Part shown: positions 1 to 46,966 of the stretch, one piece after another
Layout: each line of letters begins with the position of its first letter
How positions within the stretch are numbered: position 1 is the first letter of the stretch
Assembly (NCBI GenBank): GCA_012519205.1
Contig: JAAYQR010000015.1
Location: 1 to 46,966 of the forward strand
Direction of reading: 5' to 3'
Length of the DNA: 46,966 nucleotides
DNA from: Candidatus Epulonipiscium sp.
Lineage (GTDB): Bacteria; Bacillota; Clostridia; Lachnospirales; Defluviitaleaceae
Made by a program: the position numbers and the translations under genes
The notes under the pieces: generated by a model
Database searches by the model: none
What the model saw: only the letters and a program-made list of their open reading frames with translations
What the model was told of the DNA's origin: nothing

Positions 1-41
1 TCAATTCTTTTTTTCCAAAGTTCTAGTGATGCCTGATTCAT
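1..41 (-). CDS. Partial ORF start at window edge, possibly IS66-type accessory protein (TnpA-like)
   Basis: Only 13 codons are visible before the window ends: M-N-Q-A-S-L-E-L-W-K-K-R-I and then D or E. The ATG follows a strong GAGGAGGT ribosome binding site with five bases between, so it looks like a genuine start. The pattern of a short polar start, then LW, then a basic-R-I stretch resembles the first residues of IS66-family accessory proteins, but 13 residues cannot prove this. It lies downstream of rpsI and beyond its terminator, so it belongs to a separate unit. It could equally be an unrelated small gene. Confidence 0.35.
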   Translation of the reverse strand, partial: MNQASLELWKKRI

Positions 42-251
42 AAGGTACCTCCTCGAAATTCATTATTGGAGAAAGTATACCTTATTCATATCCGTTTTGC
101 ACTACGTCATGTTTTGAAGCACTTACATATTATACTAAGAAATATCAAAAAATATTAAAATATGTTTTTTTATTTTACTCAAAGTAGAATATCATAATAT
201 GTTTTTTTATTCTTCTTTAAAACTTAGCTTGCGACAGATTTGCGACACGAC
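42..251. other. Intergenic region between rpsI terminator and left-edge ORF, with direct repeats and a possible promoter
   Basis: No gene is visible here. It is very AT-rich and holds two direct repeats. AATATGTTTTTTTATT occurs at 159-174 and again at 196-211, and TTGCGACA occurs at 229-236 and 240-247 (11-base period). A TATAAT box on the minus strand (129-134) could serve the left-edge ORF, but its -35 is poor. Paired TTGCGACA-like motifs just past a conserved gene could be recombinase sites; this is inference only. Confidence 0.4.
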
Positions 252-255
252 AAAA

Positions 256-292
256 AAATAAAGCCTCGAAACGCTTTGTTTTCGAGGCTTTT
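256..292 (-). terminator. Rho-independent terminator of rplM-rpsI
   Basis: A 12-bp stem has arms 260-271 and 280-291 (AAAGCCTCGAAA pairing with TTTCGAGGCTTT) and an 8-base loop. On the minus strand it is followed by ATTTTTTT. It begins 14 bases after the rpsI stop codon. Confidence 0.92.
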
Positions 293-305
293 GATAACTT
301 TGAAA

Positions 306-698
306 TTATCTCTTTGAGAATTGTGGAGCTCTTCTTGCTGCTTTGAGTCCATATTTCTTTCTTTCTTTCATTCTTGGATCCCTTGTTAAGAAACCTGCTT
401 TTTTAAGAGCTGGTCTAAGTTCAGCATCTGCTTGAAGAAGTGCTCTTGATACCCCGTGACGGATTGCACCTGCTTGCCCTGTGTATCCTCCACCACGCAC
501 GGTTACTAGTACGTCGAATCTGCTTAATGTATCTGTTAATACTAAAGGTTGTTTTGCAATAACCTTTAGAGTTTCTAATCCAAAATATTCGTTGATATCT
601 CTTTTATTTATTTTAAAGTTTCCATTTCCAGGTACCAGGTATACTCTTGCAATTGATTTTTTTCTTCTACCTGTTCCATAATATCTTACTTCAGCCAT
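306..698 (-). CDS. rpsI: 30S ribosomal protein S9
   Basis: This 130-residue protein is full length for bacterial S9. It starts with the usual Y-Y-G-T-G-R-R-K-x-S-I-A-R-V segment and ends in the basic tail R-A-P-Q-F-S-K-R, which in the ribosome reaches the P-site tRNA on the small-subunit head. It lies 23 bases after rplM, the standard L13-S9 pair, and is followed by a strong terminator, so it ends that transcript. The 3' end of rpsI is a known integration site for some Firmicutes integrative elements. Here the gene is intact. Confidence 0.98.
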
Positions 699-721
699 TC
701 GGATATCCTCCCTTCGCTACC

Positions 722-1159
722 TTAAAATTTAATTTCTAATACTTCTGGCTTTTGAGCTTCATGATTGTGCTGTGCATCTCTATAAACACGAAGTTTTGTA
801 AGCATTTGTCTTCCTAAGCTATTCTTTGGAAGCATTCCTTTTACTGCCTGATAAAGCACCTTTTCAGGTTTTGTCGCCATTAAATCTCTGTATTTTACTT
901 CTTTTAGGCCACCAGGATGTCCTGTGTGGTATCTATAATATTTCTGATCTAATTTTTTACCTGTTAATTTAACGTCTTTTGCATTGATGATGATAACATG
1001 ATCTCCCGTATCCACATGGGGTGTATAAGTTGGTTTATGCTTTCCACGAAGAATTTTTGCAACTTCGGAAGCTAAGCGTCCCAATGTCATGTCTGTTGCA
1101 TCAACAACATACCATTTTCTTTCAACTGTTTCGGCTTTCGCCATATATGTTGTATTCAT
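722..1159 (-). CDS. rplM: 50S ribosomal protein L13
   Basis: This 145-residue protein matches L13, an early-assembly 23S rRNA binding protein. Its features include W-Y-V-V-D-A, the G-R-L-A-S segment, D-H-V-I-I-I-N-A and the G-H-P-G-G loop. The ATG at 1159 lies 8 bases after AAGGAGGG; an internal ATG five codons later (1144) would give the more common M-A-K start but has a weaker site. It is the first gene of the rplM-rpsI unit, preceded by a consensus sigma-A promoter and an 84-nt structured leader. Confidence 0.97.
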
Positions 1160-1243
1160 TACATTCCCTCCTTGATTCTTCTAATATTCACGGCTCTATT
1201 TAAAATCCGGGGCTAAGGGATTTTAAAGTGGCATAATTACACA
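1160..1243 (-). promoter_or_regulatory. rplM 5' leader, candidate L13 leader RNA
   Basis: Between the promoter and the rplM start the RNA can form a perfect 10-bp hairpin, TTTAAAATCC pairing with GGATTTTAAA (1218-1227 and 1199-1208), with a 9-base loop. It is followed by GAGCCGTGAATATTAG and then the ribosome binding site. L13 leaders in Firmicutes are known autoregulatory RNAs at this position. Membership in that family is inferred from position and structure and has not been checked against a covariance model. Confidence 0.6.
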
Positions 1244-1249
1244 AAAATC

Positions 1250-1278
1250 ATTATAGTACATCTACCCTAGCGTGTCAA
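1250..1278 (-). promoter_or_regulatory. Sigma-A promoter for rplM-rpsI
   Basis: On the minus strand there is TTGACA (1273-1278), a 17-base spacer and TATAAT (1250-1255). Both hexamers are perfect consensus. Confidence 0.92.
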
Positions 1279-1323
1279 GGAATATGTTTGGTTTAGACGA
1301 ATTTTCCAAGAGCTCTTTAAAAT

Positions 1324-1351
1324 ATTCTTCACTTCGTTCAGAATAACAAAA
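1324..1351 (+). repeat. Dispersed intergenic repeat, copy A
   Basis: ATTCTTC-ACTTCGTTC-AGAATAACAAAA is a 28-base element also present at 4727-4754 and, inverted, at 24633-24660. ATTCT and AGAAT at its ends can pair. It lies between truA and rplM, upstream of the rplM promoter. Confidence 0.6.
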
Positions 1352-1382
1352 ATTTGAATCCTTTCCCTGACCTTAATATTCC

Positions 1383-2120
1383 TTAGGAATAAAGTATTTC
1401 TATTAAGGTTAGTCCCTGGGGTTGAGCTGTTTTCCCTGCTAGATTGCGATTTTTTGATAAGATTATATCTTTTATATCAGAAGCAGCTTTCTTGCCTAGT
1501 CCTATCTCTATTAAGGTTCCCACCATAATTCTTACCATGTTATATAGGAAACCATTACCCTTAACCTCAAATATAATAAAAGGTTCTTTTTTAGTCACTG
1601 TAGCATCGTATATTATTCTTTCCGTAGTTTTGACGGAACTGCCTGTTGAGCAGAAGGATGCAAAGTCATGGATTCCAACGAAATACCGAGCCCCTTTATC
1701 CATTGCATCTATATCCAATTTAGAGGATATAAATGTACTTATATTTCTATATTGGGGTATTGGGAATGTTTCATTTAGTATTTGATATCTATAGGTTTTT
1801 TCCCTAGCATCATATCTTGGATGAAAGTCCTTTGGAACTTCTTTGGCATCTTTTATTACTATATCTTCAGGAAGAACCGTATTTAATGCATAGGGAATTC
1901 TATCGGTAGGGATAGTTGTATCTACTTTAATTAATCCCCGCTGTCCTAAGGCATGAACCCCTGCATCAGTTCTACCAGCACCTGTAACAATTAGATTGTT
2001 CCTAAATATTTTAAGGCAGGCTTCTTCTATTTTTTGTTGTATCCCTATACCATTGGGTTGGCGCTGCCAGCCGTTATAATTTGTCCCATCGTAGGAGATG
2101 GTAAGTAATATATTTTTCAC
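1383..2120 (-). CDS. truA: tRNA pseudouridine(38-40) synthase TruA
   Basis: TruA converts uridines 38-40 of the tRNA anticodon arm to pseudouridine. The protein has the opening I-S-Y-D-G-T-x-Y-x-G-W-Q-R-Q and the catalytic motif G-R-T-D-A-G-V-H-A with the nucleophilic aspartate at about residue 52. A GTG at 2120, with AGGATG just upstream, gives 245 residues, the usual family length. A longer in-frame reading to 2186 adds 22 unrelated residues and overlaps ecfT. The gene follows ecfT closely, as in many Firmicutes, and is probably the last gene of the ecf operon. Confidence 0.94.
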   Translation of the reverse strand: MKNILLTISYDGTNYNGWQRQPNGIGIQQKIEEACLKIFRNNLIVTGAGRTDAGVHALGQRGLIKVDTTIPTDRIPYALNTVLPEDIVIKDAKEVPKDFHPRYDAREKTYRYQILNETFPIPQYRNISTFISSKLDIDAMDKGARYFVGIHDFASFCSTGSSVKTTERIIYDATVTKKEPFIIFEVKGNGFLYNMVRIMVGTLIEIGLGKKAASDIKDIILSKNRNLAGKTAQPQGLTLIEILYS

Positions 2121-2167
2121 TTTATACACATCCTGTTTTGCGAGGGAGGTACAAAAACCACCCCTTA

Positions 2168-2968
2168 CTAGATAAAACGGATACATATCATGATTATTGT
2201 AAATATTGTAATCCCAATCATAGCTATATAATCATGCTTTCCTATCATCAACTGTTTCATTCTTGTTCTATTTTCCCCACCATGATAACATCTAGCCTCC
2301 ATTGCCATAGCTAGTTCATCTGCTCTTCTAAAAGCAGATATAAATAGTGGGACTAAAAGTGGTATTAAACTTTTAGCTCTTTTTATTATCCCCCCGCTTT
2401 CAAAATCTGCACCCCTTGCCATTTGGGCTTTCATTATTTTATCTGTTTCCTCTAATAGTATCGGAATAAATCTAAGAGCTATGGTCATCATCATAGCTAT
2501 TTCATGGGCAGGGACTCCTATTTTTTTAAACGGGTTAAGAAGATTTTCTATGCCATCTGTAAGCTGAATAGGGGATGTGGTTAATGTTAGTATCGAAGAG
2601 CCTATAATAAGAAAGATTAAACGGGTCGCCATTAACCCTGCTAAATACAATCCCTCTCCAGTTATTTTTATTGCTTTATATGACCATAGGATATTCTCCC
2701 CAGGGGTCATGAAAATATTTAAAGCGACGGTTATTAATATTATTACAAAGATTGCCCTTAGTCCCTTTAGCATGAACTTTACTGGTACTTTAGATAAAAA
2801 TATAAGATATGCTAAGAAAAACAGGGTAAATCCATAACCAATATATCTATTAGCAATAAAAAGAGTAATAATAAATATAAATGTAGATATAATCTTAACC
2901 CTAGGATCTAGTCTATGAATCCATGAATCAACTGGATAATATTGTCCAATAGTGATATCTTTAAACAT
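2168..2968 (-). CDS. ecfT: Energy-coupling factor transporter transmembrane protein EcfT
   Basis: This 266-residue hydrophobic protein is the scaffold that joins the EcfA1/EcfA2 ATPases to exchangeable substrate-binding S components for vitamin or metal uptake. Several membrane helices are visible, at about residues 28-60, 70-90, 105-130 and 242-264. In the C-terminal cytoplasmic half are the two coupling motifs that contact the ATPases: M-A-R-G-A-D-F near 184 and A-M-E-A-R-C-Y near 222. It starts 7 bases after ecfA2. No S component is encoded nearby, so it is probably a group II (shared) ECF module. Confidence 0.95.
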   Translation of the reverse strand: MFKDITIGQYYPVDSWIHRLDPRVKIISTFIFIITLFIANRYIGYGFTLFFLAYLIFLSKVPVKFMLKGLRAIFVIILITVALNIFMTPGENILWSYKAIKITGEGLYLAGLMATRLIFLIIGSSILTLTTSPIQLTDGIENLLNPFKKIGVPAHEIAMMMTIALRFIPILLEETDKIMKAQMARGADFESGGIIKRAKSLIPLLVPLFISAFRRADELAMAMEARCYHGGENRTRMKQLMIGKHDYIAMIGITIFTIIMICIRFI

Positions 2969-2975
2969 TTTACAC

Positions 2976-3830
2976 CTACTTTTGTTTTTTCAATAAAGAA
3001 GCTAATTCCTTAGCTCCCTCTTCTACAGTCAATACATCCGTAGAAACCTTAAGTCCTTTACTTTTTAATGCCTTCATTATATACATTATTTTTGGGGCTG
3101 CAAGTCCCATCTTTTCTAGCTCCTCTACATGTTCAAAAACGTTTTTCGGACTTCCATCCAAGGCTATTTTACCCCTATGCATAACGATAATTCTATCGAC
3201 TAATTTCGCTATATCTTCCATACTGTGGGATACTAGAATAACTGTGATTCCCAAGGTTTTATGGAGTTTTTGTATTTGCCCTAGGATTTCATCCCTACCT
3301 TTAGGGTCAAGTCCTGCTGTAGGTTCATCCAAAACTAAAACCTCCGGCTTCATTGCCAAAACTCCTGCTATAGCTACCCTTCTTTTTTGTCCCCCAGATA
3401 ATTCAAAGGGAGATTTTTCGTACATGCTTTCATCAAGACCAACTATATCTAGGGCCTCTTTTACCCTTTTATCAATCTCTTCTTTTGATAATCCCATATT
3501 TTGAGGTCCAAAGGATACATCCTTAAATATGGTCATTTCAAAAAGCTGGTGTTCAGGATATTGAAATACAAGGCCCACCCTTTGACGTATTTCTTTTAAT
3601 GAAGTGTCCTTATCATTGATATTTTTACCTAGGATGGTAATTTCCCCATCAGTTGGTTTAAGCAATCCATTAAAATGCTGAATAAGGGTAGATTTCCCCG
3701 AACCCGTATGTCCTATCAAACCAACAAATTGTCCTTTTTCTATATGAAGATTTATACCATACAATGCTGTTTTTTCAAAAGGAGTGCCCCCACTATATAT
3801 ATGGTTTACCCCTTTAAATGTAATTGCCAT
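2976..3830 (-). CDS. ecfA2: Energy-coupling factor ABC transporter ATP-binding protein EcfA2
   Basis: This 284-residue ABC ATPase powers the ECF importer as one half of the EcfA1/EcfA2 pair. It has Walker [10 protein letters not shown] (about 40-48), a Q-loop with F-Q-Y-P-E-H-Q-L-F, the signature L-S-G-G-Q-K-R-R-V, Walker B V-L-V-L-D-E-P and an H-loop histidine in V-S-H-S-M. The Y-P-E-H-Q-L-F form at the Q-loop is typical of EcfA2. Its start overlaps the end of ecfA1 by 25 bases, implying translational coupling. Confidence 0.95.
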
Positions 3831-4669
3831 ATCGCATCCACCATTTCCTTTACTGTAAGTATTTCTGTGGAAATATCAATCCCTTGTTTTTTCATATGAT
3901 AAGCAAGTTCTGTTGCTTGGGGAACATCTAGCCCTAATTCTTTTAGCCTTTCAACTTGACTGAAAATTTCTTTTGGTTTTCCATCCATTACTACCTTACC
4001 ATGATCCATAACAATCACCCTATTGGCTTTTATGGCTTCTTCCATATAGTGAGTAATATGAATAATCGTTATATCTTCTTCTTTATTAAGTCTATGGATG
4101 GTCTGCAAAACTTCCTTTCTGCCTATGGGATCCAACATTGCTGTAGGCTCATCTAGTATAATACACTCAGGCTTCATTGCCAAAACTCCTGCAATGGCAA
4201 TTCTTTGCTTTTGTCCTCCGGAAAGGAGATTAGGAGAATGGGTTATATATTCGCTCATTCCCACTACATCTACGGACTCCTCTACCCGCTTTCTTATTTC
4301 ATTAGGTTCAACCCCTAAGTTTTCAGGACCAAACGCCACATCTTCTTCCACTACGGCAGCGATGATTTGGTTATCAGGGTTTTGGAAGACCATGCCTGCA
4401 CTTTGGCGGATATTCCATAGGTTATCCTCATCTTTTGTATCCATGCCCTTTATTAGGAGGGTTCCACCGCTTGGGTGAAGAATTGCATTCATATGTTTTG
4501 CGAAGGTAGATTTTCCCGAGCCGTTATGACCTAGTATAACTACAAATTCGCCCTTTGTTATTTCTATATTTATATCATCTAAGGCAGTTTCCTTAGACTC
4601 TATTTCGCCTTTATCATTATGGGTATAGTATTCATAAATAAGCCCTTTACTAGTTACGATTTTATTCAT
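3806..4669 (-). CDS. ecfA1: Energy-coupling factor ABC transporter ATP-binding protein EcfA1
   Basis: This 287-residue ABC ATPase is the other half of the ECF pair. It has Walker [10 protein letters not shown] (about 47-55), Q-loop F-Q-N-P-D-N-Q-I, signature L-S-G-G-Q-K-Q-R-I, Walker [12 protein letters not shown] and the H-loop I-T-H-Y-M. The N-P-D-N-Q form is typical of EcfA1. It opens the ecfA1-ecfA2-ecfT-truA run, 164 bases past rplQ. That gap holds the rplQ terminator and a dispersed repeat, and no convincing promoter was found, so read-through from the ribosomal operon is possible. Confidence 0.95.
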
Positions 4670-4726
4670 GGTTCACCAACCTTTATAGTTTCCTTTATAA
4701 CTCAAAATTTAATACCCACCAATTAG

Positions 4727-4754
4727 ATTCTTCGCTATGCTCAGAATGACAAAA
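4727..4754 (+). repeat. Dispersed intergenic repeat, copy B
   Basis: ATTCTTCGC-TATGCTC-AGAATGACAAAA is the best-preserved copy of the 28-base element and lies in the ecfA1-rplQ gap. Compared with copy A (1324-1351) it differs at a few positions, mostly in the central part. Confidence 0.65.
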
Positions 4755-4797
4755 GGACGTAATAGGTATTCACTTTTCAATTATAAAGGATATATAT

Positions 4798-4828
4798 ATA
4801 GGGATTAAGACTCAATCTTAATCCCTAG
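4798..4828 (-). terminator. Hairpin terminator after rplQ
   Basis: GGGATTAAGA and TCTTAATCCC (arms 4801-4810 and 4816-4825) form a perfect 10-bp stem with a 5-base loop just past the rplQ stop. The trailing sequence on the minus strand is TATATATATATCC, not a pure U run, so termination may be leaky. Confidence 0.7.
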
Positions 4829-4833
4829 GCATG

Positions 4834-5364
4834 TTACACTAATTCAATAATAACTTCTTCTGCACCATCGCCCTTACGGGGTCCAATTTTTACAATTCTC
4901 GTATATCCACCGTTACGGTCTGTATACTTAGGTGCTATTTCAGCAAATAATTTTTCCACCATATCCACACTTTTAGTGTTTTGTCTTTTTTTCATACTAT
5001 CAGTTTCTGTTACAGGATATAACACGCGTAGTATTTGCCTTCTTGCACTAAGGCGAGAAGGATTATCTTTTTTAACAGACTTTTCTACTTCATCAAACAC
5101 ACTTACTTTTTTGCCGTTAACTACTTCTTTGATGCGCTTTCCTTCTGCATCTTTTCTTGCTACTTTAGATTTAACGGTTACTTCTGTGAAATTATCTTTT
5201 TCTTTCACAGCAAGAGTAATGAGTTTTTCTGTAATTCTTCTAATTTCTTTTGCTTTTGTTTCAGTTGTTCTAATTTTGCCATGATATAATAAATTGGTCA
5301 CTTGGTTTCTCAACAAAGCCTTGCGCTGTGAGGAAGTACGACCTAATTTTCTGTACCCTGCCAT
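4834..5364 (-). CDS. rplQ: 50S ribosomal protein L17, long form
   Basis: L17 lines the exit-tunnel side of the large subunit. The N-terminal [19 protein letters not shown] and the C-terminal [18 protein letters not shown] are clear. At 176 residues it is much longer than the usual 112-130, because of a charged insertion at about residues 55-110, before [11 protein letters not shown]. Two adjacent ATGs follow AGGAGGTTGA; the second (5364) gives the canonical M-A-G-Y start. It is the last gene of the alpha-type operon, after rpoA. Confidence 0.95.
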
Positions 5365-5395
5365 CATTCAACCTCCTTTTCACGAATATAAGCAA

Positions 5396-6355
5396 TTAAT
5401 CTTCATTGGGCTTTAAGGATAACCCTAATTCTGCAAGTTTATTAAGGACTTCTTCTAATGATTTGCGCCCTAAATTACGAACCTTCATCATTTCCTCTTC
5501 CGTACGGTTGATGAGTTCTTCTACTGTATTAATGCCCGCCCTCTTTAAGCAGTTATAGGAGCGAACCGATAAATCCAGTTCCTCAATGCTCATTTCTAGG
5601 ACTTTTTCTTTTTTATCTTCTTCTTTTTCCACCATTACTTCTGCATTCTTAGCATTTTCAGATAAATCGATAAATAAGTTTAAATGTTCATTAAGAACCT
5701 TTGCACCTAAACTCACTGCTTCATCCGGCTTAATAGTCCCATTGGTCCATATTTCGAATGTTAACTTGTCGTAATCAGTGATTTGACCCACCCTTGTGTT
5801 TTCGACAACAAAATTTATACGGCTTACAGGGGTATAGATAGAATCAATAGGAATAACCCCTATGGGTTGTTCTTTTTTCTTATTCTTATCTGCACCAACA
5901 TAGCCTCTACCTTTTGTTATTGTCAATTCCATAAATAACTTACTATCTGAACCACCACTTAATGTAGCGATATGAATATCGGGATTTAATATTTCAATAT
6001 CCGAATCCACCTTAATATCCGCTGCTGTGACAACACATTCCCCTTCGGCTTCTATATAGGCTACCTTAGGTTCATTTCCTTCACTATGGTTTTTAATAGC
6101 TAAGTTTTTAATATTTAGGATAAGCTCTGTGACATCTTCTTTTACCCCAGGAATAGTACTATATTCATGGAGTACATTTTCGATTTTAACACTGCTAACA
6201 GCAGCACCGGGAAGGGTAGAAAGTAATATCCTTCTTAAACTGTTTCCCAGTGTTGTTCCATATCCTCTTTCAAGAGGTTCTACAACAAAACGCCCATATG
6301 TTTCATCTTCTGACATTTCAGCAATTTCAATGCGAGGTTTTTCAAATTCAAACAC
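5396..6355 (-). CDS. rpoA: DNA-directed RNA polymerase subunit alpha
   Basis: This 319-residue protein is full length. The N-terminal domain (about 1-230), which dimerises and nucleates RNA polymerase assembly, contains [25 protein letters not shown]. The C-terminal DNA- and activator-binding domain (about 245-319) contains the helix-hairpin-helix segment ending in [11 protein letters not shown]. The start is GTG at 6355, eight bases after AGGAGGG. It sits between rpsD and rplQ, as in other Firmicutes. Confidence 0.98.
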
Positions 6356-6416
6356 CCGGTAAACCCTCCTTTTTGGTTTTTAATCATACTGAGGGTGACA
6401 ATTTGTCTTCTAATTA

Positions 6417-7043
6417 CTATTTGGAATACAACTCTACGATAAGTGTTTCTTGGATTTCGATGTCTATTTGTTCTCTGTTTGGTAAAGAAACAATTTTTCC
6501 GCTTAAGTTGTCTTTGTCAGCTTCAAGCCATTCGGGTACAAGTCTAGATGCTGTTGTATCACTGATATCCTTGAATCTTTGAATATTCTTAGAGTTTTCC
6601 TTAATTTCGATAACATCCCCAACTTTTAATTGATAAGATGGAATATTTACTTTTTTCCCGTTTACAAGAACGTGATTATGGCGAACCACTTGTCTTGCCT
6701 CTGTCCTTGAACGTCCATATCCTAAACGATACACAACATTATCCAATCTTAATTCTAATAATCGAAGTAGGTTTTCCCCTGTAACCCCCGAAATACGCTC
6801 TGCTTCTTCAAAGTAATTAGCAAATTGTGCTTCAAGAACCCCATAGATTCTCTTTGCTTTTTGCTTTTCACGAAGCTGGAGTCCATACTCGGATAATTTC
6901 TTTCTACTTTGACCATGTTGTCCCGGTGCATAAGGTCTTCTATCAACAGGACATTTTGGTGAAAAACATTTTTCTCCCTTTAAATATAGCTTTTGCCCTT
7001 CTCTACGGCATAGTCTACAAACGGGTCCTATATATCTAGCCAT
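6417..7043 (-). CDS. rpsD: 30S ribosomal protein S4, zinc-binding form
   Basis: This 208-residue protein is a primary 16S rRNA binder that nucleates assembly of the 30S body. Four cysteines at 9, 12, 26 and 31 form the zinc-binding N-terminus. The S4 RNA-binding domain lies at about 98-160 ([11 protein letters not shown], then [14 protein letters not shown]). It lies in the rpsM-rpsK-rpsD-rpoA-rplQ run, where S4 is often the autoregulator; no separate leader is visible directly before it. The 61-base gap to rpoA has a small palindrome, GACAATTTGTC. Confidence 0.98.
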
Positions 7044-7063
7044 TTAAGCTTACACCTCCTAAT

Positions 7064-7465
7064 CTAAACTCTTCTACGTTTTGGTGGACGACATCCATTA
7101 TGAGGAACTGGAGTAACATCCTTAATCATTGTTACTTCAAGGCCTGCTGCCTGAAGAGCACGGATAGCCGCTTCTCTACCAGAACCAGGTCCTTTTACCA
7201 TAACTTCTACAGATTTTAAGCCGTAATCCATAGCTGCTTTAGCCGCAGTATCTGCTGCCATTTGTGCTGCATATGGAGTAGATTTTCTTGAACCTCTAAA
7301 ACCTAATTGTCCGGCACTTGCCCAGGATAAAGCATTTCCTGTGGCATCTGTTAATGTTACAATTGTATTGTTAAAAGTAGACTGAATATGCGCTTGTCCC
7401 CGCTCAACAATTTTCCTATCACGGCGTCTGCGGGTTGTTGCTTTTTTAGCTACTTTCTTTGCCAT
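7064..7465 (-). CDS. rpsK: 30S ribosomal protein S11
   Basis: This 133-residue protein forms part of the 30S platform and contacts the mRNA exit region. Conserved pieces are [24 protein letters not shown] and the C-terminal [13 protein letters not shown]. The Lys/Arg-rich N-terminus is normal. It starts 22 bases after rpsM with a good AGGAGG site. Confidence 0.98.
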
Positions 7466-7487
7466 TTCACACTACCTCCTTTATGCA

Positions 7488-7856
7488 CTATTTTTTCTTA
7501 TTAGCAACAGTTCTTTTTGGTCCTTTTCTAGTTCTTGCATTATTTTTCGTGTTTTGCCCTCTCACCGGAAGCCCTTTCCTATGACGGATTCCTCTGTAAG
7601 ATCCGATTTCCATAAGACGCTTAATATTTAGAGCTGTTTCCCTACGTAAATCTCCCTCAACCATTTGGGTTTTTTCAATGATTTCACGGAGTTTTGCTGC
7701 CTCGTCATCTGTTAAATCTCTTACCCTTGTATCTGGATTAATTCCAGCTTCTTTTAAAATACGATTAGAGCTAGCACGCCCAATACCATAAATATAGGTA
7801 AGTCCGATTTCTACACGTTTATCCCTTGGTAAATCTATACCTGCAATACGTGCCAT
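7488..7856 (-). CDS. rpsM: 30S ribosomal protein S13
   Basis: This 122-residue protein of the 30S head forms intersubunit bridges and touches P-site tRNA. It has R-I-A-G-I-D-L-P, the helix-hairpin-helix [24 protein letters not shown] and a basic tail. A consensus promoter lies 117 bases upstream, so rpsM begins an internal transcript in addition to read-through from rpsJ. Confidence 0.98.
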
Positions 7857-7942
7857 ATAGCGATTACACCTCCTACAATTTCCTTTAACATCTATTATTT
7901 ACTACTATCATCTTCTATCAGCAAAAAAATTGCAGCCGCTTG

Positions 7943-7960
7943 AGAACATTGTTTTGTTCT
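7943..7960 (-). promoter_or_regulatory. Hairpin in rpsM leader
   Basis: AGAACA (7943-7948) and TGTTCT (7955-7960) can pair across a 6-base loop, early in the RNA expected from the rpsM promoter. Its role is unknown; it could be part of a ribosomal-protein operator. Confidence 0.4.
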
Positions 7961-7972
7961 TCACAAAATATT

Positions 7973-8001
7973 ATTATATAATAGATTGTATAATATATCA
8001 A
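7973..8001 (-). promoter_or_regulatory. Internal sigma-A promoter before rpsM
   Basis: On the minus strand there is TTGATA (7996-8001), a 17-base spacer and TATAAT (7973-7978), between rpmJ and rpsM. Confidence 0.8.
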
Positions 8002-8041
8002 TTATTTTTACTGTTAAATCTATCATCAAGCCTGCTCAAGG

Positions 8042-8064
8042 ATGCTTGCCCCTCGAGCAAGCAT
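8042..8064 (-). promoter_or_regulatory. Hairpin between rpmJ and rpsM
   Basis: ATGCTTGC (8042-8049) and GCAAGCAT (8057-8064) form a perfect 8-bp stem directly after rpmJ. No U run follows on the minus strand, so it is not a classic terminator. An overlapping alternative stem exists (see findings). Confidence 0.55.
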
Positions 8065-8074
8065 ATTTTTACTT

Positions 8075-8188
8075 TTAACCTTGTTTTTGCTTATGCTTTG
8101 GATTTTCGCAAATAACACGAATGCGACCTTTTCTTTTTATAATCTTACACTTTTCACAGATTGGTTTTACAGAAGGTCTTACTTTCAT
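8075..8188 (-). CDS. rpmJ: 50S ribosomal protein L36
   Basis: This 37-residue protein reads [14 protein letters not shown] and continues to [11 protein letters not shown]. It is the normal length of bacterial L36 and carries the zinc set Cys11, Cys14, Cys27 and His32. It binds 23S rRNA late in assembly. The ATG at 8188 follows GGAGAAAAGCAA. It lies 26 bases after infA, its usual neighbour. Confidence 0.97.
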
Positions 8189-8214
8189 TTGCTTTTCTCC
8201 TTTCCTCTCTCAAT

Positions 8215-8433
8215 TTATTTAGCTCTCCAAGTAATTCGGCCTTTTGTCAGATCATAGGGAGAGAGTTCTATTGTTACTTTGTCTCCCGGCAAAATGCGAA
8301 TAAAATTCATTCGAAGTTTCCCAGAAATATGCGCTAAAATCTTGTGTCCGTTTTCTAGTTCCACCTGGAACATTGCATTAGGTAATTTTTCTAGCACGGT
8401 CCCTTCTACTTCTATAACATCACCCTTCGCCAA
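8215..8433 (-). CDS. infA: Translation initiation factor IF-1
   Basis: IF-1 occupies the 30S A site during initiation. The protein is a single OB fold with [29 protein letters not shown] and [11 protein letters not shown] chose the TTG at 8433: it lies 9 bases after AGGAGG and gives exactly 72 residues with the usual (M)-A-K-G-D start. The upstream ATG at 8451 would place the ribosome binding site inside the gene. That ATG also overlaps the stop of the preceding gene. Confidence 0.94.
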
Positions 8434-8447
8434 GGTATCATGCCTCC

Positions 8448-8732
8448 TCATTTAATTACATTTATTGAAAAAGGTTTGTAAAGATTTAATGCTTTCCTTA
8501 TATCAGAATCCTTTAAATCTTTTCCTTCTTCTAAACCACTTTTGATAAATCCTACTATTTCTTTAGTCTTTTGTAGATGTATATTCTTTTTCTTTTTGGG
8601 TTTATGGAGTTTTCTTAAATCCCCATCGACTAGATAAAGGTATTCACCTTCTACCTTGACTACGATAAATGGTTTTCCCTTATCCCGACCTGATTTAGAA
8701 AACACAATTTGACCGATGGTGTATTCATTCAT
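8448..8732 (-). CDS. KOW-domain RNA-binding protein (ribosomal L14e/L27e-like)
   Basis: This is a small 94-residue protein. Its N-terminal half is a KOW-type fold, [20 protein letters not shown], like those of NusG, L24 and eukaryote-type L14e/L27e. Next comes a very basic segment, [10 protein letters not shown] (about 44-53), and a short helical end. It is encoded between map and infA, a position conserved in many Clostridia, which suggests a role on or near the ribosome. The exact function is not known. It lies 22 bases after map, and its TGA overlaps an ATG upstream of infA. Confidence 0.85.
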
Positions 8733-8754
8733 CTTTTGCTCACCTGACCTCTAA

Positions 8755-9504
8755 TTACAAAGTCGTAAGAATTTCAGGTTCCCCATCAGTTATGACGATT
8801 GTATGCTCATAATGAGCTGCAAGTGAACCATCTCTTGTAACGACGCTGTTATCGTTTAGTATTCTTACCTCATATGTTCCCATATTCACCATGGGCTCAA
8901 TAGCAAGAACCATACCTTTTTGTAACTTTGGCCCTCGTCCAGGCACTTTAAAGTTCGGGATTTGGGGCTCTTCATGGAGGTCTTTTCCTACCCCATGCCC
9001 CACTAAATCCCTAACAACTGAGAAACCATTGGACTCTACATACTTTTGTATAGCAACAGAAATTTCATACAAATGATTTCCTGCTTTTGCATAGCCTATT
9101 CCTTCATAAAAACTTTCCTTAGTAACTTGGATTAGTTTTTTTGTTGCCTCAGGAACTTCGCCAATTGCATGGGTTTTTGCTCCATCAGAATGAAATCCAT
9201 CTAAATACACACCGATATCAATTCCGATTATGTCTCCATCTTTTAATTTTATATTCCTACTAGGAATACCATGGACAACTTCTTCATTGACTGATGTACA
9301 TATAGATGCAGGAAAACCACCGTATCCTTTAAATGAAGGAGTTGCACCTTGACTACTAATATAATTTTCAGCAATTTCATCTAATTCCATCGTAGTAATT
9401 CCCGGTCTAAGGGCATTGGCTAAGAGTTCATGAGTTTTTGCTAAAATCAAACCTGCTTTACGAATTTTCATAATTTCATTGTCAGATTTTATTATAATAC
9501 CCAC
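8755..9504 (-). CDS. map: Methionine aminopeptidase, type I
   Basis: This 249-residue enzyme removes the initiator methionine from nascent proteins. The two-metal site is intact: aspartates in D-I-G-V-Y-L-D-G-F-H-S-D, histidine in L-V-G-H-G-V-G-K-D-L-H-E-E-P, and glutamates in A-I-E-P-M and Y-E-H-T-I. It lacks a zinc-finger extension, as usual for bacterial type Ia. The start is GTG at 9504, sharing one base with the adk stop (TAGTG), so translation is probably coupled. Confidence 0.97.
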   Translation of the reverse strand: MGIIIKSDNEIMKIRKAGLILAKTHELLANALRPGITTMELDEIAENYISSQGATPSFKGYGGFPASICTSVNEEVVHGIPSRNIKLKDGDIIGIDIGVYLDGFHSDGAKTHAIGEVPEATKKLIQVTKESFYEGIGYAKAGNHLYEISVAIQKYVESNGFSVVRDLVGHGVGKDLHEEPQIPNFKVPGRGPKLQKGMVLAIEPMVNMGTYEVRILNDNSVVTRDGSLAAHYEHTIVITDGEPEILTTL

Positions 9505-10154
9505 TATTTATTCACTTCCAATGCATCCTTTATTCTACTGCTTATATCTTCAATCTTGCCAACACCGTCTACAGTTAAAAGTATTTCCCTATTTTGATAA
9601 TAATCAATCAAGGGCCTTGTTTGTTCATGATAAATTTCCAATCTTTTTTTAACTGTTTCTTCCTTATCATCTTCTCTTTGTATTAACACCGAGCTACATT
9701 CGTCGCAAACATCTTCCTTAAGGGATTTTTTATATTCTATATGATAGGAAGCGCCACATTTCGGGCAAACCCTTCTACCAGCCATACGATTAATTATCTT
9801 CTCGTTAGGAACATGAATGTTTACAGCCTTATCTAACCCGATTCCCATAGCCTCTAATGCTTCATCAAGGGCCTTGGCTTGAGGAATTGTTCTTGGAAAG
9901 CCATCTAATATAAAGCCTCCTTTACAATCCTGTTCTTCTAATCGGTTTTTGACAAGCTTAACAACTAGTTCATCAGGTACTAATAGTCCCTTATCCATAT
10001 ATTCCTTGGCTTTTTTCCCTAAGTCAGTCTCATTTTTAATATTTGTCCTTAATATATCCCCCGTTGAAATTTGAGGAATACGGTATTCTTTGGAAAGAAG
10101 AAGTGCATGGGTTCCTTTACCTGCACCCGGAGCTCCTAACATTATTAATCTCAT
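9504..10154 (-). CDS. adk: Adenylate kinase
   Basis: This 216-residue enzyme interconverts ATP + AMP and 2 ADP. The P-loop is G-A-P-G-A-G-K-G-T (7-15), the AMP site includes the S-T-G-D-I-L-R segment, and G-F-P-R-T lies near 85. The lid domain carries four cysteines at 130, 133, 150 and 153, the zinc-binding type common in Gram-positive bacteria. It lies between secY and map in the conserved order. Confidence 0.98.
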   Translation of the reverse strand: MRLIMLGAPGAGKGTHALLLSKEYRIPQISTGDILRTNIKNETDLGKKAKEYMDKGLLVPDELVVKLVKNRLEEQDCKGGFILDGFPRTIPQAKALDEALEAMGIGLDKAVNIHVPNEKIINRMAGRRVCPKCGASYHIEYKKSLKEDVCDECSSVLIQREDDKEETVKKRLEIYHEQTRPLIDYYQNREILLTVDGVGKIEDISSRIKDALEVNK

Positions 10155-10176
10155 AACGATTTCCTCCTATAAGCTA

Positions 10177-11436
10177 TCAACCTAAAAATCCTTTATAGTG
10201 TCTCATAAGCATTTGTGCTTCCATTTGTTTTACAGTTTCTAGCGCAACACCAACTACGATAAGTAGGGATGTTCCACCAAAACCAATATTCATTTTAAAT
10301 ATCGCTTGTAACCCTAAAGGCATTAGTGAAATAATAGCTAGGAAAAGAGCTCCTACTAATGTAATGTTATTAACAACCTTAGTTAAATAATCGGCAGTTG
10401 GTTTCCCCGGTCTAATACCCGGAACAAATCCACCACTTTTCTTCATATTGTTTGCTACATCAACCGGATTAAAAGTAATCGTTGAGTAGAAAAATGTAAA
10501 GAATAAAATAAGCAGTGCATATAAGATTGCTCCAAATGGATGGGTCCATTTAATTACTCGTAATATTGTACCCCAGGCTCCTGTTGGATTCGCATTGAAG
10601 AATCCTGTTACTGTTTCGGGAAATTGTAGCAGTGACATAGCAAAGATAATCGGAATAACCCCTGCTAAGTTAACCTTAATTGGAATATGGGTGGATTGAC
10701 CTCCATATACGTTTCTACCTGCTGTTCTTTTTGCATATTGTACTGCAATTCTTCTTTCTCCTCCCTGTACCAAGACAACGAAGGCAACAATAATAGCAAA
10801 AATCACAACCAAAATCGCCGTTGCAACATAGTCCTTATAACTAAGCAAGGCATTTATTCCAACTGGTAATCTTGAAACTATATTCACAAAAATAATTAAG
10901 GATATACCGTTTCCAATCCCCTTTTCGGTTATCTGTTCTCCAATCCACATTAGGAAAGCAGTACCAGCTACGAAAGTTAGAATTGCAACAGTCCAAGTCC
11001 AAAGATTTGGGTTAATCAAAATACCTTGTCTGCGAAGAGCAAATGTAAAGCCCCATGCTTGGATTGCAGCTAATATTATAGTTAAATATCTAGTCCATTT
11101 TGCAATCTTCTTTCTTCCATCTTCCCCTTCTTTTGAAATTTCCTCTATTTTAGGAATAGCAATCTGAAGAAGCTGAAATATAATAGATGAATTAATATAT
11201 GGTACAATACCCATTGCAAATAAGGTCATATCTCGGAATGCTCCACCGGAAATCATATCCATGAGACCTAATGCCCCGCCCCCTTGTTGTTCTAATACCT
11301 TTCTGATTGCATCAGCATTAACAAAGGGAACTGTAATATGAGCTCCTAAACGGATTACAAAAAGCATCATTAAAGTATATATTAATTTTTTTCTTAAATC
11401 AGGTATCCTCCAGGCATTTATAAGGGTTTTACGCAC
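10177..11436 (-). CDS. secY: Protein translocase subunit SecY
   Basis: This 419-residue protein forms the protein-conducting channel of the SecYEG translocon in the cell membrane. Its roughly ten hydrophobic segments fit the family. Visible features are the N-terminal W-R-I-P-D-L-R-K-K-L-I-Y-T, the plug-region G-G-A, the cytoplasmic loop F-V-V-L-V-Q-G-G-E-R-R-I, and G-I-R-P-G-K-P-T before the C-terminal helices. The start is GTG at 11436, immediately after the rplO stop, with GAGGTG 6 bases upstream. SecE is encoded separately at 36815-36997. Confidence 0.97.
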   Translation of the reverse strand: MRKTLINAWRIPDLRKKLIYTLMMLFVIRLGAHITVPFVNADAIRKVLEQQGGGALGLMDMISGGAFRDMTLFAMGIVPYINSSIIFQLLQIAIPKIEEISKEGEDGRKKIAKWTRYLTIILAAIQAWGFTFALRRQGILINPNLWTWTVAILTFVAGTAFLMWIGEQITEKGIGNGISLIIFVNIVSRLPVGINALLSYKDYVATAILVVIFAIIVAFVVLVQGGERRIAVQYAKRTAGRNVYGGQSTHIPIKVNLAGVIPIIFAMSLLQFPETVTGFFNANPTGAWGTILRVIKWTHPFGAILYALLILFFTFFYSTITFNPVDVANNMKKSGGFVPGIRPGKPTADYLTKVVNNITLVGALFLAIISLMPLGLQAIFKMNIGFGGTSLLIVVGVALETVKQMEAQMLMRHYKGFLG

Positions 11437-11877
11437 CTAAATCACCTCTGCTTTTCCGCCAGCAGCTTCTATCTTCTCTACTGCTGATTTGCTGTACTGA
11501 TTTACCATTACAGTCAACTTTTTATTTAGGTCTCCGTTTCCAAGAATTTTTACACCATCTCTAGGATTTTTGATAATACCTGCTTCTTTCAGGGTATCTA
11601 CAGTAACCACTGTATTATCTTCGAATATATTTAAACGCTCAACGCCAATAGCAACAATTTCTAAACTGTTTCTATTTGTAAACCCTCTTTTAGGCACACG
11701 TCTATAAAGTGGCATTTGTCCACCTTCAAAGCCAGGTCTTACACCGCCACCAGAACGGGCTTTTTGACCTTTATGCCCTTTTCCTGCAGTTTTTCCTGCT
11801 CCTGAACCGTGTCCTCTTCCTTTTCTAAATGCGCTTTTTTTAGAACCTTCGGTTGGTCTTAATTCATTTAAGTTCAT
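11437..11877 (-). CDS. rplO: 50S ribosomal protein L15
   Basis: This 146-residue protein has the long glycine- and arginine-rich N-terminal extension ([17 protein letters not shown]) that threads into 23S rRNA, and a C-terminal globular domain. It is of normal length and abuts secY without any gap. Confidence 0.98.
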
Positions 11878-11898
11878 CTTGGCACCTCCTTTAAACCT

Positions 11899-12081
11899 CT
11901 ATATTTCTTCAACCTTTACCAAATGAGCAACTTTATTAATCATTCCTCGGATGGCAGCGTTGTCTTGTTGTTCAACAGTTTTATGCATTTTAGTTAATCC
12001 TAAAGCTTTTACTGTCTCTTTTTGTTTTGGTTTTGCACCAATTGTAGATTTTACTAATGTTATCTTTAACTTGTTAGACAC
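11899..12081 (-). CDS. rpmD: 50S ribosomal protein L30
   Basis: This 60-residue protein is full length for bacterial L30. It has [11 protein letters not shown], the [11 protein letters not shown] segment and [11 protein letters not shown]. It lies between rpsE and rplO as expected. Confidence 0.97.
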
Positions 12082-12093
12082 TGCAACCCCTCC

Positions 12094-12603
12094 TTATCCT
12101 AATAGCTCTTCTAATGATTTGCCACGTAATTTCGCAACTTCTTCTGGATTCTTGATATTTTTTAGTGCTTCCATAGTTGCATTTACAACGTTTCTCTTAT
12201 TATTAGAACCTAAGGATTTTGTTCTAATGTTACGAATTCCTGCTAATTCGAGTACTGCACGGGCAGGTCCACCTGCGATTACTCCAGTACCTTCTGCTGC
12301 AGGTTTTAATAATACCCTAGCACTTCCAAATTCTCCAACGAATTCATGGGTAATACTATCATTTTCGTCTCTTGGAACAAAAATTAAGTTTTTCTTTGCA
12401 TCATCAATAGCCTTTTTAATAGCGTCAGGTATTTCTGTTGCCTTACCTAACCCTGCACCAACATAACCATTTTCATCACCAACAACAACTAAAGCAGAGA
12501 ACCTAAAATTACGTCCACCTTTAACTACCTTGGTAACTCTTTTAATTGTAACAACTCTTTCTTTTAATTCTTGGCCGTTTATGTCCATTTTAGTTCTAGG
12601 CAT
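12094..12603 (-). CDS. rpsE: 30S ribosomal protein S5
   Basis: S5 acts in decoding fidelity and near the mRNA entry site. The double-stranded-RNA-binding-like N-terminal domain and the [10 protein letters not shown] motif are clear, followed by the C-terminal domain with [12 protein letters not shown]. The ATG at 12603, six bases after GGAGGG, gives 169 residues, the usual length. A longer in-frame reading to 12651 would overlap rplR and adds non-homologous sequence. Confidence 0.97.
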
Positions 12604-12619
12604 CTTATTCCCTCCTTTA

Positions 12620-12988
12620 CTAGAATTGTAAGCCAGCTTCCCTAGCCGCATCTGCTAATGCTTTAACTTTACCGTGATATATATATCCTCCGCGGTCAAA
12701 TACTACTTCATTTAATCCTTTATCTAAAGCTCTTCTTGCAACCAACTCGCCTACCACCTTAGCAGCTTCTAAATTACTTGTCTTTTCAACCTTCGCTACG
12801 ATATCCTTTTCTACTGTTGAAGCAGAAACCAAGGTATTGCCTTGTTCATCATCGATAAGTTGAGCATATATGTGTTTATCACTTCTAAATACTGCCAATC
12901 GTGGTCTTTGGGCTGTACCATAAAACTTGTTTCTTATTTTTAAATGCTTCTTTGCACGAACTTTTGAGCGTGATTCTTTTTTGATCAT
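12620..12988 (-). CDS. rplR: 50S ribosomal protein L18
   Basis: This 122-residue protein binds 5S rRNA in the central protuberance. It has R-P-R-L-A-V-F-R-S-x-K-H-I-Y-A-Q and the C-terminal F-D-R-G-G-Y[15 protein letters not shown]. Its length and its position after rplF are standard. Confidence 0.98.
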
Positions 12989-13009
12989 ATGGATTTCACC
13001 CCTTTTCTA

Positions 13010-13546
13010 TTACTTACCGGTTTTACCCTCTTTACGTCTAATTACTTCATCAGCATATTTAATTCCTTTTCCTTTGTAAGGTTCCGGTGGACGTTTGAAA
13101 CGAATTTCAGCCGCGTATTGACCTACTTTTTCCTTATCAATTCCACTTACGGTTATTTTATTTCCTTCTAAGGTGCTTTCCACACCAGCAGGATCTTCTA
13201 ATTCGACAGGATGAGAAAATCCTAAGGTTAATACAAGTTTTTTACCTTGTTTTTGTGCTCTATATCCAACACCATTTACTTCCAATACTTTAGAGAAACC
13301 ATTTGTTACTCCCTCTACCATATTGGCAACCAGTGTTCTTGTTAAACCATGAAGTGATCTGTTTCTTTTAAGATCATTTGGTCTTGTAACAACTATTTCA
13401 TTATTTTCAACCACTATAGAAATTTCTTCTGGTAATTTTCTTTCTAAAGAACCCTTTGGTCCCTTTACAGTTATAAAGTTTCCATCCCCTATTTTTACTT
13501 CTACACCGGATGGGATTTCTATTGGCAATTTACCAATACGTGACAT
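13010..13546 (-). CDS. rplF: 50S ribosomal protein L6
   Basis: This 178-residue protein has two repeated L6 domains near the factor-binding site of the large subunit. It begins [12 protein letters not shown] and ends with the signature [12 protein letters not shown] and a basic tail. It lies 58 bases after rpsH. Confidence 0.98.
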
Positions 13547-13604
13547 GGTTGCACCTCCTTAAGCTCATTACTACTTTATATTTAACAACCAACTAATTTT
13601 ACTT

Positions 13605-14006
13605 TTACCAAATAAACGCAACTACTTCTCCACCAACACCTAATTTTCTAGCATCTTTATCAGCTAATACTCCGCTGCTTGTGGATATAATAGCAGTACC
13701 AAGTCCACCTAATACTTTGGGTATTTCATCTTTATTTGCAAATACCCTAAGTCCGGGCTTAGAAATTCTCTTTAAACCGGAAATAACTTTTTCATTTTTG
13801 TCTTTTCCGTATTTTAGTGTAATGCGAATTGTTGATTTTGTACCACCTTCAACAACTTCGTACCCTTTTATATAACCTTCATTTAATAATATGTCAGAAA
13901 TTGCTTTTTTCATTTTTGAAACAGGTATATCTACTGTATCATGTTTCGCAACATTAGCATTTCTGATTCTTGTTAGCATATCTGCAATTGGATCGCTCAT
14001 TGTCAT
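13605..14006 (-). CDS. rpsH: 30S ribosomal protein S8
   Basis: This 133-residue protein binds helix 21 of 16S rRNA, and in E. coli it is the spc-operon autoregulator. It has [13 protein letters not shown] and ends [11 protein letters not shown]. The first ATG (14006) lies 8 bases after AGGAGG; a second ATG two codons later is possible. Confidence 0.98.
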
Positions 14007-14027
14007 TGAATGTACCTCCTTCCCCTT

Positions 14028-14213
14028 TTACCAGCTAGCTTTTTTAACACCTGGAATTTGACCTTTATAGGCTAATTCTCTAAAGCAAATACGGCATACG
14101 CCAAATTTTCTTATATATGCATGAGGCCTTCCGCAAATCCTACAACGATTATAAGCTCTTGTAGAAAACTTTGGCTTACGTTGTTGCTTAGCTATCATTG
14201 ATTTCTTTGCCAT
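14028..14213 (-). CDS. rpsN: 30S ribosomal protein S14, zinc-binding (type Z)
   Basis: This 61-residue short form carries C24-x2-C27 and C40-x2-C43, the zinc ribbon of the type Z S14, as opposed to the longer zinc-free paralogue. S14 is assembled late into the 30S head. It has its usual position between rplE and rpsH. Confidence 0.98.
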
Positions 14214-14227
14214 TTGTTATCCTCCTT

Positions 14228-14767
14228 CTATTTTCTGAATGGCATTCCAAACAGTCTTAACAGTTCACGAGCTTCTTCGTCTGTTTTTGCCGTGGTAACA
14301 AAAATGATATCCATACCTCTTACTTTGTCAACTTTATCAAATTCGATTTCCGGGAAAATTAATTGTTCTTTAATGCCTAGGGAATAATTTCCCCTTCCAT
14401 CGAATGCATTAGGATTAACTCCCCTGAAGTCACGAACTCTAGGCAATGCTAAACTGATTAGACGATCTGTAAAATCATACATCCTATTTCCGCGAAGTGT
14501 TACTTTACATCCGATAGACATTCCTTCACGAAGTTTGAAAGCTGCTACTGATTTTTTAGCCTTTGTTATAATTGGTTTTTGTCCGGAAATAATTGATAAG
14601 TCATTTACAGCCGCATCCAATATTTTAGAATTTTCTTTTGCTTCTCCTACACCCATATTGATAACAATCTTTTCAATTTTGGGTACTTGTAATCTATTTT
14701 TATATCCGAATTTTTTCATCATTGCATCTACAATTTCGTTATTGTATACTTCTTTCATTCTACTCAA
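14228..14767 (-). CDS. rplE: 50S ribosomal protein L5
   Basis: This 179-residue protein is a 5S rRNA binder that also touches P-site tRNA. Motifs include [22 protein letters not shown] and [10 protein letters not shown]. The TTG start at 14767, six bases after GGAGGG, gives the exact family length. The in-frame ATG three codons later would also be workable. Confidence 0.97.
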
Positions 14768-14788
14768 AGCTTACCCTCCTTCCAGCAC

Positions 14789-15118
14789 TTAATCAATTAC
14801 TTCTCCTGTAGATTTTGCTACTCTATAGCGAACAGCTTTTTGATGTCCATTTCTTTCTTCCATAACTACTTTTGTACCTATTCTTGTTGGTTTTCCATTA
14901 TATAGATACATTACATTAGAAATATGAATAGAACCTTCTTGATGGATAATTCCGCCCTGTCCCATCGGATTTGGTTTTTGATGCTTTGAAATCATGTTAA
15001 CCCCTTCAACGATAACACGGCCGTTTTTATGATCAATTTTAAGGACTTTTCCTTCTTTTCCTTTATCTTTACCTGCAATTACTCGAACTTTGTCATCCTT
15101 TTTTAGTCTAATGTTCAC
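14789..15118 (-). CDS. rplX: 50S ribosomal protein L24
   Basis: This 109-residue protein is an early assembly initiator that binds the 5' domain of 23S rRNA. Its N-terminal KOW motif reads D-K-V-R-V-I-A-G-K-D-K-G-K-E-G-K-V. The start is GTG at 15118 after AAGGAGGT. It lies between rplN and rplE. Confidence 0.98.
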   Translation of the reverse strand: MNIRLKKDDKVRVIAGKDKGKEGKVLKIDHKNGRVIVEGVNMISKHQKPNPMGQGGIIHQEGSIHISNVMYLYNGKPTRIGTKVVMEERNGHQKAVRYRVAKSTGEVID

Positions 15119-15131
15119 TTAAAACACCTCC

Positions 15132-15500
15132 TTATAATACTTCTGGTGCTAAGGATAAGATTTTCATATACTTCTTTTCTCTTAGTTCTCTTGCAACCGG
15201 TCCAAAAATACGGGTTCCCCTTGGATTTTTATCTTCTTTAATGATAACAGCTGCATTTTCGTCAAATTTTATATACGAACCATCCTGTCTTCTAACACCC
15301 TTCACAGTCCTAACTATAACTGCTTTGATTATATCGCCTTTTTTAACAACACCGCCGGGTGTTGCATCTTTAACCGAAGCAACAATTACATCTCCAACGT
15401 TCGCATACCTAGCTCCGGAACCACCCAAAACTCGAATACACAATAGTTCCTTTGCACCGGTGTTATCTGCAACTTTCAATCTGCTTTCTTGTTGAATCAT
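15132..15500 (-). CDS. rplN: 50S ribosomal protein L14
   Basis: This 122-residue protein is at the subunit interface, where it contacts 16S rRNA. Conserved parts are [17 protein letters not shown], the G-D-V-I-V-A-S-V-K segment and [13 protein letters not shown]. Full length. Confidence 0.98.
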
Positions 15501-15526
15501 AGTTTACCCTCCTTTCGAGCAAGAAA

Positions 15527-15784
15527 TTATTTAGCTTTTTCAACGACTGAAACTAATCTCCATCTCTTATCCTTAGAGAGTGGTCTTGTTTCCATTACTT
15601 TAACACGATCGCCGATTTTACATTCGTTATTCTCATCATGAGCCTTTAATTTATAGGTTCTTTTCATTATTTTACCGTATAGTGGATGTTTTACGTTATT
15701 TTCAACAGCTACCACGATAGTTTTATCCATCTTGTCGCTTACAACTTTACCAATCATGGTTTTGCGAAGATTTCTTTCTTGCAC
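15527..15784 (-). CDS. rpsQ: 30S ribosomal protein S17
   Basis: S17 is a primary binder of 16S rRNA with an OB fold. Visible parts are [14 protein letters not shown] and Y-K[18 protein letters not shown]. A GTG at 15784, eight bases after AGGAGG, gives 85 residues, the usual length. Reading back to a TTG at 15805 would put the ribosome binding site inside the gene. Confidence 0.96.
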
Positions 15785-15811
15785 AGTGAATTCCTCCTTT
15801 CGCAACTAATA

Positions 15812-16015
15812 TTACGCATTATTCCTTTGGGTAATGACGGTTTGAATCCTTGCAATATTTTTTCTTACTTCTTTAATTCTTGCTGTATTGTTTAATTGAT
15901 TTGTAGCATTTTGGAATCTTAGATTAAAGAGTTCTTTCTTTGCAGAAGTTAACTCTAATCTTAGTTCATCAAAAGTTTTATTTTTTAATTCTTCTATATA
16001 TACATTAGTTTTCAC
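15812..16015 (-). CDS. rpmC: 50S ribosomal protein L29
   Basis: L29 sits at the peptide exit tunnel near the SRP and trigger-factor dock. The GTG at 16015 gives 67 residues beginning [10 protein letters not shown], the usual length and start. It overlaps the rplP stop by 11 bases with only a weak GGTGAT ribosome binding site, which suggests translational coupling. The conserved [10 protein letters not shown] motif is present. Confidence 0.93.
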
Positions 16016-16445
16016 TGCTATCACCGTCCATTTCTTGTTCTGCACGTGATACGATTTTACATTTTATTGGCAGTTTGTGCATTGCAAGACGTAAAGCTTC
16101 TCTTGCTGTTTCTTCTGGTACCCCAGCGAGCTCGAACATCACTCTTCCGGGTTTTACTACTGCCACCCAATATTCTGGGGATCCTTTTCCCTTACCCATT
16201 CGAGTTTCGGCAGGTTTTTGTGTGATAGGCTTATCTGGGAATATCTTTATCCAAACTTTACCTCCACGTTTTATATATCTTGTCATAGCAATACGGGCTG
16301 CTTCTATTTGGTTAGAAGTAATCCAACTTGGCTCTTCTGCCACAAGTCCATATTCTCCGTAAGTGATTTTATTACCACGGGTAGCTTGCCCTGTCATACG
16401 TCCTCTAAATTGCTTACGACGTTTTACCCTTTTAGGCATTAACAT
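16005..16445 (-). CDS. rplP: 50S ribosomal protein L16
   Basis: This 146-residue protein organises the A-site tRNA elbow region. It starts [12 protein letters not shown], comparable to the M-L-L-P-K-R-V start in Bacillus, and has [16 protein letters not shown]. Its ATG shares one base with the rpsC stop (TAATG). Confidence 0.98.
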
Positions 16446-17104
16446 TACTGATCGCTCCCTTCCTTTTTAGCTCTTTGAGGAAGAATTTCACCATTGTAAA
16501 TCCATACTTTTACACCAATCTTGCCATATGTGGTGTCTGCCTCTGCAAAACCGTAGTCAATATCTGCCCTTAAGGTTTGAAGAGGAATTGTTCCCTCATG
16601 ATAGTGTTCTGTACGAGCAATTTCAGCTCCACCTAAACGACCGGAGCATGATACCTTTATTCCTTGTGCTCCACCCTTCATTGCTCTCCCCATTACCTGT
16701 TTCATTGCTCTTCTAAAGGAAATACGATTTTCTAATTGTAAAGCAACGTTTTCGGCAACTAATTGTGCATCTATTTCTGGTTTTTTAACTTCTACAATGT
16801 TAACCATTACTTTGTTATCAGTCATTTTTTGTATTTCTTTACGAAGTGCTTCTATGGAAGATCCACCTTTACCAATCACGATACCTGGTTTGGAGGTATG
16901 AATGTGCACTTTAACTCTTTCGGCTGCTCTTTCTATTTCAATGTTTGAAATTCCTGCTTCATAAAGTCTGCTTTTAATAAATTCTCTTAATTTGTTATCT
17001 TCGATTAATAAATCAGCATAATTTTTCTTGGACGCATACCATTTTCCACTCCAGTCCTTTATAATGCCGACTCTTAAACCGTGAGGATTAACCTTCTGTC
17101 CCAT
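16445..17104 (-). CDS. rpsC: 30S ribosomal protein S3
   Basis: This 219-residue protein is at the mRNA entry channel and takes part in helicase activity. It starts [12 protein letters not shown]. The KH domain has the G-I-V-I-G-K-G-G loop at about residues 75-82. The C-terminal domain has [12 protein letters not shown]. It lies between rplV and rplP. Confidence 0.98.
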
Positions 17105-17115
17105 TTTCTACCTCC

Positions 17116-17502
17116 TTATCTTTCATTTAGTATAATTGAAATATGGCTAGTTTGCTTATCAATTCGATATGCCCTTCCTTGCGCTCTTGGGCGAATTCTC
17201 TTCATTTTTGGTCCCCTATTTGCATAGGCTTCCTGTATAAATAATTTAGAAACATCCATTCCCTGATTGTTTTCTGCATTTGCCACTGCTGATTTTAAAA
17301 GCTTTTCTATAATTCTAGCCGCATTTCTCGGTGTGTATGCAAGAATAGCTAAAGCTTCCCCAGCTTGTTTTCCTTTTATTGTATCAAGGACAATTTTTGC
17401 TTTAGTTGCAGGAACCTTTGCATATTTTACATGCGCCTTTGGTCTTATATCTTTATTTTCATTTCTTTCTCTCTTGATTTGACTTCTATGTCCTTTAGCC
17501 AT
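17116..17502 (-). CDS. rplV: 50S ribosomal protein L22
   Basis: This 128-residue protein has a long beta hairpin that lines the exit tunnel and is a site for macrolide resistance changes. The hairpin segment R-G-P-K-M-K-R-I-R-P-R-A-Q-G-R-A-Y-R-I looks wild type. The N-terminus is about 15 residues longer and more basic than the shortest family members. Confidence 0.97.
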   Translation of the reverse strand: MAKGHRSQIKRERNENKDIRPKAHVKYAKVPATKAKIVLDTIKGKQAGEALAILAYTPRNAARIIEKLLKSAVANAENNQGMDVSKLFIQEAYANRGPKMKRIRPRAQGRAYRIDKQTSHISIILNER

Positions 17503-17526
17503 GAAGCGACCCTCCTTCCATCAAAC

Positions 17527-17811
17527 TTAACGTACTTTTGATCTCTTTTCTGCGTCTTTTCCATGACCTCTATAGGTTCTTGTTAACGCAAATTCTCCTA
17601 ATTTATGACCTACCATGTCTTCTGTAATATATACAGGTACATGTTTTTTTCCATCATGAACAGCTATTGTATGTCCAACCATTTGTGGAAAAATTGTGGA
17701 ACGGCGTGACCAAGACTTTATAACCTTTTTGTCTCCGCTTTTATTCATTGCATCAATTGCTTTTAATAGATGCCCATCTGCAAAAGGTCCTTTTTTAAGG
17801 GATCGACCCAT
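17527..17811 (-). CDS. rpsS: 30S ribosomal protein S19
   Basis: This 94-residue protein of the 30S head forms a complex with S13. It begins [10 protein letters not shown] and has [14 protein letters not shown] and T-R-T-Y-R-G-H-G. It is of normal length and follows rplB. Confidence 0.98.
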
Positions 17812-17865
17812 ATTAATCCTCCTTTCGATTTTAGCTCTCCTGAGCCAAAAATTGAACTGATATAA

Positions 17866-18699
17866 TTATTTTTGTCCTCTTCTACGAATGATATATTTAT
17901 TAGACTCTTTATTTTTCTTCCTTGTCTTAAGACCAAGAGCTGGTTTACCCCAAGGCGTAGATGGTGCTGGACGTCCAATTGGTGCTTTACCTTCCCCACC
18001 ACCATGTGGATGGTCATTAGGGTTCATAACAGATCCACGAACTGTAGGACGAAATCCCATATGACGTTTTCTTCCTGCTTTACCCACGTTAATAAGCTCA
18101 TGTTCGATATTGCCTACTTGCCCTATAGTAGCTCTGCATCCTATTGGGAGTAATCTTGTTTCTCCAGAAGGTAATTTAACTGTTGCATACTTTCCTTCTT
18201 TAGCCATAAGTTGTGCTTCCACCCCAGCAGAACGAACTAATTGTGCTCCTTTTCCGGGCTTCATCTCAATATTATGGATGGTAGTACCAACAGGAATATA
18301 TCGCATTGGGAGTGTGTTACCTACTTTAATTTCTGCAGTTTCACCACTCATTAGTTTATCCCCTACTTTTAATCCGTTTGGTGCTAAGATATATCTTTTT
18401 TCACCATCAACATATTGAAGTAGCGCGATATTTGCTGTTCTATTTGGATCATACTCGATGGAAGCTACCTTTGCCGGCACCCCATCTTTATTTCTTTTGA
18501 AATCGATGATTCTATATTTAGTCTTAACTCTTCCTCCACGATGGCGAACTGTAATTTTCCCCTGGTTGTTTCTACCTGAATTTTTCTTTAAAGATACCAC
18601 TAAAGATTTCTCAGGAATAGTCTTTGTGATTTCTTCAAAGGAAAGAGAAGTCATTTGTCTTCTTGAGGGGGTATATGGTTTGTATTTTTTAATGCCCAT
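17866..18699 (-). CDS. rplB: 50S ribosomal protein L2
   Basis: L2 is needed for subunit association and for the peptidyl transferase centre. The C-terminal signature [13 protein letters not shown] is present, including the conserved histidine near the catalytic centre. The ATG at 18699, after AAAGGAG, gives 277 residues, the standard length and the standard M-G-I-K-K-Y start. A reading to 18717 adds six extra residues upstream of that ribosome binding site. Confidence 0.98.
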
Positions 18700-18760
18700 C
18701 GTTTTCACTCCTTTCAAATTTCTTTACACGCAACCTAGTGGTTCATATTTGTTTATTTAA

Positions 18761-19060
18761 CTACATTCCTTCAAAAAAGTCAATGTCTTTGCTATCTCCA
18801 GCTAATTGAACAATTGCTTTTTTTGTCTTTGGGGTTTTACCAAAGGTCATTCCCCTTCTTTTTGTTTTACCTTCTTGATTTAAGGTATTTACCTTTTCAA
18901 CTTTAACACCTTCAAACATTTTTTCCACAGCATCCCTTATTTGATTCTTGGTTGCTGTCGGATGTACAAGGAAAGTGTATTTTTTGTCTGCCATTTGATT
19001 CATACTTTTTTCGGTAATAACCGGTTTTAAAATGACATCATAATATTTCAAATCTGCCAT
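18761..19060 (-). CDS. rplW: 50S ribosomal protein L23
   Basis: This 99-residue protein is the trigger-factor and SRP dock at the tunnel exit. Family motifs are [20 protein letters not shown] and [10 protein letters not shown]. The start shares one base with the rplD stop. Confidence 0.98.
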
Positions 19061-19680
19061 TATGCATACACCTCCTGAATTGTTTCAAGTAAATCCTTAG
19101 CTATAACGAAGGAATCATACTTTAAAATATCATATACATTAATTGTGTTAATTGCGGTAGTTTTTACATTTGGAATATTCCTTGCTGATAAAACTATGTT
19201 TTTATCATCATCGCCTGTTACAATCAATGCCTTGTTTAGCTTAAGATTTTCTAATACTTTTTTCATTTCTTTAGTCTTGATTTCGTTTAGTTTTAATTCA
19301 TCTAAAACAATAAGCTTATTTCCTTGCACTTTACTAGATAAAGCAGATTTTATAGCTAATCTCTTAACCTTCTTATTTAATTTGAAGGAATAATCCCTTG
19401 GTTTTGGAGCAAATACTACTCCTCCGCCTGTCCATTGTGGTGAACGAATTGAACCTTGTCTTGCTCTTCCTGTTCCTTTTTGTCTCCAAGGTTTTCTACC
19501 GCCTCCACGTACTTCTGCGCGGGTTTTAGCACTTTGGGTTCCTTGTCTTTGATTTGCTAGATACTGCACTACTGCTGTATGAAGTACAGATTCATTAACT
19601 TCTGCGCCGAATACTACATCGTTTAATTCGATTTCCCCAACTTGTTGTCCGCTCATATTATACACATCAACTTTAGCCAT
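19060..19680 (-). CDS. rplD: 50S ribosomal protein L4
   Basis: This 206-residue protein has the extended loop that reaches the exit tunnel ([19 protein letters not shown]). In E. coli L4 also represses its own operon by binding the S10 leader; the structured leader before rpsJ here (20753-20972) could be its target, though this is inference. Confidence 0.98.
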
Positions 19681-19708
19681 ATTACTTCCTCCTTTCTCTA
19701 AATGTCAA

Positions 19709-20341
19709 CTATGCGTTTTTAACACTATCTTTTACAAATACAACTGAATTTTTTGGTCCCGGTACTGCTCCTTTAATAAGAAGCAAGTTCTTTTCTGCAT
19801 CAACACGAACAATTTCTAGGTTTTGAACTGTTACTTTTTCTGCACCCATCTGCCCTGGTAGCTTTTTACCCTTGAATACTTTACCTGGGGAAGCACTACC
19901 ACTCATAGCCCCTACTCCTCTGTGATACTTGGAACCGTGAGCCATAGGTCCTCTTGATTGTCCATGTCTTTTAATAGCGCCTTGGAATCCTTTACCTTTG
20001 GAAATACCAGTTACATCAATTTTGTCTCCTGCAGAAAAAACATCTGCTTTAATTTCTGCTCCAACTTCATATGCGCTGATATCTTCTAAACGGAATTCCT
20101 TTAATTTTCTTTTTAAATCAACACCTGCTTTTTTGAAATGGCCTTTCATCGGTTCGTTGACATGCTTTTCCTTAGCATCTACATATCCGATTTGAATTGC
20201 ATTATAACCATCATTTTCTATAGTTTTCTTTTGAACTACAACGCAAGGTCCTGCTTCTAAAACTGTAACTGGAATTTGCTTGCCGTTTTCGTCAAAAATT
20301 TGAGTCATTCCTATTTTTTTACCCAAAATAGCCTTTTTCAT
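19709..20341 (-). CDS. rplC: 50S ribosomal protein L3
   Basis: L3 is an early assembly protein near the peptidyl transferase centre. Motifs are [26 protein letters not shown] and G-H-Y-G or its equivalents in the G-S[10 protein letters not shown] loop. The ATG at 20341, five bases after AGGAGGTG, gives 210 residues. Reading further up to 20380 lengthens the protein past the ribosome binding site without homology. Confidence 0.97.
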
Positions 20342-20396
20342 TATTACACCTCCTATTAATCTACAGCGGATTGCATTCATCTACAATCATCCTAGA

Positions 20397-20432
20397 TAGA
20401 TTCGTTGTCATCGTATTTCGATGGTGAATCTA
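20397..20432 (-). promoter_or_regulatory. Two-part hairpin between rpsJ and rplC
   Basis: TAGATTC and GAATCTA (arms 20397-20403 and 20426-20432) pair around an inner CATCG/CGATG stem. No U run follows. It may stabilise or process the message between rpsJ and rplC. Confidence 0.45.
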
Positions 20433-20440
20433 CTTAAATA

Positions 20441-20752
20441 CTACTTAACATCAACTTTGATATCTACGCCTGCTGGTAAATCAAGGCGCATTAGAGCATC
20501 TACAGTTTTAGGTGTTGGAACCACGATATCGATTAGTCTCTTATGGGTTCTCATTTCGAACTGCTCTCTAGAATCTTTGTATTTGTGAACCGCCCTTAAG
20601 ATTGTCACAACTTCTTTTTTGGTTGGCAATGGAATTGGCCCACTTACTTTTGCTCCGGTTTTTTTAGCAGTTTGAATAATTTTTTCAGCTGATTGATCGA
20701 TTAATTTGTGATCATAAGCTTTTAAGTTAATCCTAATCTTTTGGCTTGCCAT
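20441..20752 (-). CDS. rpsJ: 30S ribosomal protein S10 (NusE)
   Basis: This 103-residue protein of the 30S head also acts as NusE in transcription antitermination and links NusG to the ribosome. It has [22 protein letters not shown] and the T-H-K-R-L-I-D-I loop. It is the first gene of the S10-spc-alpha cluster, behind a consensus promoter and a 220-nt structured leader. Confidence 0.98.
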
Positions 20753-20972
20753 AAAAAAAGTCCCCTCCTTTTCGCACTTTTAGTTTAGTACGACAAGTGG
20801 TGACTGCACACTCCTCCGGGTGTATCCTAAGTACACAATTTGCATCATTAATGCAATCCGTCGATATAGTACAGTGACCTTGTCGTCCCGTTTCATGAAC
20901 TGGACATTCATTCAGTGAAAATTCTCCCACTATGTGGCAACCTTTCACATCATCACTCTCAATGTCACAACA
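20753..20972 (-). promoter_or_regulatory. Structured S10-operon leader RNA (candidate ribosomal-protein operator)
   Basis: This untranslated leader can fold into a junction. Its closing 8-bp stem pairs ACGACAAG with CTTGTCGT (20879-20886 with 20790-20797). The stem encloses two hairpins, TTGCAT/ATGCAA (20840-20845 and 20851-20856) and GTGTA/TACAC (20820-20824 and 20832-20836). The CGGAGGAG segment lies inside. There is no terminator-like U run. L4 control of S10 leaders is known in other bacteria; the regulator here is not shown. The 374-nt gap rpsJ-tuf otherwise holds the promoter and the tuf terminator. Confidence 0.6.
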
Positions 20973-20978
20973 GTACCA

Positions 20979-21007
20979 AGTATACAATAAAATGTACATG
21001 ATTGCAA
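20979..21007 (-). promoter_or_regulatory. Sigma-A promoter for rpsJ operon
   Basis: On the minus strand there is TTGCAA (21002-21007), a 17-base spacer and TATACT (20979-20984). Confidence 0.85.
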
Positions 21008-21083
21008 GGTTTTTTTAAATTTATTCATTATATTCTTTCGGAAATTCCATCCAATTAAATAGATATACATTTAGAATGACAAA

Positions 21084-21122
21084 ACATAAAAAACCACATC
21101 CCGTAGGATGTGATTTTTTATG
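21084..21122 (-). terminator. Rho-independent terminator of tuf
   Basis: CACATCC and GGATGTG (arms 21095-21101 and 21106-21112) form a stem with a 4-base loop, flanked by A and U runs, starting just after the tuf stop. Confidence 0.9.
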
Positions 21123-21126
21123 TTTA

Positions 21127-22320
21127 TTATCCAATAATTTCTGCAACAGAACCAGCACCAACTGTTCTACCACCTTCACGGATAGCAAAACGAAGTCCTT
21201 TTTCCATAGCAATAGGTGCGATAAGTTCAATTTCCATTTCGATATTATCTCCAGGCATGCACATTTCAACACCTTCTGGTAATTGAATAACTCCTGTAAC
21301 GTCTGTTGTTCTAAAATAGAATTGTGGTCTATAGTTTCCAAAGAAAGGAGTATGACGGCCACCTTCTTCTTTTTTAAGAACGTATACTTGAGCTTTAAAT
21401 TTTGTATGTGGTGTAATAGTTCCTGGTTTAGCTAAAACTTGTCCTCTTTCGATTTCATCTCTTTGAATTCCACGAAGAAGCGCTCCTATGTTATCACCAG
21501 CTTGAGCTTGGTCAAGAAGCTTACGGAACATTTCTACTCCTGTTACAACTACTTTTCTAGCTTCTTCTGTTAGACCTACAAGTTCAACTTCGTCTTGTAC
21601 TTTAAGTACTCCACGTTCTACTCTACCAGTAGCAACTGTTCCACGACCTGTAATAGAGAATACGTCCTCTACAGGCATAAGGAATGGTTTGTCAACGTCA
21701 CGTTCAGGAGCTGGGATATAAGAATCAACTTGTTCAAATAATTCAACGATTTTATCTCCCCATTCACTAGATGGATCTTCTAGTGCTTTAAGAGCTGACC
21801 CTCTAACTACAGGAATATCATCTCCTGGGAATTCATATTCATTTAGTAATTCACGAATTTCCATTTCAACTAGGTCAAGTAATTCTTCGTCATCAACCAT
21901 ATCGCATTTATTCATGAATACTACAATGTAAGGAACTCCTACCTGACGAGAAAGAAGAATATGTTCTCTTGTTTGAGCCATAGGGCCATCAGTTGCAGCA
22001 ACAACGATGATAGCACCATCCATTTGAGCTGCTCCAGTAATCATATTTTTAACATAGTCAGCGTGTCCTGGGCAGTCAACGTGTGCATAGTGACGGTTTG
22101 GTGTTTCGTATTCTACGTGAGAAGTAGAAATGGTAATTCCACGTTCTCTTTCTTCAGGAGCCTTGTCTATACTATCATAGGACATAGATTCTCCTAATTG
22201 GTATCTGTCATTAAGAGTTCTTGTGATTGCTGCTGTTAATGTGGTTTTACCATGGTCAACGTGTCCGATTGTTCCAATGTTAACATGGGGCTTTGTTCTT
22301 TCAAATTTAGCTTTTGACAT
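21127..22320 (-). CDS. tuf: Elongation factor Tu
   Basis: This 397-residue GTPase delivers aminoacyl-tRNA to the ribosome. The G motifs are G-H-V-D-H-G-K-T-T (19-27), D-C-P-G-H-A (82-87) and N-K-C-D, followed by domains 2 and 3. The ATG at 22320, after AAAGGAGG, gives the family length; an upstream in-frame extension of 11 residues lies before the ribosome binding site. It has its own promoter overlapping the end of fusA and a strong terminator, so it can be expressed at a high level independently. Confidence 0.98.
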
Positions 22321-22362
22321 TTTAAAATTTCCTCCTTTTATTTGCCTTTGCATTCATTTTTT

Positions 22363-22391
22363 ATTATATTTCAAGTCTCGTTAGATTTCAA
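22363..22391 (-). promoter_or_regulatory. Candidate sigma-A promoter for tuf
   Basis: On the minus strand there is TTGAAA (22386-22391), a 17-base spacer and TATAAT (22363-22368). It lies directly after the fusA stop at 22395. Confidence 0.7.
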
Positions 22392-22394
22392 GAC

Positions 22395-24494
22395 TTATTC
22401 AGAAGCTTTTGTTTTACCTGCAACTACTTTTTCTTGAATACTTTTTGGTACTGCTTCATAGTGGTGGAACTCCATAGAATATGTTCCACGACCTTGGGTT
22501 TTAGAACGAAGGTCTGTTGCGTATCCAAACATTTCAGCCAATGGTACATAGGCATTAATAACCTGTACCCCATTTCTTGGCTCCATACCTTCTATACGTC
22601 CTCGGCGAGAGTTAATATCTCCTATAACATCCCCCATATAATCTTCCGGAACAGTAACAGCTACTTTTTCAATAGGTTCAAGAAGAACAGGGTTACCTTT
22701 TCTCATAGCTTCTTTAAATGCCATGGAACCAGCAATCTTAAATGCCATTTCAGAGGAGTCCACCTCATGGTAAGAGCCATCATATAAGATAGCCTTCACA
22801 CCAAGTACAGGATATCCGCCAAGAATACCACTTTGCATTGCTTCACGAATACCATTGTCAACTGGTTGGATATATTCCTTAGGAATAGCTCCTCCAACAA
22901 CCTTGTTTTCAAATTCGTATACCTTATCAGCATTGGCATCCATAGGTTCGAATTTAACTTTACAGTGTCCATATTGTCCTCGTCCACCAGATTGTCTTAC
23001 GAACTTACCTTCAGTATCGACTGCATTTTGAATGGTTTCTTTATATGCAACCTGTGGTTCACCAACGTTAGCCTCTACCTTAAACTCACGAAGCAAACGA
23101 TCTACAATGATTTCGAGGTGTAATTCACCCATACCCGAGATAATTGTTTGACCGGTTTCAGCATCTGCGTAGGTTCTAAAGGTTGGATCTTCTTCTGCAA
23201 GTTTAGTAAGGGCAATACCCATTTTTTCTTGGCCTGCTTTTGTTTTTGGTTCAACGGCAACAGAAATAACTGGTTCTGGAAATACCATGGATTCTAGGAT
23301 TACAGGATGTTGTTCATCACAAAGGGTATCTCCTGTAGTTGTTATCTTAAGTCCAACGGCTGCCGCTATATCTCCTGAATAAACTTTATCTAGTTCTGCA
23401 CGATGATTAGCGTGCATCTGTAAAATACGTCCTATTCTTTCTTTTTTGCCTTTTGTAGAATTAAGTACGTAAGAACCGGAATTCATTGTACCAGAATATA
23501 CTCTAAAGAAAGCAAGCTTTCCAACATAAGGGTCACTCATGATTTTAAATGCTAGCGCTGAGAAAGGTTCTTCATCAGAAGAATGTCTTTCTACTTCCTC
23601 TTCTTCATCTTTACCCGGAATAACTCCTTTTATAGGAGGTATATCGATTGGTGATGGAAGATAACTAATAACAGCATCTAATAATCTTTGAACTCCCTTG
23701 TTTCTGTATGCAGTACCACATAATACAGGAATGATTTGTACACTGATAACTGCCTTTCTAAGAGCAGTTTTTAGCTGTTCCTCAGAAAGTTCTTCTCCTT
23801 CAAGATATGCCATCATCAGTTCCTCATCGGTTTCTGCTATTGCCTCTACCATTGCCATCCTATATTCTTCCGCTAGTTCTTTCATATCTCCTGGGATTTC
23901 TTCTTCGGACATATCATTCCCCAAATTATCTTTATAAATGAAAGCCTTCATTTTCATTAAATCGATAATTCCTACGAAATTCTCTTCTTTACCTATTGGT
24001 AGTTGAATTGGCACAGCGTTAGCATTAAGTCTTTCTTTCATCATAGATACCGCATTAAAAAAGTCGGCTCCCATAATATCCATTTTGTTCACAAAAGCCA
24101 TACGGGGTACCTGATATTTATCAGCTTGACGCCATACTGTTTCAGATTGAGGCTCAACTCCACCTTTTGCACAGAAAACTCCAACAGCACTGTCTAATAC
24201 ACGAAGAGAACGTTCCACTTCAACTGTAAAGTCAACGTGACCTGGTGTATCAATAAGGTTAATGCGGTGATTTTCCCATTGGCAAGTTGTTGCCGCTGAG
24301 GTAATTGTAATTCCTCTTTCTTGTTCTTGTTCCATCCAGTCCATAGTTGCAGAACCCTCATGGGTTTCTCCAATCTTATGTGTACGACCGGTATAATATA
24401 ATATACGTTCTGATAGTGTCGTTTTCCCCGCATCTATGTGGGCCATGATACCAATATTCCTGGTCCTCTCAAGGGGAAATTCTCTTTCTGCCAA
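22395..24494 (-). CDS. fusA: Elongation factor G
   Basis: This 699-residue GTPase drives ribosomal translocation and, with RRF, recycling. It has A-H-I-D-A-G-K-T-T (18-26), the switch [18 protein letters not shown] and N-K-M-D, and then domains II-V to the usual end. The start is TTG at 24494, five bases after GGAGGAG, with no ATG at the right position. It lies 269 bases past rpsG; the gap contains an inverted pair of dispersed repeats and an ATATTC/GAATAT hairpin (24573-24588). Confidence 0.98.
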
Positions 24495-24632
24495 AGTTAC
24501 TCCTCCTTTGGTAATATCAACTAATCTATTTACTCTACTTACTAGTTTCTACGGTTTTTTTTATTTTTATGCATATTCCATAGAATATATCCAAAGTTAT
24601 TAGGAAAACATCAGAGTTTTATCCTTATTCCA

Positions 24633-24700
24633 TTTTGTCATTCCGAGCATAGGGAAGAACCTAAAGTTTAAAATCCTTCACCTATGTTCAGATTGATAGA
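24633..24700. repeat. Inverted pair of the dispersed repeat (copies C and D)
   Basis: Copy C (24633-24660) is the reverse complement form, starting TTTTGTCATTCCGAGCATAG. A more degenerate forward copy D (24672-24700) contains CCTATGTTCAGATTGATAGA. The pair can fold into a long imperfect hairpin in the fusA-rpsG gap. Copies A and B are at 1324-1351 and 4727-4754. Confidence 0.55.
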
Positions 24701-24763
24701 ATAATCTTTAACGCTGTTCTAGGATATATCCTTATAAATAATGATGGTATATTTGGTACGTTA

Positions 24764-25234
24764 TTACCATCTGTAATGTGCAAAAGCTTTGTTAGCTTCT
24801 GCCATTTTGTGGGTATCTTCTTTTTTCTTAACAGCTCCACCAGAATTGTTGATTGCATCTAAAATTTCTGCTGCAAGACGTTCTGTCATCGTTTTTTCTC
24901 CTCGTTGTCTAGCATAAGTTACTAGCCAACGTAGGCCCAATGTTTGTCTTCTATCAACTCTTACTTCCATTGGAACCTGATAAGTTGCTCCTCCTACACG
25001 GCGAGCTTTTACTTCTAGTACAGGCATAATGTTATTCATTGCTTCCTCAAAGGCATCTAACGCCTCTTTGCTTGATTTATCAGCAACTGTTTCAAATGCA
25101 TTGTATACTATTTTTTGTGCAATACCCCTTTTCCCATCCAACATGATATTGTTAATTAGCTTTGTAACAAGCTTACTGTTGTATAAAGGATCGGGTAATA
25201 CCTCTCTTTTTGCAATATGTCCTTTACGTGGCAC
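24764..25234 (-). CDS. rpsG: 30S ribosomal protein S7
   Basis: This 156-residue protein is a primary binder of the 3' domain of 16S rRNA. It starts M-P-R-K-G-x-I-A-K-R and has [16 protein letters not shown]. The start is GTG at 25234 with AAGGAGGG upstream. In E. coli S7 regulates the str operon through the rpsL-rpsG gap; the 141-base gap here has a hairpin that could play this part. Confidence 0.98.
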
Positions 25235-25277
25235 GATTCTTCCCTCCTTAACAATCTTAAATTATATCATCGGTACT

Positions 25278-25323
25278 CACACGAAAGTGTGTTACGTGCT
25301 CCATCCGCTACATCTATATTATA
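25278..25323 (-). promoter_or_regulatory. rpsL-rpsG intergenic hairpin and weak promoter-like box
   Basis: CACAC-TTTC-GTGTG hairpin (25278-25291) and a TATAAT (25318-25323) without a good -35 lie in the 141-base gap. Either a weak internal promoter or an S7-type operator is possible. Confidence 0.35.
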
Positions 25324-25375
25324 CCGCTTGACGCAGAGTTATATGTGTATCCGTCTGGGCACCCAATGTTTTAGC

Positions 25376-25789
25376 TTATTTTTTTGGTCTTTTAACACCA
25401 TATTTAGAACGGGCTTGTTTTCTGTTTGCAACCCCAGCTGTATCTAAGGTACCACGAACAATATGGTATCTGGTACCTGGAAGGTCTTTTATTCTTCCTC
25501 CCCTTATAAGAACAACACTGTGCTCTTGAAGGTTGTGTCCTTCCCCTGGAATATATGCAGTTACTTCTATTCCATTAGTAAGACGAACCCTCGCAATCTT
25601 ACGAAGAGCTGAGTTTGGTTTCTTAGGGGTTGCAGTTTTAACAGCCGTACAAACTCCTCTTTTCTGTGGTGCAGAAATATCTGTTGATTTTTTTCTTATG
25701 GAGTTAAATCCCTTTTGAAGAGCTGGTGCTGTTGATTTCTTTTCAATTGTTTTTCTTCCTTTACGGACTAATTGATTAAATGTGGGCAT
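25376..25789 (-). CDS. rpsL: 30S ribosomal protein S12
   Basis: This 137-residue protein sits at the decoding centre. The conserved [11 protein letters not shown] loop, which includes the streptomycin-resistance lysine, and G-x-G-H-N-L-Q-E-H-S are wild type, so no ribosomal streptomycin resistance change is evident. It follows the L7Ae-like gene by 17 bases. Confidence 0.98.
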
Positions 25790-25806
25790 GCATTACACCT
25801 CCTTAC

Positions 25807-26046
25807 TCACTTGATTATTACTGCTGTTGCAGTTTTGACTTCTACATTGCATGCTTCTCCCAGTTGCCTCATGGTCTCTACCATGACAATCGGTACCGCC
25901 TGCTCTTTCGCAAGCTCCAGAACTCTGCGTACTACACGCTCGTCTGCATCTTTAGCAATATAGACAACCTCCGCTTCGTTTCTTTCTATCACTTTAGTTG
26001 CCTGTTTTGCTCCTACAACTTTGTGTTGTGTTTTTAATCTGTGCAC
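25807..26046 (-). CDS. L7Ae/L30e-family ribosomal-like protein (YbxF type)
   Basis: This 79-residue protein belongs to the L7Ae/L30e/S12e family, which binds kink-turn RNA. It has K-V-V-G-A-K-Q-A-T-K-V-I, V-V-Y-I-A-K-D-A-D and L-G-E-A-C-N-V-E-V. The same gene (ybxF/rplGB) lies between rpoC and rpsL in Bacillus, where it is a minor ribosome-associated protein. The start is GTG at 26046 after GGGGG; an overlapping ATG two bases upstream is out of frame. It is the first gene of the str operon. Confidence 0.93.
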   Translation of the reverse strand: MHRLKTQHKVVGAKQATKVIERNEAEVVYIAKDADERVVRRVLELAKEQAVPIVMVETMRQLGEACNVEVKTATAVIIK

Positions 26047-26107
26047 ATAAATCCCCCTCTTAGGTTCATTTTTATGCGTGTGAAATCCTTAAAACACACA
26101 CTGATGA

Positions 26108-26136
26108 ATTTTATCACCTAGAGACAAAATTGTCAA
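26108..26136 (-). promoter_or_regulatory. Sigma-A promoter for the str operon
   Basis: On the minus strand there is TTGACA (26131-26136), a 17-base spacer and TAAAAT (26108-26113), upstream of the L7Ae-like gene. Confidence 0.85.
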
Positions 26137-26154
26137 GGCAATGTTAAATTTCTC

Positions 26155-26189
26155 AACTTTTTTGGGCACCCCTAGGTGCCCAAAAAGTT
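26155..26189 (-). terminator. Strong hairpin after rpoC (probable terminator)
   Basis: GGGCACC and GGTGCCC (26164-26170 and 26175-26181) with flanking AACTTTTT/AAAAAGTT pairing give a long stem two bases past the rpoC stop. The U-rich side lies in the stem and no U tract follows on the minus strand, so rho-independent termination is not certain. Confidence 0.6.
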
Positions 26190-26190
26190 T

Positions 26191-29100
26191 TTATTCTGCT
26201 TCTACAACCCCAATTTTCCTATATCTTTGCATCCCTGTTCCTGCTGGGATAAGCTTACCTATTATTACATTCTCTTTAAGTCCAATAAGTGGATCCATCT
26301 TACCTTTTATAGCTGCTTCTGTAAGGACTCTAGTTGTTTCTTGGAAGGATGCAGCCGATAGGAAGGAATCCGTTGCTAAGGAAGCTTTGGTAATACCAAG
26401 GAGCACTTGCTTGCCATCAGCTTCATTAAGTCCTTCATTTACCATTTTCTTATTAGTTTCTTCGTATTCTAATCTGTCAACTAAACTTCCAGGGAGGAAA
26501 TCCGTATCTCCATTTTCCTCTATCTTGACCTTTTTAAGCATTTGACGAACAATCACTTCTATATGCTTATCGTTAATATCAACCCCTTGAAGACGATACA
26601 CCCTTTGAACCTCCTGAAGCATGTAGTCTTGTACTCCCCTTAATCCCTTAATCTTAAGAATATCATGGGGGTTAACACTACCTTCTGTTAATTCGTCTCC
26701 TGCTTCTACCGTGTCACCTTCATATACCTTTACCCTTGAACCATAGGGAATAAGATACGATTTTGATTCTCCATTTTCATCATCGGTAACAACCACTTCT
26801 CTTTTTTTCTTTGTATCATTAATCTTTATGGTTCCACCAAACTCTGCAATAATAGCAAGCCCTTTTGGCTTTCTTGCTTCAAATAGCTCTTCTACCCTAG
26901 GAAGACCTTGGGTAATATCATCTCCTGCTATTCCCCCTGTATGGAATGTACGCATGGTAAGCTGTGTACCGGGTTCTCCGATAGATTGTGCTGCTATGAT
27001 TCCTACGGATTCTCCTACTCTAACTTTAAGTCCCGATGCCATATTAGCTCCGTAACATTTCGAACAAACACCTATTCTAGAGCGACAGGTTAATACTGTC
27101 CTTATATGGGCTTTTCTAATTCCTAATCTTTCAATGGTTTCTGCTTGATCTGGAGAAATCATTGTATCAGCCTTTACAATTATCTCTTTGGTTTCAGGAT
27201 TAATGATATCTTCTACTGCCCATCTACCTCGTATCCTATCCTGCAAAGATTCAATAATTTCATTTCCATCTTTAAAAGCCTTAACCCACATACCCGGGAT
27301 TTCTCCATCTTCTTTAGCACAATCTATTTCACGGATAATCAAATCTTGTGAAACGTCGACTAATCGCCTTGTAAGATATCCTGAGTCTGCTGTACGAAGG
27401 GCGGTATCCGCAAGACCTTTCCTTGCTCCATTAGCGGAGATAAAATACTCAAGTACCGTTAATCCTTCTCGGAAATTTGCCTTAATAGGCAATTCTATAG
27501 TCCTGCCGGATGCGCTAACCATAAGACCCCTCATACCAGCTAATTGTTTAATCTGGTTAGTAGAGCCTCGGGCTCCTGAATGAGCCATCATAAATATATT
27601 ATTATGTTTTCCTAAATTATCAAGAAGAGCTTCTGTTATTTTATCATTAGCCTTATTCCATGCGGCAATAACTTTCAAGTATCTTTCCTCGTTGGTCATT
27701 AATCCTCTTCTAAATAATTTGGTAACATGATCTACAGTTTGTTCTGCTTCTTGGAGTAAATCCTTCTTTTGTTCCGGAATTTCCATATCGGATACGGATA
27801 CCGTAATAGCCCCAATAGTAGAGAATTTAAAACCTAATTGCTTTACTTTATCTAAAACAATGGCAGTTCTTGTAGCTCCATGCTTATTAATACAACGATT
27901 AATGACTTTACCTAGGGATCTCTTATCCACTAGGAAATCCACCTCGAATTTGAACCTATTATTAGGGTCATTTCTATCAACAAATCCAATATCCTGTGGA
28001 ATTGCCTCGTTAAACATAATACGCCCTACAGTTGTTTCAACAATATCTGATTGTCTTTGCCCATCTATTTCTAAAGTTCTTCGAACTTTTATCCTTGCAT
28101 GAAGAGTAATGCTTTTGTTTTCGTAAGCTAATATTGCTTCCCTTTCATCTTTGAAAACACTACCTTCTCCCTTTTCACCTTCCTTATCAAGAGTTAAATA
28201 ATAGGTCCCTAATACCATATCTTGGGAAGGAACTGCAACCGGTGCTCCATCAGAAGGTTTTAATAGGTTATTGGGAGAGAGTAGGAGAAATCTGCACTCT
28301 GCCTGAGCCTCTACAGAAAGTGGTACGTGAACCGCCATCTGGTCACCATCAAAGTCGGCATTGTAGGCTGTACATACTAATGGATGCAACTTAATTGCAC
28401 GGCCCTCTACTAATACAGGCTCAAATGCTTGGATTCCAAGCCTATGGAGTGTGGGGGCACGGTTAAGCATTACAGGATGCTCCCTGATCACTTCTTCTAG
28501 CACATCCCATACTTCAGATTGAAGTCTTTCAACCATCCGTTTTGCAGATTTTATGTTATGGGCTAAACCATCTTCTACAAGTTTTTTCATTACAAAGGGT
28601 TTAAAAAGTTCTATTGCCATCTCTTTTGGAAGTCCACATTGATATATCTTTAAGCTAGGGCCTACAACAATAACCGAACGGCCTGAATAGTCAACTCGCT
28701 TACCTAGTAAGTTTTGACGGAAACGTCCTTGTTTACCCTTTAGCATATCAGATAGGGATTTTAAGGCTCTATTCCCCGGCCCAGTAACTGGACGACCCCT
28801 TCGACCATTATCAATCAAAGCGTCTACTGCCTCTTGGAGCATTCTTTTCTCATTACGAACAATGATATTTGGTGCACCAAGGTCTAATAATCTTTTTAGG
28901 CGGTTATTTCTATTGATAACCCTTCTGTATAAATCATTTAGGTCAGAAGTAGCAAATCGACCCCCATCTAGCTGAATCATGGGGCGAAGATCTGGTGGTA
29001 GTACCGGAATAACATCAAGAATCATCCACTCCGGTCTATTTTTAGAAACTCTAAAGGCTTCTATGACCTCTAATCTTTTTATGATACGAACTCTTTTTTG

Positions 29101-29715
29101 TCCTGTTGTTTCCTTGAGGGCTTTTTTTAGTTCTTTGGATTCTTTTTCAAGATTTATATTCATTAATAATTCTTTAACAGCTTCTGCACCCATCCCGGCA
29201 CGGAAGGTGCTTCCATACTTTTCAATGGTATCTCTATACTCTTTTTCTGTCAGAAGTTGCTTATATTGCAGACTGGTATCTCCTGCATCCAACACAATAT
29301 AAGATGCAAAATACAGTACCTTTTCCAAGGCCCTCGGGGACATATCTAAGATAAGACCCATGCGGCTTGGTATTCCTTTAAAATACCAAATGTGAGAAAC
29401 AGGTGCTGCTAACTCTATATGACCCATTCTCTCCCGTCTAACCTTTGATTTTGTTACTTCAACCCCACAACGATCACAAACAACACCTTTATATCGGATG
29501 CGTTTATATTTTCCGCAATGACATTCCCAGTCCTTACTGGGCCCAAAAATCCTCTCACAAAACAATCCGTCTCTTTCAGGCTTTAAAGTACGATAGTTGA
29601 TTGTTTCGGGTTTTTTAACCTCTCCCCTGGACCATTCTCTTATTTTATCCGGAGAAGCTAGAGATATTTTCATTGCATCAAATAAAACGGATTGTTCCAT
29701 ATTTACTATAGGCAT
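26191..29715 (-). CDS. rpoC: DNA-directed RNA polymerase subunit beta'
   Basis: This 1174-residue protein is the catalytic half of RNA polymerase. The N-terminal zinc ribbon has cysteines at 65, 67, 80 and 83. The active-site magnesium loop is N-A-D-F-D-G-D at 452-458. The second zinc site is formed by the cysteine in I-D-C-A-K-E and those in [14 protein letters not shown]. Trigger-loop and bridge-helix regions are intact. There is no large lineage insertion, which fits Firmicutes. The ATG follows AGGAGAG, 17 bases after rpoB. Confidence 0.98.
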
Positions 29716-29732
29716 GGGATTACTCTCCTTTC

Positions 29733-32700
29733 CTATTCCGTTTCGAAATCACCATCATCTTTTTTGAGAAGACTAAAGACATCATCATCATCCATGGACT
29801 CATCTTCTTCTGATGTCTCGAAGAAACTTTCCTCTAAATCATCATCGACATCCTCTTCTTCTCCTTCTTCAATATCACCTTTTGTATTACCATAACCTGC
29901 CCTATAATCTTGTCCGTCTTCTGTACCTTCTATATTCACATTAAGTTCATCAATATCATCTATTGATTCTTTTATTTCTACTTCTGTTTCATCTTCCATA
30001 AGCACCTTAACGTCTAAAGAAAGGGATTGTAATTCCTTAAGAAGAACCTTGAAAGATTCGGGTACTCCCGGCTCTGGAATGTTCTCACCCTTAACAATTG
30101 CCTCATAGGTTTTTACACGGCCTACAACGTCATCAGATTTAATGGTTAGAATTTCTTGTAGGGTATATGCTGCCCCATAGGCCTCTAGAGCCCATACTTC
30201 CATCTCTCCAAAACGTTGTCCTCCAAATTGTGCCTTACCTCCAAGAGGTTGTTGTGTAATAGTTGCATAGGGTCCAGTAGAACGAGCATGGATTTTATCA
30301 TCAACCAAATGGGCTAATTTAAGATAGTGCATATATCCTACTGTAACCTTATTATCAAAGTATTCACCTGTTCTTCCATCCCTTAGGGCAATCTTACCAT
30401 TCCGTGGAATAGGTACCCCCTTCCACTCGTTCCTATGGTCTTTGCCCTTTTCTAGATATTCAAATATCTCGGGATGAATTTTCTCTTTCCACTTTTCTAC
30501 AAATTCTTCCCATTTTATATTAACATAATCATGGGCAAGATCTAAGGTATCCATGATATCTATTTCATTAGCTCCGTCAAAGACAGGGGTGGCAATTTTC
30601 CATCCTAGAGCCTTAGCTGCTAAACCTAAGTGAACCTCTAAAACCTGCCCGATATTCATACGTGACGGAACACCTAGAGGGTTAAGAACGATATCTAATG
30701 GGCGGCCATTGGGCAAAAATGGCATATCTTCCACTGGAAGAATTCTTGAGATTACCCCTTTGTTCCCATGACGACCTGCCATTTTATCTCCCACAGAAAT
30801 CTTTCTTTTTTGCGCGATGTAACAACGGACTAATTGATTAACCCCTGGAGATAATTCATCTCCATTTTCCCTTGTAAATACCTTTACATCGACGATGATA
30901 CCGGACTCTCCATGAGGAACACGAAGGGATGTATCTCTCACTTCCCTTGCCTTTTCTCCGAATATTGCCCTAAGTAGCCTTTCTTCTGCTGTTAGTTCTG
31001 TTTCACCCTTCGGTGTTACTTTACCAACTAATATATCCCCTGAACGTACTTCTGCACCTATCCTTATAATTCCTCGTTCATCTAAATCTTTTAGGGCTTC
31101 TTCCCCTACGTTTGGGATATCTCTTGTAATTTCTTCTGGACCTAACTTCGTATCCCTTGATTCTGCTTCATATTCCTCTATATGGATAGATGTATACACA
31201 TCTTCCTGCACTAGCTTTTCACTAAGTAAAACAGCATCCTCATAGTTATAACCTTCCCAGGTCATAAAACCCACTAATACATTTTTACCTAATGCTATTT
31301 CTCCCTCTTCAGTGGAAGGTCCATCTGCTATTACTTGGCCTTCTTCCACCCTCTCTCCCTTATTAACGATTGCTTTTTGGTTAATACAGGTTCCTTGATT
31401 GCTCCTCAGGAATTTTAGGAGTTTATAGGTATGATATTCTTTTTCATCGGTTTTGATTACAATTTCTGTAGCCGAAACTCTTTCTACTATACCAGCCTTT
31501 TTAGCTATGACAACAACTCCCGAATCCCTTGCTGCTTTATATTCCATACCTGTCCCAATAACAGGGGATTCAGTTACCAAAAGAGGCACTGCCTGCCTCT
31601 GCATATTCGAACCCATAAGAGCACGATTAGCATCATCATTTTCTAGGAAAGGAATCATGGCGGTTGCTACAGAAACCAATTGTTTTGGAGATACATCCAT
31701 TAAGTCAATATGATTTGCATCCACCTCGATTATTTCTTTCCTATGCCTACCGGTTACCTTTTTATTTATAAATGCTCCCTTTTCATCGAGAGGCTGGTTA
31801 GCCTGGGCCACTGTATAATTTTCTTCCTCATCGGCAGTTACATATATTACCTCATCTGTAACGATAGGCTTTCCTGTTGAGTAATCCACAACCCTATAAG
31901 GTGCCTCTATAAAGCCATATTCATTAATTCTCGCATAAGTCGCTAAAGAGTTAATAAGCCCAATGTTCGGACCTTCCGGTGTTTCGATAGGACACATTCT
32001 TCCATAGTGGGAATAATGTACGTCACGAAATTCGAACCCCGCTCTTTCCCTTGAAAGACCCCCAGGACCTAGAGCTGATAATCTTCTCTTATGGGTCAAC
32101 TCAGCTAGTGGATTAGTCTGATCCATAAACTGTGATAATTGAGAACTTCCAAAGAACTCTTTTATAGCAGCAGAAACAGGCCTAATATTAATTAGCGCTT
32201 GTGGGGTTACTACTTCCATATCTTGGATGGTCATCCGTTCCCTTATTACTCTTTCCATTCTAGATAAACCAATTCGAAATTGGTTTTGGAACAATTCTCC
32301 TACGGCACGGATTCTTCTATTGCCAAGGTGATCAATATCGTCTTTATTGCCTATTCCGTATTCTAGGTGAATATTATAGTTAATGGATGCCATAATATCT
32401 TCAAGAGTAATATGTTTTGGAATTAATCTTTGGATATTTTCTTTTATTGCTTCTTTTAAATCTTCTTCTTCATCATATTGTTCTATTAGCTCTTTTAATA
32501 CCGGATAGTATACATTTTCTCTTATGCCAAACTCCTCGGCTGCATTTACATTGATGTAATTTTCAATGTTTACTACTAAGTTACTGAGAATGGTTACAGC
32601 CTTATCATAACCCATTACTTTTACAGTTATGGACTTTACCCCTGTATCTTGTATGGCATCAGCCAATTCGGGTGTAATCCTTGCTCCTGCTTCCGCTATT

Positions 32701-33614
32701 ATTTCTCCGGTATTTTCATCTATTACCGTATTTGCCAATTCAAGATTTCTAACTCTATTTCTAAAAGCTAATTTTTTATTAAACTTATATCGCCCAACTT
32801 TCGCTAAATCATAGCGTTTTGGGTCAAAGAACATATTATTTAGAAGGGACTTTGCACTTTCTACAGTAGGAGGCTCTCCTGGACGAATTCTTTTATAAAT
32901 TTCTATTAAGCCCTCTTCATGAGATTTGGTGCTATCCTTTTCGATACTAGCTAATATCTTAGCATCCTCGCCAAACAGTTCTTTTATTTTTTCATCAGTG
33001 CCAATTCCTAAAGCACGAATCAATACCGTAACAGGTACTTTTCTTGTACGATCTACACGTACATAAAAAATATCATTGGAGTCGGTTTCGTATTCTAGCC
33101 AAGCTCCACGATTTGGGATTACTGTTGCAGAGAATAATTGTTTTCCTACCTTGTCGTAGTCAATATCATAATAAATCCCTGGGGAACGTACGAGTTGACT
33201 TACTATAACCCTTTCTGCACCATTAATGATAAAGGTTCCATTATCTGTCATAATGGGGAAATCCCCCATAAAAATCTCCTGTTCCTTGATTTCTTCGGTT
33301 TCTTTATTATGCAGACGAACCTTTACTTTTAGGGCTGTAGCATATGTAGCATCCCTTTCTTTGCACTTCTCAATGGTATATTTAGGCTCACTATCCAAAG
33401 AAAAGTCAACAAATTCTAATACCAGATTACCACTATAATCAGTGATAGGGGAGATATCTTGAAAAACTTCTTTCAAGCCTTCATTTAAGAACCACTTGTA
33501 AGAGTTTTTCTGCACTTCAATTAAATTTGGCATCTCCAGAACTTCATCCATTCTGGCATAGCTCATACGAACTCCTTTCCCGACTGGCACGGGATGAATT
33601 CTATTTTCTTCCAT
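29733..33614 (-). CDS. rpoB: DNA-directed RNA polymerase subunit beta
   Basis: This 1293-residue protein is full length. The rifampicin region [18 protein letters not shown] has the wild-type residues seen in sensitive Firmicutes. G-R-H-G-N-K-G-V and the C-terminal clamp segments are present. It ends in a long acidic tail (about the last 65 residues, rich in Asp and Glu) beyond the usual end. It has its own promoter and leader, separated from rplL by a terminator. Confidence 0.98.
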
Positions 33615-33649
33615 GTTGTACTCTCACCCCTTGAAATTTTTATACTCAC

Positions 33650-33668
33650 AAATGCAAAATTTGCATTT
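33650..33668 (-). promoter_or_regulatory. Perfect palindrome in the rpoB leader
   Basis: AAATGCAAA-A-TTTGCATTT is a 19-base perfect palindrome, 36 bases upstream of the rpoB start. It could be an operator or a small RNA hairpin; nothing identifies the partner. Confidence 0.5.
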
Positions 33669-33787
33669 TGTAATCATAATATGGTAGAATATAATAAAAT
33701 CCTTAATGTATATTGTCATTTCTGTGTGAATATGTTATAATAGAGTAGATAAAAAGTCTGTATATATACACATTGACGCATTTTAAA

Positions 33788-33816
33788 ATCTTAGCACACT
33801 TAATTAGACCTGTCAA
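33788..33816 (-). promoter_or_regulatory. Sigma-A promoter for rpoB-rpoC
   Basis: On the minus strand there is TTGACA (33811-33816), a 17-base spacer and TAAGAT (33788-33793). It gives a leader of about 170 nt before rpoB. Confidence 0.82.
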
Positions 33817-33832
33817 GGTCTTTTTATATTGT

Positions 33833-33860
33833 AAAAAAAATCTCCTAATGGAGATTTTTT
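33833..33860 (-). terminator. Rho-independent terminator of rplJ-rplL
   Basis: ATCTCC and GGAGAT (33840-33845 and 33850-33855) form a stem with a 4-base loop, bounded by an A run and eight U on the minus strand. It overlaps the rplL stop. Confidence 0.92.
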
Positions 33861-34240
33861 TATTTTAATGTTACTTTTGCACCAACTTCTTCTAGCTTTA
33901 CTTTTAGTTCCTCTGCTTCTTCTTTTGGAAGAGCTTCCTTAACTACTTTTGGAGCACCTTCTACAAGATCTTTAGCTTCTTTTAATCCAAGTCCAGTTAT
34001 TTCTCTTACAACTTTGATAACCTTGATTTTTTGTGCTCCGGCTTCAGTTAATTCTACATCGAAATCTGATTTTTCTTCTCCACCAGCGGCACCGCCTGCA
34101 GCGCCACCTGCAGCTACCATAACCCCAGCAGCAGCGGATACTCCAAATTCTTCTTCACATTTTTCTACTAATTCATTTAATTCTAAAACAGTAAGTTCTT
34201 TGATAGCATCGATAATATCTTGAATTGCTAATTTTGCCAT
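33860..34240 (-). CDS. rplL: 50S ribosomal protein L7/L12
   Basis: This 126-residue protein forms the stalk that recruits translational GTPases. The N-terminal dimerisation helix region, an Ala/Gly-rich hinge at about 38-54 and the C-terminal domain ([18 protein letters not shown]) are all present. It lies 44 bases after rplJ and is followed by a terminator. Confidence 0.98.
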
Positions 34241-34284
34241 TTAGGACACCTCCGAATATTTTTATATTTTATAATTTTTTTTAG

Positions 34285-34794
34285 TTATTCAGTAGCAGCT
34301 TCTGCCGTTTCTGACTGTTTCTCAGCAATTGCCTTAACTACACGAGCAAAGGATGCAATTGGAGAATTGAAACTTCCAAGTAATTTTGAAAGAAGTTCTT
34401 CTTTTGGTGGTATTTTAGCCACTTTTACGATTGCCGTTGCATCGTAGAATTTACCTTCAACAACTCCAGCCTTGAATTCCAAAGCCTTGTACTTTGAAGC
34501 AATCCCTTCTAGTATTCTTGGACCACTGGTTGGATCATTATAGCTGAATGCTATAGCACTTGGACCTTCTAGGTAATCTTTAAGTGGTTCAAAATCCGTA
34601 TCTTTGATTGCAAAGTTCATCATTGTGTTTTTGTAAACTTTGTATTCTACTTCTGCATCACGAAGTTTCTTTCTAAGTTCTGTATCCTGCTCTACAGTAA
34701 GACCTCTATAGTCTACTAATACAGCAGATGCAGCACCATTTAATTTTTCTTTGATTTCGTTCACTATAACTTGTTTTTGTTCTACTTTAGCCAT
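34285..34794 (-). CDS. rplJ: 50S ribosomal protein L10
   Basis: This 169-residue protein anchors the L7/L12 stalk through its C-terminal helix. It has V-D-Y-R-G-L-T-V-E-Q and the V-Y-K-N-T segment, with the usual L12-binding tail. It is preceded by an L10-type leader with an attenuator; L10 with bound L12 is the known regulator of such leaders. Confidence 0.98.
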   Translation of the reverse strand: MAKVEQKQVIVNEIKEKLNGAASAVLVDYRGLTVEQDTELRKKLRDAEVEYKVYKNTMMNFAIKDTDFEPLKDYLEGPSAIAFSYNDPTSGPRILEGIASKYKALEFKAGVVEGKFYDATAIVKVAKIPPKEELLSKLLGSFNSPIASFARVVKAIAEKQSETAEAATE

Positions 34795-34946
34795 TTACTT
34801 CCACCTCCTTGGAGATAATAAAAACCTCTTTGCCCACAGACAAAGAGGTTATACTCATTAAAAATATAAATACCTCGGTAGGTAGATAATCGTTATGCCT
34901 AAGGCACCTACTGTCTGCGGTTACAAAGTATTAATTTATCCAACAA
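34795..34946 (-). promoter_or_regulatory. L10 leader RNA with transcription attenuator
   Basis: Between the promoter and rplJ lies a leader with G-C-A-G-A-C-A-G-T-A-G-G-T-G-C-C, a complementary C-T-A-C-C-T-A-C-C segment, and then a terminator hairpin. The hairpin has ACCTCTTTG and CAAAGAGGT (34841-34849 and 34824-34832) with an 8-base loop and a trailing TTTTTATT. The hairpin contains TGTCTG, which can pair with CAGACA upstream, suggesting alternative folds. Order and motifs fit the L10 leader family; this was recognised by eye and not by a model search. Confidence 0.85.
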
Positions 34947-34951
34947 AAAAC

Positions 34952-34980
34952 ATTATATCTGTTATTAGTCGGCTTGTCAA
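34952..34980 (-). promoter_or_regulatory. Sigma-A promoter for rplJ-rplL
   Basis: On the minus strand there is TTGACA (34975-34980), a 17-base spacer and TATAAT (34952-34957). Both hexamers are perfect consensus. Confidence 0.92.
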
Positions 34981-35024
34981 TATTTCTTTTAACGAAGTAT
35001 TTATTGTCAGAAATTCAATTGAAA

Positions 35025-35720
35025 TTATTCTCCTAGTTTTGAAGAACTAATTTTAATTCCCGGACCCATAGTGGAAGATATGGAAATACTCCTTAGATAT
35101 TGTCCTTTTGCAGCCGCTGGTTTTGCTTTTATAACTGCATTCATAAGTGTTTGGAAGTTATCGAGTAATTTTTGTGTACCAAAAGATACCTTACCAATAG
35201 GTACATGAATAATATTGGTTTTATCTAAACGGTATTCGATTTTACCGGCTTTTATATCTTGAATTGCTTTTGCAACGTCAGGGGTAACTGTTCCTGCTTT
35301 AGGGTTCGGCATTAAACCCTTTGGCCCTAAAACCCGTCCAAGACGTCCAACAACAGCCATCATATCCGGTGTTGCTACTACAACATCAAAATCTAACCAT
35401 CCATCATTTTGGATTTTAGGGATAAGTTCTTCTCCCCCAACAAAATCTGCCCCTGCATCTTCTGCTTCTTTTACCTTGTCACCCTTCGCAAATACAAGAA
35501 CTCTCACTTTTTTACCAGTTCCATGGGGAAGAACAACTGCACCACGAACCTGTTGGTCTGCGTGTCTTGAGTCAACGCCCAATCTAATATGTGCTTCTAC
35601 TGTTTCGTCAAATTTTGCTACACTTGTTTTTTGAATCAAATCCATAGCTTCTTGCGGATTGTAAAGAGTAGTACGATCTACTAATTTTGCAGCTTCTATA
35701 TATTTTTTACCTCTTTTCAT
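35025..35720 (-). CDS. rplA: 50S ribosomal protein L1
   Basis: L1 forms the mobile stalk that helps release deacylated tRNA, and it is an mRNA repressor in other bacteria. It has [17 protein letters not shown] and the T-M-G-P-G-I-K end. The ATG at 35720, six bases after AGGAGGT, gives 231 residues. A longer in-frame reading to 35765 would cover the L1-site-like element and has no homology. Confidence 0.97.
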
Positions 35721-35734
35721 TTCATTACCTCCTT

Positions 35735-35765
35735 GTGGTATTATCGGGGACAAATACCCTCCCAC
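35735..35765 (-). promoter_or_regulatory. L1-binding-site mimic before rplA
   Basis: The RNA reads GTGGGAGGG, a short loop, then CCC, and GATAATACCAC. GTGG pairs with CCAC and GGG with CCC, leaving an internal loop GA/GATAATA. 23S rRNA at the L1 site has GGUGGGAGG opposite GAAAUACCAC, so both strands match. It lies 8 bases before the rplA ribosome binding site. Confidence 0.75.
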
Positions 35766-35784
35766 TTTAAACCATACTCTTTAA

Positions 35785-36210
35785 TTAGTCTTGTACAACT
35801 ATTCCCATGCTTCTTGCTGTTCCAGAAACCATACTAATAGCAGCTTCTACAGTTGCAGCATTAAGATCGGACATTTTAAGTTCAGCAATCTTTCTAACTT
35901 CTTCTTTAGAAATTGTTGCAACTTTATCTTTGTTAGGCACTCCAGAACCAGAGTCAATTTTACATGCTTTTTTAAGTAATACTGCTGCCGGTGGAGTCTT
36001 TGTGATAAATGTAAAGCTTCTATCTTGATAAACAGTTATAACAACAGGAATAACAAGTCCTGCTTGTTGTGCTGTTCTTTCATTGAACTCTTTACAAAAT
36101 CCCATAATATTTACACCATGTTGACCTAAAGCAGGTCCAACCGGTGGTGCCGGTGTTGCCTTTCCTGCAGGAATCTGCAATTTAATCATTCCAGTAACTT
36201 TCTTCGCCAT
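35785..36210 (-). CDS. rplK: 50S ribosomal protein L11
   Basis: This 141-residue protein is part of the GTPase-associated centre and is needed for RelA activation and thiopeptide binding. The N-terminal proline-rich [13 protein letters not shown] segment is intact, and the RNA-binding domain ends G-T-A-R-S-M-G-I. It is encoded between nusG and rplA and is preceded by an L1-site-like element. Confidence 0.98.
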
Positions 36211-36231
36211 TTAAGCGCACCTCCTAATAAT

Positions 36232-36259
36232 GTGGTATTCGCGGGAACTTCCCTCCCAC
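36232..36259 (-). promoter_or_regulatory. L1-binding-site mimic before rplK
   Basis: The RNA reads GTGGGAGGG-AAGTT-CCC and then GCGAATACCAC. The pairing GTGG/CCAC and GGG/CCC leaves an asymmetric internal loop GA/GCGAATA, the same design as the rplA element and as the L1 site of 23S rRNA. It lies 7 bases before the rplK ribosome binding site. Confidence 0.78.
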
Positions 36260-36280
36260 TGGTCATGCCTTTTACCTTTG

Positions 36281-36799
36281 TTACATTTTTTGAATCTGAG
36301 CAAAATCCAATTCAACTGGAGTTTCCCGTCCAAACATAGATAATTTCACGATTGCCGTTCTTTTACTAGCATGAATTTCTTTAATTAGACCCACTGAATT
36401 TTCAAATGGCCCTGTTATGACTTTTACAGCATCTCCGGCTTCTATATCGATTTTTGCTTGTGGAAGTTCAATGCCCATTCCTCTGATTTCATCTTCTGAA
36501 AGAGGGACAGGTTTTGAACCCGGTCCTACGAATCCGGTTACTCCTCTAGTATTTCTTACGACATACCAAGTATCATCCGTCATATGCATTTTAATTAATA
36601 CATATCCTGGAAACACCTTGCGCTGAACTGTCTTTTTCTTTCCATTCTTGATTTCAACCGCATCATGAAGTGGAACAACAACTTCTTCAATCAGTTCGTG
36701 CATGTTTCTGTTTTCGATTACTTTTTCAATATTAGCCTTTACTTTATTCTCATATCCGGAATAGGTATGGACCACATACCATCTTGCATCGTCAGACAT
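36281..36799 (-). CDS. nusG: Transcription termination/antitermination factor NusG
   Basis: This 172-residue protein links RNA polymerase and the leading ribosome. The NGN domain has W-Y-V-V-H-T-Y-S-G-Y-E-N-K-V and F-P-G-Y-V-L-I-K. The C-terminal KOW domain has V-I-T-G-P-F-E-N-S-V-G. It lies 15 bases after secE in the usual order. Confidence 0.98.
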   Translation of the reverse strand: MSDDARWYVVHTYSGYENKVKANIEKVIENRNMHELIEEVVVPLHDAVEIKNGKKKTVQRKVFPGYVLIKMHMTDDTWYVVRNTRGVTGFVGPGSKPVPLSEDEIRGMGIELPQAKIDIEAGDAVKVITGPFENSVGLIKEIHASKRTAIVKLSMFGRETPVELDFAQIQKM

Positions 36800-36814
36800 A
36801 CAATCATCCTTTTA

Positions 36815-36997
36815 TCAAAAAATTTTCGTGATAAAGTCGAAACCGTTACTGTAGATAATGTCAATAACAAAAACTATGCCGGCTACCAATATAGAAGTAA
36901 CTATAACCGTTAAGGTTTGTTTGAATAGTTCCTTTTGGCTAGGCCAAACAATTTTCTTGAATTCTCCCCTGAATTGGTGAAAAAGTTCTTTCATCAT
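36815..36997 (-). CDS. secE: Protein translocase subunit SecE
   Basis: This short, single-span SecE of 60 residues is typical of Gram-positive bacteria. The amphipathic segment F-R-G-E-F-K-K-I-V-W-P-S is followed by one membrane helix at about residues 27-50. I chose the ATG at 36997, first of two adjacent ATGs; reading back to 37066 adds 23 residues that overlap rpmG. It works with SecY (10177-11436). Confidence 0.93.
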   Translation of the reverse strand: MMKELFHQFRGEFKKIVWPSQKELFKQTLTVIVTSILVAGIVFVIDIIYSNGFDFITKIF

Positions 36998-37029
36998 CTC
37001 ACTTCCCTTGTAAGGACTTTTGGTATTTA

Positions 37030-37179
37030 CTACTTTGTTTCTTTGTGTACAGTATGAGTCTTGCAAAACTTACAATACTTTTTAGTTTCCACCCTATCGG
37101 GATGGTTTGCTTTGTTTTTTGTTGTGTTGTAGTTTCTTTGTTTGCAATCCGTACACGCCAAAGTGATTTTAACTCTCAC
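37030..37179 (-). CDS. rpmG: 50S ribosomal protein L33, zinc-binding
   Basis: This 49-residue protein reads [12 protein letters not shown] and continues to Y-C-K-F-C-K-T-H. The two CxxC pairs at 9/12 and 36/39 mark the zinc form. The start is GTG at 37179, with GGAGGTG seven bases upstream. It is the first gene of the rpmG-secE-nusG-rplK-rplA unit, with a promoter at 37257-37285. Confidence 0.97.
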
Positions 37180-37256
37180 AACTTCCACCTCCACTTACTA
37201 CTAGATAAATTCCAATAATTTTGGGCATAAAAAAAAAGACCTTTCGCCACTAAAAT

Positions 37257-37285
37257 AATATAGCATGAAATAGCGAATAAGTCAA
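37257..37285 (-). promoter_or_regulatory. Sigma-A promoter for rpmG-secE-nusG-rplK-rplA
   Basis: On the minus strand there is TTGACT (37280-37285), a 17-base spacer and TATATT (37257-37262). It sits 14 bases past the stop of the last flagellar gene, with no terminator between, so read-through is possible. Confidence 0.8.
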
Positions 37286-37299
37286 GGCACTGATAAATT

Positions 37300-37761
37300 T
37301 TAACTTTCCCTCTTTGAAAACATATTGTTATCCTTGTAAGATTTTAGTATTTGAGTTTTTCCTTTGCTCAATATGTTAAGTTCTTTTCTAGTCCTACTAA
37401 AGTATGCTTGTAGGTGTTGCCTATTGTTTTCTTCATTTATCTCAATCTTTATAATATAATCAGCCACTATTCTAATATTTATCTGAAGTTCTTTATAGAT
37501 TTCCTTTATTTGTTGCATGTTATTTTCAATCTGTGGCCTTATATTGGCATAAATATTTTCAAATTGGATATCTAATTCGTTTACTTTTTCGGTTAATTCT
37601 AATTTTTGCTCAGAAAGGGCTCCAAAAATTTCAAAGTCAATGGATTCTGATTGTATAACCGAAGATTGGTTCTCTGTTATATTATTGATTTTTTCTAGGT
37701 AGTTTATTTTCTTTTCCATGATTTCTAATAGTATCTTTGATAGTATAAATACTTCCTCCAT
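37300..37761 (-). CDS. FlgN/FliT-like flagellar export chaperone (predicted)
   Basis: This 153-residue, mostly helical protein (coiled-coil pattern through about residues 5-130) has many Glu, Lys and Gln residues and ends in a basic tail. No catalytic motif is visible. Size, helical make-up and position next to fliS suggest a FlgN- or FliT-type chaperone for hook-filament junction or cap proteins. The ATG at 37761 follows the fliS stop by one base (TAG-T-ATG), so translation is probably coupled; a GTG at 37770 is the alternative start. Confidence 0.6.
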   Translation of the reverse strand: MEEVFILSKILLEIMEKKINYLEKINNITENQSSVIQSESIDFEIFGALSEQKLELTEKVNELDIQFENIYANIRPQIENNMQQIKEIYKELQINIRIVADYIIKIEINEENNRQHLQAYFSRTRKELNILSKGKTQILKSYKDNNMFSKRES

Positions 37762-37762
37762 A

Positions 37763-38167
37763 CTATTCACTTACTTTTTCTTCATTGTCTACAGGTTTGG
37801 TTTTAGCGGCTTTCATTGCCTCTTTCCATGCATCCCTAAATTCCTTTATTAGTCCTTTTACTTCTTCGAGTATTTCTTTATTTTTAGTTGCATTGGCTTC
37901 TATTAGCCTTCTTATTATATAATCATACATAAAATCAAAAGTCTCTGAAATCTCATACTCCCTATTCAGAGTTATTTGAAATTCTTGGATAATGTCTTGC
38001 ACTCTGATTATCGCGTTATGTGCCCCTTGTATGTTTTTTTCTTCTATTGCTTTAATGGCTATATTACAAAACTTTAATGCCCCATCATACAACATCAAGG
38101 TTAACTCTGGTTTGGATGCTGTTAAAATAGAGTTGTTTTTATATCGCTGATATGGATTGTTGTTCAA
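37763..38167 (-). CDS. fliS: Flagellar export chaperone FliS
   Basis: This 134-residue helical protein binds the disordered C-terminus of flagellin in the cytoplasm and prevents early polymerisation. It has N-P-Y-Q-R-Y-K, A-S-K-P-E-L-T-L-M-L-Y-D-G-A-L-K-F and a conserved helical middle (E-F-Q-x-T-L-N, then F-D-F-M-Y-D-Y). The Asn/Gln-rich start and M-L-Y-D-G are FliS hallmarks. It follows flaG and its terminator, and overlaps nothing. Confidence 0.95.
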   Translation of the reverse strand: MNNNPYQRYKNNSILTASKPELTLMLYDGALKFCNIAIKAIEEKNIQGAHNAIIRVQDIIQEFQITLNREYEISETFDFMYDYIIRRLIEANATKNKEILEEVKGLIKEFRDAWKEAMKAAKTKPVDNEEKVSE

Positions 38168-38261
38168 GTTATACCCCCCTATCTCATAATTACATCAATT
38201 ATATAACATTTTCTTATATAATACCATAGAATTCACCATTATGTATTTTGGTAAAATATAA

Positions 38262-38291
38262 ATAACTCCCATATATTTATATGGGAGCTAC
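38262..38291 (-). terminator. Terminator after flaG
   Basis: CTCCCATAT and ATATGGGAG (38266-38274 and 38279-38287) form a perfect 9-bp stem with a 4-base loop, and TTATTTATATTTT follows on the minus strand. It separates flaG from fliS. The 132-nt gap also has an AT-rich stretch with a possible but unproven promoter for fliS. Confidence 0.8.
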
Positions 38292-38299
38292 TTTTATTA

Positions 38300-38689
38300 C
38301 TATATCTTCTCATCTACAACTAAACCTACTAATTCCCACATTTTCGCCACCATATCCAGCACCTTTTCAGGGGGAATTTCCCTTATTAATTCTTTTGTTT
38401 CTGCATTCATTACTTTTACCATAATCTGTTTGGTTCCTTCATGGATAGAAAACTGGAACTCACGATTAGCTCCCTGAAGCTTTTTATTGGCTGACTCTAT
38501 AGCTTTGATTAAAGCATCTTCCCCTATATTAGGTCGGTATCCCGGGTTTTCTTCGATGTACTTTGCTACACTGGTCTTAAACTCTTTTTCTATATTCTGC
38601 TCAAGTCCAAAATCTTTCTTTTCTGTACTTTGACTAGTATTTTTAATTGACACATCAAAATTTGCCCGATCTATCATCTCTAATTTCAC
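38300..38689 (-). CDS. FlaG family flagellar protein
   Basis: This 129-residue protein has the FlaG domain in its C-terminal half: F-Q-F-S-I-H-E, then I-M-V-K-V-M-N-A-E-T-K-E-L-I-R-E-I-P-P-E-K. The N-terminal third is a variable linker. FlaG proteins affect filament length, but the mechanism is not settled. I chose GTG at 38689, seven bases after AGGAGGT; the GTG nine bases upstream overlaps that site. It lies between the FliD-linked FlgN-like gene and fliS. Confidence 0.88.
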   Translation of the reverse strand: MKLEMIDRANFDVSIKNTSQSTEKKDFGLEQNIEKEFKTSVAKYIEENPGYRPNIGEDALIKAIESANKKLQGANREFQFSIHEGTKQIMVKVMNAETKELIREIPPEKVLDMVAKMWELVGLVVDEKI

Positions 38690-38813
38690 GGAATTCACCT
38701 CCTTGTGTTTTCCTGTATTTTCTTTAATGGAAAGATTTAAACCCTTTGTGCATTTCTTTCTATATAAAATATCGAATTTCCTATAGAATCCCTAAATAGT
38801 CTTTGTAATATTT

Positions 38814-39287
38814 TTAATTTTTTTTATCAAAAAACGCTCCATCTATACTGGGAATTTGATATTGATAGGTTTTATCGGCCTTTTTCCTTTCTTGCATTTT
38901 TCTTATGTTGTTTTTAACTTCTGACAAGGAAGCTTTTAATTTGTCATTATTTACTTTATCTAATTGTTGAATTTTTTCTAATTGCCTTAAGACGTCTTGA
39001 TTAAGCTTTTTGATAACACCTAGTCTATCTTTATCTTCTAGCTCTTCTATGGAATCAATATACCCTTTTATTTTTAATGCTTGGCTATAGTCTTTTATTT
39101 TACTATCGATGCCCTCTATCTTATCTATAAATCCTTGTTTTTTTTCAATAGCCCTATCTATATCGTCCATTTGTTCTTCCGCATCATAACCAATTTGCTC
39201 CTTACTAATAGCATGTATAAAATGCAGGAGTGACAATTTTTTTTGTAAAAGATCAGCTATATGCTTTAGTATCTCTGCTTTTTCCAT
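38814..39287 (-). CDS. FlgN/FliT-like flagellar chaperone next to fliD (predicted)
   Basis: This 157-residue, charged, helical protein has an N-terminal coiled coil (about 1-45), a middle with E-Q-I-G-Y-D-A-E-E-Q and a long helix (about 85-130). It has no catalytic motif. Position just after fliD is where FliT/FlgN-type chaperones are usual. The ATG at 39287 follows the fliD stop by one base (TAA-T-ATG), the same arrangement as the fliS/FlgN-like pair. Sequence similarity to the other chaperone-like gene (37300-37761) is low by eye. Confidence 0.6.
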   Translation of the reverse strand: MEKAEILKHIADLLQKKLSLLHFIHAISKEQIGYDAEEQMDDIDRAIEKKQGFIDKIEGIDSKIKDYSQALKIKGYIDSIEELEDKDRLGVIKKLNQDVLRQLEKIQQLDKVNNDKLKASLSEVKNNIRKMQERKKADKTYQYQIPSIDGAFFDKKN

Positions 39288-39288
39288 A

Positions 39289-41850
39289 TTACATACCACC
39301 CATGCCGCCTAATTGCTGCGTCAACCACTGGCTTTGGGCATTGGCTTTTTGCATAGCTGCTTCTAATCTAGCAAACATTGCATAATATCTTTCTTCCTTT
39401 TGCATCAGTCTATCTAATAGTTCATCTATCTTTTCGTTTTGTGCCTTTATCTGATTATATACGGTATTGTCATATTCGGTGGTTGTGCCTATTTGACCTG
39501 CTTTTTCTATAAGCAGTCCTTTTGAGCCGCTGATGGAACTGGTGCGAATATTATCTTGTAAAATATCGTACAGCCTATGAGCTAGACCCTGTTCCTTCAT
39601 TCTTTGATTACGATTCTTAGTATCTGTATATTCTACCGTGGATTCTTTTGTGAATAACTGAGTTATCTTATCAGGCATATCTTGGATTGCCTTTTTTAAT
39701 TTTTCTTCATTAATAACTAGTTTACCATTTTCCTGCCATATATTAGAAGTCGTAATTCCTATATCGTATAAGCCAATATCTAGCCCTTCTACCTTTTCAT
39801 ACAATACCCTTCTCATAGAAGATGCAATATTACTTAGGATATCTTCGCCTCTTAATACCCCTTGTTTTGCTTTTTCTTCCCAAAGCTTAATATCTGCTTC
39901 GGACATTTCTTTTCTTTGTTCTTCAGTTAGGGGTTCGTAATATTCATATTTGCCGGACCTTGCTCTTTTTTCACTATATTTGCCATTGATTGTATCTACT
40001 ATTTCATTATATTTATCTACAAATCCTATGATTTTTTCTACTAGTTGATCCGGATCGGTTCCAATTTTAATATCAAAGGTTTGACTAGGATCTACTTTTT
40101 TAGGATCTAGATTAATGGTGTATTTTATCCCATCTATATTAAAGGTATTCTCCGTCCTATTGGCATCAACCCCGTCTATATTAAATATAGCATCCTTTGC
40201 CTCGCTATAACCTATTTTTTCATACCCCGATTCGCTTGACTCACCAGTGATAAGATTCATTTTTCTAAATAAAGTGTTAGTGTTGGTGTCTGCATAATCC
40301 ATATTAAACTGTATATTATTCATAGAACCTGTTTTTGTTCCTTGGATGGTGAATGAATCTATAAAGGTACTATAGCGAATGCTTACCCCTATAGCACTAC
40401 CATTAATCTCATCCATCATTTGTTTTACTGTAATATCATTCCCGAATTCAAAGGTCTTTCCATTGAGTTCGAATTTAACATTCCCTTCGATTCCAAAGGC
40501 ATTCTCGATTTTTTCATCTAGGTTCAGAGTGTTTTTTGCTCCATTTTTAAAGCCTAGGTTTTCTACCACTGACGGGGTATTATTAGATACTTTGATTTGA
40601 TTGCCGTTGGTATTGGTGAACTTTAATTTGTTCCCATCTACTATGACCTGTACTCCCGTTTCACTTAGCTGACTTGTTATATCCTGTGCCAATACTTCTA
40701 AATCTTCTTCTTTATAGTCTTTTGTAAGTTCTATGAGATAATCCATGCCATCAACATTTATGCTAAATTCTTTTCCTGTATCATCTACATTTATATTAAC
40801 TGAACCTTCCATCCTTTTAATGGTAGCACCATTGCTTAGACCTAATTTGTCTAATACATTATCCGTATCTCCCGTGGAAAACTTGATTTCGTTTGAAGTA
40901 TCATAGGAAATAATCTGAAGCTTATTGTTCTCACCTATAGTTACTTTTACAATATTTCCTTCACCAAAGGCGCTGTTAATTTGTTGTTCTAAGCTTTCAG
41001 CTATATTGTCCTTTGTAAAATGAACATCTATTTCTTTTGCTTCTTCTCCATTAAGACTAACTTTTATTTTTCCTGTTATTTCTTCTGTAATATTTATTTC
41101 TTTTCCTGTTATTGCATTTGTTTGGCCATTGGAAAATCCTAGGGAGCTTACATATGTATTAGATACATTAGTAATCAAAAGTTCATGGCCCTTTGATTTG
41201 AATTCTAGACCGGCACCGTTTACTAAAACTTCTATATTACTTTTTGTAGTTTCCCCGTTATTGGTAATCCCAAAAGCTATATCAAATTTTTGTTGCAATT
41301 CTTCTTGTAATTGTGTGATATTGGTATAGCTGCCGTTTTCCCCACTACCGCCATCCAATCTAATTTTTTTAGTAACGCCATCATACGTCACATTAAATTC
41401 CTTACCTTTGGTTAAGGTCTTTAAGTTCTCTGCACTTATTTGCCTTCCTTTCATACCCCCTGAAACCGAGTCCGTTCCTTTCCAAACCGCCTCCTCAGCT
41501 ACTTGTTTCACTATCAAAGAGTGACTTCCTACTGCTGCCCCCGCTCCCGCTTCCACAGTAATACCTTCACTACTTACCCCACCAGATTTCACATTGGAGG
41601 TAAAAGCAGAAAAAGCAGTAGGCGAACGGAAGTTGTCTTTCATCTTGAGGTTATTAAAATAAGTGTCTTGAAACCCCCTAAGCAAATTAGCTATATCCCG
41701 AAACCCTTCTTGTTTCCATTGGAGCAGCTGAACTGCTTGTTTCATTTTATCTACTCGGGTGTATTCCACCTTCATCATTTGCTGTATAGCCATATCTGTG
41801 TCAATACCGGTAGCAATCCCTGTAAATCTTAATCTATTACTAGTAATCAT
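39289..41850 (-). CDS. fliD: Flagellar filament cap protein FliD (hook-associated protein 2), long form
   Basis: FliD caps the filament and folds incoming flagellin. The N-terminal domain (R-F-T-G-I-A-T-G-I-D-T-D, then helices) and the C-terminal domain, ending in a long helix, match the family. At 853 residues it is clearly longer than the common 450-700. The extra length comes from three similar segments of about 100 residues, each ending L-G-F/L-x-N-G-x (237-242, 336-341, 432-437). It ends G-G-M-G-G-M. The ATG follows AGGAGG, and a sigma-28-type promoter lies upstream. Confidence 0.95.
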   Translation of the reverse strand: MITSNRLRFTGIATGIDTDMAIQQMMKVEYTRVDKMKQAVQLLQWKQEGFRDIANLLRGFQDTYFNNLKMKDNFRSPTAFSAFTSNVKSGGVSSEGITVEAGAGAAVGSHSLIVKQVAEEAVWKGTDSVSGGMKGRQISAENLKTLTKGKEFNVTYDGVTKKIRLDGGSGENGSYTNITQLQEELQQKFDIAFGITNNGETTKSNIEVLVNGAGLEFKSKGHELLITNVSNTYVSSLGFSNGQTNAITGKEINITEEITGKIKVSLNGEEAKEIDVHFTKDNIAESLEQQINSAFGEGNIVKVTIGENNKLQIISYDTSNEIKFSTGDTDNVLDKLGLSNGATIKRMEGSVNINVDDTGKEFSINVDGMDYLIELTKDYKEEDLEVLAQDITSQLSETGVQVIVDGNKLKFTNTNGNQIKVSNNTPSVVENLGFKNGAKNTLNLDEKIENAFGIEGNVKFELNGKTFEFGNDITVKQMMDEINGSAIGVSIRYSTFIDSFTIQGTKTGSMNNIQFNMDYADTNTNTLFRKMNLITGESSESGYEKIGYSEAKDAIFNIDGVDANRTENTFNIDGIKYTINLDPKKVDPSQTFDIKIGTDPDQLVEKIIGFVDKYNEIVDTINGKYSEKRARSGKYEYYEPLTEEQRKEMSEADIKLWEEKAKQGVLRGEDILSNIASSMRRVLYEKVEGLDIGLYDIGITTSNIWQENGKLVINEEKLKKAIQDMPDKITQLFTKESTVEYTDTKNRNQRMKEQGLAHRLYDILQDNIRTSSISGSKGLLIEKAGQIGTTTEYDNTVYNQIKAQNEKIDELLDRLMQKEERYYAMFARLEAAMQKANAQSQWLTQQLGGMGGM

Positions 41851-41889
41851 CTTTATTCCTCCTCATCCACATTACTCTACTTATCTATA

Positions 41890-41915
41890 ATATCGGATTT
41901 TGATATAGTTTCTTA
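41890..41915 (-). promoter_or_regulatory. Sigma-D (sigma-28) promoter for fliD
   Basis: On the minus strand there is TAAG (41912-41915), a 14-base spacer and TCCGATAT (41890-41897). The Bacillus sigma-D consensus is TAAA, 14-16 bases, GCCGATAT, so it differs at one position in each element. Confidence 0.75.
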
Positions 41916-41937
41916 ATAGCCTTTACAATATTATGCA

Positions 41938-41961
41938 CAAAAAAATCCCCTAAGGGGATTT
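41938..41961 (-). terminator. Terminator after the yjfB-like gene
   Basis: AATCCCC and GGGGATT (41944-41950 and 41954-41960) form a stem with a 3-base loop, followed by seven T on the minus strand. It overlaps the end of the yjfB-like gene. Confidence 0.85.
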
Positions 41962-42158
41962 TAGATGCTTATATCAATATTTTGTCCTAAATGGGGTTGT
42001 AGGGACTGTTCTAAAATATTACGGCTCACATCGGCCATTTTTAATATATATGTCATTTGCATTTTTGCTTGATCCATTACGTTCTTTAGCATGGTGGTAC
42101 TAACTTCTTGTTTTATCTGGGCTTGACTTAATACAGTTGACATGGCTTCAATATTCAT
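41961..42158 (-). CDS. YjfB family motility protein (putative)
   Basis: This 65-residue protein starts M-N-I-E-A-M-S-T-V-L-S-Q-A and has M-L-K-N-V-M-D-Q-A, the pattern of the small YjfB family found in Firmicutes and often controlled by the motility sigma factor. Its function is unknown. The ATG follows AGGGGGAG, and a terminator follows the gene. It is downstream of the CDP-glycerol-transferase-like gene, 21 bases away. Confidence 0.75.
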   Translation of the reverse strand: MNIEAMSTVLSQAQIKQEVSTTMLKNVMDQAKMQMTYILKMADVSRNILEQSLQPHLGQNIDISI

Positions 42159-42179
42159 ATAATCTCCCCCTATTATTTA

Positions 42180-43691
42180 TTATTCGATATGGGAGTCTAA
42201 AGTCCTTTGTATTTCTTCTTCCATTATCAGATTATGCACTTTTTTCCCACATGTGCCATCCATATTTTCCATTAATGTATCTAATTCCTTAAGACGCTTG
42301 TCCCTTTCATCATCCCTATTTTCTATAATCTTTTGGCAAAACATATCTATGTTCATTCCATCTTCTATAAAGTATGCTATATGTTCATCAAATGGTAAAA
42401 AGTACTCTTCAAAATCTTTCTTTCTGCCATAAATGTATAATACAGGTTTTCCTGTAGCTAGGTATTCTATTGTCCAGGAGCTAACATCACTGACCATTCC
42501 ATCTGATATAATAGTTGCGATTTTATTATCCAAGGTACTATCCAAAATAAAATTGCTTTTTCTCATTATTCTTTGTTCAATATTTTCGTATCTTTCTATC
42601 CAATGGTTTTTCATAGATAAAACCGTTTGTTTTAACAAAGGATGGGGGCGCCAAAGTAAAACTATCCCTTCCTTTGAAGTTAATTCTTCTAATAATATTT
42701 CTAAGTTATCAAGATAATTGTCACTGTTTAATAAGTTTTTTATACTTGAGTTCAATGCTATGACCTTTTTATCCCCGATTTTATCCAACCACTCCTGTGG
42801 TATTTCAATATTTTCTTTTTTTAAGTTTACAAAGGCATCTATTTTAGGGGAACCACATAATAATAATTTTTCTGATTCGAATCCGTACTTAAGATATAAG
42901 TCATATAATACTTTTGATTGCAAAATAACCTTATCTGCATATATTATACCAGGCAATCTGATTTTATTTAAAAATTCTTCCTCTGTACCTACAGTGCCTA
43001 AAATATAATAAGAACTATATACTAATAGTTCCGTATAATTTTTTAATTTTTTGCTATAGAAATCTGGATGTACGCTGGTTACGAGATTGAATTCATCATA
43101 TGGATTATGAAAATAAATTATATCAGGATGTCTTTTTTTGATATCATATTCCTTCCAGTTAGTTATAGGCACATACTCTGGAAGTTCGTTCCCTTCATAA
43201 TGCATTTCGCCAAATGAACCATCTGCATTTCTATCATAATAAGGGATTGGTATAACATATGTATTACAATTAGAATCCTCCTTAGCGGCCATCCATATGC
43301 TTTCCATACTATCCCACATCGAATACTTATATGGAAGAAATGCTATCTCCGTCTTTGCTTCTGGAATATCATATTTAACACTATTAATAATCCTATAACT
43401 TTGTTTTTGAAATTCCTTTAGGGTGTTCTTTGGGCTTATATTCATAGCAAATGCTTGATTTAGCTCATGTATTATTTTGCAATACTTTTCTATCATATGG
43501 ATAGTATTTACTTCTTTTCCCTCAGTTTCCCTTACAATATCTTTTATTTCAATAACCCCTTCTTGACAATCTTTTAAAATATGATTGGCTACATCAAAGT
43601 TTCCCTTTTTTATCTCATTATTTAATACTTTCCTTGCTTTCTCCATAGTATAAAGCAAAGAAAGTATATCTCTTTTTAAATACCTTCTCAT
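42180..43691 (-). CDS. CDP-glycerol glycerophosphotransferase-type protein, likely flagellar modification
   Basis: This 503-residue protein has an N-terminal helical part (about 1-110) and a GT-B-like C-terminal half. Recognisable parts are G-S-P-K-I-D (280-285), W-R-P-H-P (347-351) and S-D-V-S-S-W-T-I-E-Y-L-A-T-G-K-P-V-L-Y (401-419). These are the pattern of the TagF/CDP-glycerol:poly(glycerophosphate) glycerophosphotransferase family. No membrane segment is obvious. Position between flagellin and fliD suggests a transferase for flagellin glycan. Substrate is not known; wall teichoic acid synthesis is less likely in this locus. Confidence 0.75.
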   Translation of the reverse strand: MRRYLKRDILSLLYTMEKARKVLNNEIKKGNFDVANHILKDCQEGVIEIKDIVRETEGKEVNTIHMIEKYCKIIHELNQAFAMNISPKNTLKEFQKQSYRIINSVKYDIPEAKTEIAFLPYKYSMWDSMESIWMAAKEDSNCNTYVIPIPYYDRNADGSFGEMHYEGNELPEYVPITNWKEYDIKKRHPDIIYFHNPYDEFNLVTSVHPDFYSKKLKNYTELLVYSSYYILGTVGTEEEFLNKIRLPGIIYADKVILQSKVLYDLYLKYGFESEKLLLCGSPKIDAFVNLKKENIEIPQEWLDKIGDKKVIALNSSIKNLLNSDNYLDNLEILLEELTSKEGIVLLWRPHPLLKQTVLSMKNHWIERYENIEQRIMRKSNFILDSTLDNKIATIISDGMVSDVSSWTIEYLATGKPVLYIYGRKKDFEEYFLPFDEHIAYFIEDGMNIDMFCQKIIENRDDERDKRLKELDTLMENMDGTCGKKVHNLIMEEEIQRTLDSHIE

Positions 43692-43700
43692 ATATATACC

Positions 43701-43877
43701 CTACCTTCTATAACTTAAAATCTTTCTAGTTATATCAATTTTTGACGGTGTTAAAGTTATTGATAAATAATTTGGTACTGCATTACACTTTATTCCAATA
43801 ATATCTTCAATAACCGCTGCAATCCTAGGAGCCATGTAAGATGGAAATGAACCTATAATCTTCTTTATATTTTTCAA
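43701..43877 (-). pseudogene. Short remnant or small ORF of 58 codons
   Basis: From a TTG at 43877 (in-frame stop 24 bases upstream) the reading M-K-N-I-K-K-I-I-G-S-F-P-S-Y-M-A-P-R runs to P-S-K-I-D-I-T-R-K-I-L-S-Y-R-R and a stop. It looks like coding sequence: the peptide has balanced composition and normal codon choice, unlike the flanking AT-rich DNA. It has no good start site, so I read it as the 3' remnant of a lost gene. The parent family was not recognised. A real small protein is the alternative. The rest of the 327-nt gap holds a hairpin. Confidence 0.45.
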
Positions 43878-43962
43878 ATATCTGCTAATAAATAGTCTCT
43901 AACTAAATAAAGTGACTATATATTATTGGTTTTATAATAAATCTCATTATTTATATATTTAA

Positions 43963-44000
43963 TGGGGGTACAGATATTATTGCTTGTATAATATTCCCCC
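43963..44000 (-). terminator. Imperfect hairpin after GT2-TPR gene
   Basis: GGGGG pairs with CCCCC, and inside, ATATTAT pairs with ATAATAT around a TGCTTGT loop; the two stems are separated by an asymmetric bulge. It lies 19 bases past the stop of the upstream gene. The downstream sequence is AT-rich but not a U run, so it may be a weak terminator or an RNA end stabiliser. Confidence 0.45.
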
Positions 44001-44018
44001 TATATGCTAATAATCATC

Positions 44019-46295
44019 TTATTCCTTGTATAATTTATTAATAATCCCTTGAATTTGGTTCTTATATTCTTCATTTGGTGCAGCTTTATATGCTTCTTTA
44101 TATAATAAATTAGCTATACTGATTTCTTTTGTTATTTCACATAAATAGGCCCCATTACATAATAAATCAAAATTTCTAGGGTATTTTAATAAGCCTTCTT
44201 TAATGACTCTTTTTGCTTTATCTGTACTATTTTGCAACATAGCAATAGTGCTTTTAGTTGAATATATAAAAGAATCATCTTTTATTATAGCTTCATATTC
44301 TTTTATCATTGAATCTACCTCATCAATTTTCCCTTCTTGAAGTAATTGATTAATATTTATTTGAAGGTTGTTTTTCAAACTGTTAAACTCTAAGTTTTGA
44401 TTAATTAGATTTCTATATTCATCAATATATAATTCTATTCCTTTTTTCATAACTGGAAAAACCCTTAGAGCTTTTTTAAGGTAGCTTATGGATTTGGATA
44501 AGTCTTCAAACTTCATACTTATGGCTTTATCCATATACATAAGAAATCTTTCTTCATCGTTTTTTAGGTATTGTTCTAATTCGTCTTCTAGTATATGTTC
44601 TTGATAAGTATATTTCATTAAAAGATTACCATTAGCAACATATCTTTCTAAAATGCCCCTGTAGTAATTATCCTCTAGACTTTCATCCAATAGTAAAGCC
44701 TTAAGTAAAATCTTAGTAACATGGGCTGTTTTGATATTAAGAATAGGATACTGATTTTTTATATACTTAAATAAAATATCAAAGGACCTTTTACTTTTTT
44801 CATTTAATATATATTGTATATAATTAAATATTTTTTCTTCCCTAACCTGAGATAAATATTCCTCTATGGGGCTTCCTTCTATGATATTGTACCATAGGAT
44901 ATCTCCATAAAAATGAGGTAGTTTTACAAAATCCAGTGTTTTTATGTCTTTTTTAATGTTTCCTAGACTACTAAAATTACCCTCCTGCAGTGCAATTCTA
45001 ACTTTACTTAATAATCCATAATTATCTTCATAAGAACTAAATTGCTTTTCAAGTGCTATCTTTTCATCTAAGCTTATATTTTCTTTAAGTAGTTCTATAT
45101 TATTTATAAAGCTTTCTTTTAAATCCTCCCCTTCTACCTTTATCTTATTGTAATATTCTTTTAGTTCTTTCCATCGATTCAGTCTTATGTAAGATAGTAT
45201 TATGGAGTGATATATAGAGTCCAAAACCCCTGCCTTATCAAAACTTATTTTATCTTTTATATCTAATACTTTTTCATATTCTCCTATATCTGAATAAAGC
45301 AAACATAAATCCCCATAAACTTCTTCCACTGAATCGATAGTTAAAGTAGGTGTAACCATATCCTTATAACCGGCATAACTTTTATAATCCATGGCCATTT
45401 CAATATACTTTTCAAAGGTTTTGATTGCTTCTTTGTTTTTAAGCAGAGCTTGTTGTGCTTTACCTAAGTAAAAATATGCATCTATATATTCGTCACTAAT
45501 TTCTATAGTTTTTTTTGCTACTTCTAAGACTTTTTTATATTTATTATTAAATAATGCAACATGCAATAAATGTATATAAATATATATCATAGTAACCTTT
45601 TTTTCTTTAGCCAATTCATATGCCCTTTCCGCATAATATAAAGCTGTCTTATGATCTTTATACATCCCATAAGACTGAGATATTTGAAATAGGTAATAAA
45701 CATTATCAGGATTCTTTTCTAATTCCTGTTCTAAAATTTCTACATTTCTTTTAAATTTTCTTTTCATCAATACTGGATCAGATGATACATATCCATAATG
45801 TTCAAGTACCGTTTCAAGATGATGGAAAGGTTCTGCCACTAAAGGCTGTTCATGAACTGCACCACTATATTTAAAATCAGGGGTGTTTTTAAACAATCTC
45901 ATCATGGGTATAATGTTCCAATCGCTTTCATTTTCATTTAAAAAGTTCTTAATACTTAGAACGCAAGTCCTATATTCCTTATATTTTTTAGTCCTAAAAA
46001 ACTCGATAATTGTTTCTGGATTGCTCACTATTTCATCAGCATCTAATATAAATAGCCATTGACCCTTAGCATGGCTAATAGATATATTTCTCATCTTAGC
46101 AAAATCATTTTCCCAAGGATGCTCGTATACCTTTTTTGTATGGCTTTTAGCTATCTCTATAGTTTTGTCCGTGGAGCCTGTGTCTAAAATAATTAGCTCA
46201 GAAGGAATACCTTCTAATATTGGTTTTAAATTAGTAAGACATTTATATAAATATTTTTCTTCGTTTTTAACCATCATAACAATACTAAGTAACAT
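44019..46295 (-). CDS. TPR-containing family 2 glycosyltransferase, probable flagellin glycosyltransferase
   Basis: This 758-residue protein starts with a GT2 domain (about 1-230) that has M-V-K-N-E-E (8-13), L-D-T-G-S-T-D (37-43) and the metal/nucleotide-sugar motif D-A-D at 85-87. The remaining part (about 190-750) is mostly helical with TPR-like pairs (for example Y-Y-L-F-Q-I-S-Q-S-Y, then A-L-Y-Y-A-E-R-A-Y). No membrane segment is seen. This GT2-TPR architecture next to flagellin in Clostridia is a flagellin glycosylation pattern; the sugar is unknown. Confidence 0.82.
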   Translation of the reverse strand: MLLSIVMMVKNEEKYLYKCLTNLKPILEGIPSELIILDTGSTDKTIEIAKSHTKKVYEHPWENDFAKMRNISISHAKGQWLFILDADEIVSNPETIIEFFRTKKYKEYRTCVLSIKNFLNENESDWNIIPMMRLFKNTPDFKYSGAVHEQPLVAEPFHHLETVLEHYGYVSSDPVLMKRKFKRNVEILEQELEKNPDNVYYLFQISQSYGMYKDHKTALYYAERAYELAKEKKVTMIYIYIHLLHVALFNNKYKKVLEVAKKTIEISDEYIDAYFYLGKAQQALLKNKEAIKTFEKYIEMAMDYKSYAGYKDMVTPTLTIDSVEEVYGDLCLLYSDIGEYEKVLDIKDKISFDKAGVLDSIYHSIILSYIRLNRWKELKEYYNKIKVEGEDLKESFINNIELLKENISLDEKIALEKQFSSYEDNYGLLSKVRIALQEGNFSSLGNIKKDIKTLDFVKLPHFYGDILWYNIIEGSPIEEYLSQVREEKIFNYIQYILNEKSKRSFDILFKYIKNQYPILNIKTAHVTKILLKALLLDESLEDNYYRGILERYVANGNLLMKYTYQEHILEDELEQYLKNDEERFLMYMDKAISMKFEDLSKSISYLKKALRVFPVMKKGIELYIDEYRNLINQNLEFNSLKNNLQININQLLQEGKIDEVDSMIKEYEAIIKDDSFIYSTKSTIAMLQNSTDKAKRVIKEGLLKYPRNFDLLCNGAYLCEITKEISIANLLYKEAYKAAPNEEYKNQIQGIINKLYKE

Positions 46296-46313
46296 AAAAT
46301 CCCTCCTATAAAT

Positions 46314-46368
46314 AAAAGAATCATTTAAATATCAGAAATGCCCTCTCTAATATTTAAATAATTCTTTT
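46314..46368. repeat. Long imperfect palindrome (23-bp arms)
   Basis: The arms 46314-46336 and 46346-46368 pair over 23 positions with only two G-U wobbles, around a 9-base loop. It lies between the flagellin terminator and the ribosome binding site of the GT2-TPR gene, and touches the terminator. It may be an RNA processing or stability element. Confidence 0.6.
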
Positions 46369-46398
46369 AAAAAAAGGGGTTATCATTAACCCCTTTTT
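46366..46398 (-). terminator. Rho-independent terminator of flagellin gene
   Basis: AAAAAGGGGTTA and TAACCCCTTTTT (46387-46398 and 46371-46382) form a stem with a 4-base loop, with a T run on the minus strand. It lies 22 bases after the flagellin stop. Confidence 0.92.
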
Positions 46399-46419
46399 AA
46401 ATGGCTATAAAATCATCAA

Positions 46420-46966
46420 TTATCTTAATAATTGAAGTACTCCTCGAGGTGCTTGGTTTGCTTGAGCAAGCATTGCCGTTGCAGCCTGTTGAAGAATATT
46501 AGTTCTTGTAAAGTTCATCATTTCTTGCGCCATATCTGTATCACGGATACGAGATTCGGAAGCTTGAAGGTTTTCTGCAGCAACGTCTAAATTCTTGATG
46601 GTATGTTCAAGTCTATTTTGAACCGCCCCAAGTTTAGCTCTTTCGCTAGAAACTTTTTCAATAGCTGTATTTACTGTTTCAACTAATGAACTAATAGCCG
46701 CACCTGTTGAAGTAGAGTTTGCAACAATAGATCCAATATTTGCAGATGCTACTGTTAAAGCTTCAGCACTCATTGTACCTATGGTAAATTCAATCTTTTG
46801 CCCTTCATTTGCACCAACTTGAAGATATACAGAAGCTGATGCTAAAGAACCATTTAATAATTTCTTAGTATTAAACTCTGTTTTTGTAGTAATATCTGTA
46901 ATTTCTTGTGAAAGTTGATTTAATTCTTCAGCAATCTTCTCACGATCTGATTTTGTATAAGTATCA
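46420..46966 (-). CDS. Flagellin, C-terminal part (truncated by window edge)
   Basis: About 181 codons are visible; the start lies outside the window. The open frame continues without stop to the edge (first full codon GAT at 46965). The end has the D1/D0 features E-K-V-S-S-E-R-A-K-L-G-A-V-Q-N-R-L-E-H, N-L-D-V-A-A-E-N-L-Q-A-S-E-S-R-I-R-D-T-D and L-Q-Q-A-A-T-A-M-L-A-Q-A-N-Q, and ends in L-L-R. The upstream portion (T-K-T-E-F-N-T-K-K-L-L-N-G) is the end of the N-terminal helical domain, so the variable central part is short and the protein is probably small. Confidence 0.95.
   Translation of the reverse strand, partial: DTYTKSDREKIAEELNQLSQEITDITTKTEFNTKKLLNGSLASASVYLQVGANEGQKIEFTIGTMSAEALTVASANIGSIVANSTSTGAAISSLVETVNTAIEKVSSERAKLGAVQNRLEHTIKNLDVAAENLQASESRIRDTDMAQEMMNFTRTNILQQAATAMLAQANQAPRGVLQLLR

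Follow-up and report, generated by a model that had tools for sequence, protein, structure and literature searches.

Phosphate-linked flagellin glycans are established in Clostridioides difficile and Pseudomonas aeruginosa. According to the revised model of C. difficile type A modification, the glycosyltransferase CD0240 and the TagF-like phosphotransferase CD0244 act in turn on FliC; in strain 630, the CD0240-CD0244 locus lies downstream of flagellin and the TagF-like protein is described as also resembling UDP-GlcNAc 2-epimerase (PMC10714395). For the b-type glycan of P. aeruginosa PAO1 (PA1088-PA1091), a GT2 glycosyltransferase and a phosphotransferase are likewise reported to act as a unit, here within one gene, PA1091 (PMC11833859). 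The flagellin glycosylation islands of Geobacillus are located between the flagellin gene and flaG, with tagD inside the island of one strain, and the text of that study contains neither the word teichoic nor glycerophosphotransferase (PMC5109656). Comparable modules also occur in the TagF-like capsule polymerases CslB, Cps1B and Cps3D, single polypeptides whose GT-A, TagF-like and TPR modules make the sugar-phosphate units of a capsule polymer; some of these polymerases have the GT-A/TagF architecture, and most a TPR-rich domain (PMC5974469).

The locus considered here lies in a 46,966-nucleotide stretch of DNA from Candidatus Epulonipiscium sp. (the window), with all features on the minus strand. 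The C-terminal part of flagellin (46420-46965; PF00700, E 1.2e-29), its frame cut by the contig end, is followed by a GT2-TPR glycosyltransferase of 758 amino acids (44019-46295; PF00535, E 9.2e-19, plus TPR families), a TagF-related GT-B phosphotransferase candidate of 503 amino acids (42180-43691), a YjfB-family putative motility protein of 65 amino acids (41961-42158; PF14070, E 9.3e-18) and the filament cap protein FliD (39289-41850; PF07195, E 3.8e-45; PF02465, E 2.9e-17). A preliminary description of the locus had recognized two clear modification enzymes between flagellin and fliD, with other partners absent or decayed. Both statements hold, as the two enzyme frames are intact, the partners are missing, and only the small yjfB gene and one relic have to be added. 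This relic is a 58-codon open stretch (43701-43877) in a gap (43692-44018) that is otherwise full of stops. Used as query without composition correction, it matched 38 residues of an ORF carrying PF02317 at E 5.6e-22 (L152:2032-3132; 34% identity, E 5e-4), a match that is marginal, with E 0.08-0.09 in the composition-corrected reverse search. On this alignment, the relic may tentatively be derived from an opine-dehydrogenase-like gene; searched by itself up to E 1, it matched neither Pfam nor NCBIfam models, and no plasmid record matched it at E 1. Regarding composition, overall G+C is low in the two enzyme genes (27.7% and 30.3%; mean of the other window genes 36.6%). This was not taken as a sign of a horizontal island, since their third-position G+C (0.21 and 0.27) falls inside the spread of the other window genes (0.247, sd 0.046).

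Compared with C. difficile type A, no CD0241-, CD0242- or CD0243-like genes, and thus neither the phosphatase (CD0241) nor the methyltransferase (CD0243), are present between flagellin and fliD. The type-A-like pairing put forward in the preliminary description finds its counterpart in the published coupling of CD0240 with CD0244. The likeness to CD0244 relates to its published description rather than to its sequence, and no C. difficile record was among the 80 TagF-related loci kept of 470. Unlike in PAO1, the window holds two separate genes, and CDP-threonine pathway genes are lacking in the locus; unlike in Geobacillus, tagD is lacking as well. In contrast to the capsule polymerases, two proteins in a flagellar setting are encoded and the TagF-type WHG motif is absent.

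The GT2-TPR protein begins with a GT-A-like N-terminal part containing the DxD motif D85-A-D87, which is followed by a helical TPR solenoid (AF2 model, mean pLDDT 80.7, with values below 50 over some of residues 119-171 and over 306-317). By sequence it matches a solved chain named GmaR (22ao, E 1.4e-29) and SunS (7msp, E 5.9e-18), while the NCBIfam SunS equivalog model gave 63.4 bits, under its cut-off of 350. Judged by GT2 domain and DxD motif, the enzyme would thus belong with GmaR/SunS-type GT2 peptide O- or S-glycosyltransferases, flagellin being the putative substrate. No phosphotransferase partner of Listeria GmaR is known to us. In Listeria, GmaR is moreover described as the MogR anti-repressor (PMC9638930), which sets it apart from the protein studied here. 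The proposed tie to flagellin is strengthened by three relatives matching at least about 740 of the 758 residues, all of which immediately adjoin flagellin: G001 from the same family (69% identity over 758 residues), G054 (39%) and G028 (38%), where flagellin was identified by marker in the first and from reading the ORF sequence in the other two. A fusion of GT2-TPR to TagF in G054 and G028 was considered and rejected, as what these proteins carry in addition is another GT2 domain and a methyltransferase domain.

The TagF-related protein matches PF04464 only in residues 269-489 (32.7 bits, cut-off 22.1), and several of its kin match below the cut-off or not at all. It is full length relative to its relatives, residues 1-493 being aligned by the L058 protein at 45% identity. 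Its AF2 model (pLDDT 91, pTM 0.88) consists of a helical N-terminal domain (four helices, 3-108) and a GT-B core (111-499). Structure prediction, proposed in the preliminary description as a check, gave a divided answer: the fold resembles TagF (3l7j; Z 23.3, 334 aligned, rmsd 4.2), but UDP-GlcNAc 2-epimerases come slightly nearer (up to Z 24.7) and supply all of the first eight Foldseek matches. The GT-B fold is therefore non-discriminating. Against PDB sequences, the protein gave only two chance-level matches (E 0.32 and 0.97) and its profile nothing at E 0.1. The hhalign comparison with classical TagF relatives (probability 97.2, E 4.7e-11) covers the donor domain and aligns both H350 and the DxSS motif (D402-S404-S405). 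TagF has two catalytic histidines, H444 in the WHG motif and H584 (PMC5974469). H350, conserved in all 95 rows of the family alignment and paired by hhalign with the classical HP motif, would correspond to the second, judging from 3l7i alignments and our own reading. Tyr228, Gly280, Pro282 and Lys283 are also kept. The WHG motif is absent from the sequence, and the protein is therefore named TagF-related rather than a TagF member. Tyr228, likewise invariant (95/95 rows), follows the strand where the WHG histidine would be placed, a placement that is our own reading as hhalign left this half of the protein unaligned. Next to it, the window protein has Ser227 instead of the Pro found in 94 of 95 rows, which could be drift.

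The window pair fits an order that recurs in Bacillota, namely flagellin, GT2-TPR, cytidylyltransferase and TagF-related gene. Among 99 distinct TagF-related loci, flagellin was present in the fetched stretch of 14, including the window; GT2-TPR was found in 12 of these 14 compared with 5 of the other 85, and a cytidylyltransferase marker in 10/14 compared with 21/85 (Fisher p 0.001). This enrichment persists without the window (10/13, p 4e-4) and in stretches of at least 15 kb (10/13 vs 18/52, p 0.011), although the counts are non-independent because several loci share a genome and fetched lengths differ. The count includes the weak-match loci L040 and L043, takes the identical contigs L063/L218 once, and treats the L210 and L212 genes as FlgL rather than flagellin. 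Of the 24 class genomes of the co-occurrence test below, neighbourhoods were fetched for 12, among them G139 (L220), which is left out of the count for want of a TagF-related marker; G012 and G056 were added from a separate fetch, and G000 is the window. With 85 of 99 loci lacking flagellin in the fetched stretch, the wider family is not flagellin-specific; in the window protein's own clade of eight rows (two from the same contig), only L053, on a 13-kb contig, shows no flagellar gene by markers and reading. Among plasmid records, the TagF-related protein was matched in one, a 2.7-Mb Paenibacillus replicon.

The nearest kin carry ribitol-5-phosphate-type cytidylyltransferases, and the window protein groups with them. 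Most flagellin-linked kin of this layout have a cytidylyltransferase within the island, and it usually belongs to this type. A fuller locus is that of G162 (L216), which reads flagellin, GT2-TPR, LicD, D-ribitol-5-phosphate cytidylyltransferase (187.8 bits, cut-off 166), epimerase, TagF-related gene, five further ORFs and fliD. Such ribitol-type flagellin loci (G162, L054, L058) differ from the window, where no marker of the cytidylyltransferase was found. Given these kin and the missing WHG motif, the window protein may not be a canonical form of the CDP-glycerol-type transferase envisaged in the preliminary description. In G001, the gene adjoining GT2-TPR is a classical TagF (PF04464, E 2.1e-53), different from the window protein, so that the slot has been taken by a TagF-type protein twice; that genome also encodes TagD (TIGR01518, 211 bits, cut-off 165). 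No literature was found on CDP-ribitol together with flagellin.

No cytidylyltransferase was found between flagellin and fliD, nor a ribitol-type marker in the whole window. The search for CDP-alditol or nucleotidyltransferase genes suggested earlier was extended to four nucleotidyltransferase families in the 98.75% complete genome, and the matches read as housekeeping enzymes, apart from a PntC/CTP/PEP-mutase fusion whose gene lies within a polysaccharide cluster; those to PF12804 and PF00483 read as MocA-like, GlmU, IspD, GalU, two GlgC-type proteins and this fusion. The only close IspD-family gene outside the window is IspD itself (257.8 bits, cut-off 181.3), which shares upstream neighbours with IspD of G001 and also passes the ribitol model by 0.5 bit (166.5, cut-off 166). 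As a dedicated donor enzyme is absent from the locus and unrecognized in the genome, the donor would come from elsewhere in metabolism or need no dedicated enzyme, and the pair may not be a self-sufficient pathway.

On the observed basis of intact frames, flagellar context, recurring pairing and TagF-type donor-domain motifs, the two genes probably constitute a reduced, type-A-like flagellin modification locus adding a sugar and then a phosphodiester-linked group. GT2-TPR would bind cytoplasmic flagellin via its TPR solenoid and add the first sugar, most likely GlcNAc in view of its GmaR/SunS similarity and position, to Ser/Thr. Thereafter, the TagF-related enzyme would draw on a nucleotide-activated donor to attach a phospho-linked group to this sugar, so that a phosphodiester is formed like that of C. 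difficile type A. Possible donors are UDP-HexNAc, a CMP-phosphonate or a CDP-alditol whose source is unrecognized.

Counting against the two-step reading are the unrecognized donor enzyme, the absent WHG motif, the epimerase-leaning fold, Ser227 and the four of 14 flagellin-linked loci, window included, without a cytidylyltransferase marker. In one alternative, the TagF-related enzyme would use an ordinary UDP-sugar, UDP-GlcNAc, and add HexNAc-1-phosphate, so that a cytidylyltransferase is unneeded and none is missing. UDP-GlcNAc 2-epimerases, to which the fold match is strong, bind UDP-GlcNAc, and the genome has GalU (411 bits) and, by reading, a GlmU-like gene. Among TagF-like capsule polymerases, moreover, transfer is not confined to glycerol-phosphate but extends to hexose-phosphate (PMC5974469). 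With cytidylyltransferase markers in 10/14 flagellin-linked kin loci and ribitol-type nearest kin, this possibility is rather doubtful. That the protein is no phosphotransferase at all but modifies or lengthens the sugar, acting like a UDP-GlcNAc 2-epimerase or as some other GT-B enzyme, agrees with the best fold matches, the missing WHG motif and two kin with below-cut-off PF02350 matches, but seems very unlikely: the window protein passes the PF04464 cut-off and shows no PF02350 match up to E 1, the hhalign match spans the donor domain, and cytidylyltransferases neighbour its kin. CD0244 shows the same double resemblance, and an epimerase role was judged unsupported by mutant data (PMC10714395). 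Alternatively, an orphan TagF-related gene may have outlived the loss of ribitol cytidylyltransferase, LicD and epimerase, with only the first sugar still added. Missing partners, the relic between the enzyme genes and Ser227 would suit such decay, which we consider improbable given the intact 503-codon frame and the retained H350, Tyr228, Gly280, Pro282, Lys283 and DxSS.

A CMP-hydroxyethyl- or CMP-aminoethylphosphonate donor, placing a C-P bond on flagellin, could be supplied by the fusion on contig C27 (669 aa; PF12804, PF01467, PEP mutase), which is accompanied by phosphonopyruvate decarboxylase (Ppd) and Fe-ADH. No other candidate of this sort for CMP activation was recognized in the genome. 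A flagellin island of G033 includes a TagF-related gene that overlaps one for a PEP mutase/CTP-transferase, and its contig carries a second TagF-related gene directly next to Ppd, Fe-ADH and a PntC-like gene; in G252, a similar fusion with Fe-ADH and Ppd markers shares a contig with flagellin at a distance of about 32 kb. A classical TagF and a flippase-like gene are, however, present on C27 itself, which makes polysaccharide the more likely destination of its phosphonate, and the window protein does not cluster with the G033 proteins. Class-wide co-occurrence of TagF-related and PEP mutase genes is not significant (4/24 vs 28/367, p 0.12; without the window genome 3/23, p 0.41). Phosphonate was thus rejected as general donor of the family, and for this locus its use appears unlikely. 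Titles and abstract openings revealed no literature on flagellin phosphonates.

Altogether, these loci suggest that the pairing of GT2-TPR with a divergent TagF-related transferase is a wider layout in Bacillota. The decorations may differ, as hinted by neighbouring cytidylyltransferases of ribitol-5-phosphate, glycerol-3-phosphate and phosphonate type. The layout of the present locus is a variant of a known arrangement, while the weakly supported phosphonate option would be new. Since the pair is kept without a recognizable donor enzyme, this genome suits a clean test of what such transferases use. If the phosphonate reading were true, it would extend to G033 and G252, where phosphonate genes lie on a flagellar contig, and a single family of flagellin phosphotransferases would have an exchangeable donor module, with ribitol-phosphate, glycerol-phosphate and phosphonate as the choices.

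Contig JAAYQR010000015.1, 46,966 bases of a 2.13-Mb assembly (98.75% complete), ends at position 46966 within a flagellin gene, which is why only the C-terminal part of the latter is present; assemblies often break at repeated flagellin genes. From this end, all on the minus strand, flagellin is followed by the intact frame of GT2-TPR, a 758-aa glycosyltransferase (44019-46295), a gap (43692-44018) with a gene relic (43701-43877), the intact frame of a TagF-related protein, a 503-aa GT-B phosphotransferase candidate (42180-43691), yjfB (41961-42158) and fliD (39289-41850), then flgN and flaG. This order, therefore, bears out the preliminary description, which had placed a GT2-TPR and a CDP-glycerol-type transferase gene between flagellin and fliD, with yjfB and the relic as additional elements. 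The relic is perhaps opine-dehydrogenase-like; an intact ORF matching it (locus L152, genome G139) also adjoins an ORF weakly matched by the TagF-related profile.

Residues 4-100 of GT2-TPR match PF00535 and TPR families are matched further along, while D85-A-D87 forms its DxD motif. By sequence, the closest solved structures are GmaR (22ao, E = 1.4e-29) and SunS. The AlphaFold2 model (mean pLDDT 80.7, pTM 0.58), whose confidence is low at 306-317 and for some of 119-171, predicts a GT-A-like start, followed by a helical solenoid up to the C-terminus. Within its own genome, G000, the gene matches only itself. Some match was obtained in 38 of 57 genomes searched, mostly to the GT domain only, and about 740 residues or more were matched in three genomes besides G000, namely G001, the nearest relative from the same family (69%), G054 (39%) and G028 (38%); in G030, residues 1-679 were matched at 26%. 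The relatives in G001, G054 and G028 all directly adjoin flagellin, as judged by marker for G001 and by reading of the ORF sequence for the other two. Those of G054 (L041:7862-11260) and G028 (L042:8874-12776) are fused to a second GT2 and a methyltransferase-like domain, respectively.

The TagF-related protein exceeds the PF04464 cut-off over residues 269-489 only, and comparison of its profile with that of five classical TagF-type proteins gave a probability of 97.2% (E = 4.7e-11) over residues 252-492. For TagF, H444 and H584 are reported as catalytic histidines (PMC5974469). H350 of the TagF-related protein, invariant among 95 family rows, aligns at the second of these, and the DxSS motif is retained with D402 in 86, S404 in 86 and S405 in 94 of these rows. 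The WHG motif of the first histidine was not found in the protein sequence. Tyr228, likewise invariant (95/95), appears in our own reading of the sequence to follow the strand where the first-histidine site would be placed; the profile alignment covers the other half. The structural model (pLDDT 91, pTM 0.88) consists of four N-terminal helices and a GT-B fold, with VIA-align Z scores of up to 24.7 for UDP-GlcNAc 2-epimerases, 23.3 for TagF, 21.1 for TarL and about 21 for capsule enzymes; as modelled, this fold does not discriminate between an epimerase and a TagF-type enzyme. The same double resemblance has been reported for CD0244 of the C. difficile type A flagellin modification locus, where mutant data speak against an epimerase (PMC10714395). 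The analogy to type A drawn in the preliminary description is reasonable but does not extend to membership, because the locus has none of the CD0241-0243 partners and the first-histidine motif is absent from the TagF-related protein.

Scanning of named genomes yielded 470 confirmed relatives of the TagF-related protein, the best 80 of which, by match to the query, were kept; in a class sample, 24 of 391 genomes gave a match, some weak or partial. The marker search covered 100 loci, made up of the 80 from named genomes, 11 of the class sample, the window itself and eight belonging to relatives (L035-L040, L043 and L044), and 99 were counted after one contig present twice had been dropped. Flagellin lies within the fetched stretch in 14 of them. 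A cytidylyltransferase marker occurs in 10 of these 14 vs 21 of the 85 others (Fisher p 0.001), and GT2-TPR in 12/14 vs 5/85, the loci being not all independent, as G033 contributes three, G025 contributes two and several named pairs share a genome. Leaving out the window, the cytidylyltransferase count is 10/13 (p 4e-4); with fetched contigs of 3 to 21 kb and a window of 47 kb, restriction to stretches of at least 15 kb gives 10/13 vs 18/52 (p 0.011). Nine of the ten flagellin-linked markers are of IspD/TarI type, the TarI marker alone not separating ribitol-type enzymes from IspD, and one is of PEP-mutase type.

In the family tree (95 rows, three short ORFs excluded), the window protein falls into an eight-row clade (support 100/99) with L058, L053, L054, L055, L216 and L063/L218. 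The L063/L218 contig stops directly past its TagF-related gene, and the other five stretches carry a TarI-type marker. The companion cytidylyltransferases of L216 (187.8 bits), L054 (185.9) and L058 (186.6) score above the NCBI D-ribitol-5-phosphate cytidylyltransferase cut-off of 166 and under that for IspD. From flagellin to fliD, L216 (genome G162) holds GT2-TPR, LicD, the ribitol-type cytidylyltransferase, an epimerase, the TagF-related gene and further genes, including a second LicD marker.

A search for CDP-alditol or nucleotidyltransferase genes elsewhere in the genome, as had been proposed, recognised no TagD or ribitol-type enzyme in G000 by PF01467, PF01128, PF12804 or PF00483. Four of five PF01467 genes were read from sequence starts and neighbours as CoaD, NadD, RibF and TmcAL, the fifth being a fusion on contig C27. 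PF01128 gave GlmU and IspD; the latter (257.8 bits, cut-off 181.3) has the same upstream neighbours as in G001 and is also 0.5 bit over the ribitol model's cut-off. Besides the C27 fusion once more, PF12804 and PF00483 added GalU at 411 bits, a MocA-like gene (107.8 bits over a partial stretch, under the 186.5 cut-off) and two genes of GlgC type.

In this PntC/CTP/PEP-mutase triple fusion, PF12804 and PF01467 domains are joined to a PEP mutase (417 bits, cut-off 319.6). Its cluster (L045:8947-15845) comprises a classical TagF of its own (PF04464, 175 bits), a flippase-like gene and the fusion, which is preceded by phosphonopyruvate decarboxylase (475 bits, cut-off 312.5) and followed by an Fe-ADH (238 bits, under the PsrA cut-off of 423.7), along with genes read as polysaccharide genes, and probably makes a phosphonate-decorated surface glycan. 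Such triple fusions were reported for 42 of 1485 PEP mutases, with aminoethylphosphonate being activated by two PF12804 enzymes and hydroxyethylphosphonate by a PF01467 domain (Fom1) (PMC6697681). A CMP-phosphonate as donor for the flagellin modification would fit genome G033, where a TagF-related gene and a PEP mutase/CTP-transferase gene share a four-base overlap at a distance of 8 kb from flagellin, with Ppd directly adjoining a second TagF-related gene of that contig, as well as G252, which has GT2-TPR, TagF-related, TagD-like and TarI-type genes together with flagellin and, about 32 kb from the latter, a C27-like fusion. However, the window protein groups apart from the G033 proteins in the tree and class-wide co-occurrence with PEP mutase is not significant (4/24 vs 28/367, p 0.12); this donor is considered unlikely. 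In G033, the phosphonate genes abutting two TagF-related genes in or near the flagellin island lie at L038:4433-16230 and L037:6240-11473; a methyltransferase gene and radical-SAM-like genes stand between flagellin and the TagF-related gene of the island.

Beyond the directly established gene content, layout, intact frames and conserved motifs, GT2-TPR would put the first sugar on flagellin and the TagF-related enzyme would then add a phosphodiester-linked group, the possible donors being a CDP-alditol of unrecognised origin, UDP-HexNAc and a CMP-phosphonate. Transfer of hexose-phosphate is reported for some TagF-like capsule polymerases (PMC5974469). The revised type A model of C. difficile has the same two steps in succession (PMC10714395), and P. 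aeruginosa combines both in one protein, PA1091 (PMC11833859). In G001, the order is flagellin, the 69% identical GT2-TPR, a classical TagF, flaG and fliD. This TagF (L034:7904-9445; PF04464, 2.1e-53) occupies the place of the window's TagF-related gene and carries an N-terminal TPR stretch that shares 31% identity with the window GT2-TPR at residues 639-755 of the latter. Since the glycerol-3-phosphate cytidylyltransferase of G001 (211 bits, cut-off 165) sits on another contig, a donor enzyme remote from the locus is plausible in this bacterial family. The window locus is best read as a reduced form of an already known kind of flagellin modification locus.
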